This document shows positions 1 through 64,000 of a DNA stretch of 64,000 nt, piece by piece. The position numbers and the translations under genes were made by a program. Each line of letters opens with the position of its first letter. Positions within the stretch are counted from its first letter, which is position 1. The stretch is taken from NCBI GenBank assembly GCA_005656395.1, contig SRSI01000004.1:434001-498000 (forward strand). The letters are read 5' to 3'. The DNA comes from Strongyloides papillosus (taxonomy: Eukaryota; Nematoda; Chromadorea; Rhabditida; Strongyloididae). The notes below the pieces were generated by a model. That model was not told the origin of the DNA. It saw only the letters and a program-made list of their open reading frames with translations, and did not search any database.

Positions 1-3000
1 GGTAGTAGCAGAAAGTTCTTGTTTTTCACGATGTTCTTCATCAACATTTCTTTTAGCTTCATCTAATTGTGATAAAATTTGAGCCTTTTTCTTAGAAACT
101 GAAGTAAGTTGTGATTCTAATTCTTCAACTTGAGCTTCTAAATCACTATTTTCTCCGGCAACACGACTCTTGAAAGATAACAATTCTTGAATTGTTTTAT
201 GTTGTTGTTCAGTTCTAGCTTGAAGCTCAGAAACTTGATTTTCAACATTCTTAACAAATCTTTCGTTGTCAAATTTGCCTTTGGTTTCTTCAGCTAAATT
301 CATTGTTGCTTCATCAACTTGTCTTCTAAGAGATTCTTTATCCTTATCAGTCTTAGCTTTACTTTTTTGTAAATGTTCGAGTTTTTCATTTAATTCACTA
401 ATATTTTCGTTGTTTCTTTTTCTTAAAGCAGCTAATTGGGTGTCGTTGTTGATGTTAGCTTCCTCAAGTTCTTGTCTCAGTCTCATTAATTCAAGATCCT
501 TCTTCTTAGAGATTTCTTGTTGAGCTGTGATTTTACCACTTTCCTCATCAAGAGCATCATTAATTTCGTCGAGAAGGAGTTGAACACTTCCTTTAGCTTT
601 ATCAACTTTAGCTCTTGCTTGACGTTCTGTCTCAAGCTCTTCTTCAAGTTCAGCAATTCTATTAGTTTGATCTTTAATGGTTCTTTGTAATTTGTAAACA
701 TTTCTCTGTTTCTCTTCTTGAGCAAGGGCAAAACTATTAAGTTCTTCATCAATCTTTATTAATTTATCCTCAAGTTCAGCTTTACGTTTTCCTAATTCTT
801 CTAAATTTTCTTGAGCAACTCCAAGTTCATTTTCAATTTTCTTCTTGGCTTTTTCAATATCAGAACGGATTCTACGTTCTCTATCAAGATTGTCTTCAAT
901 CTCTTCAATAGCTTTTTCAAGCTTAAGTCTGAGGCGCATTGCTTGTGCATGCTTCTCTTCTTCTGCTTGTAAATTTTCTCCAAGTTTCCTATTTTCCTCT
1001 TCATTTCGTTTTTTCTCTTTGTTTAATGCAGCAATAGCTTCATCTTGACGTGTCATTTCATCTTGGAGATTTCTAATTCTTTCTGCTTTCTCTTCTTTTT
1101 CACTCTCAATTTTTTTCAAATTATCATCTAAAGCCTCAATTTGGTTGGTAAATTGTTCTCTGTCTTTATTTCCTTTGCGAACAGCACGTTCCAATTCTTC
1201 TCTTTTATTTTCCTGATCAGATAATCTATCTTTAGCATCAGTGACACTGCGTTCTAATGAAGCTTTTTGGTTAGCAAGATTAACTAATGTCTCTTGAATT
1301 TTACCGCCTGAATCTCTGAGAAGTTCTAAATCAGCAAGATATTTATCTCTTTCTTCTTGAATTGCTTTTAATTCCTTTTCATGCTGAGAACGAATAGCTT
1401 CTGCTTTCTTAGATTCAACTTCAAGTTTCTCTATTTCAACATTTAATTTAGCCATTTCTTCTTCATATTTTCCAGATTTAAGGTGTGGTTTCAATAATCC
1501 GTAAAGTTTGAACCAATCCCAGGTTCTTAAGATAGACCATTGACGAATGTTTTTTTGTATTATGTAATATCCATTCCATTGAGCACGTCTTTGTTTGCAT
1601 TCAACTTGTTGATTGTTGAATCTAATGACAGATTGGAATTTAGTTATGATATCATTGATTCTATCATCACGAAATTCTTCAATTTGGGCAACAATACCAG
1701 CTTTGAAGAAAACTTTTGTATGACCAACACGATACAATTCCTCGGTAAGTTTCTTTTGTTTAAGAAGTTTTCCAAGGATAGCTGCTGCACATGCCTTTGG
1801 ATCATCAGACGAACGAGCCTCAGAGGCAGCGAGAATAGCATATCTTTCAACGAAATCTGGATGCATCATTCTGTTAGGGAAGCCTTTACGGCAAATACGG
1901 ATACCTTCCAAAACACCATTACATGTAAGTTGATTAAGAACAAGTGAGGCATCAATATATCCAGAAAGTTTCTTTTCATTTGGAATAATACAACGAATGA
2001 AATGTGGGTGAGTACGATGAAGCATGTCCATAAGTTTGTTAAGTGATTCTCTGTACAACATAGAAACAGTCATAAAAGATCCGGATTTACCTTTCTTTTT
2101 ACCACCGCCGCCACCTTCTTTAGCTTTAGCAGCAGCTTCTTCTTGAGTTGTATAGTTAGACCATAATTCAAGAAGTAAGGCATTTTGTTTACTTCCCTTC
2201 ATAACACTAACAACAGTGTCATTAAGTGGGTCCTTATTCTTTTCAAGCCAGTTAGTTACATTATAACGTACAGTACCAGCGTAGTGACGCATAGCAAAGT
2301 GAGCTTCTGCTTGTTTTCCCTTTGGTGGCTTTGGTTTCTCAAAATTTGGATGTTTTCCAAGATGTTGTTCTGTTAGTTTTTGAGCTAATGTCATATCAGT
2401 AGCTTTTGGTACAATACATTCTTCATCAAGCATTGAAATAATACCAAGTGGTTTTTCGATAAGTTCGATACATGCAGCAAGATCAAGACCGAAGTCAATG
2501 AATGTCCATTCAATTCCTTCACGTGCATATTCTTCTTGTTCCAAAACAAACATGTGATGATTGAAAAATTGTTGGAGTTTTTCATTTACAAAGTTAATCC
2601 ACAATTGTTCGAAAGAATTGAAATCGAAGATTTCGAAACCGGCGATATCAAGTACACCAATAAAGAAATCACGTGAAAGGCCTTTTTGATCAAGTGTAAG
2701 ATTACATTTTTTGACAAGCCAATCGAAGACACGAGCATATAAAGCTTTAGCCATAGCTCCAATAGCCCAGTTAACTTGTTCAACATTTTGTCCTTTGGAT
2801 ACCCATTCAGTACCTACTTTTACTCTAGGTCTCATAAGGGCATTCAAAAATTGATCTTTATCAATACCATACATTTTAGATGCCTTAGTAGCTTCCTCTT
2901 CACCATCAGCTTCAGCTTGTTCTTCACGTGGACGTTGTTTGAATTTCATATTACCCATGTGCATAATAGCAGCCATAAGTTTATAACAATCCATTTTTTC

Positions 3001-4104
3001 TTCACCTGAGAAATTAAGAATATCAAAAGCTTCATCGGTTAATTGGAATTCCTCAGTATCATTAATTCCATCAATAGTTAATTCTGCTTGAGCAACAAAC
3101 CAATAGTCTTTTAACGGTAAATCAAGAAGGAGATCTGTTTTAAGACTTGGTTTATAATCAGAGAAGATTTGATAGAAAATGTGGTAACATCTTTCACCTG
3201 GTGCTTGGCGAATAACACGAGATTTTTCAAGAAGATAATGTTCAATATCACAGGAAGCTAACTTTCCTTGACGATTAAAGTGAATACGAATGAATTTACC
3301 AAAACGAGATGAATTGTTGTTACGAACAGTCTTAGCATTACCAAAAGCCTCAAGAACTGGATTAGTTTGAACAATTTGATCTTCAAGAGTAACCTTTTTT
3401 TCACCATCTTTTGGTGCATTCTGTTGAGAGGCACCAACACTAGCAAAATAGGCAATAACTTTTTTAGTATTTTCAGTTTTACCTGCCCCAGATTCTCCTG
3501 TAATCAGCATAGATTGATTTTCTTTATTTTGAAGCATGTTACGGTAAGCTTCGTCAGATACAGCGAACAAGTGAGGTGGCATTTCATTACGGCGTTTTCC
3601 CATAAACATTCGAGCAACACTGTCAGTATAAATTGGAAGTCTTTTGTAAGGATTAATTACGACACAGAAAAGACCGGAGTATGTGTAGATAAGCATAGAT
3701 GAATAACGCGAACGAAGATTGTAAAGAACAGAAGCATCGTTAAGATGAGATAAATTAGACATATCTTCTGTTTTTTCAAATTTAGGTGGATTCATCTCTT
3801 GTAAAAGATCTTTCTTAAATTTCTTTTCACCTCCACTAACTTTAACAGTGGCGATGTCACCTTTGGTAGAAACTAATTCACCAAAAACATATCCTTCTTC
3901 AGGGTCTGGTACCCACCAATTTTTTTTAGAATCGAAAGGTTTTGCATGTTCCTAAAGATAATATAAAAGTAAAATATGATAAAAAAATATTTTAAATATA
4001 ATTAAATAATAAATAGAAGATAAATAAAAACATACTTTTGCCATTATTTCGCGAGAAAGGCGAAGGTATTGCCAACCTGGATCTTTTTCATTTGGATTTT
4101 CCAT
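1..4104 (-). CDS. Muscle myosin II heavy chain, partial (C-terminal rod lies beyond the left edge)
   Basis: Exon 1 is 4036-4104, the intron 3952-4035 (GTATGT..TTTAG), and exon 2 is 1-3951, open to the window edge, giving 1,340 residues of an expected 1,900-2,000. The first 23 residues, starting [19 protein letters not shown], match the start of nematode sarcomeric myosins. The P-loop GESGAGKT is at residues 175-182. The switch/relay region reads [20 protein letters not shown], and the converter approach reads [18 protein letters not shown]. Loop 2 (about 2,070-2,150) is Gly/Lys-rich with a run of five glycines. The lever arm ([11 protein letters not shown]) leads into a heptad coiled coil from about residue 844 to the edge. 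The protein is the thick-filament motor ATPase. A trans-splice-like acceptor (TTTATCAG) lies about 36 bases before the ATG. Which paralogue (unc-54, myo-1, myo-2 or myo-3 class) is not decided. Confidence 0.96.
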
Positions 4105-6530
4105 TTTGACAAGATATTTTGCAAATGTCAAAAAAGTTGCTGATAAACGAAAAGTTAGTAGATAACGTTTGAATAAAATTGGTTATTAAAATTTGGAGCC
4201 TAATAACCACTTTCGAATAATCTTATAATAATATGAATACCGTTAGGAATTCACAAAGATTGGAAAAGTAAAACTAAAAACGAATAATAAATAAACAAAA
4301 ATTGTAGGAGATAGTTAAAAAATTTTTATTCTTATCTCTTCAACAATACTTTATTAACTTAAGTCAATTTATTATATATATCTTTAAGAAGGAGCAAAAA
4401 TAATGTGAAGAAGAGGAATGAAACTTTTTAATGAATATGAAAAGGTAGAGATAACTGTTAAAATACCTTAAGACAGTGAGATATTGCGAAAGGTTGTTCT
4501 GAAGAAGAAGTAGTTATTTATGAAGTGAGTTTATAGAAGACTATAAAGTAAGGTGTCCTACCCCTCTTTAAAAATTTCAATCCTGTTCTGCGAATTTTGA
4601 TATATCTATCCAAACAATTTAGACACTTTTTCATAATCTGCAAGCCGTTCATATATACTTAATATACAATATATATTTTACTATATCTCTTACCTTCAGA
4701 GACTTTTGTTGATCTTCATATCTGTTATTGTAAGAAGAGATATGTAATTTTGTGCGCTACTTATTACTTCTAAACTTTACCTTCTTATCAATCTTTATTT
4801 CTTTTAAAAGTATGTGTATATACGCTCCAATATTGTAGCAGACTATCTCTGATAATACAAATCTTCATAAAACTTAAGATTTATTTTTTTTGTCTTTGAG
4901 CAAAGACCAGCATACATTACTTAAATATGAGGTTGATTGTGATATAATTTTAACCAAAGACGTGTGGGATAAGCACAATTACCATTTCCTGAGTACTATT
5001 GGTAGCTAAATTTTTCTTCAAACATATATAATGAATATTTAAGCAATATAAAAAAAATTTTCAATCTCAAGTACACAATCATCAACATTTTTAGAAGTTA
5101 TTTATACACATTTTAAATTATAAAATAAAGTAAGGTTAATTGTTGTAAAAGATTTCCATCCGCTCTTTTCTTTATCTTCATTTATATAACAATTCAATTT
5201 CATTTAACTTCAACAACAACAATGCAAAATTTTTACATTAATTAAAACAAGACATTTTTTTTTATTTTTTCACATAAATTACAATGAAATATATAATAAT
5301 ATGTAAATGAAAACTTAAAAAATCACATTTGAAACTGTACCATTCCATCATTGACATAATTTTTTATTATTTTTTTAATAGCCATTAGTGACAATATGTA
5401 ATTTTATACCAATAAAACAACTTTACAAAGAGTGATTTTGTTATGATAAATAAAATTAAATCACGCTTAATTATACATCATTCAATATTTATGGAATATA
5501 TTTTTATAATATGCATTAGTCATTAACTGGAAGATACTCGAAAGAACTCAAAAATATTTAACCTGACATTGACATATAACTTAAATGGTACTACATTATT
5601 ATAGTACACAATACCTTAAAGAGGATTTATCACAATAAAACATTGTAAATGAAGGATCATTTAATTAATTTCATATATATTATTATTCATAACATATTTT
5701 TATAAATGTTCATATTTCATTAATTTAGAATATAAATTATTATGATTTTCCGAACTATAATAAAATGATTAATGTATAAAAAACTTTTATTTTTTATTAA
5801 CCAAAATTATTTTAATTAATTACCCTTTTCATTTTAATTGCCTTAGGTTGTATTTTTCTCTTTGAGAAATATATGATATAAAAAGTTATTTTTTAATAAA
5901 CAAATTTTAGTCTCTCATAAATTAAAAGAGAGTGTAAGTAGATATTTAGAAAAAAAATGCATTTAAGTGTATTGTCTCGAAAATGTATCATTGAAATTAG
6001 GTTACATCAGTTAATCAAAATCAGCTGCTGGACACTCCTACTATCCATCCCCTTTTTGGGTATTATTTTTGGAATAAGAAAATTAGTGAATTTGTCGAGT
6101 TATGTAAAATATTCGAAATTAATGGATACATTGATGTAAAAAAGTATATTAGGATGTAGATATATGCATATAAAATTATGTACATTTACATGATATACTC
6201 TTTTTAGAATTCATATTATTTATTTGAAACGAATAACCTTTAATAAAATGCCTTAGGGGTCAGGATGTTAAAATTTTTTTACATAGGCGTCATTAAAAAT
6301 ACCCCAAATTAGGATAAGAAATAAACATTAAAGTTTTCTTAACAATATTAAAGTGTCTTTTCATCCCCATTAATCAGAGCGATATTTTTGAAACTTTCAA
6401 TTTTATTATTTCCATATTTTTCGTCTACGAAATTTTGTATATATAACAATTCTGTTATATTAGTTTTATTTTTAAATATAATCATTATTAGTTCTTATTA
6501 TATCATTACATATTTCAAAGTGCCATCAAG
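4105..6530. other. Intergenic region between divergent genes
   Basis: About 2.4 kb of AT-rich DNA between the divergently transcribed myosin (-) and hedgehog-related (+) genes. It must hold both promoters. A 60-codon open frame at 5957-6139 has no family resemblance or splice partner and is not accepted. I see no RNA gene or repeat. A weak acceptor (TTTCAAAG) lies 11 bases before the start codon at 6531. Confidence 0.6.
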
Positions 6531-9500
6531 ATGCGTTGGCGTACATTGTCATCGAACTCAGTGATTCTTGTAATATCTATAATAACATATATTATCACTC
6601 AAATAAAAGGATTATCTTACCGTTGTGAAAATGATCAAATTCTTATTGTTCAATCTTTTGGCAACGACACTATACGTATGCATTGTCAAAAACTTCAATT
6701 ATGTGGATATTCTAACTTGGTAAATATTTATCTTCTCACTTTCATTTATTCTTTTTTTTCTTCTTAATATTATTCTTTATACTTTTAGAAATGTACCTAC
6801 GATAAAGAACAACCAGCTTGTGGAGGTAAAACAAATTTTGTTGCTCATGTTAATCAATTAACACCTACTGGAAAGTATGTAATATGTTAAACAATAAAAA
6901 AAATTTAATTATTAAATCATCAAATTAATTTTAGAGTTGTACATACATGCTGTGATATGACCTTCAAAGATAATGAAAATAAACCCATGATAGAACATGA
7001 TGGAAACGATTGTTTTGTTTATGAGTTACCCGATGGTACTACAGATACAACTCCTGGTTCTGACGCTTCTGATATTATAAAAAAGAATATTGAAGTTGTT
7101 AGAAATGGATTTACGGTACTTAAAGATGCTAGTCAAATACCAGAAGATTTTGGTGGATACACTGGATATAGATTAAGATTATTTATGCTTCGTAATAAAT
7201 CTCCACCACTTCTTATTGTTAAAGCAATTGAAAGGACTAGGTATGTTTTATCTATTGATAAAATATATATAAACTTTAATAATTATTTTAAGTGGAGGTT
7301 ATCGAGTAACAATTTGTCGTCCAAGATGTGGAAAATTTAATAGAGAAGGACTTATATCACATGGTGATTCAATATCAACATTTGATAAAGATATTTTAGT
7401 TCCAAAAAATAAATTAACAAAATCTAATGAAGAAAAAATTAAATTGTATAAGGAAAGTGAGGAAAATCAAACTACAATAAATAGTAGTAAAGGAGACTTA
7501 TCTTTAGAAGAAAATGAAAATAAAAGTTCATCGAAATCTAGCTCTGAAACTCATACATCATCATCTAAGGTATCTTCTGAATTAGAAAAAGAATATGTTG
7601 GTAATAATGGTTTTTATTCAAAAGAGTCTTCATCAAGTGGACCAAAATCAGGTCATGTTGAATCATTTGGTAAAAATGGTGAATGGACAGCAGCAAGTTG
7701 GACATCATGGTCATCAAACACATGGACAACTTGGAGTACTCAAACATGGAATTCATGGAATGAGCATGAAAAAAATAAAGATAAAACCGTTAACACTAGA
7801 ATTAGAGGCCAAACAAGAGGAGATAGAGTTGTATCATCCGATTTAAATAAAAAAATTATTGATGAAGTGACAAAGGATCTTAAATATAAAGGTACCGGTA
7901 AGTTAAAAATACCTTTCGGTGATTTATTCTTTTTACATTACATTAGACATCAATGATTATGATAACCTAAATTCTCATGAGACACATGAAATGGAAAGTC
8001 GAGAGAAAGGATTTATTGACAATAGAAAAGTTGTTATTATAAATCACAATAGTACTACATTCAACAATTATATTCATCATGGAGAGAAAGATACCTCAGA
8101 AGGCAGAAAAAATTATCCTTTACAAATTAATAATAATAATAGTTTTGGAAATGTTAGTTCATCAAGTAACAACTCCGCAAAAAATAAAATGCCAAATGGT
8201 GTTTCCCAAGTAAACCACAATGGTGGATCTAAAAAATCAGATGAAGATGGGGAAAAAAATACTAATGATGGTGACAGTGCTGACAATAATGGTGATTCAT
8301 TCCATCCTCTTTATGGAAAGAAAGACAAAATTCCTTTTGAAAAAAATAACAAAAATGCGGAGGACGATAGTGATGAGAATGATAAATCAAAGAACGACAA
8401 AAATGATTTTGATAACAATGATGGAGATTTAGCAGACAAAATTAGGGTAGGTTGATTATTTTCATATTTAATTATAATGACTTATTTATTCCATTCCAGT
8501 CATTCACAAAGAAACCCTATAAAAATAGGTCAGGTAAAAAAGTGAGTTGTTTTAATTACCATTATATAATATATAACTAAAAATATTCTATCTTTTTTAG
8601 GATGATCAAAATAATAGTAAAGAGTTAAGTGCAGAAAAAAATAATGAGGATGATGGTGATGATATAAGTGGCAAAGGAAAAAAAAGTGGTAGTAATAAGA
8701 AGGGAAATAAAAATGATAAAAAGAATAAAGATAATATTAATGAGGAGAAAAATGATAAAAGTGATGAAAAGTTGACCGATGATGGTGACGACAACAATAA
8801 ACCTATTGATCAAAATAATAGAAAAGATGATAAAAATAACGCTTCTAAGAAAATGAAAAATGATAAGAACAAAAATAATAAGGACAACAAAAATACTACT
8901 AGTCCAAGACATCCAGAAAATGAGGGTGATGAGGCAGGTGTTGATGGTGATAATGATAGTGGTAAAAAGAAATCTACTAAAAATCCAGAAAGTGAAAATT
9001 TGGAAATAACAGAAATAGTTAATGAAAATAGTAATGAGAAAACTGGAATTGAAGATAAAAATTCTGGGGATAATAAGTTGCCTGGAAGGAATGACAAAAA
9101 CAAATTGAATAATAAGCCAAATAAGAATACATTAACTGACAAGTTAAAAACAGATAATGACGAAGGAGATAATAAGGAAAATAGTCTAAAGAGTAATAAA
9201 GAAAATTTAAGTAAAGAAAAGGGTGGTATAAATAATAATAAAAAACCTCTAACAAGTTCCAATGATAAGACAAAAAATAATAATGGCGATCAAACATTAA
9301 ATTCTTCTAACATTACACCTGGTGGAATTATTACAAATACTCCAAATAACAAAAATGATAATGGAATTGAATCTAGCATACCAGAAGGTGATGGAGATAA
9401 TGATAATAAAAATAAGACTGATATTAATGAAGAAAGTAAAGAGATTGGAGAAGAATCTGAAGAGGATGATGGAGATAACCTTCCAAGCACAACAACTGTT

Positions 9501-10751
9501 ATTGATACTGATAATGGTAATGAAAATATAAACAATGAAAAAGACATTTTTGGGGATAAAAATGACAAAGATAAGAATAATAAACAACCAACAGATGCTT
9601 TAAGTGGTTCTGGTAGTTTGATCAATAAAGAAGATAATTTTGGTACACATATCACAACTATTAATGAAAAAACCAATAGTAGTAGAGAAGAGATTGGCGA
9701 GTCAACCGCTATACCATCAGATTTAACTGAAAACGGAAATACACCATTTAATTTAGGAGGTTCAGGTGAAGAAGGGAATAAATTAAGAGGTAGTCCAAAT
9801 GATAATACAAGTGTATCCGGTGAAAATGGTTCTTCAGAAAATCCAGATACCAGTAGTGGTGGAAGAAATAATGAAGGTAATAACAGTGAAGGTAATAATA
9901 ATGGTAGTGGAGATAACAGTAATGGTGGTACAAGCGGTGAAGAAGATGGTACAGAAAATAATGGATCACTTAAATCAAGATCTAAACCATTAAGACAAAG
10001 CCCTAAAGTAGCTGGTTCTCCTACACATAGAGCATCTGGTGGATCATCAGCTAAGGCAGCCGACGGTAATTCTGAACCACCAAGTGCATTTAATGCTGTG
10101 GCTAGACGTAATTGTTTTGCTGGAGATACTATAATTGAAACACCAGGAGGTTCTAAACGTATGGATGAACTTCAAGTTGGTGACTTAGTTTTAGTACCAT
10201 CACCAGAGGGTATTCAGAAGTTTGAGAAAGTTGAGATGTTCTATCATAGAAAACCAGACTATGAACAAAAATTCTTACTTATTCAAACAGAATCAGGAAA
10301 GAAGCTTTCTTTAACAGAACTTCATTTAATACCATTTGGAAAGTGTAGTGATGCAAATAATGCTATACGAAATAATGATAATTTGCAACAATGGATGCTT
10401 GGTTCTAGGTATGCTTATAAAGTTAAAGAAGGTGAATGTGTAATATCATATGATGATAATAATCATTTAATTGCTGATAAAATTATTAAAGTTGGAAGAA
10501 AAATTTCTAAAGGAATATACTCTCCAATAACAACTGAAGGAGGTATTGTAACAGATGGAATATTTACATCGTGTTTTTCACAAATAGAAAGTCAAGCAAC
10601 ACAAAAATTGGCTTATGATATAATTACAATGTTCTACAGAGCATTTGGGTACCTTTCAGATAATACGCAACAAATAATTCAAGAAATTCCATCATCAGTA
10701 GATATGCTCCACCAACTTAGTTGGTATATTATTCCATTTGCAAAATATTAA
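6531..10751 (+). CDS. qua-1: Nematode hedgehog-related protein with C-terminal Hog/Hint domain (quahog-like)
   Basis: Seven exons: 6531-6719, 6789-6874, 6935-7240, 7293-7897, 7947-8446, 8500-8541 and 8601-10751. All junctions are GT..AG and keep frame, giving 1,292 residues. A signal peptide (about 1-28) precedes a Cys-rich N-terminal domain (about 29-215; motifs RMHCQKLQLCGY, VVHTCCDM, GGYRVTICRPRCG). Residues 325-349 carry W-x-x-W repeats. Some 700 residues of Asn/Asp/Lys/Ser/Gly-rich linker follow. The Hint domain begins at Cys1081 (RRNCFAGDTIIETPGG) and contains the block-B motif LTELHLIP. In this family the Hint domain cleaves autocatalytically before that Cys and releases a secreted N-terminal part, likely acting in cuticle or apical matrix. 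The single unusual N-domain and long linker favour quahog over warthog or groundhog; this subclass call is from memory and less certain than the Hog domain. Confidence 0.85.
7684..7758 (+). repeat. Tandem 8-residue W-x-x-W repeat inside the hedgehog-related protein
   Basis: Residues 325-349 contain Trp at 325, 330, 333, 338, 341, 346 and 349. The three W-x-x-W pairs start exactly 8 residues apart (WTSWSSNT, WTTWSTQT, WNSWN). W-x-x-W is the known acceptor motif for Trp C-mannosylation by DPY-19-type enzymes on secreted proteins. Modification of this protein is inference. Confidence 0.8.
8601..10060 (+). repeat. Low-complexity Asn/Asp/Lys/Gly/Ser-coding linker
   Basis: The purine-rich AAT/GAT/AAA/GGT codon mix encodes an unstructured hydrophilic linker between the N-terminal domain and the Hint domain. 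No Cys or aromatic-rich segment interrupts it. The frame is open throughout, so it is a translated spacer and not a pseudogene tract. Confidence 0.85.
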
Positions 10752-11630
10752 TAATATAGACACATATTTATTTTATCAAGGGTTTATAATTTAATTATTT
10801 GCATTATATTTATGTTTTAATAGTTAATATAAAATAATAATTTATGATATATTATTTCATTTTTTCTTTTATCAATTATAAATATTCTTTTTATAGGAAA
10901 ATATCTTATGTAAACGCGTCGTATATCTAGGATATATTTCGATTTTAATAATTGTTCTTATGACATGCTATATTATTCGTTCAATCTAATATGTTTTTAC
11001 TTTGACTGATTGTTTTCTTGTAGAGGTAGAACTTCGCTTTCACTATTTATCATCTCCCACTCATAATAATATATATACACATATTCTGGATGATAAGTTA
11101 ATGTTATAGATTTTTAAGAAATCTAAGAGTGAATAAATTGTAAAGTTCTTCAATAGCTTAAAATTATTTTTATTGAACCATCATTTATTCTTTAACTATT
11201 AATGAAAATAATTTTTATCAATATTTATTTAATATTTTACATCTGTATCTAGTGGAATGATAAATGCCAAACATTTAAACGGCAAATATATTTATATATC
11301 ACTCTTCTAATCCTACTAAAATTTCCAAATAACTTTTTATAATGTCTTAATTGATTCTTTTATTTTAGTTATTATATGTTTTGAATAATTTTATACTTTT
11401 ACCAAGTTCATTATATATTACCACTTATTATTCTGTTAATTACTCATATATTATCTTTACTCAGAAATGAAATTTAAAACTTTTAAATATGTATAAAATC
11501 AATCATATAAAGTTAATCTAGTTATTATTTTTCAGCACACCTTAATTAATTTGTCCTTACATTATACTTTATCTTAGTTTTTACAATTTATTAAAAAAAT
11601 TTTTTAATTTAATTTTTTTTTTCTTAAGAT
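10752..11630 (+). other. Intergenic region
   Basis: About 880 bp of AT-rich sequence holding the 3' UTR of the hedgehog-related gene and the promoter of the next gene. An acceptor-like TTCTTAAG lies just before the ATG at 11631. Nothing else recognised. Confidence 0.5.
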
Positions 11631-12858
11631 ATGGCTGTCGACGGATTTTGGTTGTTTGACGGATTAGCCGAAGAACCATATGGGTTATTGCCTTTACATA
11701 ATTTAAATACAAAAAATGGACCAACATCAACAAAACAATATGATAGAATAGGTTCTTATCAATGGTATTTGGAAGATGAAACACCAACAATACTAGTAAG
11801 TATTAGACGAAAATTAAACTTAAAGTATAATAAAATTTTTATTATTATAGGTTCCTGGTATGCCACCACAATCAAATTTTTGGCCTGGTGGAAAACTTGC
11901 TCAGGATGCTGGAGTTGTTATTTATGATGTAAATCATCTCAAATGTCCAACTGGTTCAATGGATCCCGCTATTCTTGCTGCAAAACATATTGGTGATAGA
12001 AAGAAAAAACCAATTAATTTTAATGATTATGACTTTATTACTGATGCTGTTAACCTCCAAAAGTTATTTGCTTTTGCTCAAGAGGCTGGTGATGGATTAT
12101 TTAGAATTGATTGTGAGAGAGTTGGTAAAACTGTTATCCTATCAAGAGTTGAGGCATCTGATTTAATGGAGATTGGACATGTAACTTTCGATCAACATTT
12201 AAAAGGTAAGATGAATAAACCAAGATCAAAATTTGCATCAGGACCATTCTACCAACTTGTTCACTATCAATTTGGTGAGTTCAAAATTCTTGTAAGATTT
12301 GAAGTTGACTCTGGTGATTATATTGCTGGAAGGGAATTAGAAAATAAATTTGAAAATGATGATGTTTTACCACCAAAAAAGAGATTTGATGATAATAGTG
12401 GTATTGAGTATGTTGATTATGGCGTTACATCAAAATTACTCCCTCTTCAATTATTAACAACATATCCAGAAGGAGCCGGATTTCCATTCTTCACCTGGGC
12501 CCAATTATTTTTTACTGGTGTTGATCAAACATTCGTTGGATGGTTTAAGGGAAATGGTGATTTTAAAAAACCAGCTGTTTATAGTCTTCCTGATATCTCA
12601 AAATTAATGAAACCTTTACCATATGTTGTTCTTTCTAAAGTCCATGATTGTTTGAAAAAAATTCATATGTTTTTGACAAAGAATGATTCAGATTTCAGAT
12701 GTGGATTAATTTGGAAAGGTAAACCACATTTGGAGATATTCGAAAAACACCCAGAGGCAAATGGTGCCATTAGTGAGGGAGTAAGAAAATTATTGGAGAC
12801 TCAATGCAAAGATGTATATGAAGAGGATGGCGAAGAAAAAGATGGAATGGAAAAATAA
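11631..12858 (+). CDS. Conserved protein of unknown function resembling fungal GGPP-synthetase-like proteins
   Basis: Exons 11631-11795 and 11851-12858 (intron 55 bp, GTAAGT..TATAG) give 390 residues, with no signal peptide or membrane segment. Recognisable blocks are SYQWYLEDETPTIL joined to VPGMPPQSNFWPGG, then GLFRIDCERVGKTVILSRVE, EIGHVTFDQH and FKILVRFEVDSGDYI. From memory these blocks recur in a family of cytosolic fungal proteins labelled geranylgeranyl pyrophosphate synthetase, but the DDxxD prenyl-transferase motifs are absent, so that name gives no function. The C-terminus is acidic (EEDGEEKDG). The gene model is firm; the biochemical role is unknown. Confidence 0.8.
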
Positions 12859-14239
12859 TATAAATTGAATTATTAATTAACGAAAAAAAGTGTAATATAT
12901 TATCATAATTTTTATGGATGCATTGAAAAAAATTCATAAATTAATAAAATTGTACTTTTATTAATATAATTATGTAAAACATCGGAATAAAATTAATTAA
13001 ATTGTACTAAAATTCCATAATTGTTCCTTTAAAAAAATTATTTCTTAATATAGTTTTTAGAATAACTAATAATGTTATTTTAAGTTTCAATTTTTAATCA
13101 AAAACAAAATAACATTACATTAACTTAATAAAATTTTACGTTACATTTTCGTAACAAAACTTTCTTTCTCACCCACACATAATAAATGTTAATAAGTATT
13201 TCTAAAAATAGCAATTTTTAAGTTTCCAAAGGCATATTTAGGCTTCAATAAGTTTTAAACATACATCATAGAGAAGTTGGATCAAATCTAACTAATTTTT
13301 TAAAAGAAGTATTATCTGAATTATATTTTATTTACCTGTTGTTTAAAAACATAATAATTTTTAGTATATGTAAGTTTAATTTGTGGAAAATAATATTTGT
13401 AATAGAAATATATACATTTTAAAAATTTTTACTACCTAAATTTTTTAATAAACAAAATTCATTTCAATTATTAAATACTTTATTACACCATGCAAGAAAA
13501 AAGTCATTTAAATTATAGTTTGTAAAAAAATTTTATAATTTTAAAACTAAAGTTTTTATCAATTTAAATTGTTTTTAAGTTTATAAATTAAAATGTTATT
13601 TACTTTTATAAAAAACGTTATTTTTTTTAATCCAATTTTATAAAATAAATCATTGAGGAAAATATTTATATAAATCCACTTGCTATTTTTGTAGTATCAA
13701 GAATAATAATATCAAAAGATAAAAATAAGAACAAATACATTCTTTACATCTGTATGTACAATTATTCAAATCTTAAACTAGATAATATTTATGCAAATAT
13801 TATGTAAACATATTTTTATTTTTTACTTTTACAAGTATTTTTTTCTTTTTAATTTAATGTTTATTTTTAAAATATTCTTTTTTGTGTTTTTTATATGATA
13901 ATTAAAATATTATGCTTTATAGTAATAAAAAATGTAATATATCTTATTTCATTTTTAAAATAATACTGTATAAGAAATTTTTAAAAAAATTACACAAAAT
14001 GTATTACAGCTCCTCCTTACTACATTTTAAAACTTGTCTTCCATATTTTTATGGATATTTTCATTTACTTACATATATACTTTTTTTTATGTATAAATAA
14101 TTTAAAATGGTCAAAAATATGCCATTTCCATTGGAGTTTTTGAATAAGTAAAACTATTTTTACAATGTACATAATTTATATTTTATTGTATAAAAAAGTT
14201 TCAAGTTTATTTTTTAGATAACGAAAATATAATATCAAA
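12859..14239. other. Intergenic region
   Basis: About 1.4 kb of extremely AT-rich sequence with many homopolymer A and T runs. An open frame at 13912-14100 is compositionally random. No gene, RNA or repeat family recognised. Confidence 0.5.
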
Positions 14240-14560
14240 ATGTTTATTAAAAATTTTTCTACTCCCATCTTGATATTGATATCACTCTCTGTATTTCTTA
14301 CTTTTTCTATTAATATAATTAATGTAAGTGACAAAAAATATATATCATGGTTTTAATTAAAAAAATATTTTATATTTAAGGCGTATCAAGAATCGGCTAT
14401 AGAACCAAATGGAGAGTTTTTTATGAATCAAATGAGATTTTATGATAATTTCTATCCAAATACCAGATATTTAGGTTCAAAAAAAAGAGCATATTGGGTA
14501 CCGGAGAAACGTGAAAGAATTGTAATGGATGCACTAGGAGGAAACGATTACTTGTTTTAA
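14240..14560 (+). CDS. Small secreted protein, candidate neuropeptide precursor
   Basis: Exons 14240-14323 and 14381-14560 (57-bp intron, GTAAGT..TTTAAG) encode 87 residues. Residues 1-28 form a strongly hydrophobic signal peptide ending SINIIN, with the intron exactly at its end, as is common in small secreted precursors. The mature part has a tribasic site KKR (62-64) and dibasic KR (71-72). These would release AYWVPE and a C-terminal 15-mer, ERIVMDALGGNDYLF, with no amidation glycine. An upstream segment is Asn/Tyr/Phe-rich (FYDNFYPNTRY). I do not match it to a named nlp or flp family. It could instead be a non-processed small secreted protein. Confidence 0.62.
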
Positions 14561-14857
14561 TCACACAATATTCCAAATTTAATTTGATCTCAGTGGAGAT
14601 CAACTCGGTTAATTAAAAGTGATGGAAAATCTAATCAAGATTCTCATTAAATCTTTTTTAATAGTACTTTTTCCTTTTTTTCCTTAAGATGAAAATAATA
14701 CCACATACAAGTTAAGATTTTTAAAGAAACATTTAAAAAATACTTTTAAATAAAATATTTTTTTGACAAATAAATATATTGTGATGCTTAAAATTAATGT
14801 TTGCATATAAAAATTTAATATTTATTGTTTTTGCGTTAGTAAATAAGTAAAAATAAG

Positions 14858-16255
14858 TTAAACATCACTTTCAGAAACAACACCAGGAAAAAAGTATAGT
14901 TTTTTCTTTAACCTGGAACAAAAATCAGGCATTTGTACATTTTTTGAACTGGTACTAACAAATTTTTCTGCTACCATCTTATTAACCATTGTTAACATTG
15001 AAAGAATGTCATGCGTTGCGGAATACTCATGAAAGATTTTATAAATTGATTGAATAAACCAACTACCATTTACTGAATTCCTCCAGGAAACATAACCTGA
15101 TGGAGTTGCATATGCTACCAAAATATCAGCCTCAATTGGAATTTTAATTTCAGGATGATAACTAAGTCTCCTCCCCCCAAACTTTGGAACATTTTCCTTA
15201 TAACAATTATTTCGTTTTTTAAATAAACTGCCCCAATTACTATCTATTTCATCCTGTGGCAATGTATTGGTTGATAAAACACCTTCATCATACTTAGCTA
15301 TAAAAATATTTACATAAAAAATAATATTATTAAAACATACAACCACGACATGCTTGAATAAAAAATAATTTTGGTTTATTAAGTAATCCAGGACAATTTT
15401 TAGCATTAAGTAATGATACAAAATCTTGTACTAATATTTGATTGTCATCTACCCCATATAAACAATCAGTTTCTCCGTGGGTTAACACACAAACAACAGC
15501 ACTGTCAAGAGAAAAGTGTTCCGGAAGTCTGGAAAATTTTTTCATTTTTTCAAGCATTTCCTAAAATATTATTTATTACTATAAAATATACATGTTTTAT
15601 AAAACATTACCAAAGCTGTTAAATCACGAGATGTTGGTAAGCATTTATATCCTAGTTTAGTAAATAGAGATATTAAATATTCTTCATCCTTTTCTGTTCC
15701 ATAACGTTCATTCATTGTTTGAAAATGTTGGTTATTTATTATTAATACTAAACCTTTTGGATTTGAAAATATTTTATAGATGTGTGCTTTATTTTTATTG
15801 TAATAATCAAGATTTGATGCATAATGAGATGGTGTTTGTACCATGTATTCATCAAGTGATGGATTATCATCCTCCTCGAAACCTTCCATCTCACTCAAAT
15901 CATTGCGCAACTTTTTTTCTTTAAAAACATCAACTGTTTTACAGTCAATATAATTTTCCATACATTTTGCCAAACTATATTGATGTGTTTCAATGAGGCT
16001 TTCATAAAAGACATCAAATGCTTTATTACCTCTTGTTTTAAGAATTCTAATTAGTTGATTACATTGTTCTGTCCTACCATATTCTTTAAATAACACCTCA
16101 ATATCGTTGTTATTAATTATCTTGTTTTCTTTTAATATTGGGACAACTGATTCAACATTAAGTGTATTGACAAATTCCATTAAATTTGTTGTTAAAACAT
16201 TCCTCCTTTGAATTGTCATAGATGATGACGTATATCCTGATGATCTCAAAATCAT
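14858..16255 (-). CDS. ced-3: CED-3-type caspase with N-terminal CARD
   Basis: Exons 15611-16255, 15341-15560 and 14858-15297; introns 50 and 43 bp. The second donor was placed at GTATGT (15335-15340) because that preserves QACRG; the product is 434 residues. Residues about 14-105 are a CARD (RRNVLTTNLMEFV .. ILKTRGNKAFDVFYESL). The caspase core carries catalytic His243 (VLTHGE) and Cys286 (QACRG). The small subunit contains ADILVAYATPSGYVSWRNS and GSWFIQSI, which is close to the CED-3 S1/S3 region (YVSWRNS). It is the executioner cysteine protease of programmed cell death, activated on a CED-4-like apoptosome through the CARD. Asp-containing linkers between the subunits are present. The protein is shorter than the roughly 500-residue C. 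elegans one because the CARD-protease linker is short. Confidence 0.93.
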
Positions 16256-18715
16256 TTCTTAATATGTATATGATTTAATATAGAATAATATATAGGTCCT
16301 ATAAATAGATAATGCTAAAATAAATCTACTAATAATATTTTACTAAGAACAATAAATTTCGTTTTTATTATATAAGTCGTTTTATAAACAAGTACTAATA
16401 AAATTTTCCATTAACTTTTGTTATGGAAAAATAATTAATATAATAGTAAGATCATGCCTCAATTTATTGTATAAGATAGAAGATAGTTACAATAAAGTAA
16501 ATGACTATTTGTTTAATGAACCTTTATTATTCTTTTATAGACAAAAATTAATTTCATACATAAAAAGAACAATAAATATAATTTATATACATCATTGTAT
16601 GTCTTTTATTTATATGCAAATTGCATATGCTATATAAACAGTAGAAAAAGGATAATAAAGGAATAAAATATATCTGTTAAAGAAAATTTGGTTATCCTTG
16701 TAGTAAGTATATTTTTACTTTTTACCTAAAAAGCAAGTATATATGAATGTTAAAAAAGATACAGTGACATACATATTTAACTTACCCTTATGCAGGAGTG
16801 TTCTTGTTTAACTAGTAGGATCCTTCTTTTTTAATGGACCATAGCCAAATATATATCTACAGACTACACATTCAGATAATTGTTCAAGCTATGCATATTA
16901 AATTAAGTTGAACTTTTTTGATCTCTGTCCATGACATATTGTCTTATAATACATATCCAATAATAACTAAATAGGATATTTATATGTTTTATTTATAGAA
17001 GATCATTTGTCAACCTTTCTTAAAAAGCAGATAATTTAATTTAACAAGAAAAAAATGGATAAATTTTTTCTTACTCTTTAAATAATATTATTTTAAAAAT
17101 TGTAAATAATTTTGTTAGTTATATCATCAAGTACGTCAAACCATTAGTAAATGATTTTTAAAATCTATAGTAAAATTAACTATATTTCCATAAAACATAA
17201 AGAAATATAAAACAATTACAATTTTAATATGTAATACTTGGAAATTCTAGACATATTTAAAAATAACATTCTATTTAAAACATACTTTTTAATATGTTTA
17301 CATCGAAAAATCATGTTTTGTATTTTTAGGTTGCTTTAAACAAATTTTATTTACATATAACTTGTAAAATTAAAAATAGAGCGAAAATGTTATGATATTT
17401 CATTTTGTTTAATTTATTAACATTTTTATCAATGTAAGAAATGACTTGTATTTATTAAAAGTATTTTTTTTAATTAAAAGCCTTAACTTCACTTAGTAAA
17501 TTGTAAGATACACTAAAAAAGTTTAATTAAATTTTTTTTATTTTGGATAAATATGTATTTAGTATTTTTTTTGCATTAAATTAATTTCAAAATTACTAAG
17601 GCAGTTAAGTCATTTTACTTTTTATTAAATTAAATTATTTTTTAGGAGTTATTATTTTTCTTACTAATTACATCAAAAAGTTTTGTATTGATAGTGTAAC
17701 ATATTAAATTTTTATTTATACTTATTAAACAATCAACTTTTTGATATTAATGATAGATTGATTTTTAGAGTAGCGGTAAAACCTTTTTTAACCTCATCAT
17801 TTTATATAAATATTTCTCTTTTGATATCTTATATTAATTTTCACCAAGACTATTCTTTCATTACTACAAAAATACACAGACATTTACAAGTTTTTACAAT
17901 TTCAACTTTTATTATTAGTAAGATTTATTATTATTATTAAATAATAGTATCGTAAGACCTATTTTTTTGACAAATTGTAAAGATCGAAACACTGTAAGAC
18001 ATAACTAGGAAGAAGCATTACTCATCAAAAGTATACATATATAAATAGAGTTAAAATATTACATATATTCATTCATTCTTGTAATATTTTTACTTTCATA
18101 TCAAATAAATTGTTGCATAACTTTATATATTATTCTTCACTTTGAGGTGTCTCTCTTGTGACCTCTATAATCTATGTTGATTACAATTTTAATTTAAAAA
18201 TACATTTTTAATTATAAATTAATTCATTGTATCTGGTTAATATTTAATCGTTTGTTAATAAGTCAATTTCTCAACCATACAGGTGATATATTTTTTATAA
18301 TTTCGCACTCTTAATCTCAGATAAGAAAATATTTTATGATAACAAATATATTGTACTAAACATGCATCTGATAATATTTTATATTTATCAATTACCTCTC
18401 TTTGTATCATTGTAAAACATAGAAATTATCAAACTGAAGTGACACTTTTAACTTATATAAAAAGATTAAGCAAGAAAATGTGCCTTAAGACATTTGCTAA
18501 AGTATGTTAAATATTTAACGTCATTTTACACTTTTCTAACTTTTATATTCACTAAACTATTAATTTTTTTATTCCCATTGACATTCTATAATTAATCATT
18601 TTTGCTTTATCATTCTTTGTGAAATTATTATTATTTTTATAATGACAAACCACGTTTTAAATTCATTTTAAATAATAGCATTTTTAGATATTAACAATTT
18701 CATGAATAAAAAGTG
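16256..18715. other. Intergenic region between divergent genes
   Basis: About 2.5 kb upstream of both ced-3 (-) and the cytidylyltransferase (+). Near 16612-16642 an interrupted palindrome (ATATGCAA-A-TTGCATAT) precedes a TATA-like GCTATATAAACAG. A 5-codon upstream ORF (ATG AAT AAA AAG TGA) sits at 18702, just before the start used at 18716. Nothing else recognised; the frame at 17758-17940 is random. Confidence 0.5.
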
Positions 18716-20038
18716 ATGAATATTGAAGTAGATAAAAAAAGATCAAATATGAATCATGATGATGAAATAAAATCAAGCAATGAAATTGTCAATGGAACTA
18801 CCATCAAAAATGGACGTGTATGGTGTGATGGATGGTAAAAAAATTCTTTAAATATAATAAACTACTTTTTTTATAATTACAGTTATGATATGATTCATTT
18901 TGGTCATGCTAATCAACTTAGACAAGCTAAGAAAATGGGAAAATATCTTGTAGTTGGAGTACATACTGATAAAGAAATTTTAAAAAATAAAGGTCCTCCA
19001 GTTTTTAATGAGAATGAAAGGTATAAAATGGTAAAGGGAATCAAATGGGTCGATGAGGTTGTTGAAGGTGCACCATACTCTACAACAATAGAAACATTAG
19101 ACAAATATAATTGTGAATTTTGTGTCCATGGGAGTATGAAATTTTTTACTGTATTTTTAAATTTAATAACATTTTTATTACTTATAGATGACATAACGTT
19201 AACTGCGGAAGGTGTTGATACATATGCTGAAGTTAAAAATGCTGGAAGATATAAGGAATGTGAAAGAACCGTTGGTGTTTCAACAACTGATCTCGTTGAA
19301 AGAATGCTCCAACTAACAAAAACTCACCATTCCACAGCAGATTCATTTGATGATATTCAGGGGCAACGTGCCAGAACATTAAGTACTGGAAGTTGTGGAA
19401 TATCACCGTGGACACGTGTTTCAAAATTTATACCATCAACTCAAACATTACTACAATTTGCAGAAGGTATGACACCAAAGCCAACTGATAAGGTTGTATA
19501 CGTCTGTGGTGCATTTGATCTTTTTCATATTGGTCATTTATCATTTCTAGAGAAAGCTCGTAAATTAGGTGATTACTTAATTGTTGGATTATTTGAAGAT
19601 AGTGTTGTTAATGCATATAAAGGAACAAATCATCCTATCATGTCATTACATGAAAGAACATTAAGTGTATTAGCATATAAACCAGTCTCTGAAGTTATTA
19701 TTGGTGCACCATATATAATAACAAAAGATTTAATAAAAAATTTTAACATATCAATTGTCGTTGATGGAAGTAGAGTAGCGCATCATAATACACTTGATAA
19801 TGTTGATATCTATAAAGTTCCAAAAGAATTGGGTATTTATCAATTAATAGATTCTGGAAATGACATGACAACAGAAATGATTATCAAACGTGTCATTGAA
19901 AATGAGAAAGCCTTTAAGGCAAGAAATAATGCTAAAGAGAAGAAGGAAGTTGCAGCTTTTAATGCTTTACAAAAAATGAAACAAAAAAATGAAAATGATT
20001 CATTAACCAATAATGTTGTTAATTTAAATATTTGTTAG
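18716..20038 (+). CDS. pcyt-2: Ethanolamine-phosphate cytidylyltransferase (CDP-ethanolamine pathway)
   Basis: Exons 18716-18834, 18883-19133 and 19188-20038 give 406 residues. Two nucleotidyltransferase folds are present: [20 protein letters not shown] with HFGH at 45-48, and AFDLFHIGHLSFL with HIGH at 237-240. Typical PCYT2 blocks are CVHGNDITLTAEG, RYKECERTVGVSTTDL and the C-terminal YIITKDLI. The enzyme makes CDP-ethanolamine from CTP and phosphoethanolamine for phosphatidylethanolamine synthesis in the cytosol. The second intron (54 bp) is a multiple of three and has no stop, so an open frame runs through it. It was removed because splicing restores CVHGNDITLT. The C-terminal tail is Lys/Asn-rich. 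Confidence 0.95.
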
Positions 20039-21040
20039 CATATGATAATGTCGGCCCACTAAATGTATTTAGGGAATCATTAAAAATGATATTTCTTTAT
20101 ATTGCAAATATTAGTACTCTTAAGTTTTTCACTCTAATTATACTATCATTTTAATAATATTTTTACAACGAAATTCTTTTTTATTAATAGTTACTACATA
20201 TTTAATATATGTACACTATATGTAATTTAAAAATAAATACTTCACATTATGATTCTGTCCTATTATAAAAAAAAAATGTATTTTGTATTATTATATATGT
20301 TTAAAATAACCAGAAAAAAGTTTGATAACTTTTAATATTTTTAATTGTTATCAATTACATCATTTTATAAAACATCCTTTTCAATCATTATACATTGCAT
20401 TGATATTTTAAAAATTTTAATATTTTAAAAGTGTATACATTTAAACAGATTAGATAGAAAAGAAAGAAATGATGATAAGAAATTAATTATACTTTCAAAG
20501 AAATAATTCTTAAAATATTAACTTTTTCTTTTGCTAATATTTAAGTGCAAAAGATTTTTAACAAACAGTTCAATTCCTAATAAATGAATTTAAAAATATT
20601 AAGTAGTAAAACAAATATATAAAATATTAGATAATTTATATTAAAGCAATTATAAATAACATTATATTGTAATGATGAAATCATTACTTTAAGTCATATT
20701 AATCTTAACTATCACTCTTTTTATATTTATAGTGAATATTTAATATATATTTTTGTCTTTGTTTACTTTTGAATATTTATTTTAATCTCTATATTATTAA
20801 AAATAATGTAAATATTTTAATTAATAGATATATATGAAATATGTAATAAAGTCAGTATTTTGTGACCGTTATAACGACTATTCAGTGTTTTTAAAAAAAG
20901 AATGTCGAATATAATGGGCACAAAATTCTTTCTTTGTTAATAAATATCTATTATTTTAATATATGTTGTGGTACTAATTTTTTTAACAAATATTTTCCAT
21001 TTAAAAAAAAACAAAATTATTGTATAATTGAGAAGAATTA
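20039..21040. other. Intergenic region between convergent genes
   Basis: About 1 kb of AT-rich DNA holding the 3' ends of the cytidylyltransferase (+) and the DM13-like gene (-). AATAAA-type signals are present (for example near 20233). No other feature seen. Confidence 0.5.
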
Positions 21041-22321
21041 TCAAGTTTGCTTTGCTTTTCCAGTTAATCTAGTTGTGTCCTCTGCCTTCAAACATGGTGG
21101 TACTAAGGCACTTGGAAGGATAATATTTCCATATGATTTTTTTTCATCATCATTGTATATTGATAGAAAATCAACATCAAATGTTTTTAAACCAATAGGT
21201 AAGTTTATGTATATATCTTCACGATTATAGAAACGTAATGGTGTGTCAGGATTTTGATTATTTACATATGTTCTATATTGAGCTGTTATTCTTTCTGGAA
21301 ATGAACCAATACCAACATACATATATGTATTTTTAGAGAATGCATTATTAGCATCAAATGTAAAACCAGGAATAAAAATTGTATCACAATTTAATATTTG
21401 TACTCTATATGAAGTTACATTGTGTCCCCAACCACTTAATGGAGCTATTTTTTCTGCCTTTGGTGGTTCAATATCTTTAAGTGTAAGTAATGGTATAGTT
21501 TTTTGAACACATTTATCATATAAACCAATCCATTTATAATCACTTATATTTGTATTTTCGGGAAGAAAAAATTTTTTAATTGTATATGAATCTTTTGTTA
21601 TTGGTAATTCATAAATATAATTGAAACTGTGTGTTGTTTTTGATGAATATATTTTATTTTTTTTACCTAAAAACTTTCTTAACCCTTTTGATTTATGTTC
21701 CTCTTCTTTAGCTCTTTTTCTAGCAGCACGAGGATCATCAATAACCCAGTATGTTGGTTTTTTTGTTATCACTTTTTCATTTGATATATTTTCATTAGTG
21801 ACATTATCTAGTGTTGTTGGATGATAACGATATTCAGCATTTGGATTTTTATGAAATTTAAACTTATCCGGTGATGAAATATTAGTGTTATTTAAAATAT
21901 TAATATTGTCACCACCATTTGTTTCTACAACATTCTTCCATGCTCGTTTAATTCTCCTAGATATACTATTATCATTAATTTCTATCCCACTATGATTGGT
22001 TTTTGATAAAAGTATACCATAATTTCCTATTGAATAACTTTTTCCAATATCGTTTTCAGTTGCTGGTCCAACCATCAATGCAAAACATCCTTTGTCTTTA
22101 GGATTATGGTGGTATCTATTAATGTATATTGTTTGAGCATCACCAGCATATATCTCCCCATTCATTTTTCCAATCCCATAATAAATTGCTCCAACAGGCA
22201 TTCCAAAATATTCTTGAATGTCACCGGTACAATTTAAAAAAATTTTATTATAGGATAAAAATATAATTCTAATAAATAATACTTTCAATATAAAAATTGA
22301 CTTTAAAGAAAAATTTTTCAT
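21041..22321 (-). CDS. Secreted DM13-domain-like protein
   Basis: Single exon, 426 residues. A hydrophobic N-terminus (about 8-30) looks like a signal peptide or anchor. The C-terminal region has the layout of a DM13 domain: TIFIPGFTFDANNAFSKN, then MYVGIGSFPERI, then PLRFYNREDIYINLPIGL and DVDFLSIYNDD. A weaker copy lies near the N-terminus (FGMPVGAIYYGIGKMNGEIY .. AQTIYINRYHH .. CFALMVGP). DM13 domains occur in extracellular and DOMON-associated proteins and have been proposed to be redox-related. The middle (about 120-260) is basic with dibasic sites (SRRIKRAWK, AARKRAKEEE). The gene is flanked by unrelated genes. The family call rests on motif memory, so moderate certainty. Confidence 0.72.
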   Translation of the reverse strand: MKNFSLKSIFILKVLFIRIIFLSYNKIFLNCTGDIQEYFGMPVGAIYYGIGKMNGEIYAGDAQTIYINRYHHNPKDKGCFALMVGPATENDIGKSYSIGNYGILLSKTNHSGIEINDNSISRRIKRAWKNVVETNGGDNINILNNTNISSPDKFKFHKNPNAEYRYHPTTLDNVTNENISNEKVITKKPTYWVIDDPRAARKRAKEEEHKSKGLRKFLGKKNKIYSSKTTHSFNYIYELPITKDSYTIKKFFLPENTNISDYKWIGLYDKCVQKTIPLLTLKDIEPPKAEKIAPLSGWGHNVTSYRVQILNCDTIFIPGFTFDANNAFSKNTYMYVGIGSFPERITAQYRTYVNNQNPDTPLRFYNREDIYINLPIGLKTFDVDFLSIYNDDEKKSYGNIILPSALVPPCLKAEDTTRLTGKAKQT

Positions 22322-23137
22322 CTCTCAGTAACGTCAATATATTTATATTTATAAAAAAATTCTTTCTATTAAAATATGACAAAAAAAATATATGTGGTCC
22401 TCCTATATGAGTTTATTTTAAAAAATGGTCGTCATAAAAAGATAATAATTTTTTTAAACTTGATAGATATAAACCTGTCAACAAGTAACAACATCCTTAA
22501 CTTCTAAAAATTATTTTATTGTATTATAAAAAAAAACAATTCACCTGACAACATTAATGCATCCGTAAAATGATTTAAAGGCCATCATAATCTTGCTTTC
22601 TTTATTTTTCAATGACTTCAAAAATATATATAATTGGTTTACTAGATAATATTCTAAAGATATATTAAACAGGTCAAATAAAAATTATTTTATAAGGAGG
22701 AAAATTAGATGTTCTATTTTTAATGATCAAAAAAAATAGATAGATTTTATGAAATATGAGAATATAATAACCACTTTCTTTAATTTAAAAATTTTTTAAG
22801 CTTTTAAAAAAGTTCATAGTATAAAAATTTATTTTTAAACTTTTAACAATTCTATTATAATAATAATACTAATTTTATATTATACATATATATTTAAAGT
22901 TTATTAATGTTGATGTTTCATTTTTAGATGAAAACAAGTAATTAACACGCCGAGGTGTAACATAATATAATTAATTTAAACAGTCAAAAACATTTATAAC
23001 AGTGTTTACGCATTGAAAAATTTTAAAACTATTACAAAAATGTTAATGAAGCTGAAATTTGATGATAAATTAAGAATATATTAGTGTGATCATATATACA
23101 TATTTTTATATTTCTTTTATATACTATCTTATACATT
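22322..23137. other. Intergenic region between divergent genes
   Basis: About 0.8 kb of AT-rich sequence upstream of both the DM13-like gene and the ADP-glucokinase gene. No recognisable element beyond A/T runs. Confidence 0.5.
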
Positions 23138-24669
23138 ATGAACATCTATCGACAACTCCATCTAAATATACTTCAATATTCACTTATATTTTTTATTATA
23201 CCATATTTTTACTCATATATTAATGATAAAAATAAGGTAAAAGATACATCCATTGAACAGATAATGTCTATGAGTTTTGATAGAGTTATAACAAAACCAA
23301 CATTAATGTTTAGAAAAGTTGTTGTTGGTATAAATTGTAATGTTGATTTGATTGTAAAAGGGACTGATTTAATAAAGCAATTAGGTGCTTTACCAAGTCA
23401 ACCTGATTTGAATGACGAATGTGTTACATTAAAATCTCTCACCGACTTACAAAAATCATTTTTACATTTTTTTACTAATGGAATACCGGGAGAAAAATAT
23501 ATGGATAATGAGGAGTTATTTAAAAAAATAGTATTAGTCACAGAAAAGGATGATATAAATTCTGATCTATATATTGGTGGTAACGCTGCACTAATGGCAC
23601 AAAAGATTGCATCGACATTTTCAAGAGTTACTCCACATTTAGTTGGTCCAATTGGTCCTCGAATTCAAAAGCTCCTCCATCCTTCAATTGTTAGAGATAA
23701 CTCAACAAGAATCGTTAAAGATGAATTACACATAATTATGGAATATAAGCAAGGTGAAATGCTAGAAAATTACATGTCACCAGGCTCGTCAAGATTTATT
23801 ACATCTCAAGATCAACTTTCTGGAAGTAGAATTGTTATTGAGATGTTCTTTAAGGCAATTCAACAATATAAACCTGAACTTGTTATTATTGCTGGTTTAC
23901 ATGTATTAGAACCTCAACCAGCAGATATACGACGTGAAAAAATGATACTAATAAAACAAGGACTATTTCAATTACCTCCTGAATTACCTTTACATTTTGA
24001 ATTAAGTACAATATCAGATTTAGACTTTGCTAGACATATCCTTAAAGATATTTTACCTAGAGCCGATTCTTTGACATTATCAGAGAGATGTTTAAATATA
24101 TTAGCAAAAGCTGTAAAAGGACCATCTGTTGATTATCCTAGTTCAGCAAGGATACTTCATGTTCATAAAGCTGTAGAGATGTTACATTGGTTGATGCTTA
24201 ATTATGGTTATCGTAAAGATAAAGGTGGACAATATATGAAAAATAGATTAACAAGAATACATTTTCATTGCTCAACATATCACATGATTGTCTCAACAGG
24301 AACAAATTGGTCAAATTTAGCGAGTGGTTTAGCTGCTGGTGCAAGAGTTGCTGGAAGATATACATGCGGTATGAGAAAAAGAGATACAAATTATGATTTA
24401 CTTGAAGTTCGTTTTTCATCAAGTTATTTGTTAGATGAGAAATATGATAAAGTTTACACATTTGATCCATCAAAGTTAGTTTAATCTTATTATTTTTTTA
24501 TCATATTTTATATTTTTATAGTCCGATTGCTTCATGGATGAGAGATGATGTAATATTTATGTTTACACCTGTACTTGTATGCAAATTTGCTGCAAGGACA
24601 GTCGGAGCAGAGGATTCAATTAGTGCAACAGCTTTAATTCATTCCCAATTTTATGCTGCATTAAAATAA
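23138..24669 (+). CDS. adpgk: ADP-dependent glucokinase, ER-type
   Basis: Exons 23138-24474 and 24522-24669 (47-bp intron, GTTAGT..TATAG) give 494 residues. An N-terminal hydrophobic segment (about 8-28) fits the signal or anchor of animal ADPGK, which sits at the endoplasmic reticulum. Diagnostic blocks are KVVVGINCNVDLIVKG, DLYIGGNAALMAQKIA, ELVIIAGLHVLEP, LPLHFELSTISD, RIHFHCSTYHMIVSTG and the C-terminal VGAEDSISATAL holding the catalytic Asp. The reaction is glucose plus ADP to glucose-6-phosphate plus AMP. The usual small residue before the catalytic Asp is Glu here, a mild departure. The last exon carries the catalytic loop, so correct splicing is needed for activity. The gene ends 87 bp from the convergent anoctamin gene. 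Confidence 0.93.
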
Positions 24670-24756
24670 AAAAGAAAGAAAATATTATTATTTTGTTAAT
24701 AAAGTTGCTAACAATAATCTATATGTGTGCAATTATTTAATAGAAAATTATTATAG

Positions 24757-27701
24757 TTACATACCTAATAATTCACTATCATCTAAAATTAGGCGTCTCC
24801 TATCACTTGGTGTGCAACTTCTCCTATTTCGAGGATGTTTTACAAATGATTTTGAGGATGTCGTATAATTCCTATTGGTTGAATTATGTTTTTGAATATC
24901 TAAAGGTGAAATATTATCACTATCATTTTTCAAAATATTTTGCACCTGATATACCGTATTTTTACGTTGAGATATAATGGAATTTCTTTTATATGTTTCC
25001 TTTTTTTGATGTTCCATTTTACTTATCTCTAATCTTACCCAATTAGGTGTGTCTGGTATTAATAAATCCATTAGTGCTCTGGCACCTAAAAATATATGTT
25101 CCATGATGACGACAAGTAAAATCTGATTAGAAGCAGACAAATCAGGAAATAATCTTTGCATTAAGCAACTTTGACCAATCAAAGCACAATTTATAATCAC
25201 TCCTGCAATTCCTAAATACTCCATTAGCTTTTGCCAAGCTCCAATATTCTTAACATTTCTTCCAAACGGTCTTTGAACTGTATTGCATAATTTAAACGCA
25301 TCAACTCTTATTTCAAAAAAATTGTTTATTAATGCACAAAATGCTGCTAATGAAAATGCTGGTGAAAATAATAGTACATAACCAAATTGAATAAACATCT
25401 CTAAATAGTCGTCTAATGGTCTTTCATAGGCACTCATTAATGATTGTATCTCACTATCTGTAATTAAATACTTTTCTTGTTGAAATTTAAATTCTGGAAT
25501 TGGGAGTCTTGGAGAGGAGAAATTTTGTGGTTTGATGATAGGTAATTGTTTACTATTTGTCATGTTTTCATTTTCATTTTTTTTATTTTCAAATAACATT
25601 TTAATTGATTCAACATGTTTAATTATCTTTTTTTGATTTCTCTCTTTAGTTACTTGGTTATAGGCTAACTGACAAAACCTAAGTTTTTTCATAATAAAGG
25701 GAACGGCAATTTCAGCAAAATTTTGTGTTAATTGCCTTGTTGCGAGAAGAGTTGCTAAGGTTTCTTGTAACCTTTTCATATCTTTTAAATAAAAGGCAAT
25801 ATAAAATAGAGAGGAAAACGCAGAGACACTTTGAAAAATAACAATTTTAAAAATGAGGCTTTGTTCATAGTCATCGTCAGTTCTGTGATTTTCTGAAAAG
25901 TAAAGATTAATTTTTATATAAAATTATTTTTGTGTGGTAAATTTAAATTTATTACAGTATTCCTAAAAAACTATTAATTTTATAATAGAAATAATGATTT
26001 TAAAAAATCTACAAAAAGTAAAAACATGAAAATTTTCATGTGATTATATATAAATTTTCCTTTGTTAACATAAAACTATATCAAAAAAATACAACTTATT
26101 ATGACTAAAAAAATATTTGATTTTAAAAAGAGTATATCAGATTATTTCTCATGAATTAATAAAAGTTAATATTTTATTGTTGTAGATATGTAGAAAAAAT
26201 TTTTCCAACCCCCAAATAATATTAAAATCATGAAATATTTTTAGTCAAAGTAAAATGAGAATATTTTAAAAGTTCGATAAAAGTGTACTAGCAAAAAATG
26301 AATAATTTATACATATATATATTTTGACATACCAAAATCATTTAACCATACAGCCAAGTATCGGTAAAATTTATCAGCTAACAATCCTGTGAAACCTTGT
26401 GCAATTATTGGAATATATATTATCCAGCTGAAAATGTATGAATTACCAAATGTTTTTTCAGTTGCTGTTTGAATTTGAATAAAGATGTATAAAAAAAATA
26501 AAAGAAAAAGGACTGCTAAAATTGTTATGGGAAATGTGAATGCATAACGTATTAAGTAGTGTTTCCATAACGGAAAATACGGTTCTAATCTCCCCGAAAT
26601 AGGATTTGGCCTCATAGAATCACCTCTAAACTTTGATCGAGGTTCTTGAAGTGTTCCTTCCATCTCTAAATCATATGTTCCCCATTTAAAAGCTAATTCT
26701 GCCTGCTTTCTTTTCCAAAATTCTAAATAAGTTGACGACCAAACACAATTAAAAAATGCAAAAACTACAAAACATATGTCAGAGAAGAGTGTTGTTTCAC
26801 GATCATCATCCTCAATATTACTCTTAGTATCAAATCCCTTTACAAAGAACATAAACACTGCTACAGCTGCTGGAGCACAAAGATATGTCGTTAGATGACC
26901 TAACCATGCAAAATACATACTTATCTCAGTTCCAAAGTACATTTTTATTTTATCTAAAGGTTGTTCATCAAAAAAATTATATAACCAATCGTGTTGAAGT
27001 TTTTTTAATTCTTCTCTATCATGTAATGGTATTATTTGATCAATAATATTATTAGCTGAAAGAAATGCTATTAATGTTCTCCCATCACATGATACATTAA
27101 GCTTATAGATATCACTATGTTTCTCAAGAATTGTTTTAATTCTCATTGCTTCTTTTGGTGCTCTTATCATATCAATTATTTGTTTTACTATCATGGACCT
27201 TTCCATTTGGGAAAAAAAACTGCATTTATTTTCAACACCAGCAAAAGATTGAACTTCAGCAAAGACAAATGGTTTTGTACCACCACCAAATTGTCCTTTT
27301 ACATGTTTATGTATATGACATAATTCAGCTCCTTTCAATGTCCTTGAAAATAAGTTATTTATGAATTTTTTTAATAAAACTTGCGTTAAAAAGTCAGCTG
27401 ATATATATAAAGCATAACAATGAGCTAATTGATGAAATCGTACTTCGATTTTTAAACCTGGTTCAAATAGTTTAATAACTTCAACTAGCCATGTTACAAC
27501 ATCCTTTTGTTTGTCCTCATCAAACAATGAATTTATTGTTATTAAAAGATCTGCTTCAACATTTTCCTCAACTAATTGCCATAAATCTGCACTACCGGCA
27601 TACTTTCTTCCCTCAATTACACCATATTTGATAATTTCAAAAAATTTACGACGAATCTCTCCAGTGTTTTGTGAATAAGTAGGTAGCCAATTTTCTAACA
27701 T
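24757..27701 (-). CDS. Anoctamin (TMEM16), ANO8/ANO10-type
   Basis: Exons 26333-27701 and 24757-25892 flank a 440-bp intron and give 834 residues. The join reads LNDFENHRTDDDYEQSLIF, the conserved family block. Other blocks are YFGTEISMYFAWLGHLTTYL, EFWKRKQAELAFKWGTYDLE, FYIAFYLKDMKRLQETLATL, QNFAEIAVP and NNFFEIRVDAF. The last two keep the Asn/Glu/Asp residues that form the Ca2+ site of TMEM16 proteins. About ten membrane segments are visible. Likely roles are lipid scrambling, channel activity or ER membrane tethering, as for ANO8/10 relatives. The stop at 24757-24759 comes directly after a perfect donor (G then GTATGT), so an extra short 3' exon is possible. The gene is convergent with adpgk. 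Confidence 0.92.
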
Positions 27702-28552
27702 TTTTTAAGCAATATATATTTTAAATATATATATGTAAACTTATATTTTTAATGTAAAAATTAATGAAAAGAATTTTTAAAATGAATGATAACACATACA
27801 AGTTCTTAAAATTTTAATTATATGCAATAATAAAAACCTCATAAATTGGAATTAGAAAATATGTTAAAAAACACAGATCGATATATGCATGTATATAAGT
27901 ATACATTTATATATAATAAATAGATATATTTTTAGTATATCTTAGTTATAATGATTATAATAATAACAATTGCTCTTATTTTAAATTAAGTATGCTACAT
28001 TGGCAGATGGTGATAACTTTCCTCAATCTTCTTTTTGATATCCTTTATTATTTTGTCAAGCTTCCAATCTTCTTTTCTAATTATTCTCCTACCAAAATAA
28101 AATTTATAAAAAATATAGCATATATCTCTCACTTTTTACATGTAAATCAAGAAAAAAACTTCATAAATGCATGAAAATTCATTATGCATTTAAATTTTTA
28201 CATTCAAACTAACATTATCAAAAACAAATTTATTATTTATAATAAAATTTTTGTTGGAATTAAAAGAACAATTATTATAAATAATTTTATGGAAGAATTT
28301 TAAATAGCAAACATTTATGAAATTTGTTGATGGTTGAAAAATTAATTGAAATACATTAAATTATTGTCTATTATTAATTTAAATAATATATAAGGAAGTA
28401 AAATTTTTTAATTTTTAAAATATTATGTGCCATTTTGAAAAAGATTATTTATTCATAATTATGTGATTTTATACGGTCAACAATTTTTCCCGTTGACAAA
28501 ACTGATATTTGGATCTGAAAAAATAAATAATGCTATATTATATTTTAATGTT
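27702..28552. other. Intergenic region
   Basis: About 0.85 kb of AT-rich DNA between two minus-strand genes. Near 28475-28500 an imperfect hairpin (GGTCAAC .. GTTGAC) is visible just past the 3' end of the Golgin A7-like gene. The frame at 27992-28174 is not credible. Confidence 0.45.
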
Positions 28553-28999
28553 TTAACTCTTCACCATTCTTAAACCACATTCAAAAGGATTATCTATGTG
28601 AAAACCGGCTTTGTGAAAAATTTTTTCATTTTGTCGATATATGAAATCTAATATTTTTTTCTTCCTCCTATCACTATCAATTTTACTCCAAATACTTCCT
28701 ATTGTACATGTTAAAATTGTTAATACTGTTAATAAGAAACTTTTTGAAGTTGGTTTTTCTAACTCTTCAAATAATTTGTTTATACTTTTTATCGTAATAG
28801 TCCAATTATCATAGGATATCTTAAAAATAGTAGTTGCGTAAAAATTAAAGGCGGTTCTTTGAATCAAAATACTTACACAACCATTTAATTGTTCTGGTAT
28901 CTGTTCTGTAAATCGAGTTCTATAAAAGCCATACATATAATTTCTCTCTACGACAACTTTACGGCATGAAGAAAGGCAAATATTTGTATAATCAGACAT
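28553..28999 (-). CDS. golga7: Golgin subfamily A member 7 (GCP16/Erf4-type) palmitoyltransferase cofactor
   Basis: Exons 28877-28999 and 28553-28819 give 129 residues, close to the 137 of human GOLGA7. The 57-bp intron (GTAAGT..TTTAAG) is in frame and stop-free, so an unspliced frame of 148 residues exists. Removing it aligns PEQLNGC directly with ISYDNWTITIKSINKLFEEL, as in the family. Matching blocks are KVVVERNYMYG, SKSFLLTVLTILTCTIGSIW, RQNEKIFHKAGF and NPFECGLRMV. Family members are partners of DHHC9-type palmitoyltransferases at the Golgi and act in Ras palmitoylation; the Cys residues may themselves be palmitoylated. The assignment is by motif order. Confidence 0.85.
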   Translation of the reverse strand: MSDYTNICLSSCRKVVVERNYMYGFYRTRFTEQIPEQLNGCVSILIQRTAFNFYATTIFKISYDNWTITIKSINKLFEELEKPTSKSFLLTVLTILTCTIGSIWSKIDSDRRKKKILDFIYRQNEKIFHKAGFHIDNPFECGLRMVKS

Positions 29000-29775
29000 T
29001 TTTTTTAGATTTTATAAAAAAATTAAGTTTTCTAAATATATAAAAGATAATTTTTTATTATTATAATACTTTGTAGTAAAATTATATCAATTCATATTAA
29101 AAATAACTAATTTAATTTAAAAACTTCTAATATATTTTATTTAGTCTCTTTTCACTGGAGAAATTTTTGCATCTTCTTTTTACAAATCATAAATAATCTC
29201 ATTTTTGATAAAGTATTGCGTGCAATAGGGGGTCCAATGAGTTTTAAGTAATTATGGAAAATTAGTTTGACAAAACGCCTCATTCTTCCTCATTTATCAC
29301 AATTTAAAAATGCCTCAATGTTTGTTAATTTTAAAACATTTTTTTCTCCTCATTATTAGTTATAATAATATATCTGCGCAATGTAGTATTTTGTGAGATA
29401 TAGTTAAGACAACCTATCTACATACTAACTCTACTTTTTCCTGTTAAACTTTATATTTTTCATTTTATAAGATTTCATATACTTATTTATATTAAAAGAT
29501 CATAATTTAGGAAATTAGCAGTGTTATCTTAGTATCTTAAAAATTAATTGTTAATTTAGAGTGGAAAAAAATAAAAAATAGAAAGCTTACATTTTAATCT
29601 TAATTATGAAGAAATAGATAAAATAAATTAAAAAGTTTAATTTCCTTAATATATACTTAATTTCCTAGAGTTTGTCGTATAAAACTTTTAATTTCTAGTA
29701 TACAATTTTTATAAACGCATTTTGAATATTTTAAAGTTTCTACTTTATATTTTTACTAAAACATTGATGTACAAG
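29000..29775. other. Intergenic region between divergent genes
   Basis: About 0.8 kb of AT-rich DNA upstream of the Golgin A7-like gene (-) and the globin (+). The open frame upstream of the globin ATG reaches only a TTG at 29722 and is not used. No other feature seen. Confidence 0.5.
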
Positions 29776-30588
29776 ATGTCAACTAATAATTCTTCTAATG
29801 CTTCATCAACATCCTTTAACGATGAAGAATGGCCGTTTTTTGATGAGGATGAAATTCGACTCCTTGTCAAATCATGGAATAATTGTATTAAAAATAATAT
29901 GGAGGCTGTAGGTTCAAGTATATATGAAATGATTTTTAAACAGGTAAATAAATAATTAATGAAATAAGATGTATAATGCATTAAGGTACCCGAAGCAAGA
30001 ATATTATTTCCATTCATGAAATTCACAACAAGTGGAAAGGAAAAAAAAAGTACAGAATTTAAATTTCAAGCTTTACGCTTTATGCAAGTACTTGAAAATG
30101 CAATAAATTCCATAAAATCTTTAAATGATTTAGATCCTATTTTAGACAATTTAGGTAGACGTCATGGAAAGTTAGAAGTATCTGCTGGCTTTCAACCATA
30201 CTTTTGGACAACATTCATAGAATGTAGCATTTTTAATCTAAGAATTTATATGGAAAAAACAAAAAGAGGAATTTTTGACGTAAATGAAATTGATTACGCT
30301 ATCATGTATTGGAGAAAATTGTTATCAGCCGTTATCAAAAAAATAGAGGTAAGATTGAAATATGTGTATACATATTATGTATGGTATAAATTTCTAAGTA
30401 TAATATTAGAAATAATAAATTAAAAATAAAAATTTTATATAACATATATATTTAAGATTGGATTCCAAGCAGATATTGCAAAAAGATTGTCTAATGGTGA
30501 AACAAAACAATTAAGAAAACAATCAACATCAACCATTTGTTCACAATTTATAATTAAACAAACAAATATTCGTAGTGATAAGTCGTAA
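29776..30588 (+). CDS. Globin-like heme protein
   Basis: Exons 29776-29943, 29986-30348 and 30457-30588 give 220 residues from the ATG of MSTNNSSN; an ATG three codons upstream (29767) is also possible. The globin fold starts near residue 25 (FDEDEIRLLVKSWNNC, helix A). Helix B/C ends in ARILFPFMKF. A Gln at residue 84 (KFQALRFM) sits in the expected distal position. The proximal His is His116 (LGRRHGKL), followed by YFWTTFIECSI and an ALIMYW-like helix H (YAIMYWRKLLS). It probably binds oxygen or another ligand, or acts as a redox sensor in the cytosol. A Ser-rich leader and a basic 40-residue tail extend the core, as in many nematode globins. The orthologue number is not assignable. Confidence 0.85.
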
Positions 30589-31313
30589 AAATGAAATATT
30601 CAAGTTTACTTAGATTATAAAAATGTATTTAAAACAAATATAAAATTAATTTGATTTGACATCATTTTATAACATTTCTACTAAATAGAGAGTACACCTG
30701 ATACAATTGGTCTCCTTCAACTTTTTAAAGTAAAAATATTCAACAAATGTGTACAAATACAAAAATACTTTAATTATACAATAAGAACACATTTCTCTCT
30801 CTTTTTAACATTTGTCTAATCGCTTTTTATGATTCAATTCATTGATAACAAATTTATTCATAATTTGTATTTTATTAAACTTACTGATTAATAAAATCTT
30901 TTTTTTTATTTTGATGTATAGTTTTTGCTAAAAATCACATTTTCCTATATAGGATTACTCTCATATTTTATGTATATTTAATGTTACAATGACTTTTAAA
31001 AATGTTTACTGATTCATGATTGAATAATATTATATTAGTAAAAATTTTAATAAAATTAACATTTAGAATATATTTATATGCTAAAATAATTTTAACAAAT
31101 AATATAAATATACAATGGAAATATTCTATTCAAATGTAATAAAAAATAATTTTTTATTAATAGAAAGAAAGAAACAAATTTTATTTATTATTTATTAAAT
31201 GTTGATTGAGAGATCTGAATTATTAGGATAAGTACATAAATTTATAATTTTTTTCATATTTTATATTGCGTTAAATAAAACGTTACATTAACATGAAAAA
31301 TTTTGTCATCTCA
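30589..31313. other. Intergenic region between convergent genes
   Basis: About 0.7 kb of AT-rich DNA containing the 3' ends of the globin (+) and the CXC-deaminase (-). No other feature seen. Confidence 0.5.
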
Positions 31314-33560
31314 TTAAACAACTGCTCCTTTATGAGTTAAAAATTCAAGTAAAGTTTCAATTTCCACATTAATGTTGGCAGTAGCTCGACGAATTCTTTG
31401 AGCAATCTCATTTGTCTCACCATCATCAAATGAACGTCCACAAAAACTAGCAACCATCGCTTGAGCATGAGCATCCTCTGATGCTACAGAAACATTACTA
31501 CCAGATTTATCTTTTTTATTATCTGTATGTCTATGGAGTAATTTATCTCTTAATTCAAGCATATCAATAAAGCTTCTCCTTTTACTGGGTGTAGAACGTA
31601 TTTTATGTGGTGTTGCTGTAAGATCAAGTTGTTTAAGGGCATTATTTAATTCACCACATTTCACGCGAATCTCTGAATAATGAAGAATAGTATTTTTTAC
31701 AATTTCATGAATCTCTGCAACCCAAAATTTCATTGAAAGTCCCAATGCTCGACGACATTCATTAATGAAAGATTGTGACTGTGCTACAGCCTTATCGAGT
31801 TTATGATTATTCCATAATTGTAAATATTCACCTTTGTGATCTCCATGGGGTGCCCAATCCATAATTGCTGACCAATCTTTCATTAAAAGTGGTTCAACTT
31901 TTATTCCAGCCTGAAGCATACATAAAATACCTTGTTTAGTGTAAAGATCACCTCTATTTAAATGAGGATATAAAAATTTAACAGTCATTTTAACATCAAC
32001 CTTACATAATTCTTTACGAACTTTTGATAATAAAAGACCTAGAAGTTTAGCACATGCTTTATTACTTCTACACTCATCAACAACTTCACATTTAGGATCA
32101 CAATCTTGATGAAAACACGGTGATTTTGAAACAAATATAACTATTTCATATAACTCAATTTTATACTTTGAGATTAAGTCATATATTGCAGCAACTAATT
32201 GTTCCTCAACATGTGGTTCACCTTTACTTTCATGGTAAAAATCACCTCTATAAATGTAATCTTCACCAATTAATGTCACAATTAATCCACTACTTTCATG
32301 TTTATGTTCAAGGAAACAATTTTGTACATGTTTAGGGACATGAAATTTTGATGGTCCATTAGTACAATCACCACAACATTTACATGCTGATGTACAAAAT
32401 TCATACATAGCTCTACATGGACATTCTTTTTTAACACATTGTTTTTTACTTTTTGCGCATTGACATCCACCTGAAGGTTTTTTTATTTTTGTTAGTTTTT
32501 TTATTGGTTCCTTATTTTTACAAATTTGTTTACAAGCACATAATTTGCTACAACTCTCTTTTATTCTTAAGCAATCACAACGTTCATTTTTTGAACAAGC
32601 ATTTTTTGCAGGTTTTGCTGGATCAACTTCACAAGAGCACTTACATATTGCTTGATTAAGGCAATCACCACGATATCTAAAATAGTATATTTATTTAGGA
32701 TATCTTTTAAAATACATTTAAAAAAATTTTGCAAATATGTCAATTATTCTATGAATCTATTAAATTGTTGCTATTATTGAGGATAAATAAAGAATTAAAA
32801 ACAATAGATTATTTAAAACACTATACCCATACTAAATATTTATTAAGTATTTTGATATTAACTGATTAAGAGCCTTCTGTTAAAATTGCTTTCTTTTTAT
32901 CATTTATTTGCATATTAATAAAATTCATATCTCTCTACTAATACATCATTAAAATTATAATAGTACTTTGTTAGGCTAATAATTACCATGGCCTTCTAAC
33001 ATAACAGATGTTTGGCTTGTTAAGTAACAAAGATAACCCCATGATTAAATGAACGACAACTTAATATAATATAATTATAAAAAGATGCACTTTTCGTACT
33101 TTTATGATATATAGCTTAAATAAATTAAAAAATAGGAGATGAATAAGAATTTATAGTAAAATATATAAATATCAATCATGCTATAAAATTATATTATTTT
33201 TATCAATGTAAAATAAAATTTAATAAAAGATTAAACTAAACAAAAAATTATATATATTATAAAATTAATTTGAAATCAACATAAAGACAATTTAACTTAC
33301 CTCGCACTTTCGCAATGCTCATCACACATTCTCCGTGCTGCAAAACATGGACAAGAATCAGCACTACATCTAGATTGTGTATTTGGACAATCACAACAAA
33401 AACTTGGTGGTGTAGCATTTTGCATTCTTGAGGAGTGGTAACCACCACCAGCGTTATAGTTAGATGAATTCATATTACTAGTAAATCCAATTGTAGAGGA
33501 GGTTGAACAATTATCATTAAAACCTCCAGGTGATACAACACTAGATTGAGAAGTTTGCAT
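31314..33560 (-). CDS. CXC-type zinc-binding / AID-APOBEC-like cytidine deaminase fusion
   Basis: Exons 33301-33560 and 31314-32676, with a 624-bp intron (GTAAGT..TTTTAG), give 540 residues. The ATG lies 5 bases after an acceptor (GTTGTTAG), suggesting trans-splicing. Residues 1-52 are Ser/Asn/Gly-rich. Residues 53-193 hold three Cys clusters of CXC type (CCDCPNTQ..CPCFAARRMC; CDCLRIKESCSKLCAC; CQCAKSKKQCVKKECPC then CKCCGDC), as in DNA-binding tesmin/TSO1/LIN-54 proteins. Residues 217-345 carry a zinc-deaminase core: His242 and Glu244 (PHVEE), 28 residues, then Pro273-Cys274 and Cys279 (SKSPCFHQDC). A strand VKMTVKFLYPHL and GILCMLQAGIKVEPLLMKDW follow, matching the downstream landmarks of AID/APOBEC. 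The C-terminal 190 residues are helical and unassigned. Predicted role: DNA- or chromatin-directed cytidine deamination. The reading is direct; function is inference. Confidence 0.85.
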
Positions 33561-36391
33561 TATACCTAACAACAATAAATATATCATAATTTAAAATAAT
33601 ATTATAAAAAAATATTTTTAAGATTATTTAAAAAAAAGTAGTTGAACGATGTTAACTTTTGAATCTGTCATATTTATTCGTTTTTCCTATATCTGTTAGG
33701 AAAAAAAGAGAAAAAAAAGAAAGTAAAGAAAAGAAAAAAGAGAAATATGTATAAAAAGTGAAGTGATATAATTTGAAGGGATAAGTTTTCTCCTTGAAAG
33801 AGATGTGAAAAGAATAGAAATTTTATGAAAAATTGAAAGATAGTGTATCTTCCTAATTATAATAAAAATATAGAAAGATTTACAATACAAATGTTTAAAA
33901 TATAATATATGGAGATAAAAATGAAGACTAAAAGTAAGAATATACTTTAAAAGATTATTCCTATTTAAAGATTGATTAATTTAAGAAAATGTTTTATAAA
34001 GAGATTTTTAACATTTTTATGATAGATAGAATATATTAATAATAAATAATTAATATTATATGTATTATTACAATTAATTTTACCTTTCAAGAATATAGAC
34101 ACCCACATTTTTTTAGCACATTATTATTAAAGTATTTGTTATTAGAAATGAGATAAAAAGTATTTTTCAATAAAACACGCAAAATACGTACTTTTAATTC
34201 TACAAAGCAATCCAAATAAACTTAAACATGGTATTTAACATCACCACTTAGTAATCGCAACATTTATGAATACTTTAATTTTTCAGAACTTCTGCTTTGT
34301 TTTCAAACCTCCCTCCTATAAATGGATGACGGTTTTATATATTGGTAGTGATGAAGGCGAGCGATAGTCAAGGGAGATTTTAAAAACACTGTAGACAAAA
34401 GAGATAGCAACCATGCTATTAAAATACATACATAAAAATAAAATTGCATTGGGAAGAGTAATATCTCGCTCTGTATTCATATTACTTTTATGTAGATGAG
34501 CTTAAGACTGTTCTAAATGCAGCTGCACTCTGGATAGCTAGATAGATAAATATATAGATATATTAACGTAAATGAGGTACATTTTATAGTAAAATAATTA
34601 CAAAATTTAGGGTGAGAATAATAAAATATTAATTAAGAAGAATAGCATGTTTACTTATAGTATTTAAATAACCGATCATTTTTATAAATATAAATAGACT
34701 AATAAGTGTACTCCTTTTTTATCTTTAACAATATGATAATTATCTTTTTTCCATTTTAATAAAAGTGGCAAAAAGTTTTTTGTCTTTTAAATTAAAAGAC
34801 TGAGTAATATGCTAGTAAAACTATCTTAATTTTTAAAATATATCAAAAAGATAAAAGTACTATTGTATCCTTATATTTTTAAAACTTTTTTCTTTATAAT
34901 ATTGACCATTTCTTTCGATACCCTATAAGTCAAAATGAATAATTGCGTTGTGCCTCCCTGCTATTATCTTATTAATAGCGGTAGTTCTTTTTATTTATAC
35001 ATCTTATCTTTATAGAAACATGAAACGTTAAAGATCTTTAAAATTTTTTCAATCTTATAAAAGTACATTTAACTCCCAATGTAACAATTGCATAGTTAAA
35101 GTAAAGAATAAAAATAAAGAGAATAATTTAAGATCTTTTTAATATTTTCCAAAGATAATATTCAATCAAATAAAAGAGAAAATAAACCATTTACTATTTA
35201 CTAATAAATATAGTTTTATACAATTGTAGAAAGTTTGCTAGATACAAATAATAAAATACATTTGTGTAATATATATTATTTGAAAACATGACAAAAAAGT
35301 TGTACATTTTAAGATATATTTGTAATTGTATTATTTACTAAATAAAAATAGGAAGAATCATTTTTTATAATAAAAACTAATCAGCATCAGTAATGGTAAA
35401 AAATTGAATTTAGTTTCGATTATTTTTACTTATTGGTAAATAACAATTTGTTGTTTCAAATAAGTGATTTAAATAAATTGAAATAATGTTATTTTTTCCA
35501 AAAATTTTTAAAACATTATTAATTTTAAAAAAATACATGAGAAAATTAATCTCCATTTTATGCCAAAAGTGGCAAACAAACATAGATAGGTATAGAAACT
35601 ATGTATAGAAAAAGCGTAATGATTTATATATGTTGGATACACTTTATTATATAATATAATTCATAAATGAAATTTAAAGTAGCATTATTTATAGATAGAA
35701 AATTTTGTATCTAGTGACGAATTTATATGCTACCAAAAATTACAGAATATTGAGTAAAGTAAATTATTAATTACATTGGTAATTTACTTTACATATAATC
35801 TAAATAAGTCAATTCTATTAATTATTAAAATAAAATAAATTTTTTATTTTAGAAGAAAGAAAGCATATTACATTATATATAACAAAATATAAAATGTTTT
35901 AAAAACACTTTTTTCACAATTTTTATTTAATAACTTATATGCCATAACTAAGTATACTATTTATAATAAACGGCTTTCAAAAAGTTTTTATTGTTTACTA
36001 AATAGTCTCTTTAAAATTACAATAGTTATTGAACAAAGCTTACTAAAACAACATTTAATATATCCCTATGGTTACTTAGAAAAAAAAAAGATTCCTCAAA
36101 TGGTCACGAGAAAATTGTCATAAAAAATAAATATACATAAGAATATTTTTACTAAGAAGAACATTAAAAAATAAGTGATAGTACTCCAAAAAGATAGTGT
36201 GTAAGAAAATATTTCAAAATTGCGGGTTGTTAGTATTTTTATGAAAGTAAAGATTGCTTTTAATAAATTTAGTAAGAAATATTTTTTTGTATAATGGTAT
36301 ATTAATGTATATTTGATATCTAGTAAATAATTTTTGGAAAAAGTTGTCTTTTATTGTGAAAAATAAGTTAAGCAAGAATGAAAATTATATA
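33561..36391. other. Long intergenic region upstream of the CXC-deaminase
   Basis: About 2.8 kb. A somewhat less AT-rich patch at 34300-34520 contains CCTCCCTCCTATAAATGG (TATA-like, + orientation), but no credible reading frame follows. The frame at 33696-33890 is a homopolymer artefact. An upstream exon of the CXC-deaminase cannot be excluded here. No other feature recognised. Confidence 0.45.
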
Positions 36392-37168
36392 TTAATTATA
36401 ATGTTTTTTGAAAATATGATTACCAATTAACTCACAAATACCTCCAAGCTTTTCTATTTTCATCTTCTCATGCATGCAAGTGCATCCTTTTTTCATATAA
36501 ATATGAACATTGACACTCATACATGTACAATATTCAATTTGCCTTGCTGTTTGTTTATTAAATTCATTCAATTCAACAGAACATTTTTTATCATTATTGT
36601 AACAGGTATTTGCTATGTATTTAACACAACTATGTAGACAATGTTGGAATTTTTTGAAATAAGAAAATGTTAAAAGATTCTTTTTATTTTGTGGTGTCTC
36701 AGAGAATATATTAGCGGTGGAATTTTTGCGATAATGCATGTGATAATAAGTTAAATTGTACTTTGGGATATAAACATCACGAGTATCTTTACCGTTATCT
36801 TTTGTACAAAAGTTAAATAAAGTACAATCGTATTTTTTTTCACTTTTATAATCATCTTGATGTTCATTAAAACAAATATCAACTGTTTTTTCGACGTTAT
36901 CAGCAAAGTATTGTAAAAAATGTGAACAACTTGATACACATTGCTTTCTTGAAGTAAATGATTTTTCTCGACAATAGTCAACCTCTGAACAACGGCATTT
37001 TCTAGAGATATTGGGTTCACCAACTACAGTAAATGTTTGGGTTGCAGAGTATTTAACATTACTAGTTAATATTGTCCCATTCTTGGTTTTCTCCTGTTTA
37101 AATGAAGTAACTGAACATATAAATAAAAAAATAATAAAATATTGAAAGGGAAACTTAGAGTAGATCAT
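36392..37168 (-). CDS. Secreted cysteine-rich protein of unknown function
   Basis: Single exon, 258 residues. A clear signal peptide covers residues 1-22 (FIIFLFICSVTS). The mature region has about 20 Cys in repeating spacings, such as KCRCSEVDYC..CVSSCSHFL, CLHSCVKYIANTC, EYCTCMSV and GCTCMHEK. Several N-glycosylation sequons are present (NGT, NIS, NLT, NST). The spacing suggests two related halves, each with a CxxxC pair after a hydrophobic helix start. I do not recognise the family. It looks like an extracellular or cuticle/excretory product. The context gives no hint of function. Confidence 0.75.
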   Translation of the reverse strand: MIYSKFPFQYFIIFLFICSVTSFKQEKTKNGTILTSNVKYSATQTFTVVGEPNISRKCRCSEVDYCREKSFTSRKQCVSSCSHFLQYFADNVEKTVDICFNEHQDDYKSEKKYDCTLFNFCTKDNGKDTRDVYIPKYNLTYYHMHYRKNSTANIFSETPQNKKNLLTFSYFKKFQHCLHSCVKYIANTCYNNDKKCSVELNEFNKQTARQIEYCTCMSVNVHIYMKKGCTCMHEKMKIEKLGGICELIGNHIFKKHYN

Positions 37169-37814
37169 TTCTTCTACGCTTTAATAATATTTAGATAAAA
37201 GAATGCCAATAATTATGTTTTTTTCCTCTATATATACTATTAAATCCCGCAAAAATTGACATTTTATATAATTTATTGTTGCAACAAGCAATCAACTAAT
37301 TAGTATACTACACATTTAAAAATTTAGTGTTTCATATTAAAAACATTAAATTGCAATAAATAACAAGCCATCATCTTTATGATATGAAATATATATTTAA
37401 AAAAAATGCAAATGAATTGTAGTCACAGAATGTTATAAATCCCTTCTATCAAAATTAGTATCTTTTTGATATAAATTTATGTTATGTATATTAACATGAT
37501 GTTGAAAAAATTATATTCACTTTGAGATGTTTATCAATTTTTAGATGTAAAGTAATCTTTTGAAATAATTTATGCACTCTTGATTAATTATTTTAGTACT
37601 AAAAATTATTAATTTGAATGTAATATACATAGATTTTTAATTGCATTTATTTATCAGTAAGAATATTTTTAGCCATAAACTTTAAATTCAATATTTGCAA
37701 GATATATACATTGTTCTAATCAATATAAAAATAAATTTATTTATATTTGATTATAATTAATTCATTTCCCTAATTTAATTTGCAATGACATTAAAGTAAA
37801 ACTAAAAGAAAAAA
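37169..37814. other. Intergenic region between divergent genes
   Basis: About 0.65 kb of AT-rich sequence between the secreted Cys-rich gene (-) and the glycerate kinase (+). TATA-like TATATATAC lies near 37231, on the side of the minus-strand gene. Nothing else recognised. Confidence 0.45.
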
Positions 37815-39863
37815 ATGGAAGTAAGGAAGAGATTTCATCATGAAAATGTGAACAATATAAAAGAGGAATATGGTAAACATACTGATAGACTATACCACAA
37901 CAAATACAACATAGAAAAAGTTAAAAAATTGAAGAGGATTAATGAAATAAGAAAAGGTAGGATATTAAACAAAATTGTTTAGATATTAATTTCATTTTAC
38001 TAATATTATCTCTAGGTATATATTATAAATTTTTAAATTATTTTTCAAACATAATAATCTTAAATTTAAAAACATTTTTTTACTGATAAGTATCAATTTG
38101 AATATTATTAAATTATATTATAATTTATATTATTTTAATTGTACATGTAAAAAGAAATATTTAATAAAATTGTCTTCCCATTAAGTTACTAAGATTTTTC
38201 TATTTCAGATATTATGGACAAAATTACACACTTTTTTATTTGTAACAAATTACTATTATTAATTTTATTTGTTGTGCCAATAGCCACGATAATTTACTTC
38301 ATTTTACTATCAAATTCTATTAATCAAAATGATATTTTTTATCTGAGGCAAAAAATTAAATCTTCTTTAACCAAAATTGATCCAAAAGATTTAGTAATTA
38401 AAAGTATACATAATAATATAGATAATATTTTATCAGATAAAAATAGGCAAAATATCCATATAATAGCATTTGGTAAAGCCGCTTTTCCAATGATTATAGG
38501 TGCAGAAAGTGAATTAGGAAAATATGTATTATCATCTATTGCTTCAATTCCCTATGATGTTAATATACCAAAAGTAGCAAATCTAAAGACAATCTTTTTT
38601 AAAGGAGGAAAAAATAATTTACCTGATAAAGGTTCATTAGAAGCAACCAATCAAATAAATAATTTTATCAACAATATACCGAAGGATGATGTTGTACTGA
38701 TTTTAATAAGTGGTGGTGGTTCAGCATTACTTCCAGCACCAATTCCCGGGGTTACATTGGAAGAAAAGTCTAGTATAATAAAATTGGTTGCTGCTCATAG
38801 TGCGGATATTCGCCAGTTAAATATTGTATGTTAAATTATCATTATTTTAAAGTTCTTTTAGATAAGACAATCATTAAGTACAATAAAAGGAGGACAATTA
38901 GCTGAAAAATTGTACCCCAGAAAAGTGATATCTCTAATATTGAGTGATATTGTTGGTGATCCTATTCAATACATTGCAAGTGGTCCAACATATATAAGTG
39001 AAAGTATAGAAGGTGAAAGTCGCAGAATAAGAAGGTATAAGGAAGCAATTGGTGTCTTAAAAGAACTTAATCTTTTTTCAAATATTTCACCTCATATTTT
39101 AGAAGCAATGAAAATTTATGCCTATGACAAAGATAATATGGAAGATAAAACTTTACTTAACGATGGGAGGGTTCGAAATTATATTATTGGTAATAATATG
39201 AAGGGGCTTCAAATTTTGCGTGATAATTTAATGTCATTACCTTGTGATTATTGTCTTGATGATGTAGCGATTGTAACAGATTCATTGGAAGGAGATGTTG
39301 AGGTCTTGGCAAAAAACTATTGCATTGTTATTAAAAAGTTCTTAGAATATGGTAAAATTGATTTATCTTCTATTAACTCAACAATAAAACCCTATAAAAT
39401 TAAATCAAATCAAACAAAGATAGGATTTTTATTTGGAGGAGAATGGGTAATAAAATTAAATAAAAATAATAAAAACGGTATTGGTGGCCGTAATCAACAT
39501 TTAGTTTTAGAGATTTTAAGTAATTTAATTAATCAAATACATGATAGTAGTGTTTTAGAAAAGAGAAACTTTAAGCTACTATCATTTAACACAGATGGTT
39601 TTGATGGCCCAACATTGGCTGCCGGAGCAATGATAGATGGCAAAGATTTGATATATTTTTTATCACAAAATAGTAATGACAACTACAAGGAGATTGTAAA
39701 CGATGATTTTACAATACTCAATATAACTACCCATTTAGCTAATAGAAATTCTTTTAAATTTTGGGAAAAATATAAAAGTAGTAGAAATCATATTGTGACT
39801 GGGAGGACAAACACAAATTTTATGGATATAACTATACTCATTTTAGAGATACTAAGTAATTAA
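37815..39863 (+). CDS. glyctk: Glycerate 2-kinase (GLYCTK/MOFRL family) with N-terminal membrane anchor
   Basis: Exons 37815-37956, 38209-38825 and 38862-39863; introns 252 and 36 bp; 586 residues. The enzyme body carries the family blocks HIIAFGKAAFPMI, LILISGGGSALLPAPIPGVT, QSLSTIKGGQLAEKL, SDIVGDPIQYIASGPT, GIGGRNQHLVLEIL, NTDGFDGPTLAAGAMIDG and the final HIVTGRTNTNFMDI of the MOFRL domain. It phosphorylates D-glycerate to 2-phosphoglycerate in serine and fructose catabolism. Exon 1 adds a basic 49-residue leader ahead of a hydrophobic stretch (LLLLILFVVPIATIIYFILL), giving a predicted type II membrane topology that is unusual for this family. The ATG at 38214 could serve as an alternative start, still including the anchor. 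Confidence 0.93.
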
Positions 39864-41305
39864 TAAAATGTAAATTGTGAGTATTAATTTAAATAAAATA
39901 AATATTGTTTATTATACAACTATTTTTATAATTATTTTATTTTTTTAAATTTTAAAAAACATATTACTAACATTACTAATGTACGCTTATCTTCCTGTTT
40001 TTTAACTATATTTTTTAAAATATTTTACTACTATGAAAATTAATTTTCATTTTTCCATCCTATACATACTTCATTTACTTTAATTTCCTTTAAACTTATA
40101 TTTTTTTCTCATACTGTGCAAATAAATTGCTAATCAAAAATATTTAGATAGAGTTTATTTTCATAATTCTTTATTGGTCTCAAATGAATTAATCAAGAAT
40201 GGGTAGGTTAGTTGGGGCAAATAAAGATATTACATTTCAATTGTATCACTTTATCTCTTCAATCATTTGATGTTGAGTTACAAAACAACAAAAATTTCTT
40301 ATTTTACATGTTTTTATATTATTTTTATTCTTGATATCGTATAGTCAATGTCTGACATGAATGTCTAGAAGGAATGTTTTTGAAGATTTGAGATTATAAG
40401 TTAATAATTGTCAATTTAATTAATATCTATTATACTCCTTCCATTCATACTTGACATTTAAATCTTTCTCATAACTTTGTTTTGTTTTACAAACTTTTTT
40501 TTATCCTTTATACAAGTAATTTGACGTTTTTAAAAGTATATTTAGTTATAATTTAAGTCACACTGTTATATCAAACATATAAAACCTCAGGAGACTTAAA
40601 TTTTCATCTATTCAACTAGTTAAAATATATGCCAAAAGTAAATAGAAAAAATTATTTTATTTCTCCATAATCATATTTTTAATAATCTCTTTTTGTCAAA
40701 TTTCATAAAATTTTTTATGTTCATTTCTAATCATAAATTTTAAAATGCTGTATTCGCTAGTCTTTTGACTTACATATCTTTGAGTAAAATTGTTTAGGAA
40801 AATGTATGCCATAATCATAGAATATATATTTGAAAATATTGCCTTTACCAAACAAAAATTGCAACTATTATTTTCATCTTTGACTGAACATGTAAAATAT
40901 CATTTTTAAGCTATCAATTTAAAATTGTTTAGGGATTATTCTTCATAAATCACAAACATATCCATAGTATTTATTATATATTCTTTGTCTTACTACAATG
41001 ATATGGTTTACACCATAATATTATAATTTTTTAATCTAATTTATATATGTTTCACTATTAATCTAACTTTTTCTGACATGTTCTTCCAAGGTAAAAAGAG
41101 ATATTTCATTGTAATCATTTTCATCTAATTATTAATATATCAGTTGTCTTAATTAATCTGTTGAATAATAGCATTTATTTCAATTTTAAAAGAACAATAA
41201 AAATTTTTTTATTTCGTAAATAAATGAATATAAAATTAGTTGATATAAATATGTATATTTATAAATCATTCATTTATATATCAATTACAATTCTTTTTAG
41301 TTAAT
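39864..41305 (+). other. Intergenic region
   Basis: About 1.4 kb of AT-rich DNA. It contains the 3' UTR of the glycerate kinase and the promoter of the next secreted protein. No coding or structural feature seen. Confidence 0.5.
41291..41300 (+). promoter_or_regulatory. Probable trans-splice (or 5' UTR) acceptor
   Basis: TTCTTTTTAG lies five bases before the ATG at 41306 and there is no upstream coding frame. This is the usual arrangement of a nematode spliced-leader acceptor and supports the chosen start. Confidence 0.65.
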
Positions 41306-42349
41306 ATGACACGATTTAAAGTCTTTTTGCTTATATTTTTCTTCTTTGTTATATTTGCCGTTACTTCAATCAATTGCAACGATGGTAATACTAGAAGAAG
41401 ACATGTTGATGGACACCACCACAAGGTAAAAGTGCCTATTATTTAATTTTTTAGTAATTTTTTATCATTGTAGGGTAAACATTCGAAAAATGAAACGGAA
41501 ATAAAGAAAATGACAAAGGAGGAGAAAAATAAGGAAATTAAAATACTGATTGGATTAAGAAAAGATGCTGAGATACTTAAAAAGAATTTGAATAAACAAA
41601 CATTTAAAATTTTATTTACCAAATCTAAAAAACAGGGAAAAGTTAGGGAGGAGAAAAAAGAAAATAATAAATTGCAATTTTTGTCTCTTTGGAGGCAAAA
41701 AATGAGGAATCGTATGAAAAGTTTAATGAGGAAAATCAATAGATTGGAGAAAAAAATCAAAAAAATGAATTTAAAGGAAAAAAATAGGAAGGAAAAAGAA
41801 AGGAAATCAAATACGGAAACAAACATTATTTCTGATGATATTATTAAAGAAAGAGTTAAAGTAGCTGGAATTTCTAATGAATCAAATCATAATATCAAAA
41901 AAAACCATAGAAAGGATAAAAAGATGCATAAACATGTAACTGTTAATAAAAATATTAATGATGCCAAAATTATTGAAAATGATGTGAAAGAGGAACGTTT
42001 AAAATCATTTCATTTATCACAAAATATTTCTTTAAATGGTTTAGTTGGTTCATCCTGCCAAAGCCACAATGAATGTAAACCAGGACTATGTTGTCACCGA
42101 GTAAAACATCCAAGGCCTTCTGATCCAATTGCTGTTTGTGTGTTACATGATTTAATTGATGGTTCACCATGTAAACATTCCTGTGCATGTCATTCAGGAC
42201 TACAATGTTTCTCTCCATCTAAAAATCCCAAAATTATAAATGACCAAGCAACGTGCAAAAAAGCTTCAACTACTGATTTTATGAATGGTGTTTATGAAAA
42301 TAGCAAGGAAACAGTTTTCGATATAGATCAGTTTAAATTTTCTTTTTAA
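41306..42349 (+). CDS. Secreted protein with Dickkopf/colipase-like 10-cysteine domain
   Basis: Exons 41306-41425 and 41474-42349 (48-bp intron) give 331 residues. A signal peptide ends near residue 24 (FAVTSINC). A Lys/Glu/Asn-rich, probably coiled or disordered region (about 45-225) follows. Ten Cys lie at residues 235, 241, 246, 247, 262, 273, 277, 279, 285 and 301, spaced C-x5-C-x4-CC-x14-C-x10-C-x3-C-x-C-x5-C-x15-C. The order with an adjacent CC and a later CxC (GSSCQSHNECKPGLCC, SCACHSGLQC) is that of the second Cys domain of Dickkopf and of colipase/prokineticin folds. Dickkopf proteins antagonise Wnt co-receptors; whether this one does is unknown. Fold call moderate, gene model strong. 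Confidence 0.75.
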
Positions 42350-42887
42350 AATGTCCTTTTGTTCTTCTTGTTTATCATAAAATAAAAATGTCAACTTCTT
42401 CATTTATAATTAAACAACTGTTTACGTCATTCCTTTAGAAAAGTATGACAACTTATGAGTTTACAAATTTCCTTATCTAGTACACTTTAAAATATTTTTT
42501 TACTACAAAGTAATGTTAAAAAAATAAATATTTTAATTCTGTTTTAAAAGTAATTTCCAATCACTGATATGATAACAAGATCAGAGTAATTTTGTACGAT
42601 AAAGGCATGTTGACGCAAGAATTAAGTATATTTTGAATTTGATGGATACAGTGAAAATGATAATTGATAATAAAACACTGAAAATTATGCATTGCTGACG
42701 TCTACTTAAGATATTAAATTTGATAAGAATATTGTTGATTGGAAGTCAATATTTATAAAAGTAATAATTTTTACGATTTCAAATGCATTATATGGACATT
42801 TGTCTCAGCATAATTCTAAATATACTTATTATACAAAAAAAGTAATAGTTCTTTTATAAATTTTTTCCTTTCTTTCTAGACAATAAA
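42350..42887 (+). other. Intergenic region
   Basis: About 0.54 kb between two same-strand secreted-protein genes. It holds a 3' UTR and a short promoter. No other feature seen. Confidence 0.5.
42871..42879 (+). promoter_or_regulatory. Probable trans-splice (or 5' UTR) acceptor
   Basis: TCTTTCTAG lies eight bases before the ATG at 42888, with a pyrimidine tract upstream. No earlier in-frame coding is present. This fits a spliced-leader acceptor. Confidence 0.65.
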
Positions 42888-43592
42888 ATGAATATTAAAT
42901 ACTTCCTTGTTATACTTTGTATCGTCCTTCTTATCACTTTTGACTTAGCTGAAGCTGGAAAGAAAGTTGGAAAGAAGTAAGTTTTATATTTGTTTTTTTT
43001 TCTTAACTAATTTATACAATAGAGGTAAAGAATCTAAAGCTGTTGAAGGAAAAGGAAAGAAATCTGAAAAAGTAAAGGAACCAAAAGTCAAAGCTGAAAA
43101 AACTAAAGTTGAAAAGGTTAAAGGAAAAAAAGTTAAGAAATCAAAAAAAACCGAAAAGGTTGTTGAAGAGAAAGTTGTTGAGGAACCAAAAGTTGAAGAG
43201 GTTGTAGAAGAAGTACATGCAGAGGCAGAAGTTGTTGACAAACATCAAGAAGAAGCCCTTGTTAGAGATGAAATCCCAACCAAAGTCTCAACACTTCAAG
43301 AAAAAATTGCTGCTGCTAAAGCCGCTAAACAAGCTAAAGCTTCCTCAGCTTATGAACAATGCAAACAAGAATGCAGAGCTAAAAGAGATCAACTCACAGC
43401 TCAAGAAGTAAGTATAGAAAATACTATAAAAAATAATATCTTTTTTAGTATGTTGATAAGCTTAAACAAGAACTTGCTGATGCACAAGAATATTTAGCTT
43501 CCCAACCTATCCCAGAAACACAAGCTGCACCAGTTACTCCAGAAACAACAACTGATGTTCCAGTTCTCAGTAAGACTAGAGGAGAACTTTAA
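42888..43592 (+). CDS. Secreted Lys/Val/Glu-rich repetitive protein
   Basis: Exons 42888-42976, 43023-43407 and 43449-43592; introns 46 and 41 bp; 205 residues. The signal peptide covers residues 1-23 (ILCIVLLITFDLAEA). The mature protein begins with a basic KVEK/KVKG-type repeat tract (about 30-75), then an acidic KVVEEPKVEEVVEEV tract. Next comes an Ala/Lys helix with two Cys (YEQCKQECRAKRDQL), a short coiled coil (YVDKLKQELADAQEYL) and a Pro/Thr tail ending GEL. Codon use is richer in GTT, GAA, AAG and GCT than in neighbouring genes, suggesting high expression. I do not know the family. A structural or excretory/secretory protein is plausible. Confidence 0.75.
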
Positions 43593-46500
43593 GAAAAATT
43601 ATTATTTTGCAAAAAACTTTTTATTAATTAATTAATAAAAAAATTAGTCATTCAAATTAAATATTTGAAGAGAAAAAATGATAATGAATTTCTTTATACC
43701 TTTCTATTAAATTTCACTTGTCCCTTTTTAGTAAAATAAAATATTTTATTTTATAAAATCTTCTACACATTTTGAACAATAATAAAATGTGTCTCTTGAC
43801 ATTTAATTTATGATATAATAATTAAAATTACAATCTTTACAATTACATTTATAATTCAAAATAAATAGAAAGTAAAATTATATTAACCTGTTTCGTGGAT
43901 ATTCCCTTTTAGTAAAACTGCCTTCACCTTTCTAATTTTATCCTTCCACCTTTCTTTACTATTCCACTTCTATACTTCTTTAAAAAGTTTATCTTATGTC
44001 ATTCAATTTCAGGAATATCATTAATCAACAAAAATCTACATTCTTCATCTTAATCATCATCATTAATTTCATATTTTTAAATACTGTAGCAGCATGATAA
44101 ATATTTAAAACATTTAATAAGTTACTATAAACAATTTTAATCAAATTTACTTGAAACATCACCACATCAAAAATTTCAATCAACTACATTTAATCTTAAT
44201 TCATAGATGGATGGATATATGCACATATATATTTAAATATCTAAACAAAATCTCATTCGCCAATTGCCTTTGGTTAAATTAAAAGTTGTATAACAAAAAA
44301 TATAAAAATCTTATTGTATTTTCAATGCCTTGTGACCTGCATAATTTTATTATATTAAGGATAAGAAACATATAAAGATAATAAATTTTTCAGATGTTGA
44401 TTAAAAGAGATGAGAGAAACAACTTTAAAAGATAACAAGTACTATGACGTTTAGTGCCATCATTTTCGATTTCAAACTAATTTTACTTTCCAAACAACTA
44501 AATACAAAAAATATATTTATTATTTTTTAACTTTAAACAAATAATTTTAGCACATTAGCTTTTATTTAACTTTAATGTTAATTATTAGTAATTATAACTG
44601 TATTATTAGTATTAATAGAAAAAATTTCTTTTACCTTTTTTTTGTTGTAATTTAACATAATTGATAATTATATTTGGTAAAATTATGTTAATAAAATTAA
44701 GAAATTTTTAGTGAATTTTAATTTAACGCAATATCCTATTAACTTATTGTTACAACTATATTTTAATATTTTAAAATTAAATAAGGGCAATTAAATATTT
44801 ACTAGGTTTTAATGAATAATAAAAATTAATAAATCAATTTAAGGCTTCAATGTAGTAAATATAATGTTATTTTACTCTATCTTTATAATTTTTTAATTTA
44901 TTACCAAGTTACTCAAAAGTCTTACTAACAAAAACATTATCAAAAATACTATCTTTTTAATACTATATATGGAAAACATTAAAATGACAAAAATATATAG
45001 TGTATTTTTTTTAAATAACTTTAAATATTTTATCATGTAAATTTTTGACAGACAATTTATATATAGATAAATAAAGGAATTTTAACAACGTCATAATTCA
45101 ATATTACTAACATAATTTTCTAACTACAAAAAGTGTAATAATTTATATTTAAAAATAAAAAATTTATAATTCTGTAAAAAATTTAATGCCAATATTTACA
45201 ACATAACACAATTTTATTTAAATTTAATATTGGTGATTTATAAAGTAAAATTATTTTTATCTCACAATATGGTGATCAAAACAAAATTTTAAAAAAATTG
45301 TATTTTATACGTATTAGAAACAACTTTTTAACATTATACTTTTAATATATTTTAAGGATATTTTCTCTATCTATCAAATCAACACCTATTTATTGAATTA
45401 TACTTTTAATATAAAAATATTATGATTATCTTTCATTTAAACAGTAGTATTCTTTACTTTTCCATTTAAATTTTTTTGCATTCCTGTCAAAACAAACATC
45501 TGAAAAATTTTTAATATTATGTATTGTTATTAAATGTCATTAATTAGTTAAAAAGTACCCATTATTGAAATATTACAATTTTTTGTTATTATTAATTATT
45601 TTTCTATTATATATATGTAATTTTGCCAGTAATGTTTTCCTAATATAAATAGTTTTAATTATTTGTTAGAATTAGAAAGTTTAAGAACATTAAATGTAAT
45701 GATAAATGAAGTTATTTGTTTCTTCTTGTGTTATAATTAATTTGACAAGTTATTCATTTTTAGTTCTTTATTATCATTAATTTCATGCATTCTTATTTTT
45801 TATACACGTCTACTTGTTATTGTCTATTTAGATAATTTTCAGATTTGAATAATTTAAAAAAGATATATAATTACAAATAATTTCTTTTAAACTTTCAAAT
45901 TAAATTTTATAGTATATTTAAACCTTTTCTCACAACTCATTTCTATTACCCTACTTCATTAACCTGAAAAGGTAACATTACAGTACAATTACTTTTTTTG
46001 GGGTTTAGCAATTAAAATGAAATAGTTGAATGAAGCTTGTTTCTTTCTTGATTAAGAAATCATTAATTAACAGGTCATAACGATCGAAATAAATGCCTTT
46101 ATTCATTTAATTATATCACTACATATCTCATCTCTATAAAATTTTCCTTTCATCCCATTTTAGTTATTTTCAAGTGTCATTTAATTATCTTTTCACTTTT
46201 AAATAATCCATTATAAACTATATCAACATGAAAATCAAAAGTAGAGCTCACTAAAATTTTGCGCCCTCTGGATCATCATATTTTATGTGAATAGTGTTGG
46301 ATTTTATAGATAAATTAGTTGATGACTACTTTTGTCTTCTTTACATTTCTTATTTCTAAACACCTGTAGACATGTTATCCTAGATTCACTTTTCATTACT
46401 TTATCTTCAATACATATACTCTCATTTAATGGTTGGTGATTTTTAATATGACATGAAGAAACGTTATATTAGACAGAACACTGATTAACAAAAAAGAAAA

Positions 46501-48035
46501 CATTCTTTAGTTCGAGTAAAATGTTACTGATTTTTATATAAATTTTTTCTTTTTTGAGTTCAAATGTTTCTAATATTTTAAAATTGTATTATTTAATTAG
46601 TACATTAATTATCTACCAAAATTTAACTCTATTTTTTATTTCATTCTATATGTTATTATCATAATCATAGATTGATCAATGATTAATATTATTATTCTCG
46701 ATTGTTTCTTATCTTTTATTCGAATACAAATTTAGAAATATTATCAACCTTCTGACATTGGTACCAATTAATATTTATAAAATATCATATTTTTATGTAA
46801 TATGAATATATATTCATCATTTGACATTCTTAATAATTAAATGATTTTTTATCTTATAGATAATGTTAAACCATAACCAATCGCTTTAAATTTTTATCAA
46901 AACTCATGTCAACTGATTTTTGTTCTCAAACAATTATAATAATTTTTGCCAAGAAAATTGCACATTTTTTGATATTAAAAATATTAAAACATTATTATTC
47001 TTCTATAAAATTCTTTATACTTATACTTATCACTTTTATATAATTTTATTATCATATTTAATACTTATCATTACTTTAATTAGTTTTCAATAGTTTCTAT
47101 ATCGTAACAATCATATATTTAGATATGAATACATGTATATATTTGTATAAAATGATAAGTAGTAAGTGCAAGAAGTTATAAAAGAAATACATTGTAAAAT
47201 TACCTTATAATTGTTATATTTTACCATCGAATTTTGATTTTTGGCCATATTAATTTTTATGATATTAAAATCACAAGACAAACTATTTAATGTATAATTT
47301 TTTATTCATTTATTAAAATTTTATAAGGTATATTTAAATAATAAGTATTTTTAATACTACTATAATTTTTTTATCAAGATTAATCAGAAGTATTTGGTAA
47401 TAAAAAGTAGTAATTTAACATTATAATATTATACTTTCTGATGAGTGAATAATTTACTATTACTTTTATAAATTTTGTACTTTTACTTAAATAAATAAAT
47501 ATTTTTTTATTTAACAGTATAGTTAAGTCGTTTACTAATAAACTAATAGTTTCATGAACCTGGTACAAAACATATAAAATGATATTCGCAACTAACATCA
47601 TTTATAAAAATTATAGTTAACGCACCAAAACAAATTTAATTAAATAAACTTAACGTTCACATTTTGTATACTTAAGTAAGGTGATTTCTTTTACGTACCA
47701 TGTACCCTACTGCCCCTTGTCTATTGTTTAACAAAATGCTACATACCTATATAGCTTCCTTCTGTTTTAGATCTATAGGAAAAAAAGTAGTTTTTCGATT
47801 TTCTTAAATATTTATTGGTACTTGTAATAAAAATATACAATTATTTAGTAAAGATAGATAAATTTAATATTTTGTCCTACTAATAGATATATTTCTTACA
47901 ACTACTCATATATTTTAACTTTCTAACAATTATTGTACTTTTTTTACATATTTATTAAGAGTCCTTTATAATGATCATTTACTATTTAATTTTTTTAGTT
48001 GTCTTATTTATTGTGAACTTGCATATGCTAAATCA
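43593..48035. other. Long intergenic region
   Basis: About 4.4 kb without a credible gene. Very AT-rich throughout; a pyrimidine-rich stretch lies around 43905-44050 and a less AT-rich block (TACCCTACTGCCCCTTGTC) at about 47703-47721, some 320 bp before the ETS gene start. The frame at 47380-47601 is not credible. A TTTTTTAG acceptor near 47991-47998 may be the splice or trans-splice site for the ETS mRNA. Confidence 0.45.
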
Positions 48036-49748
48036 ATGAATTCCAGTGTAATGACACTTCAAATGAATCAAATGAATGAAAATTCATGGTTAACATCACC
48101 AATAAATAATCACCAAAATGCAAAAATTGAATTTGATATGCAATATGATAGATTGAGTAATGATAACAATATGTTTATGTCTTCTCCTGATAGCAGTAAA
48201 ACTTCATGTAATTCTGATACCATGACCGATGATATTTTTGCTGAGTTAGAGACTATTGATAAAGAACGCACCAAACCAATTAACAATTATCAAATGCCAT
48301 ATACAATACAAAAAAGTATGACAATAAAAGAAGAATGTAATGGACAGTATTATAAAACTATTCCTTATCAAAACTCAAATATCAATATGCAAAATATAGA
48401 AAATAATAATAATGGTGTTGATCTGTATAGAGATTTAATATTACGACATCTAGTACAAGATATTAATAGTACATGTATGAGGTTATATTTACCAAATAAT
48501 CCAGCAGTATGGACTACACAAGAGACAACAAAATGGATTAGTGAAATGTGTACACAATTTCGTTTAAAAATTCCTCAAAATCTTTTCCTATCTGGTCGCA
48601 TTCTTTTATCAATGACCCAAGAAGATTTTCTACATAAAGCTCCTGAGAGTGGTGAAACACTGTACGCACAATTACAGTTGTGGAAGACTGCTTATGATTC
48701 ATGTAATCAAAATGTCAATATTCTGCCTAATAATTTTAATTCATCATTAAATACTACCACTACAATTACTAATAATAATCAACCAAATCGCAAAGAAGTC
48801 ACTATTTCATGGCAGGAACAATCACCTTCTTTATCAAATCAAAAGAGACCTTTATATCCTAATGAAGAAGATATTACAAATAAGCATTATTATCAAGGTA
48901 GTAACCAACATCTACAACACCAACTATCACCTCATCAAACAAATTTTGTTATTAATAGTTCACCGGTTCCAATTACCAACAACAACCATCAATATTGTTC
49001 ATCCTCCACAGGAACATTATCATCGTCACCTGAATATGGTAGAAATCATAATTTTGAGATGTATTTCAGCCAAAATATACCTAAAAATATTCAAAGTAAC
49101 ATGATATCACCACCAAATTCTGCCTCATCTTCATCAAATTCATCTGTTTACAACGAGGAGGATGAATTTAGTAATCTTATTCAATCAAATAATCAACAAA
49201 TGCATTATAATTCATCTCCTATCACAGAATATTTTCAAGGGAATATTCCAATGAGTATGTCTGATCAAAAACATCCATTGTATAATTGTGAAAATATTAA
49301 ACAAACTAGTAATATTATTAATGAGAATTGTCTTAATAATAATATTGAAGTTTTTAACAATATCAATGTATCAAATGATGTAGTAAAAATTAATCAAGAT
49401 CAAGGAAATCCAACAACATATCAAAGATCTTCAGGAACTGTCCATTTATGGCATTTTATTAGAGAACTTTTAGATCAACCAAACGAATACAGTTCATGTG
49501 TTAGATGGGTTGATAGAAATGAAGGTAAATTTATTGTTTAAAATTTTAAATATCTATTTTTAGGAACATTTAAAATTGAATCTTCCCATCATTTGGCTCG
49601 CTATTGGGGTATCCGAAAAAATAGAGCACAAATGAATTATGATAAATTGTCCAGATCATTACGTCAATATTATAAAAAAGGGATTATTCAAAAACCAGAG
49701 AAGAAACAACGTCTAGTTTATAAATTTTTACCTCCATACAATATGTAA
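48036..49748 (+). CDS. ets-4: ETS-family transcription factor with Pointed (PNT/SAM) domain, SPDEF/ets-4-like
   Basis: Exons 48036-49524 and 49564-49748 (39-bp intron) give 557 residues. The PNT domain spans about 150-222 (NNPAVWTTQETTKWISEM .. LSMTQEDFLHKAPESGETLY). The ETS DNA-binding domain is at about 469-552: VHLWHFIRELLDQP, VRWVDRNEGTFKIES, YWGIRKNRAQMNYDKLSR and LRQYYKKGIIQKP. The QRLVYKFLPPY ending and KGIIQKP are close to vertebrate SPDEF, whose nematode counterpart is ETS-4. The sequences between and before the domains are Asn/Ser/Gln-rich, as in activation regions. It is a nuclear, GGAA-binding regulator. The PNT+ETS architecture is certain; the specific orthologue is inferred. Confidence 0.93.
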
Positions 49749-52634
49749 CAATGATAAAATGATATAATATTAACAATCGTTTACCTACTGGGTGAAGGCT
49801 TCTCAGTACTATCGTTTATTGTCCAACTCATACTGAGTTTTCTAATTTCTTTTTATTATTTTTAACTGTACAACAAAAAAAAATTCCACACATCAAAAGT
49901 ATTCTTAATTATATTTAAAGACTTTTATATTTTTACTTTTGTAAATAATCTAGCTTAAAAATTTAATGACATTCTTCTATTTATATATGTATTTTTTTAA
50001 ATTCATTAATCAAATAGTATATTTAAAAGAAATATTTATTTGATTTACATTATTAAAATGACTTTTTATTGGTTGTAAAATTTTAATTATAGATTATATT
50101 AATTATAAGTTTTCACATATCCATACAACCCTAATATATCTACTGATTATGTAATTAGTCATACTTTATTTTTCATTATAAATTTTTATATAATTTTCAT
50201 ATTTATATTGTAAAATAAGAATTTATTAATTAAATGTACTTGAAAAATGGTAATAAATTAAAAACAATTAGTCTTTATATTGAAAATAAATATTTATTGT
50301 AAATATATTCAAGGAATAAATGAAAATATTAACTCTAAGAATTTATCATTTTTTACTCTTAAGTTTAAAATAATTCAATTTTTTAGTTTAGTTTATAAAT
50401 TTAATTTTATTTTTCCAAATGAAGTAATAATATTTTCTAGGCGCAAAATTGATAATATCAAAGATATATATTAATAAAAGTATATAAAATCTAATTGTTT
50501 TCAACTACAAAATCATTAATACTAATCTAAAATATTTAAAGTCTTTTTCTAGAAATAAAAAAAACAATTAGGCATTATAAAAAAATAAAAATTTCCGCCC
50601 AACCCTAGGAATGTGTACTAATAATACTTGATTGAAAGTTTAAAGTTGTTACCAATAAATTTTTCAAATGTAAAAGAGTATAGAAAATAATATCTTATTG
50701 TTAAAAATTTAGTTTATAATGTTTATCTTTGTTTATTGATCAGTTTAATAATATTACCAAGTTGTAAAAATAATATACTACTAATTTAAAAACATAAAAG
50801 TTTTAAATGTATGTCACCTTTTATTTACTACATATTTCTCTAATATCATAAAGTAATTGTAGAATTTTTATTAAATTATACTGAGATAAATAACCCACAT
50901 AAAATTTATTATTATTTCGAAAAAAATTGACTATTACTATTTAAGAGGATAACTTGTTTTAAAGATTTGAAATATCATTGACCAAGATTTTACTATTATT
51001 TTATTAATGTTTTAACGTTATATAAATATTTTTTTCTAATAAAAAAAATCTGTTATAGTTTTTTGAATGATTTATTGTGTAATTTGAATTTTAAAAAACG
51101 CCATAGAGAATTGTCTAGAACGATGGAATTTGTATATGATATTAATAGAGTTATATAATATGATAGTAAAATTTTACAGGTAATCTTAAAACAATAAATA
51201 TTAAAAAATTTTAAAAATAATAATTTTGTGAATAATTAAACTTATAAAATAAAGAAACCTTCAACATTACATTTATCATATAACAAAATAATATTTTTAA
51301 GTTGTTTCTCGTAAATAAAGAAATATATTGTAAGAATACTTTATACAACATTTCATTAATACAACGTTTTCATGGGAAATTAAAAAATAGAAAAAATTCA
51401 ATAAATCAATTCTAAAAATTTTTAATCGTTTAATTATTTTGTGACAAATATTATAATGTGTAAAAAATTTTTTTACCAAATAATTGACATAAGGACAGCA
51501 GACAAATGTATCCAAATAAGAATATTAAAAGTGTTTAATAAATTTAGACGTAATAAAGATAAAATATTTTTTTCAATATTACAACAATGAAAGAACTCAA
51601 TGATAGAAAAGGTCTCGATGATAAACAGAAATTTGAACTTTTGATATAAAATATACGGTAAATAAAATATTTTAATTATGGAATTGTGGAATCGAAAATG
51701 CTTTTCACCGAGAGCTTCTTTAACCACCTGGTAAATAATATCATATAGTAAAAATAATAATCTAATATAACATGTACATTACATATATATGTTTGATGAA
51801 GTGCAATTTAAATTAATATTTTGACTTCTTTATTAAAATGTTTATAGGATAATCTTTCAGATGAAAAGCAACATTTATTAGACCTCTTACAATAATTTTG
51901 ATATCAAATAAAAATTTTCTAATGTATTAATACAAAACTATACCAGATAAACATTCAGTTTTAGATTCATCTATTGAATAATTTATGTTTTATTGATTAC
52001 CATCTTCGTTATTAATTATTATGATGTTTTTTTAAAAAAATATCATATATATTTTAAACGTTAAAAGGTTGACTAATTAAATTGAATTATTTTACTAAAA
52101 AAATTAAAATAGTCATGATATTATAAACTACAATGCAATTAATATTTTCTTTTCTCTAGACTATTGTGTGCTCCATATAGTGTGGTCAAAAAATAATAAG
52201 TTATTTTGTAATTTGAAGACTTCTTACACCATTTTAACACCTTCTAGTTACATAGAATTTTTTTGTTATAAAATACGTCAATTAAAATAATTTAAGATTT
52301 ATCTTTCTGTCAATATTTTTAAGAACGTTATTAAGGATTTATTTAATTATAACGAAACCTTTAAAAAATCTAATGCAATCAATATCAAACCTTTTTTTAT
52401 AGAAATATGTCGTAAAAGTGCTTTAGTTTACTATTATTTATCTGAAGTAACAATGAAAAATATAAAAGATAATTATTACATTATTTATTTATTAGAGGAT
52501 GGAAGAAATTGCAAACAATTTGTTATGTAATCATACAGGATAATAGGATAAAAAAACTATAGATTATTAAATGGTCTTACTATATACATAAACATCCTTA
52601 AATTAGCAAAATGAATAAGTTGTTAAGCCACTGC
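49749..52634. other. Gene-poor AT-rich region
   Basis: Holds the 3' UTR of the ETS gene and then nothing recognisable. The frames at 50280-50474, 51297-51515 and 51473-51727 are compositionally random (Ile/Phe/Tyr/Asn-rich, no motif). Confidence 0.5.
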
Positions 52635-54469
52635 ACACAGAAAAAAAAGGACACAGGTTTGCATAAAATGTAATAAATTTGTCCCACCAAATAAAATTCA
52701 AATTTTCTTTATTTGCGACTAATTTTATAGCAATTATTTTGCACATGAAAAATTAAAACAATAATTAGTGAATTATTAAAATAAGTTTATCTTTTTTTAG
52801 TATACTATTTTTATTTTAAAACATAAGTTGTTTTCTACAATACATTTTAAAATACAAGGTTAGAATTTAATTCTATGTAAAATTACAAACACTTTTATAA
52901 AAAAAACATTTTTAACATATTACAGTAAATTTTTTAAATATTTTTCAATCGAGTATTAATTTTAAAAGAAAATTGATTATTGGCATACAAAGAACTTTGA
53001 AATCAACTCCTAATTTCTTAATAATTCTTTATTAGTATAATAAAATGATGATTTCAATTACAATAAAAGTTAGAAATTATTATGAAAAACTCTATATTTT
53101 TGGGATGATTTCTCATCTTTAGGTACTATTAGTTTTCTTTTTAGGAAACATTACTGCCATCGTTTGAATTATTATAAATTGTATTTTATGGAATTTTCAC
53201 ATTTGATGCTCTAAATTTTTTTCATAATGTCTTTTGAACACCAGAATTTAAGAGTTATCTACGTCAAATATGATATATCTTATGACATTTTGCGCCATCT
53301 TTTTTTCAGACGGTAGACATTCGCTTGTCCATGGTTACTCATGTTTTTTCATTTTTTTAATGTCATTTCGCTTGATCATAGGTGACCACGGGCAAGTTGA
53401 TTTCCATTGTCTCTTTTTTAACTTAATTAGGGTAGGGGTCGCTGTAAAGTGCGTTGCCGTGTGTGAACTGAATTCAATGGAACAATCAAAAAATAAGTTA
53501 GTAAAAAATAAAAAAGAATGCTTTTTCACTTGCCCATATTATGTATGTTTCTAAAAAAAACCATTTTTGTTACCCAGTAGACAAGCGAAAGTCACTTTTT
53601 CCAATTTAATTCGACTTTATTTTAATAATATTATTTTACTCTTTAACATGCCTAAATTATGTTGAAGAATAATTTATTTGGTATGAAAGATACATGTCGC
53701 AAAAATGTACTAAGATGGTGCAAATTGGTAAAAAAGATGGCGCAAAATGTCATAAGATGTAGCAAATTTTACAAATATGTAGCATATTTAATGTAGTTTA
53801 CTGTCAAATTTCATTTTCCATGTCTTTTAAAGATCATCTTTAAAAATCAAACTTATGAAAAGTTATAAAATAATATAGATTTTTATTTATAGTAAAAAAA
53901 TAACTTTTACATATTTTAATTTTAAATAATAATAATTTGTGTGAGTAAATAATTACTGCTTTTCTTTATTATTGTTGTGTAATTTTTAAACTTATTGTCG
54001 TTAATAGATTGTTTAGGATGATGATCTTTATTAAAACATCAATAATTTTACACGAAATTGACTTTTAATAGCATATTTTATAAAATAAAAAAAAAATTAA
54101 GATTTAAATGGACATAATGTCATAAAAAATATCAAAATTAAAAAAAGTCACATTAATTTAAAAAGTTAAACTGTTAAATATTAGTAATAATATATTTTAT
54201 TGGGAAACCGATAAACTGACTCTGTCATCAAACTAATACAATACATATATCAAATTGTCATCATTAACGCTAACCTAACATAAACATATATATCTTTGTA
54301 AAAAACGGCAAAATGTATGCGACAACCCAATATTTTGCGTTGTTTAAAAATTTTTGCTATTGCTTGATAATTTTAAAATTTGAATAATATTCAATTTTTT
54401 AAAATAGTGGGACATTTTTTTGCATTATAGATAGATTTGTCAAAATTTGTCCTTTCTTTTTTCTGTGTG
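52635..54469. mobile_element. Candidate foldback element with short inverted ends (outer element)
   Basis: CACACAGAAAAAAAAGGACA at 52635-52654 is mirrored by TGTCCTTTCTTTTTTCTGTG, with further GTG, at 54448-54469. A second patch of inverted similarity follows inward (GTCCCAC near 52681 against GTGGGAC near 54406; AAATTCAAATTTT against its complement). Identity falls quickly inward. The element would be about 1.8 kb and encloses a second inverted repeat. No transposase frame is seen. This could be chance similarity of A-rich DNA, but the G/C positions match. Confidence 0.4.
53277..53758. mobile_element. Candidate MITE with ~29-bp terminal inverted repeats
   Basis: ATCTTATGACATTTTGCGCC plus ATCTTTTTT starts at 53277 and its exact complement occupies 53730-53758. 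Inside, TTCGCTTGTC (about 53320) faces GACAAGCGAA (about 53579). The interior is noticeably richer in G+C than the surroundings. Open frames on both strands (such as 53270-53554) follow from the composition and match nothing. It is a non-autonomous, hairpin-type element of about 480 bp. Confidence 0.6.
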
Positions 54470-56347
54470 TGTATGTTGTATTGTTATGTGATTATTAAAT
54501 AAAGTTATTACAGTTCTTTTAACGATGTTTGTTAATTAGAAAAATAAAACATTTTTATGAACAAAATTGCATAGTCCATAAAAAATATGAAAACAAATCT
54601 TAGAGGTGATGACAAATAATTAAGAGTACAAAATTTTTGTATGAAAGCAACTTTTTTATTGTAAAAAGTTATGAACTCATAAAATTTTTTTCTTTAACAT
54701 AAATAATATTTATTAAGAAGTGATAGTGGTAATAAAAAGTGGATAACTTTAACATTTAATTAATAAATAAAATGCATTGTTTTCATTTAAAAAAAGGATT
54801 TATGATTAAAAAATAATTCACGCATTGGTAAAACTGTTGTTTAATAATTTACTAGCGATATTACATCTTTCAATTCTAATTTTACAAGTTTGAATATCGA
54901 TATGCAAGAAGAATTTAAATGAATTAACTGATAACTGTGAACGTCATGAACAAAAAATTGTATAAACATATACCAACTTTTTACGTGTAGTAAAAGTTAT
55001 TTTGATTATTCTAAAAAATTATTACATTAGAGAAAAGGCAAAACAAATTATTTATGCAATGATAAATAAAAATTGTATGGGAAATATGTTGACTATAATA
55101 ATTGTTTGTATATCCTGCAAAACAATTTGAGATTCATATACCCAAACTTTCAGTAGTTTAAAAAATAAGGAAGCTTTTATAAAAATTTTAAATGAATAAA
55201 ATTATCTAAGAATAAAATCATTTATTAAAATTAATGATAAAATAACTTTATTTATATCTACCAATTAGTAGTTTTGCTAAAAAAATGACTTCAACTGTAA
55301 AAACATCTACGTTTTTTGGAAACTAATATTATATAAAGTTCCATTAGTATAAGTTATGAGTCAAAAATTGGAGAATATAAAAATCGGTATGAAGTGAATG
55401 ATACTACTGTAGAGACTTCGTAAATTAATTCCTAGAATGTTTTATTTAAATAAATATAATAATGTAACTTTTTTAATCTTTACAATTGTATTTATTTTAG
55501 TAAATCTGTTTTTAGACAACTTATTCATCAAATATAAAAATATAAAAAAAGTTGAATATTTCCATAGAAGTTGGAACTCCTATTCTGACTTTTAAATAAA
55601 CAACATCATTATTTTTGTAAAATTAAGTTAACTAATGTATAAAAATAACAGCTCTAATCATATAAATTATATACAAGCATTTATATCATATTTACGTTAA
55701 TGTATCTGTGAAATATTCTTATTAATTTGTATTCTAGAAAAAATTTATTTATTAAAATAAAAACAAATTAGTTTTCGATTTAATGCTAAAAAGGATTAGT
55801 TCAAGATAAATTATTGCAATGGAAATTAAACTTTATTTTGTAGTGAAAATAGAATTTGAGAAAACTTTATTTCATATTTGAGAACACTATTTAATAAATA
55901 TCACAAAAAAGATTCATAATAAGGTATTAAATTTATTAAAATAATAAAAATCCAAGTTGAAAAATTCACCTAATTTACATTGATAGTCTCTAAAAATTTT
56001 TTTTCATAGAAGCACAGGAAACTATTTGTAATCCTTCTCTAAACAATGTCAATAATTTTTTATGTAAAACATTAAAAATAATGTGTAATACTTTTTTGGC
56101 TATTTTCAAAAATTATATTTATTTGAGAAGCATTAATTGAATAACCCAAAAATATATATAATAATAGGTGTTTTAATTATTGAAGAAAAAATAATTCCTT
56201 TACAAAAACAATTTAAAAAAAAGAACTACAAAAAGGTAAAAATCAAATAGATAATATATAATATTATTAATTAGAAATTAAAGAAATCATTCACAAAGAT
56301 AATATTTTAAATTATTCTTCCATTCAATGAAAATAGGTATTTAGCAT
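54470..56347. other. Gene-poor AT-rich region
   Basis: About 1.9 kb with no credible reading frame, RNA gene or repeat visible by eye. Confidence 0.45.
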
Positions 56348-57127
56348 TTTTTATTCTCTATAAGTTTCATCAATATAATCGTGCAAAACCTTGCAATATC
56401 ACGTCCAAATGAGTTACCGAACAACATCATTTTTTTAAGTAACTTTTCACAAACATTCACCTCATTTTATATTTTGACTAAAAATTAATGTAAATAAATA
56501 TTAGATATAACTATCTGATTACTCTTCATTATTTGAATTTTAAAAGTTTTAAATTCAAATTGAATTATGTTGTCAAATGTTTTTCTCAGGAATCTTTCAA
56601 AACCTTTTTTGCAATAAAATTTTATTATAAATCTCTGATTTATATTTAACATAAAATATTTATCATATTACATAAAATTCTATGAAACTTCTCAGTCCCT
56701 AAAACAAAGGTTCACTTGGAATTTCACGATCAGCAAAATTTGCATTACTTCGTATACAACACCAAAAAGTTTACTCGTGCAAGATTACCTTTTATTATAG
56801 TTATGAATTCCTTTATGCACTTGTCTGATGTAAGGTTCAATGACAAAAAATAGCATTTTCAAAGTTATTCAAAAAATCAAGAAACTGATTAATGAAATAT
56901 TTATCAATTGAAAGACATAAGTATTTTAACAAATATGCATATTTCTTTAAAAGTTGTCTGACAAAAAAGCGGCAGTTAATTTCTTCTACAGATTCAACAT
57001 CATCTGGCATCTCTGTAAAAACATTTACTGATAAGGTAGTTGCGTCAAAATCTTTTAAATAAGCATTCATTGGAAGTAGTTTTAGGAATCTTATATTTCT
57101 AATATAATGTGCTTCTCGACTCCATAA

Positions 57128-57160
57128 TCATTCGCGAATTGGTCGTTTTGTACTTTGACC
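57128..57160. repeat. Inverted-repeat arm (left)
   Basis: TCATTCGCGAATTGGTCG continuing to TACTTTGACC is the reverse complement of 57553-57586 except for one inserted base. It includes the self-palindrome ATTCGCGAAT. Confidence 0.75.
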
Positions 57161-57552
57161 TCAACCATTTAAAAAAAATTAATAGTAACGAAATAAAAGA
57201 AAATAGACGTAGAATAACGTTTTTGAATCTAAAAAACTTTTGAACACATATTTTTTATGGTATTTATTTTAATTATTATTAAATAACAATCAACCTTTGT
57301 CGTTAATTGATAATTATTTTTTTATTATTGAAAGCTAGCAAAAGGAAAATAAATGATAAATTAAAATAAAATATAAATTCAAAAGAATTTTTAAATTGTT
57401 ATCTTTAATGCCATTTTTTATTTTATTTTTTTAAATAATATATGCAAATTTATCAAGACATTAAGTAATATATATTAGGTACTATATGCAAATTTATTAA
57501 TACACCTAGTAACACTAATTTAAATATTGCTAGTAAGGTTGACAGAGGCAAG

Positions 57553-57586
57553 GGTCAAAGTACCAAAACGACCAATTCGCGAATGA
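57553..57586. repeat. Inverted-repeat arm (right)
   Basis: GGTCAAAGTACCAAAACGAC continuing to GCGAATGA mirrors the left arm. The arms flank about 390 bp. On the minus strand this arm falls within the coding-like stretch HSRIGRFGTLTL, so part of a decayed gene may have been duplicated in inverted orientation. Confidence 0.75.
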
Positions 57587-57960
57587 TAATTATGTCGTGC
57601 TTCTCCATCTTCAATTAACAAAGCACCAATTATAATAACTTTGAATAGGAGTAGTTTTGTTTTAAATAGAAGATCATAGCTTGTGATTTCATAATGGTAA
57701 TCTACAATATCAAATAAAGTTTGTAGTTGGATATTAATGTTACTTCTGTACGTTAAATACAATGGAATATTACAAAGTCTTCTGCCTATTTTTGTGAAAT
57801 TAAAATAATTACTTCGCGCACTAAGTCGTTATACAATTCAAAAAAACATATCTTTGGAAAATTAAAGAAATTCAGAGGGCTGGTTATCACTAATTTTATC
57901 ATCATTAGTCGATAATAATCTATCTAAAAACCCATTATCAGTTGTTGAATATATCTTTGT

Positions 57961-59276
57961 AATATGATCTAAATTTTACTCATACGAAAATTCTCAAAAT
58001 AAAATTCTAGATAAATAGTTGACTAAAATATGCATCTAAGTTCTATATTTTGTATTTTACAGAATTTTATGATATTATATTCATTCGATAGCCTTACTTG
58101 TTTTCTACATTATGTTCAATATCGACCATGGATCCTAAATTTTAAGAAAATCGTAGTAATATATGTGAGTGTTATTTTTATATATATATAAATTGAGAAA
58201 ATTAAGCATAAATGTTATACGGTAATTTCTAATAATATTATAATCATTTGATAGCCCAAACTTCTATTCTACAAAGTATTGAAAAAATCACATTTAAAAA
58301 TTAATTAAAGATAAAGATGTGGACGTTTTTATAGTTAAGATTTTCCTACAATTTATAAACAAGAATAAATCTAGGCATTAAAACATGATACAGTTTCAAT
58401 AATAAATAGCAATAACCATTTTGACATATAAAATGTCACATTTAAGGTCATAACAAAAATGCTTGCTCTTCATTCTTTCGTAAAATATTTTAAAGTTGTA
58501 AAAATTTATATTAATCTTTTTTACAGTGGAAATAGCACAAAATAGCTAATGATTAATAATCTTACTTACTATTGACTTCTAAAAATGGCTCTTTATACAT
58601 TTTATAGAAAAATAGTTATAATATTATGAAAAAATGGTAAAAATTAAAAAATCACAGTAATGTTTGAGCAAATGAATTTTTATTTTTTTATAAAAAAGTA
58701 CAGAAAAAAAATTATTAGTATAAATTTTTCTATACTTAAGATCAAGAACGATCTTGAAATATATTGTAAAAAAATGCTAAACATTTTTTGCAACTGGGAT
58801 GCATATATTGCTCATCCTGTGTTAGATTCATAGTAATTGATTAATTGTAAAGATTACGCATATTATATAAAAACATAGATTCTTAAAGTAATTCAGGATA
58901 AAACAACTAGTGTTGGATGAGTTACCTAATTAGTTTTTTTACTATATTTTTGTTCTATATGCAATATATTTTATAACCAATACTATTGGATAAGGTTATC
59001 TTGTTTCTTTAATATTTTTTCAGAATAAGACATATCTAAAACATTTTGTTTAGTATAATATTTTCAAGTATATTGGAGTTTTAAATTTTTTAAAATAATC
59101 GCGGTAGGTAATAAAACTATATTAAATATTGTGCGTATATAATTCTTAACATATTTACGATGTTGAATATAAAGATATTTAATTCTTTTCTGTTTTGATA
59201 ACTTCATTTTTAGATTTGAGTTTTGGTGACAAAAAAATGATTATATGTTAAGGTAAAGTATTTAATAATAATATAT
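57961..59276. other. Gene-poor AT-rich region
   Basis: About 1.3 kb; no coding frame or structural feature recognised up to the TACT that flanks the foldback element. Confidence 0.45.
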
Positions 59277-59280
59277 TACT

Positions 59281-59600
59281 CACAGCTCGAGGTTGGGGAA
59301 AATTGCACTTTAGTACGTAGAAATTTCTAATTTAAAAATATAACTAAACCCCTTAATTTTAATATTTCCCTTTGAAATTTTGTCAAATGATTTGAGTAAT
59401 TATGTAGATTCACTAAAAAATACGGTTTTGGTAAAATGCCATGTATGAAAAAAATCTTTTTGGTTATTAATATTTTTTGATGTGCCGTTGCTTTTGCTCT
59501 GGAAAAAAAGTATGAGTTTCTCCTACTTTCTATCTACACACCCATACATTTCTATGTTTATATTATGTTACGTTTTGGAGAAAATTAGTTTTTAAAAATT
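59281..59600. repeat. Left terminal inverted repeat of the foldback element
   Basis: Pairs with 60181-60500. The outer 14 bases (CACAGCTCGAGGTT) match the complement of the right end exactly; internal differences are mostly single-base changes and short indels. Confidence 0.85.
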
Positions 59601-60180
59601 GCATTCCTATTTTTTACATATTTTCATCATATAATTAAAATAAATATGCATTTTTAAACATTTCTTGTAATGTTATAACCCTTATAATTACTTTTAAAGT
59701 ATCTGCAGTCATATTTGTACGAACAACTTGCAATCCATCTTTCCTAATGTTCTTAAAAATCTAGTAAAAAATATGCTTTAAGTAAGAAAAAACATTATTG
59801 CGAAAATTTAAACGTGCAAATTAATCATTGTTCATCAAAATTGCTTAAGCCTTAGTTTAATTATAATACATAGGTGATCCAAATACAAATTTCATGACCG
59901 AAGAACTTAAGGTAAGTTTTTTTATCATACACTTTAAAATTTTGTGGAAATAATCAGTTTCGGCCATTTTTTTTATATAATGTAGAATAATTTATCATTT
60001 GTAGCAAAAAAAAACTAGTATTTATTAAACAATTTTCAATTTATATATTTTATAAACTTATTAGGCATGATTGTAAATACTTTTAAATTAATTAGGTCAA
60101 TGTTTTACATATAAAATAATACAAAAAAATACGTATTTAGTATGTTTTATGACATATTTTCTTTAAAAAAATTGAAGTCA

Positions 60181-60500
60181 TTAAAAATTAATTTTCTCCA
60201 AAACCTAACATAATATCATTTCAAAAATTTATGAGTGTGCAGAGGAGCAATAGAGGTGTCTTACTTTTTTTTTCAGAGCAAAAGCAACGGGACATCAAAA
60301 AATATTCACAATCAAAAAAATTTTTCCCATATGTGGAATTTTACCAAAACCGTATTTTATGGACAATTTACATCATTATTCAAGTCAACTGACAAAATTC
60401 CAAGGGAAAATATTAAAATAGGGGTTTATTAAGGGATGCGAAAATTACTTATAGAGTCAAAGTACAGTTTTCCGACAATACACACAAACCTCGAGCTGTG
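60181..60500. repeat. Right terminal inverted repeat of the foldback element
   Basis: Complement of 59281-59600, ending AACCTCGAGCTGTG at the outer boundary and followed by TACT. Confidence 0.85.
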
Positions 60501-60504
60501 TACT

Positions 60505-62509
60505 GTCCATCGACAACATTTAGAAAAATTAAAATTCAATTAATTCTGAAGCATAAGTAATTGATAACGCATCCCGGTATTTTGGTAGTGTATACCTCAA
60601 TTAATTACTAATAGTTTTGAATTTTCATATGAAAAAAATGATTGTATGGTTGATTTAAACATTTCTTAGTAACAATATGATAATTTCTCAGTGATAATAA
60701 GAAAAAAATTACTTTAACAAAATTTTGTTAACTTTAATATTTAAAATTAACTACGTCTATTATGCATTTGATGAGGTATATCGTAGAGATGGTAGCCAAT
60801 CATTATCATAATGCTTAATAACGATTTCAAGACCCTGAAGACTATTATTGAGGAGAAATCGATAATGCTTTCAGATAGTTAGAGATTCTACAAGTCTTGC
60901 AAACCTTAGGCTCAAGAATTTGGGTATTTTAAAGCTGGCAGCAAATATAATCTTGTGGATTCTATATTTTGAGTTACACCCTGATAATTTAAATAATATG
61001 GCCTCCACCAAATGAAGAAATAAAAAACACGAAAAACAGCTAGAAACATGCTAAATAGCTATCTGGCTGAGTTTATTGTGTGAGAAATTAACATAAAATA
61101 TTATATGTTTGACAGACTACTACGCTATATTGTAGCATTTTGTTCCTGTAGCAAAAATCGATAAAATCAATTGCTAATAAATAATATAACATTTTTATTT
61201 AAGATGTCTCTTATTAAAAATATAATTTGATGACCAAAAACAACCTTTTTCGAGTGGCCCTAGAGAAACGGAAAGTAACAAATATTTACTTTTAAAAATC
61301 CAACTTTTTTAGTGAAAAATAATCTAAATGAAATGATTAAATAAGATATTTACATATTACTAAAATGACATAATAATATATATTGTTCAAATTACAAAAT
61401 AAATTTACTTTTACGATATCACATAACAAATATGAATGGGAAAAAAAATTAAATTTATATAGTATAACAAAATTGAAAAGTGGTAGAGAATAAAAGCGCA
61501 CGGTATTTTAATTCAAAAACTATATGTCTGTCTGTTAATAGATCATATTTCATTATGTAACATAGATATTAAAAAGCGTCTCAGAAGTTCTCTTAAAATG
61601 TATAATTTAGTAAGTGAATATCATAACAAGAAAATCAAAATTATGTGTGATACTTATCAAAAAAACGTCTAGTAAAATAAGTGTTATGATAATTAATAAT
61701 TTAGCTCTTTATTTTTCCCTCTTTTCTTGGAATTGTTAAATTCTATCTGTTTTTGACTTACAGAAAATCCTCCTATCAGTTTTTATTTAGAATCTATCAT
61801 CCTGATATATTAATAATATAATTACTATACCTCTGTAATCTTATAATAAATTATAGGTGGTATGGATTAATATCATTACTTTCGTTTTTTATATTCTATG
61901 ATTTCATTATCAATCACAATATTTAGATAGTTCATTCGATTATATTAAACTAGAAACTTCCTTTTACATAGATATGTAGGATATTTTGAGAAAATAGGAA
62001 ATATATTTGATCATTCATTTTGTGATTAGTAGATATCTTTAACGACCATTTTATCAACAATTTTACTTGTATTGATATATCTGAGAGTATTAATGATATT
62101 GGGTTATATAATTTTAAAATAAAAAGAAGTACTGGATCATCAGAAACAAGCACAACAATGGCAGATAAATTTTGTTATATATTTATCTAGTACTTTTTTG
62201 AAGAGATAAAATCGGATTTAAATTAAGCATTTTTTTCGTAATTTTTATAATTTACTTATTGTATTTTAATTCTAATTACATATTGCACCATTAAAAAAAT
62301 GTTTCTAGGGATTTGCTCAGTATAGTACCATTACCAAATATGTTAAATTATTTTTTATCTATTCGTAGATGTAAAAACAGTTTGTAGTAGGTTAGAAATA
62401 CTGTGTTTATTTGTTCTGTAAATTTAACCATTATATGTAACATTTAAGCCTTTAAATAACTAAGTAGCAATTCTTCACTCTGAAGAAGTATCTCCTATAA
62501 TGAATGAGA
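60505..62509. other. Gene-poor region with one weak coding-like stretch
   Basis: About 2 kb. On the minus strand 61950-62170 reads SAIVVLVSDDPVLLFILKLY in one open frame of about 70 codons, which may be a decayed exon; no family recognised. The remainder shows nothing. Confidence 0.35.
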
Positions 62510-62890
62510 GTAACGTTTAGGAGTGTATTTTTATAATATAGATAATGGTATTATATCGTATTTTGGCATACTAATGTTTCCTATGAGTGATAACTTTTGG
62601 ATATAAAAATGAAGAATTATATAAATTTTAACAATACGTTTAATCGTATATTGATTAAAAAAATTAGTATTTCTATATTCTTCAATATTAATACTACCAA
62701 ATTCCATTAAAAGGGGAATTTCAATTGTAGGGTGTATCATATAGTCACAATTGTAGAAGTCACATATCAAATAAAATAATGTAAATTACGATTTAGTAGA
62801 AAGGTATGAAGTAAAAAGATCATATTTGCCAATACGAATATCACTATAAATGGCCACTGCTCAAAAAACGACAATATTTGCATTAAACGT
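62510..62890 (-). pseudogene. Decayed coding tract, family unknown
   Basis: On the minus strand, AVAIYSDIRIGKYDLFTSYL, one in-frame stop, then LFYLICDFYNCDYMIHPTIE and IPLLMEFGSINIEEYRNTNF read in a single frame from about 62,850 to 62,650. The residue mix and length suggest former coding sequence. It shows a vague likeness to the tract near 57.7 kb (SRIGRF against DIRIGKY). Not identified. Confidence 0.3.
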
Positions 62891-64000
62891 CTTGAATAAT
62901 GTATCCTTTTTTCTCTTTTGTTTTAAATAAATATTATGAGATCCAAATCATGACTGAACGATTGTTCATTTTCGTCAGCTTACATGTTCAACAGTTATTT
63001 TATTTCATTAGCATGTGAAGTTTTTTTTCTATCTCTTTACTATAGAGTGTTACACTATCTCTCTTTAAAATATTTTATTGTTATTATTGCAGATTTAATG
63101 TTTAAAAATATAATGGTGATTATAATATCTGTAAAAAATATCCTGATTTTTTATTGATTTTCCACAAGTATCTTTATAAGATATGTATTACATTTTATAT
63201 TAAAATTAGTAAAAATGTACTATATTTTTATTATTCAATGTGTTTATTCTTTATCAAGAAAAAAATTTAATATTTCTGTTTTTTTAACAGAAATTCATTT
63301 TTGAAATAAATGTTTAAGTCTATTGAGTATTACTAGAAAATTATATATTTTCATTATCAACGATGCTATAAAAATAATAAAAATGTTTTACTTTAATGAT
63401 ATGAGAATTATCATTAAATTTAAGATATATTTTATAATAAATAGAATGTATAGCAGATGTGTGATTTCAATTTTCTAAAAACAAATGTTAAATTCTAAAG
63501 GTTTCTGATAACTGCTAATTACACTTACTTTTTGTCATAGAATTTTTTTATTAAAAAAGAGTTATAATTATTTGCTGATAAAATGAATAGTGGTATTTTA
63601 TTAGAGTTTTTATAAATAATCAAATTAAATAAAAAGTTGATGAAAAGAGTAAATAAAATATTAATTAAAGAAAATGACCTTGTCGCAGAATTAGAATTAT
63701 TGTAGCATTAGAAACAATTTGTAATACTTTTAATAAATCATAGTAACATCTTTAACGTAACAATATTTTTGATTTAAGATTTAATTTTTATCCGACACCC
63801 TGCATTATTAAATATTTTGTTTATATGGTATAGTTTCGAAATGTCACGATTTTTAATTTTATATTCCCAATTTATTAGAAGTATATAAATGTAAAATAAT
63901 CAAAATTATAGTTAGAATTAAATATATATTATTTTAATTGTAAAGATCAATATAACGTGTATATTTTTGGACTTTAATGAATTTTTGTATAAAATTAAAT
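62891..64000. other. Gene-poor AT-rich region to the right edge
   Basis: About 1.1 kb; no coding frame, RNA gene or repeat recognised. Confidence 0.45.

Follow-up and report, generated by a model that had tools for sequence, protein, structure and literature searches.

From its letters alone, a gene in the window (the whole stretch of 64,000 nucleotides analysed here) was predicted to encode a nematode protein in which CXC zinc clusters are fused to an AID/APOBEC-like cytidine deaminase. This raises the question of whether the protein belongs to the AID/APOBEC family at all and, if so, whether it is a catalyst and what it would act upon.

Gene structure and genomic setting

With the ATG, the stop codon and the intron located, the predicted gene boundaries proved to be exact. 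The gene is built as follows:

31314..33560, minus strand: whole gene, with the ATG at 33560 and the stop codon at 31316-31314
33301..33560, minus strand: exon 1, with the variable N-tail and the greater part of CXC module A, the degenerate one (residue 53 starts at 33404)
32677..33300, minus strand: GT-AG intron; the frame spliced across it equals the S. papillosus protein except for one residue
31314..32676, minus strand: exon 2 including the stop codon, with CXC modules B and C, the deaminase domain and the C-terminal region

The spliced product has 540 aa, and the one-residue mismatch is to Strongyloides papillosus A0A0N5BYA4 (P0001), which places the window in this species or a close relative. 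A search of the 58.2 Mb assembly (79 contigs) found the gene at one genomic place only, and in a profile search of the assembly it was the sole APOBEC_N match. In our reading, the protein is a conserved, single-copy member of the AID/APOBEC family.

The window has a GC content of 24.6%, and an Rfam search of the 64 kb gave no match. On the minus strand, at 15572-16258, a CARD precedes the beginning of a caspase domain in a CED-3-like gene. The plus strand carries a Hint (hedgehog autoprocessing) module after a region that starts lysine-/asparagine-rich (8601-10748), and also, at 41474-43494, the open frames 41474-42346 and 42949-43494 with lysine/glutamate-rich stretches and no Pfam match. Elsewhere in the genome we observed a match to a UDG-family uracil-DNA glycosylase and, separately, a LIN54-like gene whose two CXC repeats are canonical (C13:58204-58674 and C26:520080-520424).

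Predicted deaminase fold, zinc site and substrate pocket

Conservation of the active site was counted in alignment A1, which comprises 34 of the 50 proteins from the first homologue search. The counts refer to 31 of these 34 rows (25 orthologues and six members of a second paralogue, paralogue 2); P0021, P0022 and P0030 were excluded because their gene models are broken at the motif. The domain has the following features:

31746..32348, minus strand: AID/APOBEC-fold deaminase domain, residues ~197-397, from the predicted structure
32205..32213, minus strand: H242-V-E244, zinc ligand and catalytic Glu (25/25 orthologues; in paralogue 2, H in 6/6 and E in 5/6 rows)
32100..32120, minus strand: P273-C274-FHQD-C279, zinc ligands (C274 and C279 in 25/25 orthologues and 6/6 paralogue-2 rows)
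32052..32099, minus strand: Cys-rich insert downstream of the zinc motif (C283, C289 and C295, all three in 31/31 intact rows)
31941..31955, minus strand: loop 7, R328-G-D-L-Y332 (31/31 intact rows)

Indeed, the spliced protein contains H242-V-E244, 28 residues and P273-C274-x4-C279 with the predicted spacing, and the four residues whose invariance had been proposed as a check (H242, E244, C274 and C279) are kept in all intact orthologues. Since 78 of the 20,000 shuffled versions of this protein contain an HxE-x(23-28)-PC-x(2-4)-C motif, we do not accept it as a stand-alone proof; by itself it is modest evidence. The predicted structure has an APOBEC-type deaminase fold with the helix between strands 4 and 5, and its order of strands and helices matches the one guessed beforehand. 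The APOBEC_N profile scored above the cut-off in 7/7 proteins and with E ≤ 0.05 in 34/34, and the NAD1 profile matched 20/34, below the cut-off in the rows shown. Since we suspect that the Pfam APOBEC_N model includes nematode sequences, NAD1 is the more independent sign of the family. That the motif is due to chance, or that it marks a nucleoside-type cytidine deaminase and not AID/APOBEC, could be argued from the shuffles and from sequence searches of the PDB, which returned no AID/APOBEC and no CXC protein (one search gave five unrelated chains, E 0.96-1.3). The predicted fold and its comparison by VIA-align speak against this explanation unless the model is wrong, and we find it hardly credible; a nucleoside-type identity was rejected on the fold comparison of the model.

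The Trp of SWSPC is a marker of the active APOBEC class. In the nematode orthologues the position (W98 in A3A) is occupied by Lys (24/25) or Arg (1/25), and the motif reads S-K/R-SPC. In the available text of PMC5414352, A3A W98 contacts DNA, and A3A N57 is invariant across all APOBEC domains that have catalytic activity, with even Gln or Asp not tolerated. At the position equivalent to N57, which was placed via the motif and the strand ends (strand 2 ends at 235 in the model) without superposition, there is no conserved Asn: residues 227-241 hold Asn only at 239 (8/25) and 229 (1/25). Judged from the alignment, the residues for the chemistry are conserved and those of the pocket are not. We did not score A3A Y130 as missing: L326, the residue aligned with it, is adjoined by Y323 (Y or F in 25/25 orthologues) and H325 (Y in 6/6 paralogue-2 rows). 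The Cys-rich insert is possibly a second metal site, and the confidence of the structure model is low at 281-290, within the region of this insert. The 2018 survey by Krishnan et al. is said to describe neomorphic metal-binding inserts in this class of deaminases.

Retention of the Glu would favour catalysis, and loss of the Asn and Trp would point to an altered substrate or none. Our leading reading, to which we give about an even chance, is that of a catalytic housekeeping AID/APOBEC editor, anchored by its CXC modules and devoted to a single fixed target among the endogenous DNA or RNA. It is weakened by the LIN54-type Tyr lacking in the CXC modules, by the poor CXC model, by a tight CXC consensus that fits at least twice in only 22 of 52 relatives, by the failure of PDB sequence searches to find an AID/APOBEC, and by a rate comparison with one control gene. 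Further counterpoints are the missing N57 equivalent, the replaced W98 and the loss of HxE in two of the nine paralogue-2 proteins. Seven of these nine retain HxE; the exceptions, P0042 from Plectus (HAS, in H-A-S-E) and P0057 from a metagenome (HAV, in H-A-V-E), have the catalytic Glu lost or shifted. Because of these two members, the paralogue-2 lineage apparently can do without HxE, the position of P0057 in the tree being unsure.

The replaced pocket residues and the HxE losses would also suit an APOBEC2-like protein that is not a catalyst but binds nucleic acid or chromatin, with the fold and zinc as a scaffold, and regulates transcription or chromatin via the CXC modules. The APOBEC2 profile (PF18772) gave weak matches in 3/34 proteins (best 2.5e-4, with the window protein below the cut-off), and APOBEC2 and APOBEC4 are reported to be inactive yet DNA-binding (PMC12993061, in the part available), both of which point to such a binder. 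The presence of E244 in all 25 intact orthologues argues against it, although APOBEC2 likewise retains its Glu. Taken together, we regard non-catalytic binding as a real possibility, if a doubtful one.

CXC modules and C-terminal region

The original prediction listed three CXC clusters. Two of them, modules B and C, are complete, whereas the first (residues 53-97) is degenerate, with one consensus Cys missing. Invariance was counted in alignment A2, which contains 31 of the 65 homologues, picked because their N-terminal half is complete, so the figures do not extend to P0016 and other broken models. The features upstream and downstream of the deaminase domain are:

32514..32645, minus strand: CXC module B at residues 98-141, with nine Cys plus C-x-N (fits the consensus; all nine Cys in 32/32 A2 rows, Asn in 27/32)
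32358..32465, minus strand: CXC module C at residues 158-193, with nine Cys plus C-x-N (fits the consensus; all nine Cys and the Asn in 32/32 A2 rows)
31581..31613, minus strand: tandem T442-P-H-K and T449-P-S-K running into KRRS (sequence pattern)
31317..31478, minus strand: conserved C-terminal helices, residues 487-540 (helices 487-498 and 505-536 in the model)

For the scan we used the CXC consensus given in the available part of PMC3447885 with its long loops tightened. Among 2000 shuffles of residues 51-195, two matches occurred in none and at least one in nine. The scan covered 52 of the 65 homologues, several of them truncated, and gave at least two matches in 22, one in 22 and none in eight; in the deeper orthologues and in paralogue 2 the tight consensus mostly fits module C only. 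None of the 18 Cys of modules B and C varies across the 32 rows of A2. A separate model of residues 88-199 was poor (mean pLDDT 54, pTM 0.25). The predicted architecture of CXC modules joined to an AID/APOBEC-fold domain is thus borne out by the consensus match, the fold and the H/E/C/C residues kept in orthologues. In P0003 from Nippostrongylus, module B occurs twice in tandem and there are three consensus matches, which may be an exon duplication or an artefact of the gene model.

According to the available text of PMC3447885, CXC domains appear to serve primarily in DNA binding, which would agree with a non-catalytic binder. LIN54 contacts the minor groove of DNA through a Tyr (PMC4974476, in the part available). 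This Tyr, which precedes Cys4, was found in 0/32 rows for module B and in 0/32 for module C, whereas L005, the genome's own LIN54-like gene and the positive control, carries it in each of its two repeats. The missing LIN54-type contacts argue against the binder, and LIN54-type reading of DNA by these modules was rejected, as the Tyr is absent in 32/32 rows and present in the control. The Pfam TCR profile (PF03638) gave no match for P0001 at E 0.1 and none at the locus in the genome scan; it matched 6/34 relatives at E ≤ 0.05 (best 0.01).

Downstream of the deaminase domain, two TPx[KR] sites are present in 27 of the 28 rows outside paralogue 2 and one site in the remaining row, with KRRS in 28/28; the tandem pair is absent from all six paralogue-2 rows. 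We take the TPxK sites to be of the CDK-type consensus, and their tandem arrangement would hint at control by a proline-directed kinase, for instance a CDK. Residues 489-540 have a mean identity of 91% in 13 orthologues.

Conservation, proposed function and known systems

Two homologue searches, in which candidates were limited by their length and the words they shared, yielded 50 and 64 proteins; all organism-named matches were nematodes, and relatives outside nematodes are possible. Relatives from many nematode lineages were thereby collected, as had been suggested with the original prediction. Domain identities were calculated with 13 of the 25 orthologues, two Dorylaimia rows and four of the six paralogue-2 rows. 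In the 13 orthologues, mean identity was 91% for the deaminase, 91% for CXC-B, 81% for CXC-A and 96% for the TPxK region, and 20% for the N-tail (9/13 rows long enough). In 13 paired species, partial P0021, P0027 and P0028 included, exon 2 had an identity of 76-91% versus 59-66% for ethanolamine-phosphate cytidylyltransferase (PCYT2), i.e., exon 2 was the more conserved in 13/13 species (median +22.6 points). This rate control is a single gene, PCYT2 at 18887-20035 of the window (plus strand), with the best 120 of 1059 PCYT2 matches. Two records among the nematode PCYT2 matches, P0070 from Plutella xylostella (62% over 69% of the query) and the eukprot record P0078 (57% over 71%), are possibly contamination or odd gene models.

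A tree of 27 of the 65 homologues split off a faster second paralogue at 100/99 (Plectus, Trichinella, Trichuris, Soboliphyme and P0057); it gave long-branch warnings, and the exact joins are unsure. Since Trichuris, Trichinella and Soboliphyme have both paralogues, we take the duplication to be old. In the two homologue searches, no named rhabditid, spirurid or tylenchid match fell into paralogue 2 by identity, and for Plectus only a paralogue-2 protein was found. Among the Trichinella entries P0051-P0053 and P0043, some have an acyl-CoA dehydrogenase part before the deaminase and another is labelled adhesion GPCR; these are likely annotation errors.

Several AID/APOBECs mutate transposons or viruses, and such enzymes evolve fast. 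Germline genome defence by mutation of transposons or viruses, which the original prediction had offered as an example, would be a role typical of several AID/APOBECs and would go along with the uracil-DNA glycosylase match in the genome. Against it stand the slow evolution, which extends to the substrate-facing loop 7 and the Cys insert, and the presence of the gene at one genomic place only. With exon 2 more conserved than one housekeeping enzyme in every species compared, we consider this role very unlikely, and an arms-race mutator as the leading idea was dropped because of slow evolution relative to PCYT2 in 13/13 species.

Since most folded parts are constrained, the gene is single-copy and the substrate-facing loops are invariant, we infer a constant endogenous target and no arms race. 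In the catalytic housekeeping reading, the protein would probably be nuclear, the tandem CXC modules of Zn3Cys9 type and a basic linker would tether it to nucleic acid, chromatin or a partner, and the AID/APOBEC domain would work on a single, unchanging endogenous target, either DNA or RNA. The most likely chemistry would be deamination of cytidine in a remodelled substrate pocket.

AID/APOBEC enzymes are usually portrayed as fast-evolving arms-race mutators. With its strong conservation, changed pocket, CXC anchor and paired kinase sites taken together, this protein is an unusual AID/APOBEC. The C. elegans member of the family is presumably ZK287.1. An RNA-directed C-to-U editor of specific transcripts would be a special case of the catalytic housekeeping reading, with which its probability overlaps, and seems unlikely to us. 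C. elegans genetics imply C-to-U recoding of svh-1 mRNA, which the available part of PMC11305532 credits to CDD-2, a protein that clusters with nucleoside deaminases; a polynucleotide editor would seem the more natural agent. ZK287.1 is named once in a neuron differential-expression gene list, among genes of various or uncharacterised function (PMC12667811, in the part available). The link to svh-1 is speculative, and the genetic evidence there points to CDD-2. A fuller version of the catalytic reading, which we put forward tentatively and think rather improbable as a whole, would be a phylum-wide, kinase-gated C-to-U editor, docked by its tandem CXC modules to a single fixed target in nuclear DNA or RNA, with a non-canonical pocket (lacking the active-site Asn and the SWSPC Trp) and possibly a second metal site beside the catalytic zinc, which could underlie the C-to-U recoding suspected in C. 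elegans.

Since C. elegans very probably has an orthologue, polynucleotide C-to-U editing by a nematode AID/APOBEC becomes directly testable, as does the fixing of an AID/APOBEC into a constant role. If the protein is inactive, it would be an independent parallel to APOBEC2, with the fold reused as a binding module.

As had been believed at the outset, nematode members of the deaminase fold were already on record, in UniProt names and in the literature, and the Strongyloides gene is an example of this recorded family: the UniProt labels CRC-domain and APOBEC_N are in use for relatives from many nematode lineages. Nematode AID/APOBEC-like proteins were reportedly described by Iyer et al. in NAR in 2011 and by Krishnan et al. 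in PNAS in 2018. The CXC-deaminase family is very probably the same as the proteins of these two surveys. In the parts available, the review PMC12993061 states that relatives of AID, APOBEC2 and APOBEC4 occur in nematodes and refers to the 2018 paper in connection with nematodes; PMC5956068 gives the 2011 survey as its source on a putative nucleic-acid deaminase of C. elegans. A limited literature search of partly available texts found neither the CXC-deaminase fusion nor a test of this protein, which does not imply their absence from print.

Compared to the vertebrate ssDNA deaminases APOBEC3A and AID, the nematode protein has the N57 and W98 equivalents replaced and adds the Cys-rich insert after the zinc motif, the upstream CXC modules and slow evolution. 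APOBEC2 has SSSPC where others have SWSPC, and is not known to have CXC modules. The nematode proteins resemble it in the conserved zinc site, the changed pocket and the weak profile matches (3/34), but differ in their CXC modules and in matching APOBEC_N and NAD1 more often than APOBEC2. With LIN54, tesmin and TSO1 the protein shares tandem nine-Cys CXC modules with the terminal Asn; unlike them, it lacks the minor-groove Tyr (0/32), and the TCR profile did not match P0001 at E 0.1. Finally, the zinc-dependent cytidine deaminase motif is common to this protein and to C. elegans CDD-1 and CDD-2, whereas CDD-2 clusters with nucleoside deaminases in PMC11305532, the available part of which mentions no CXC modules.
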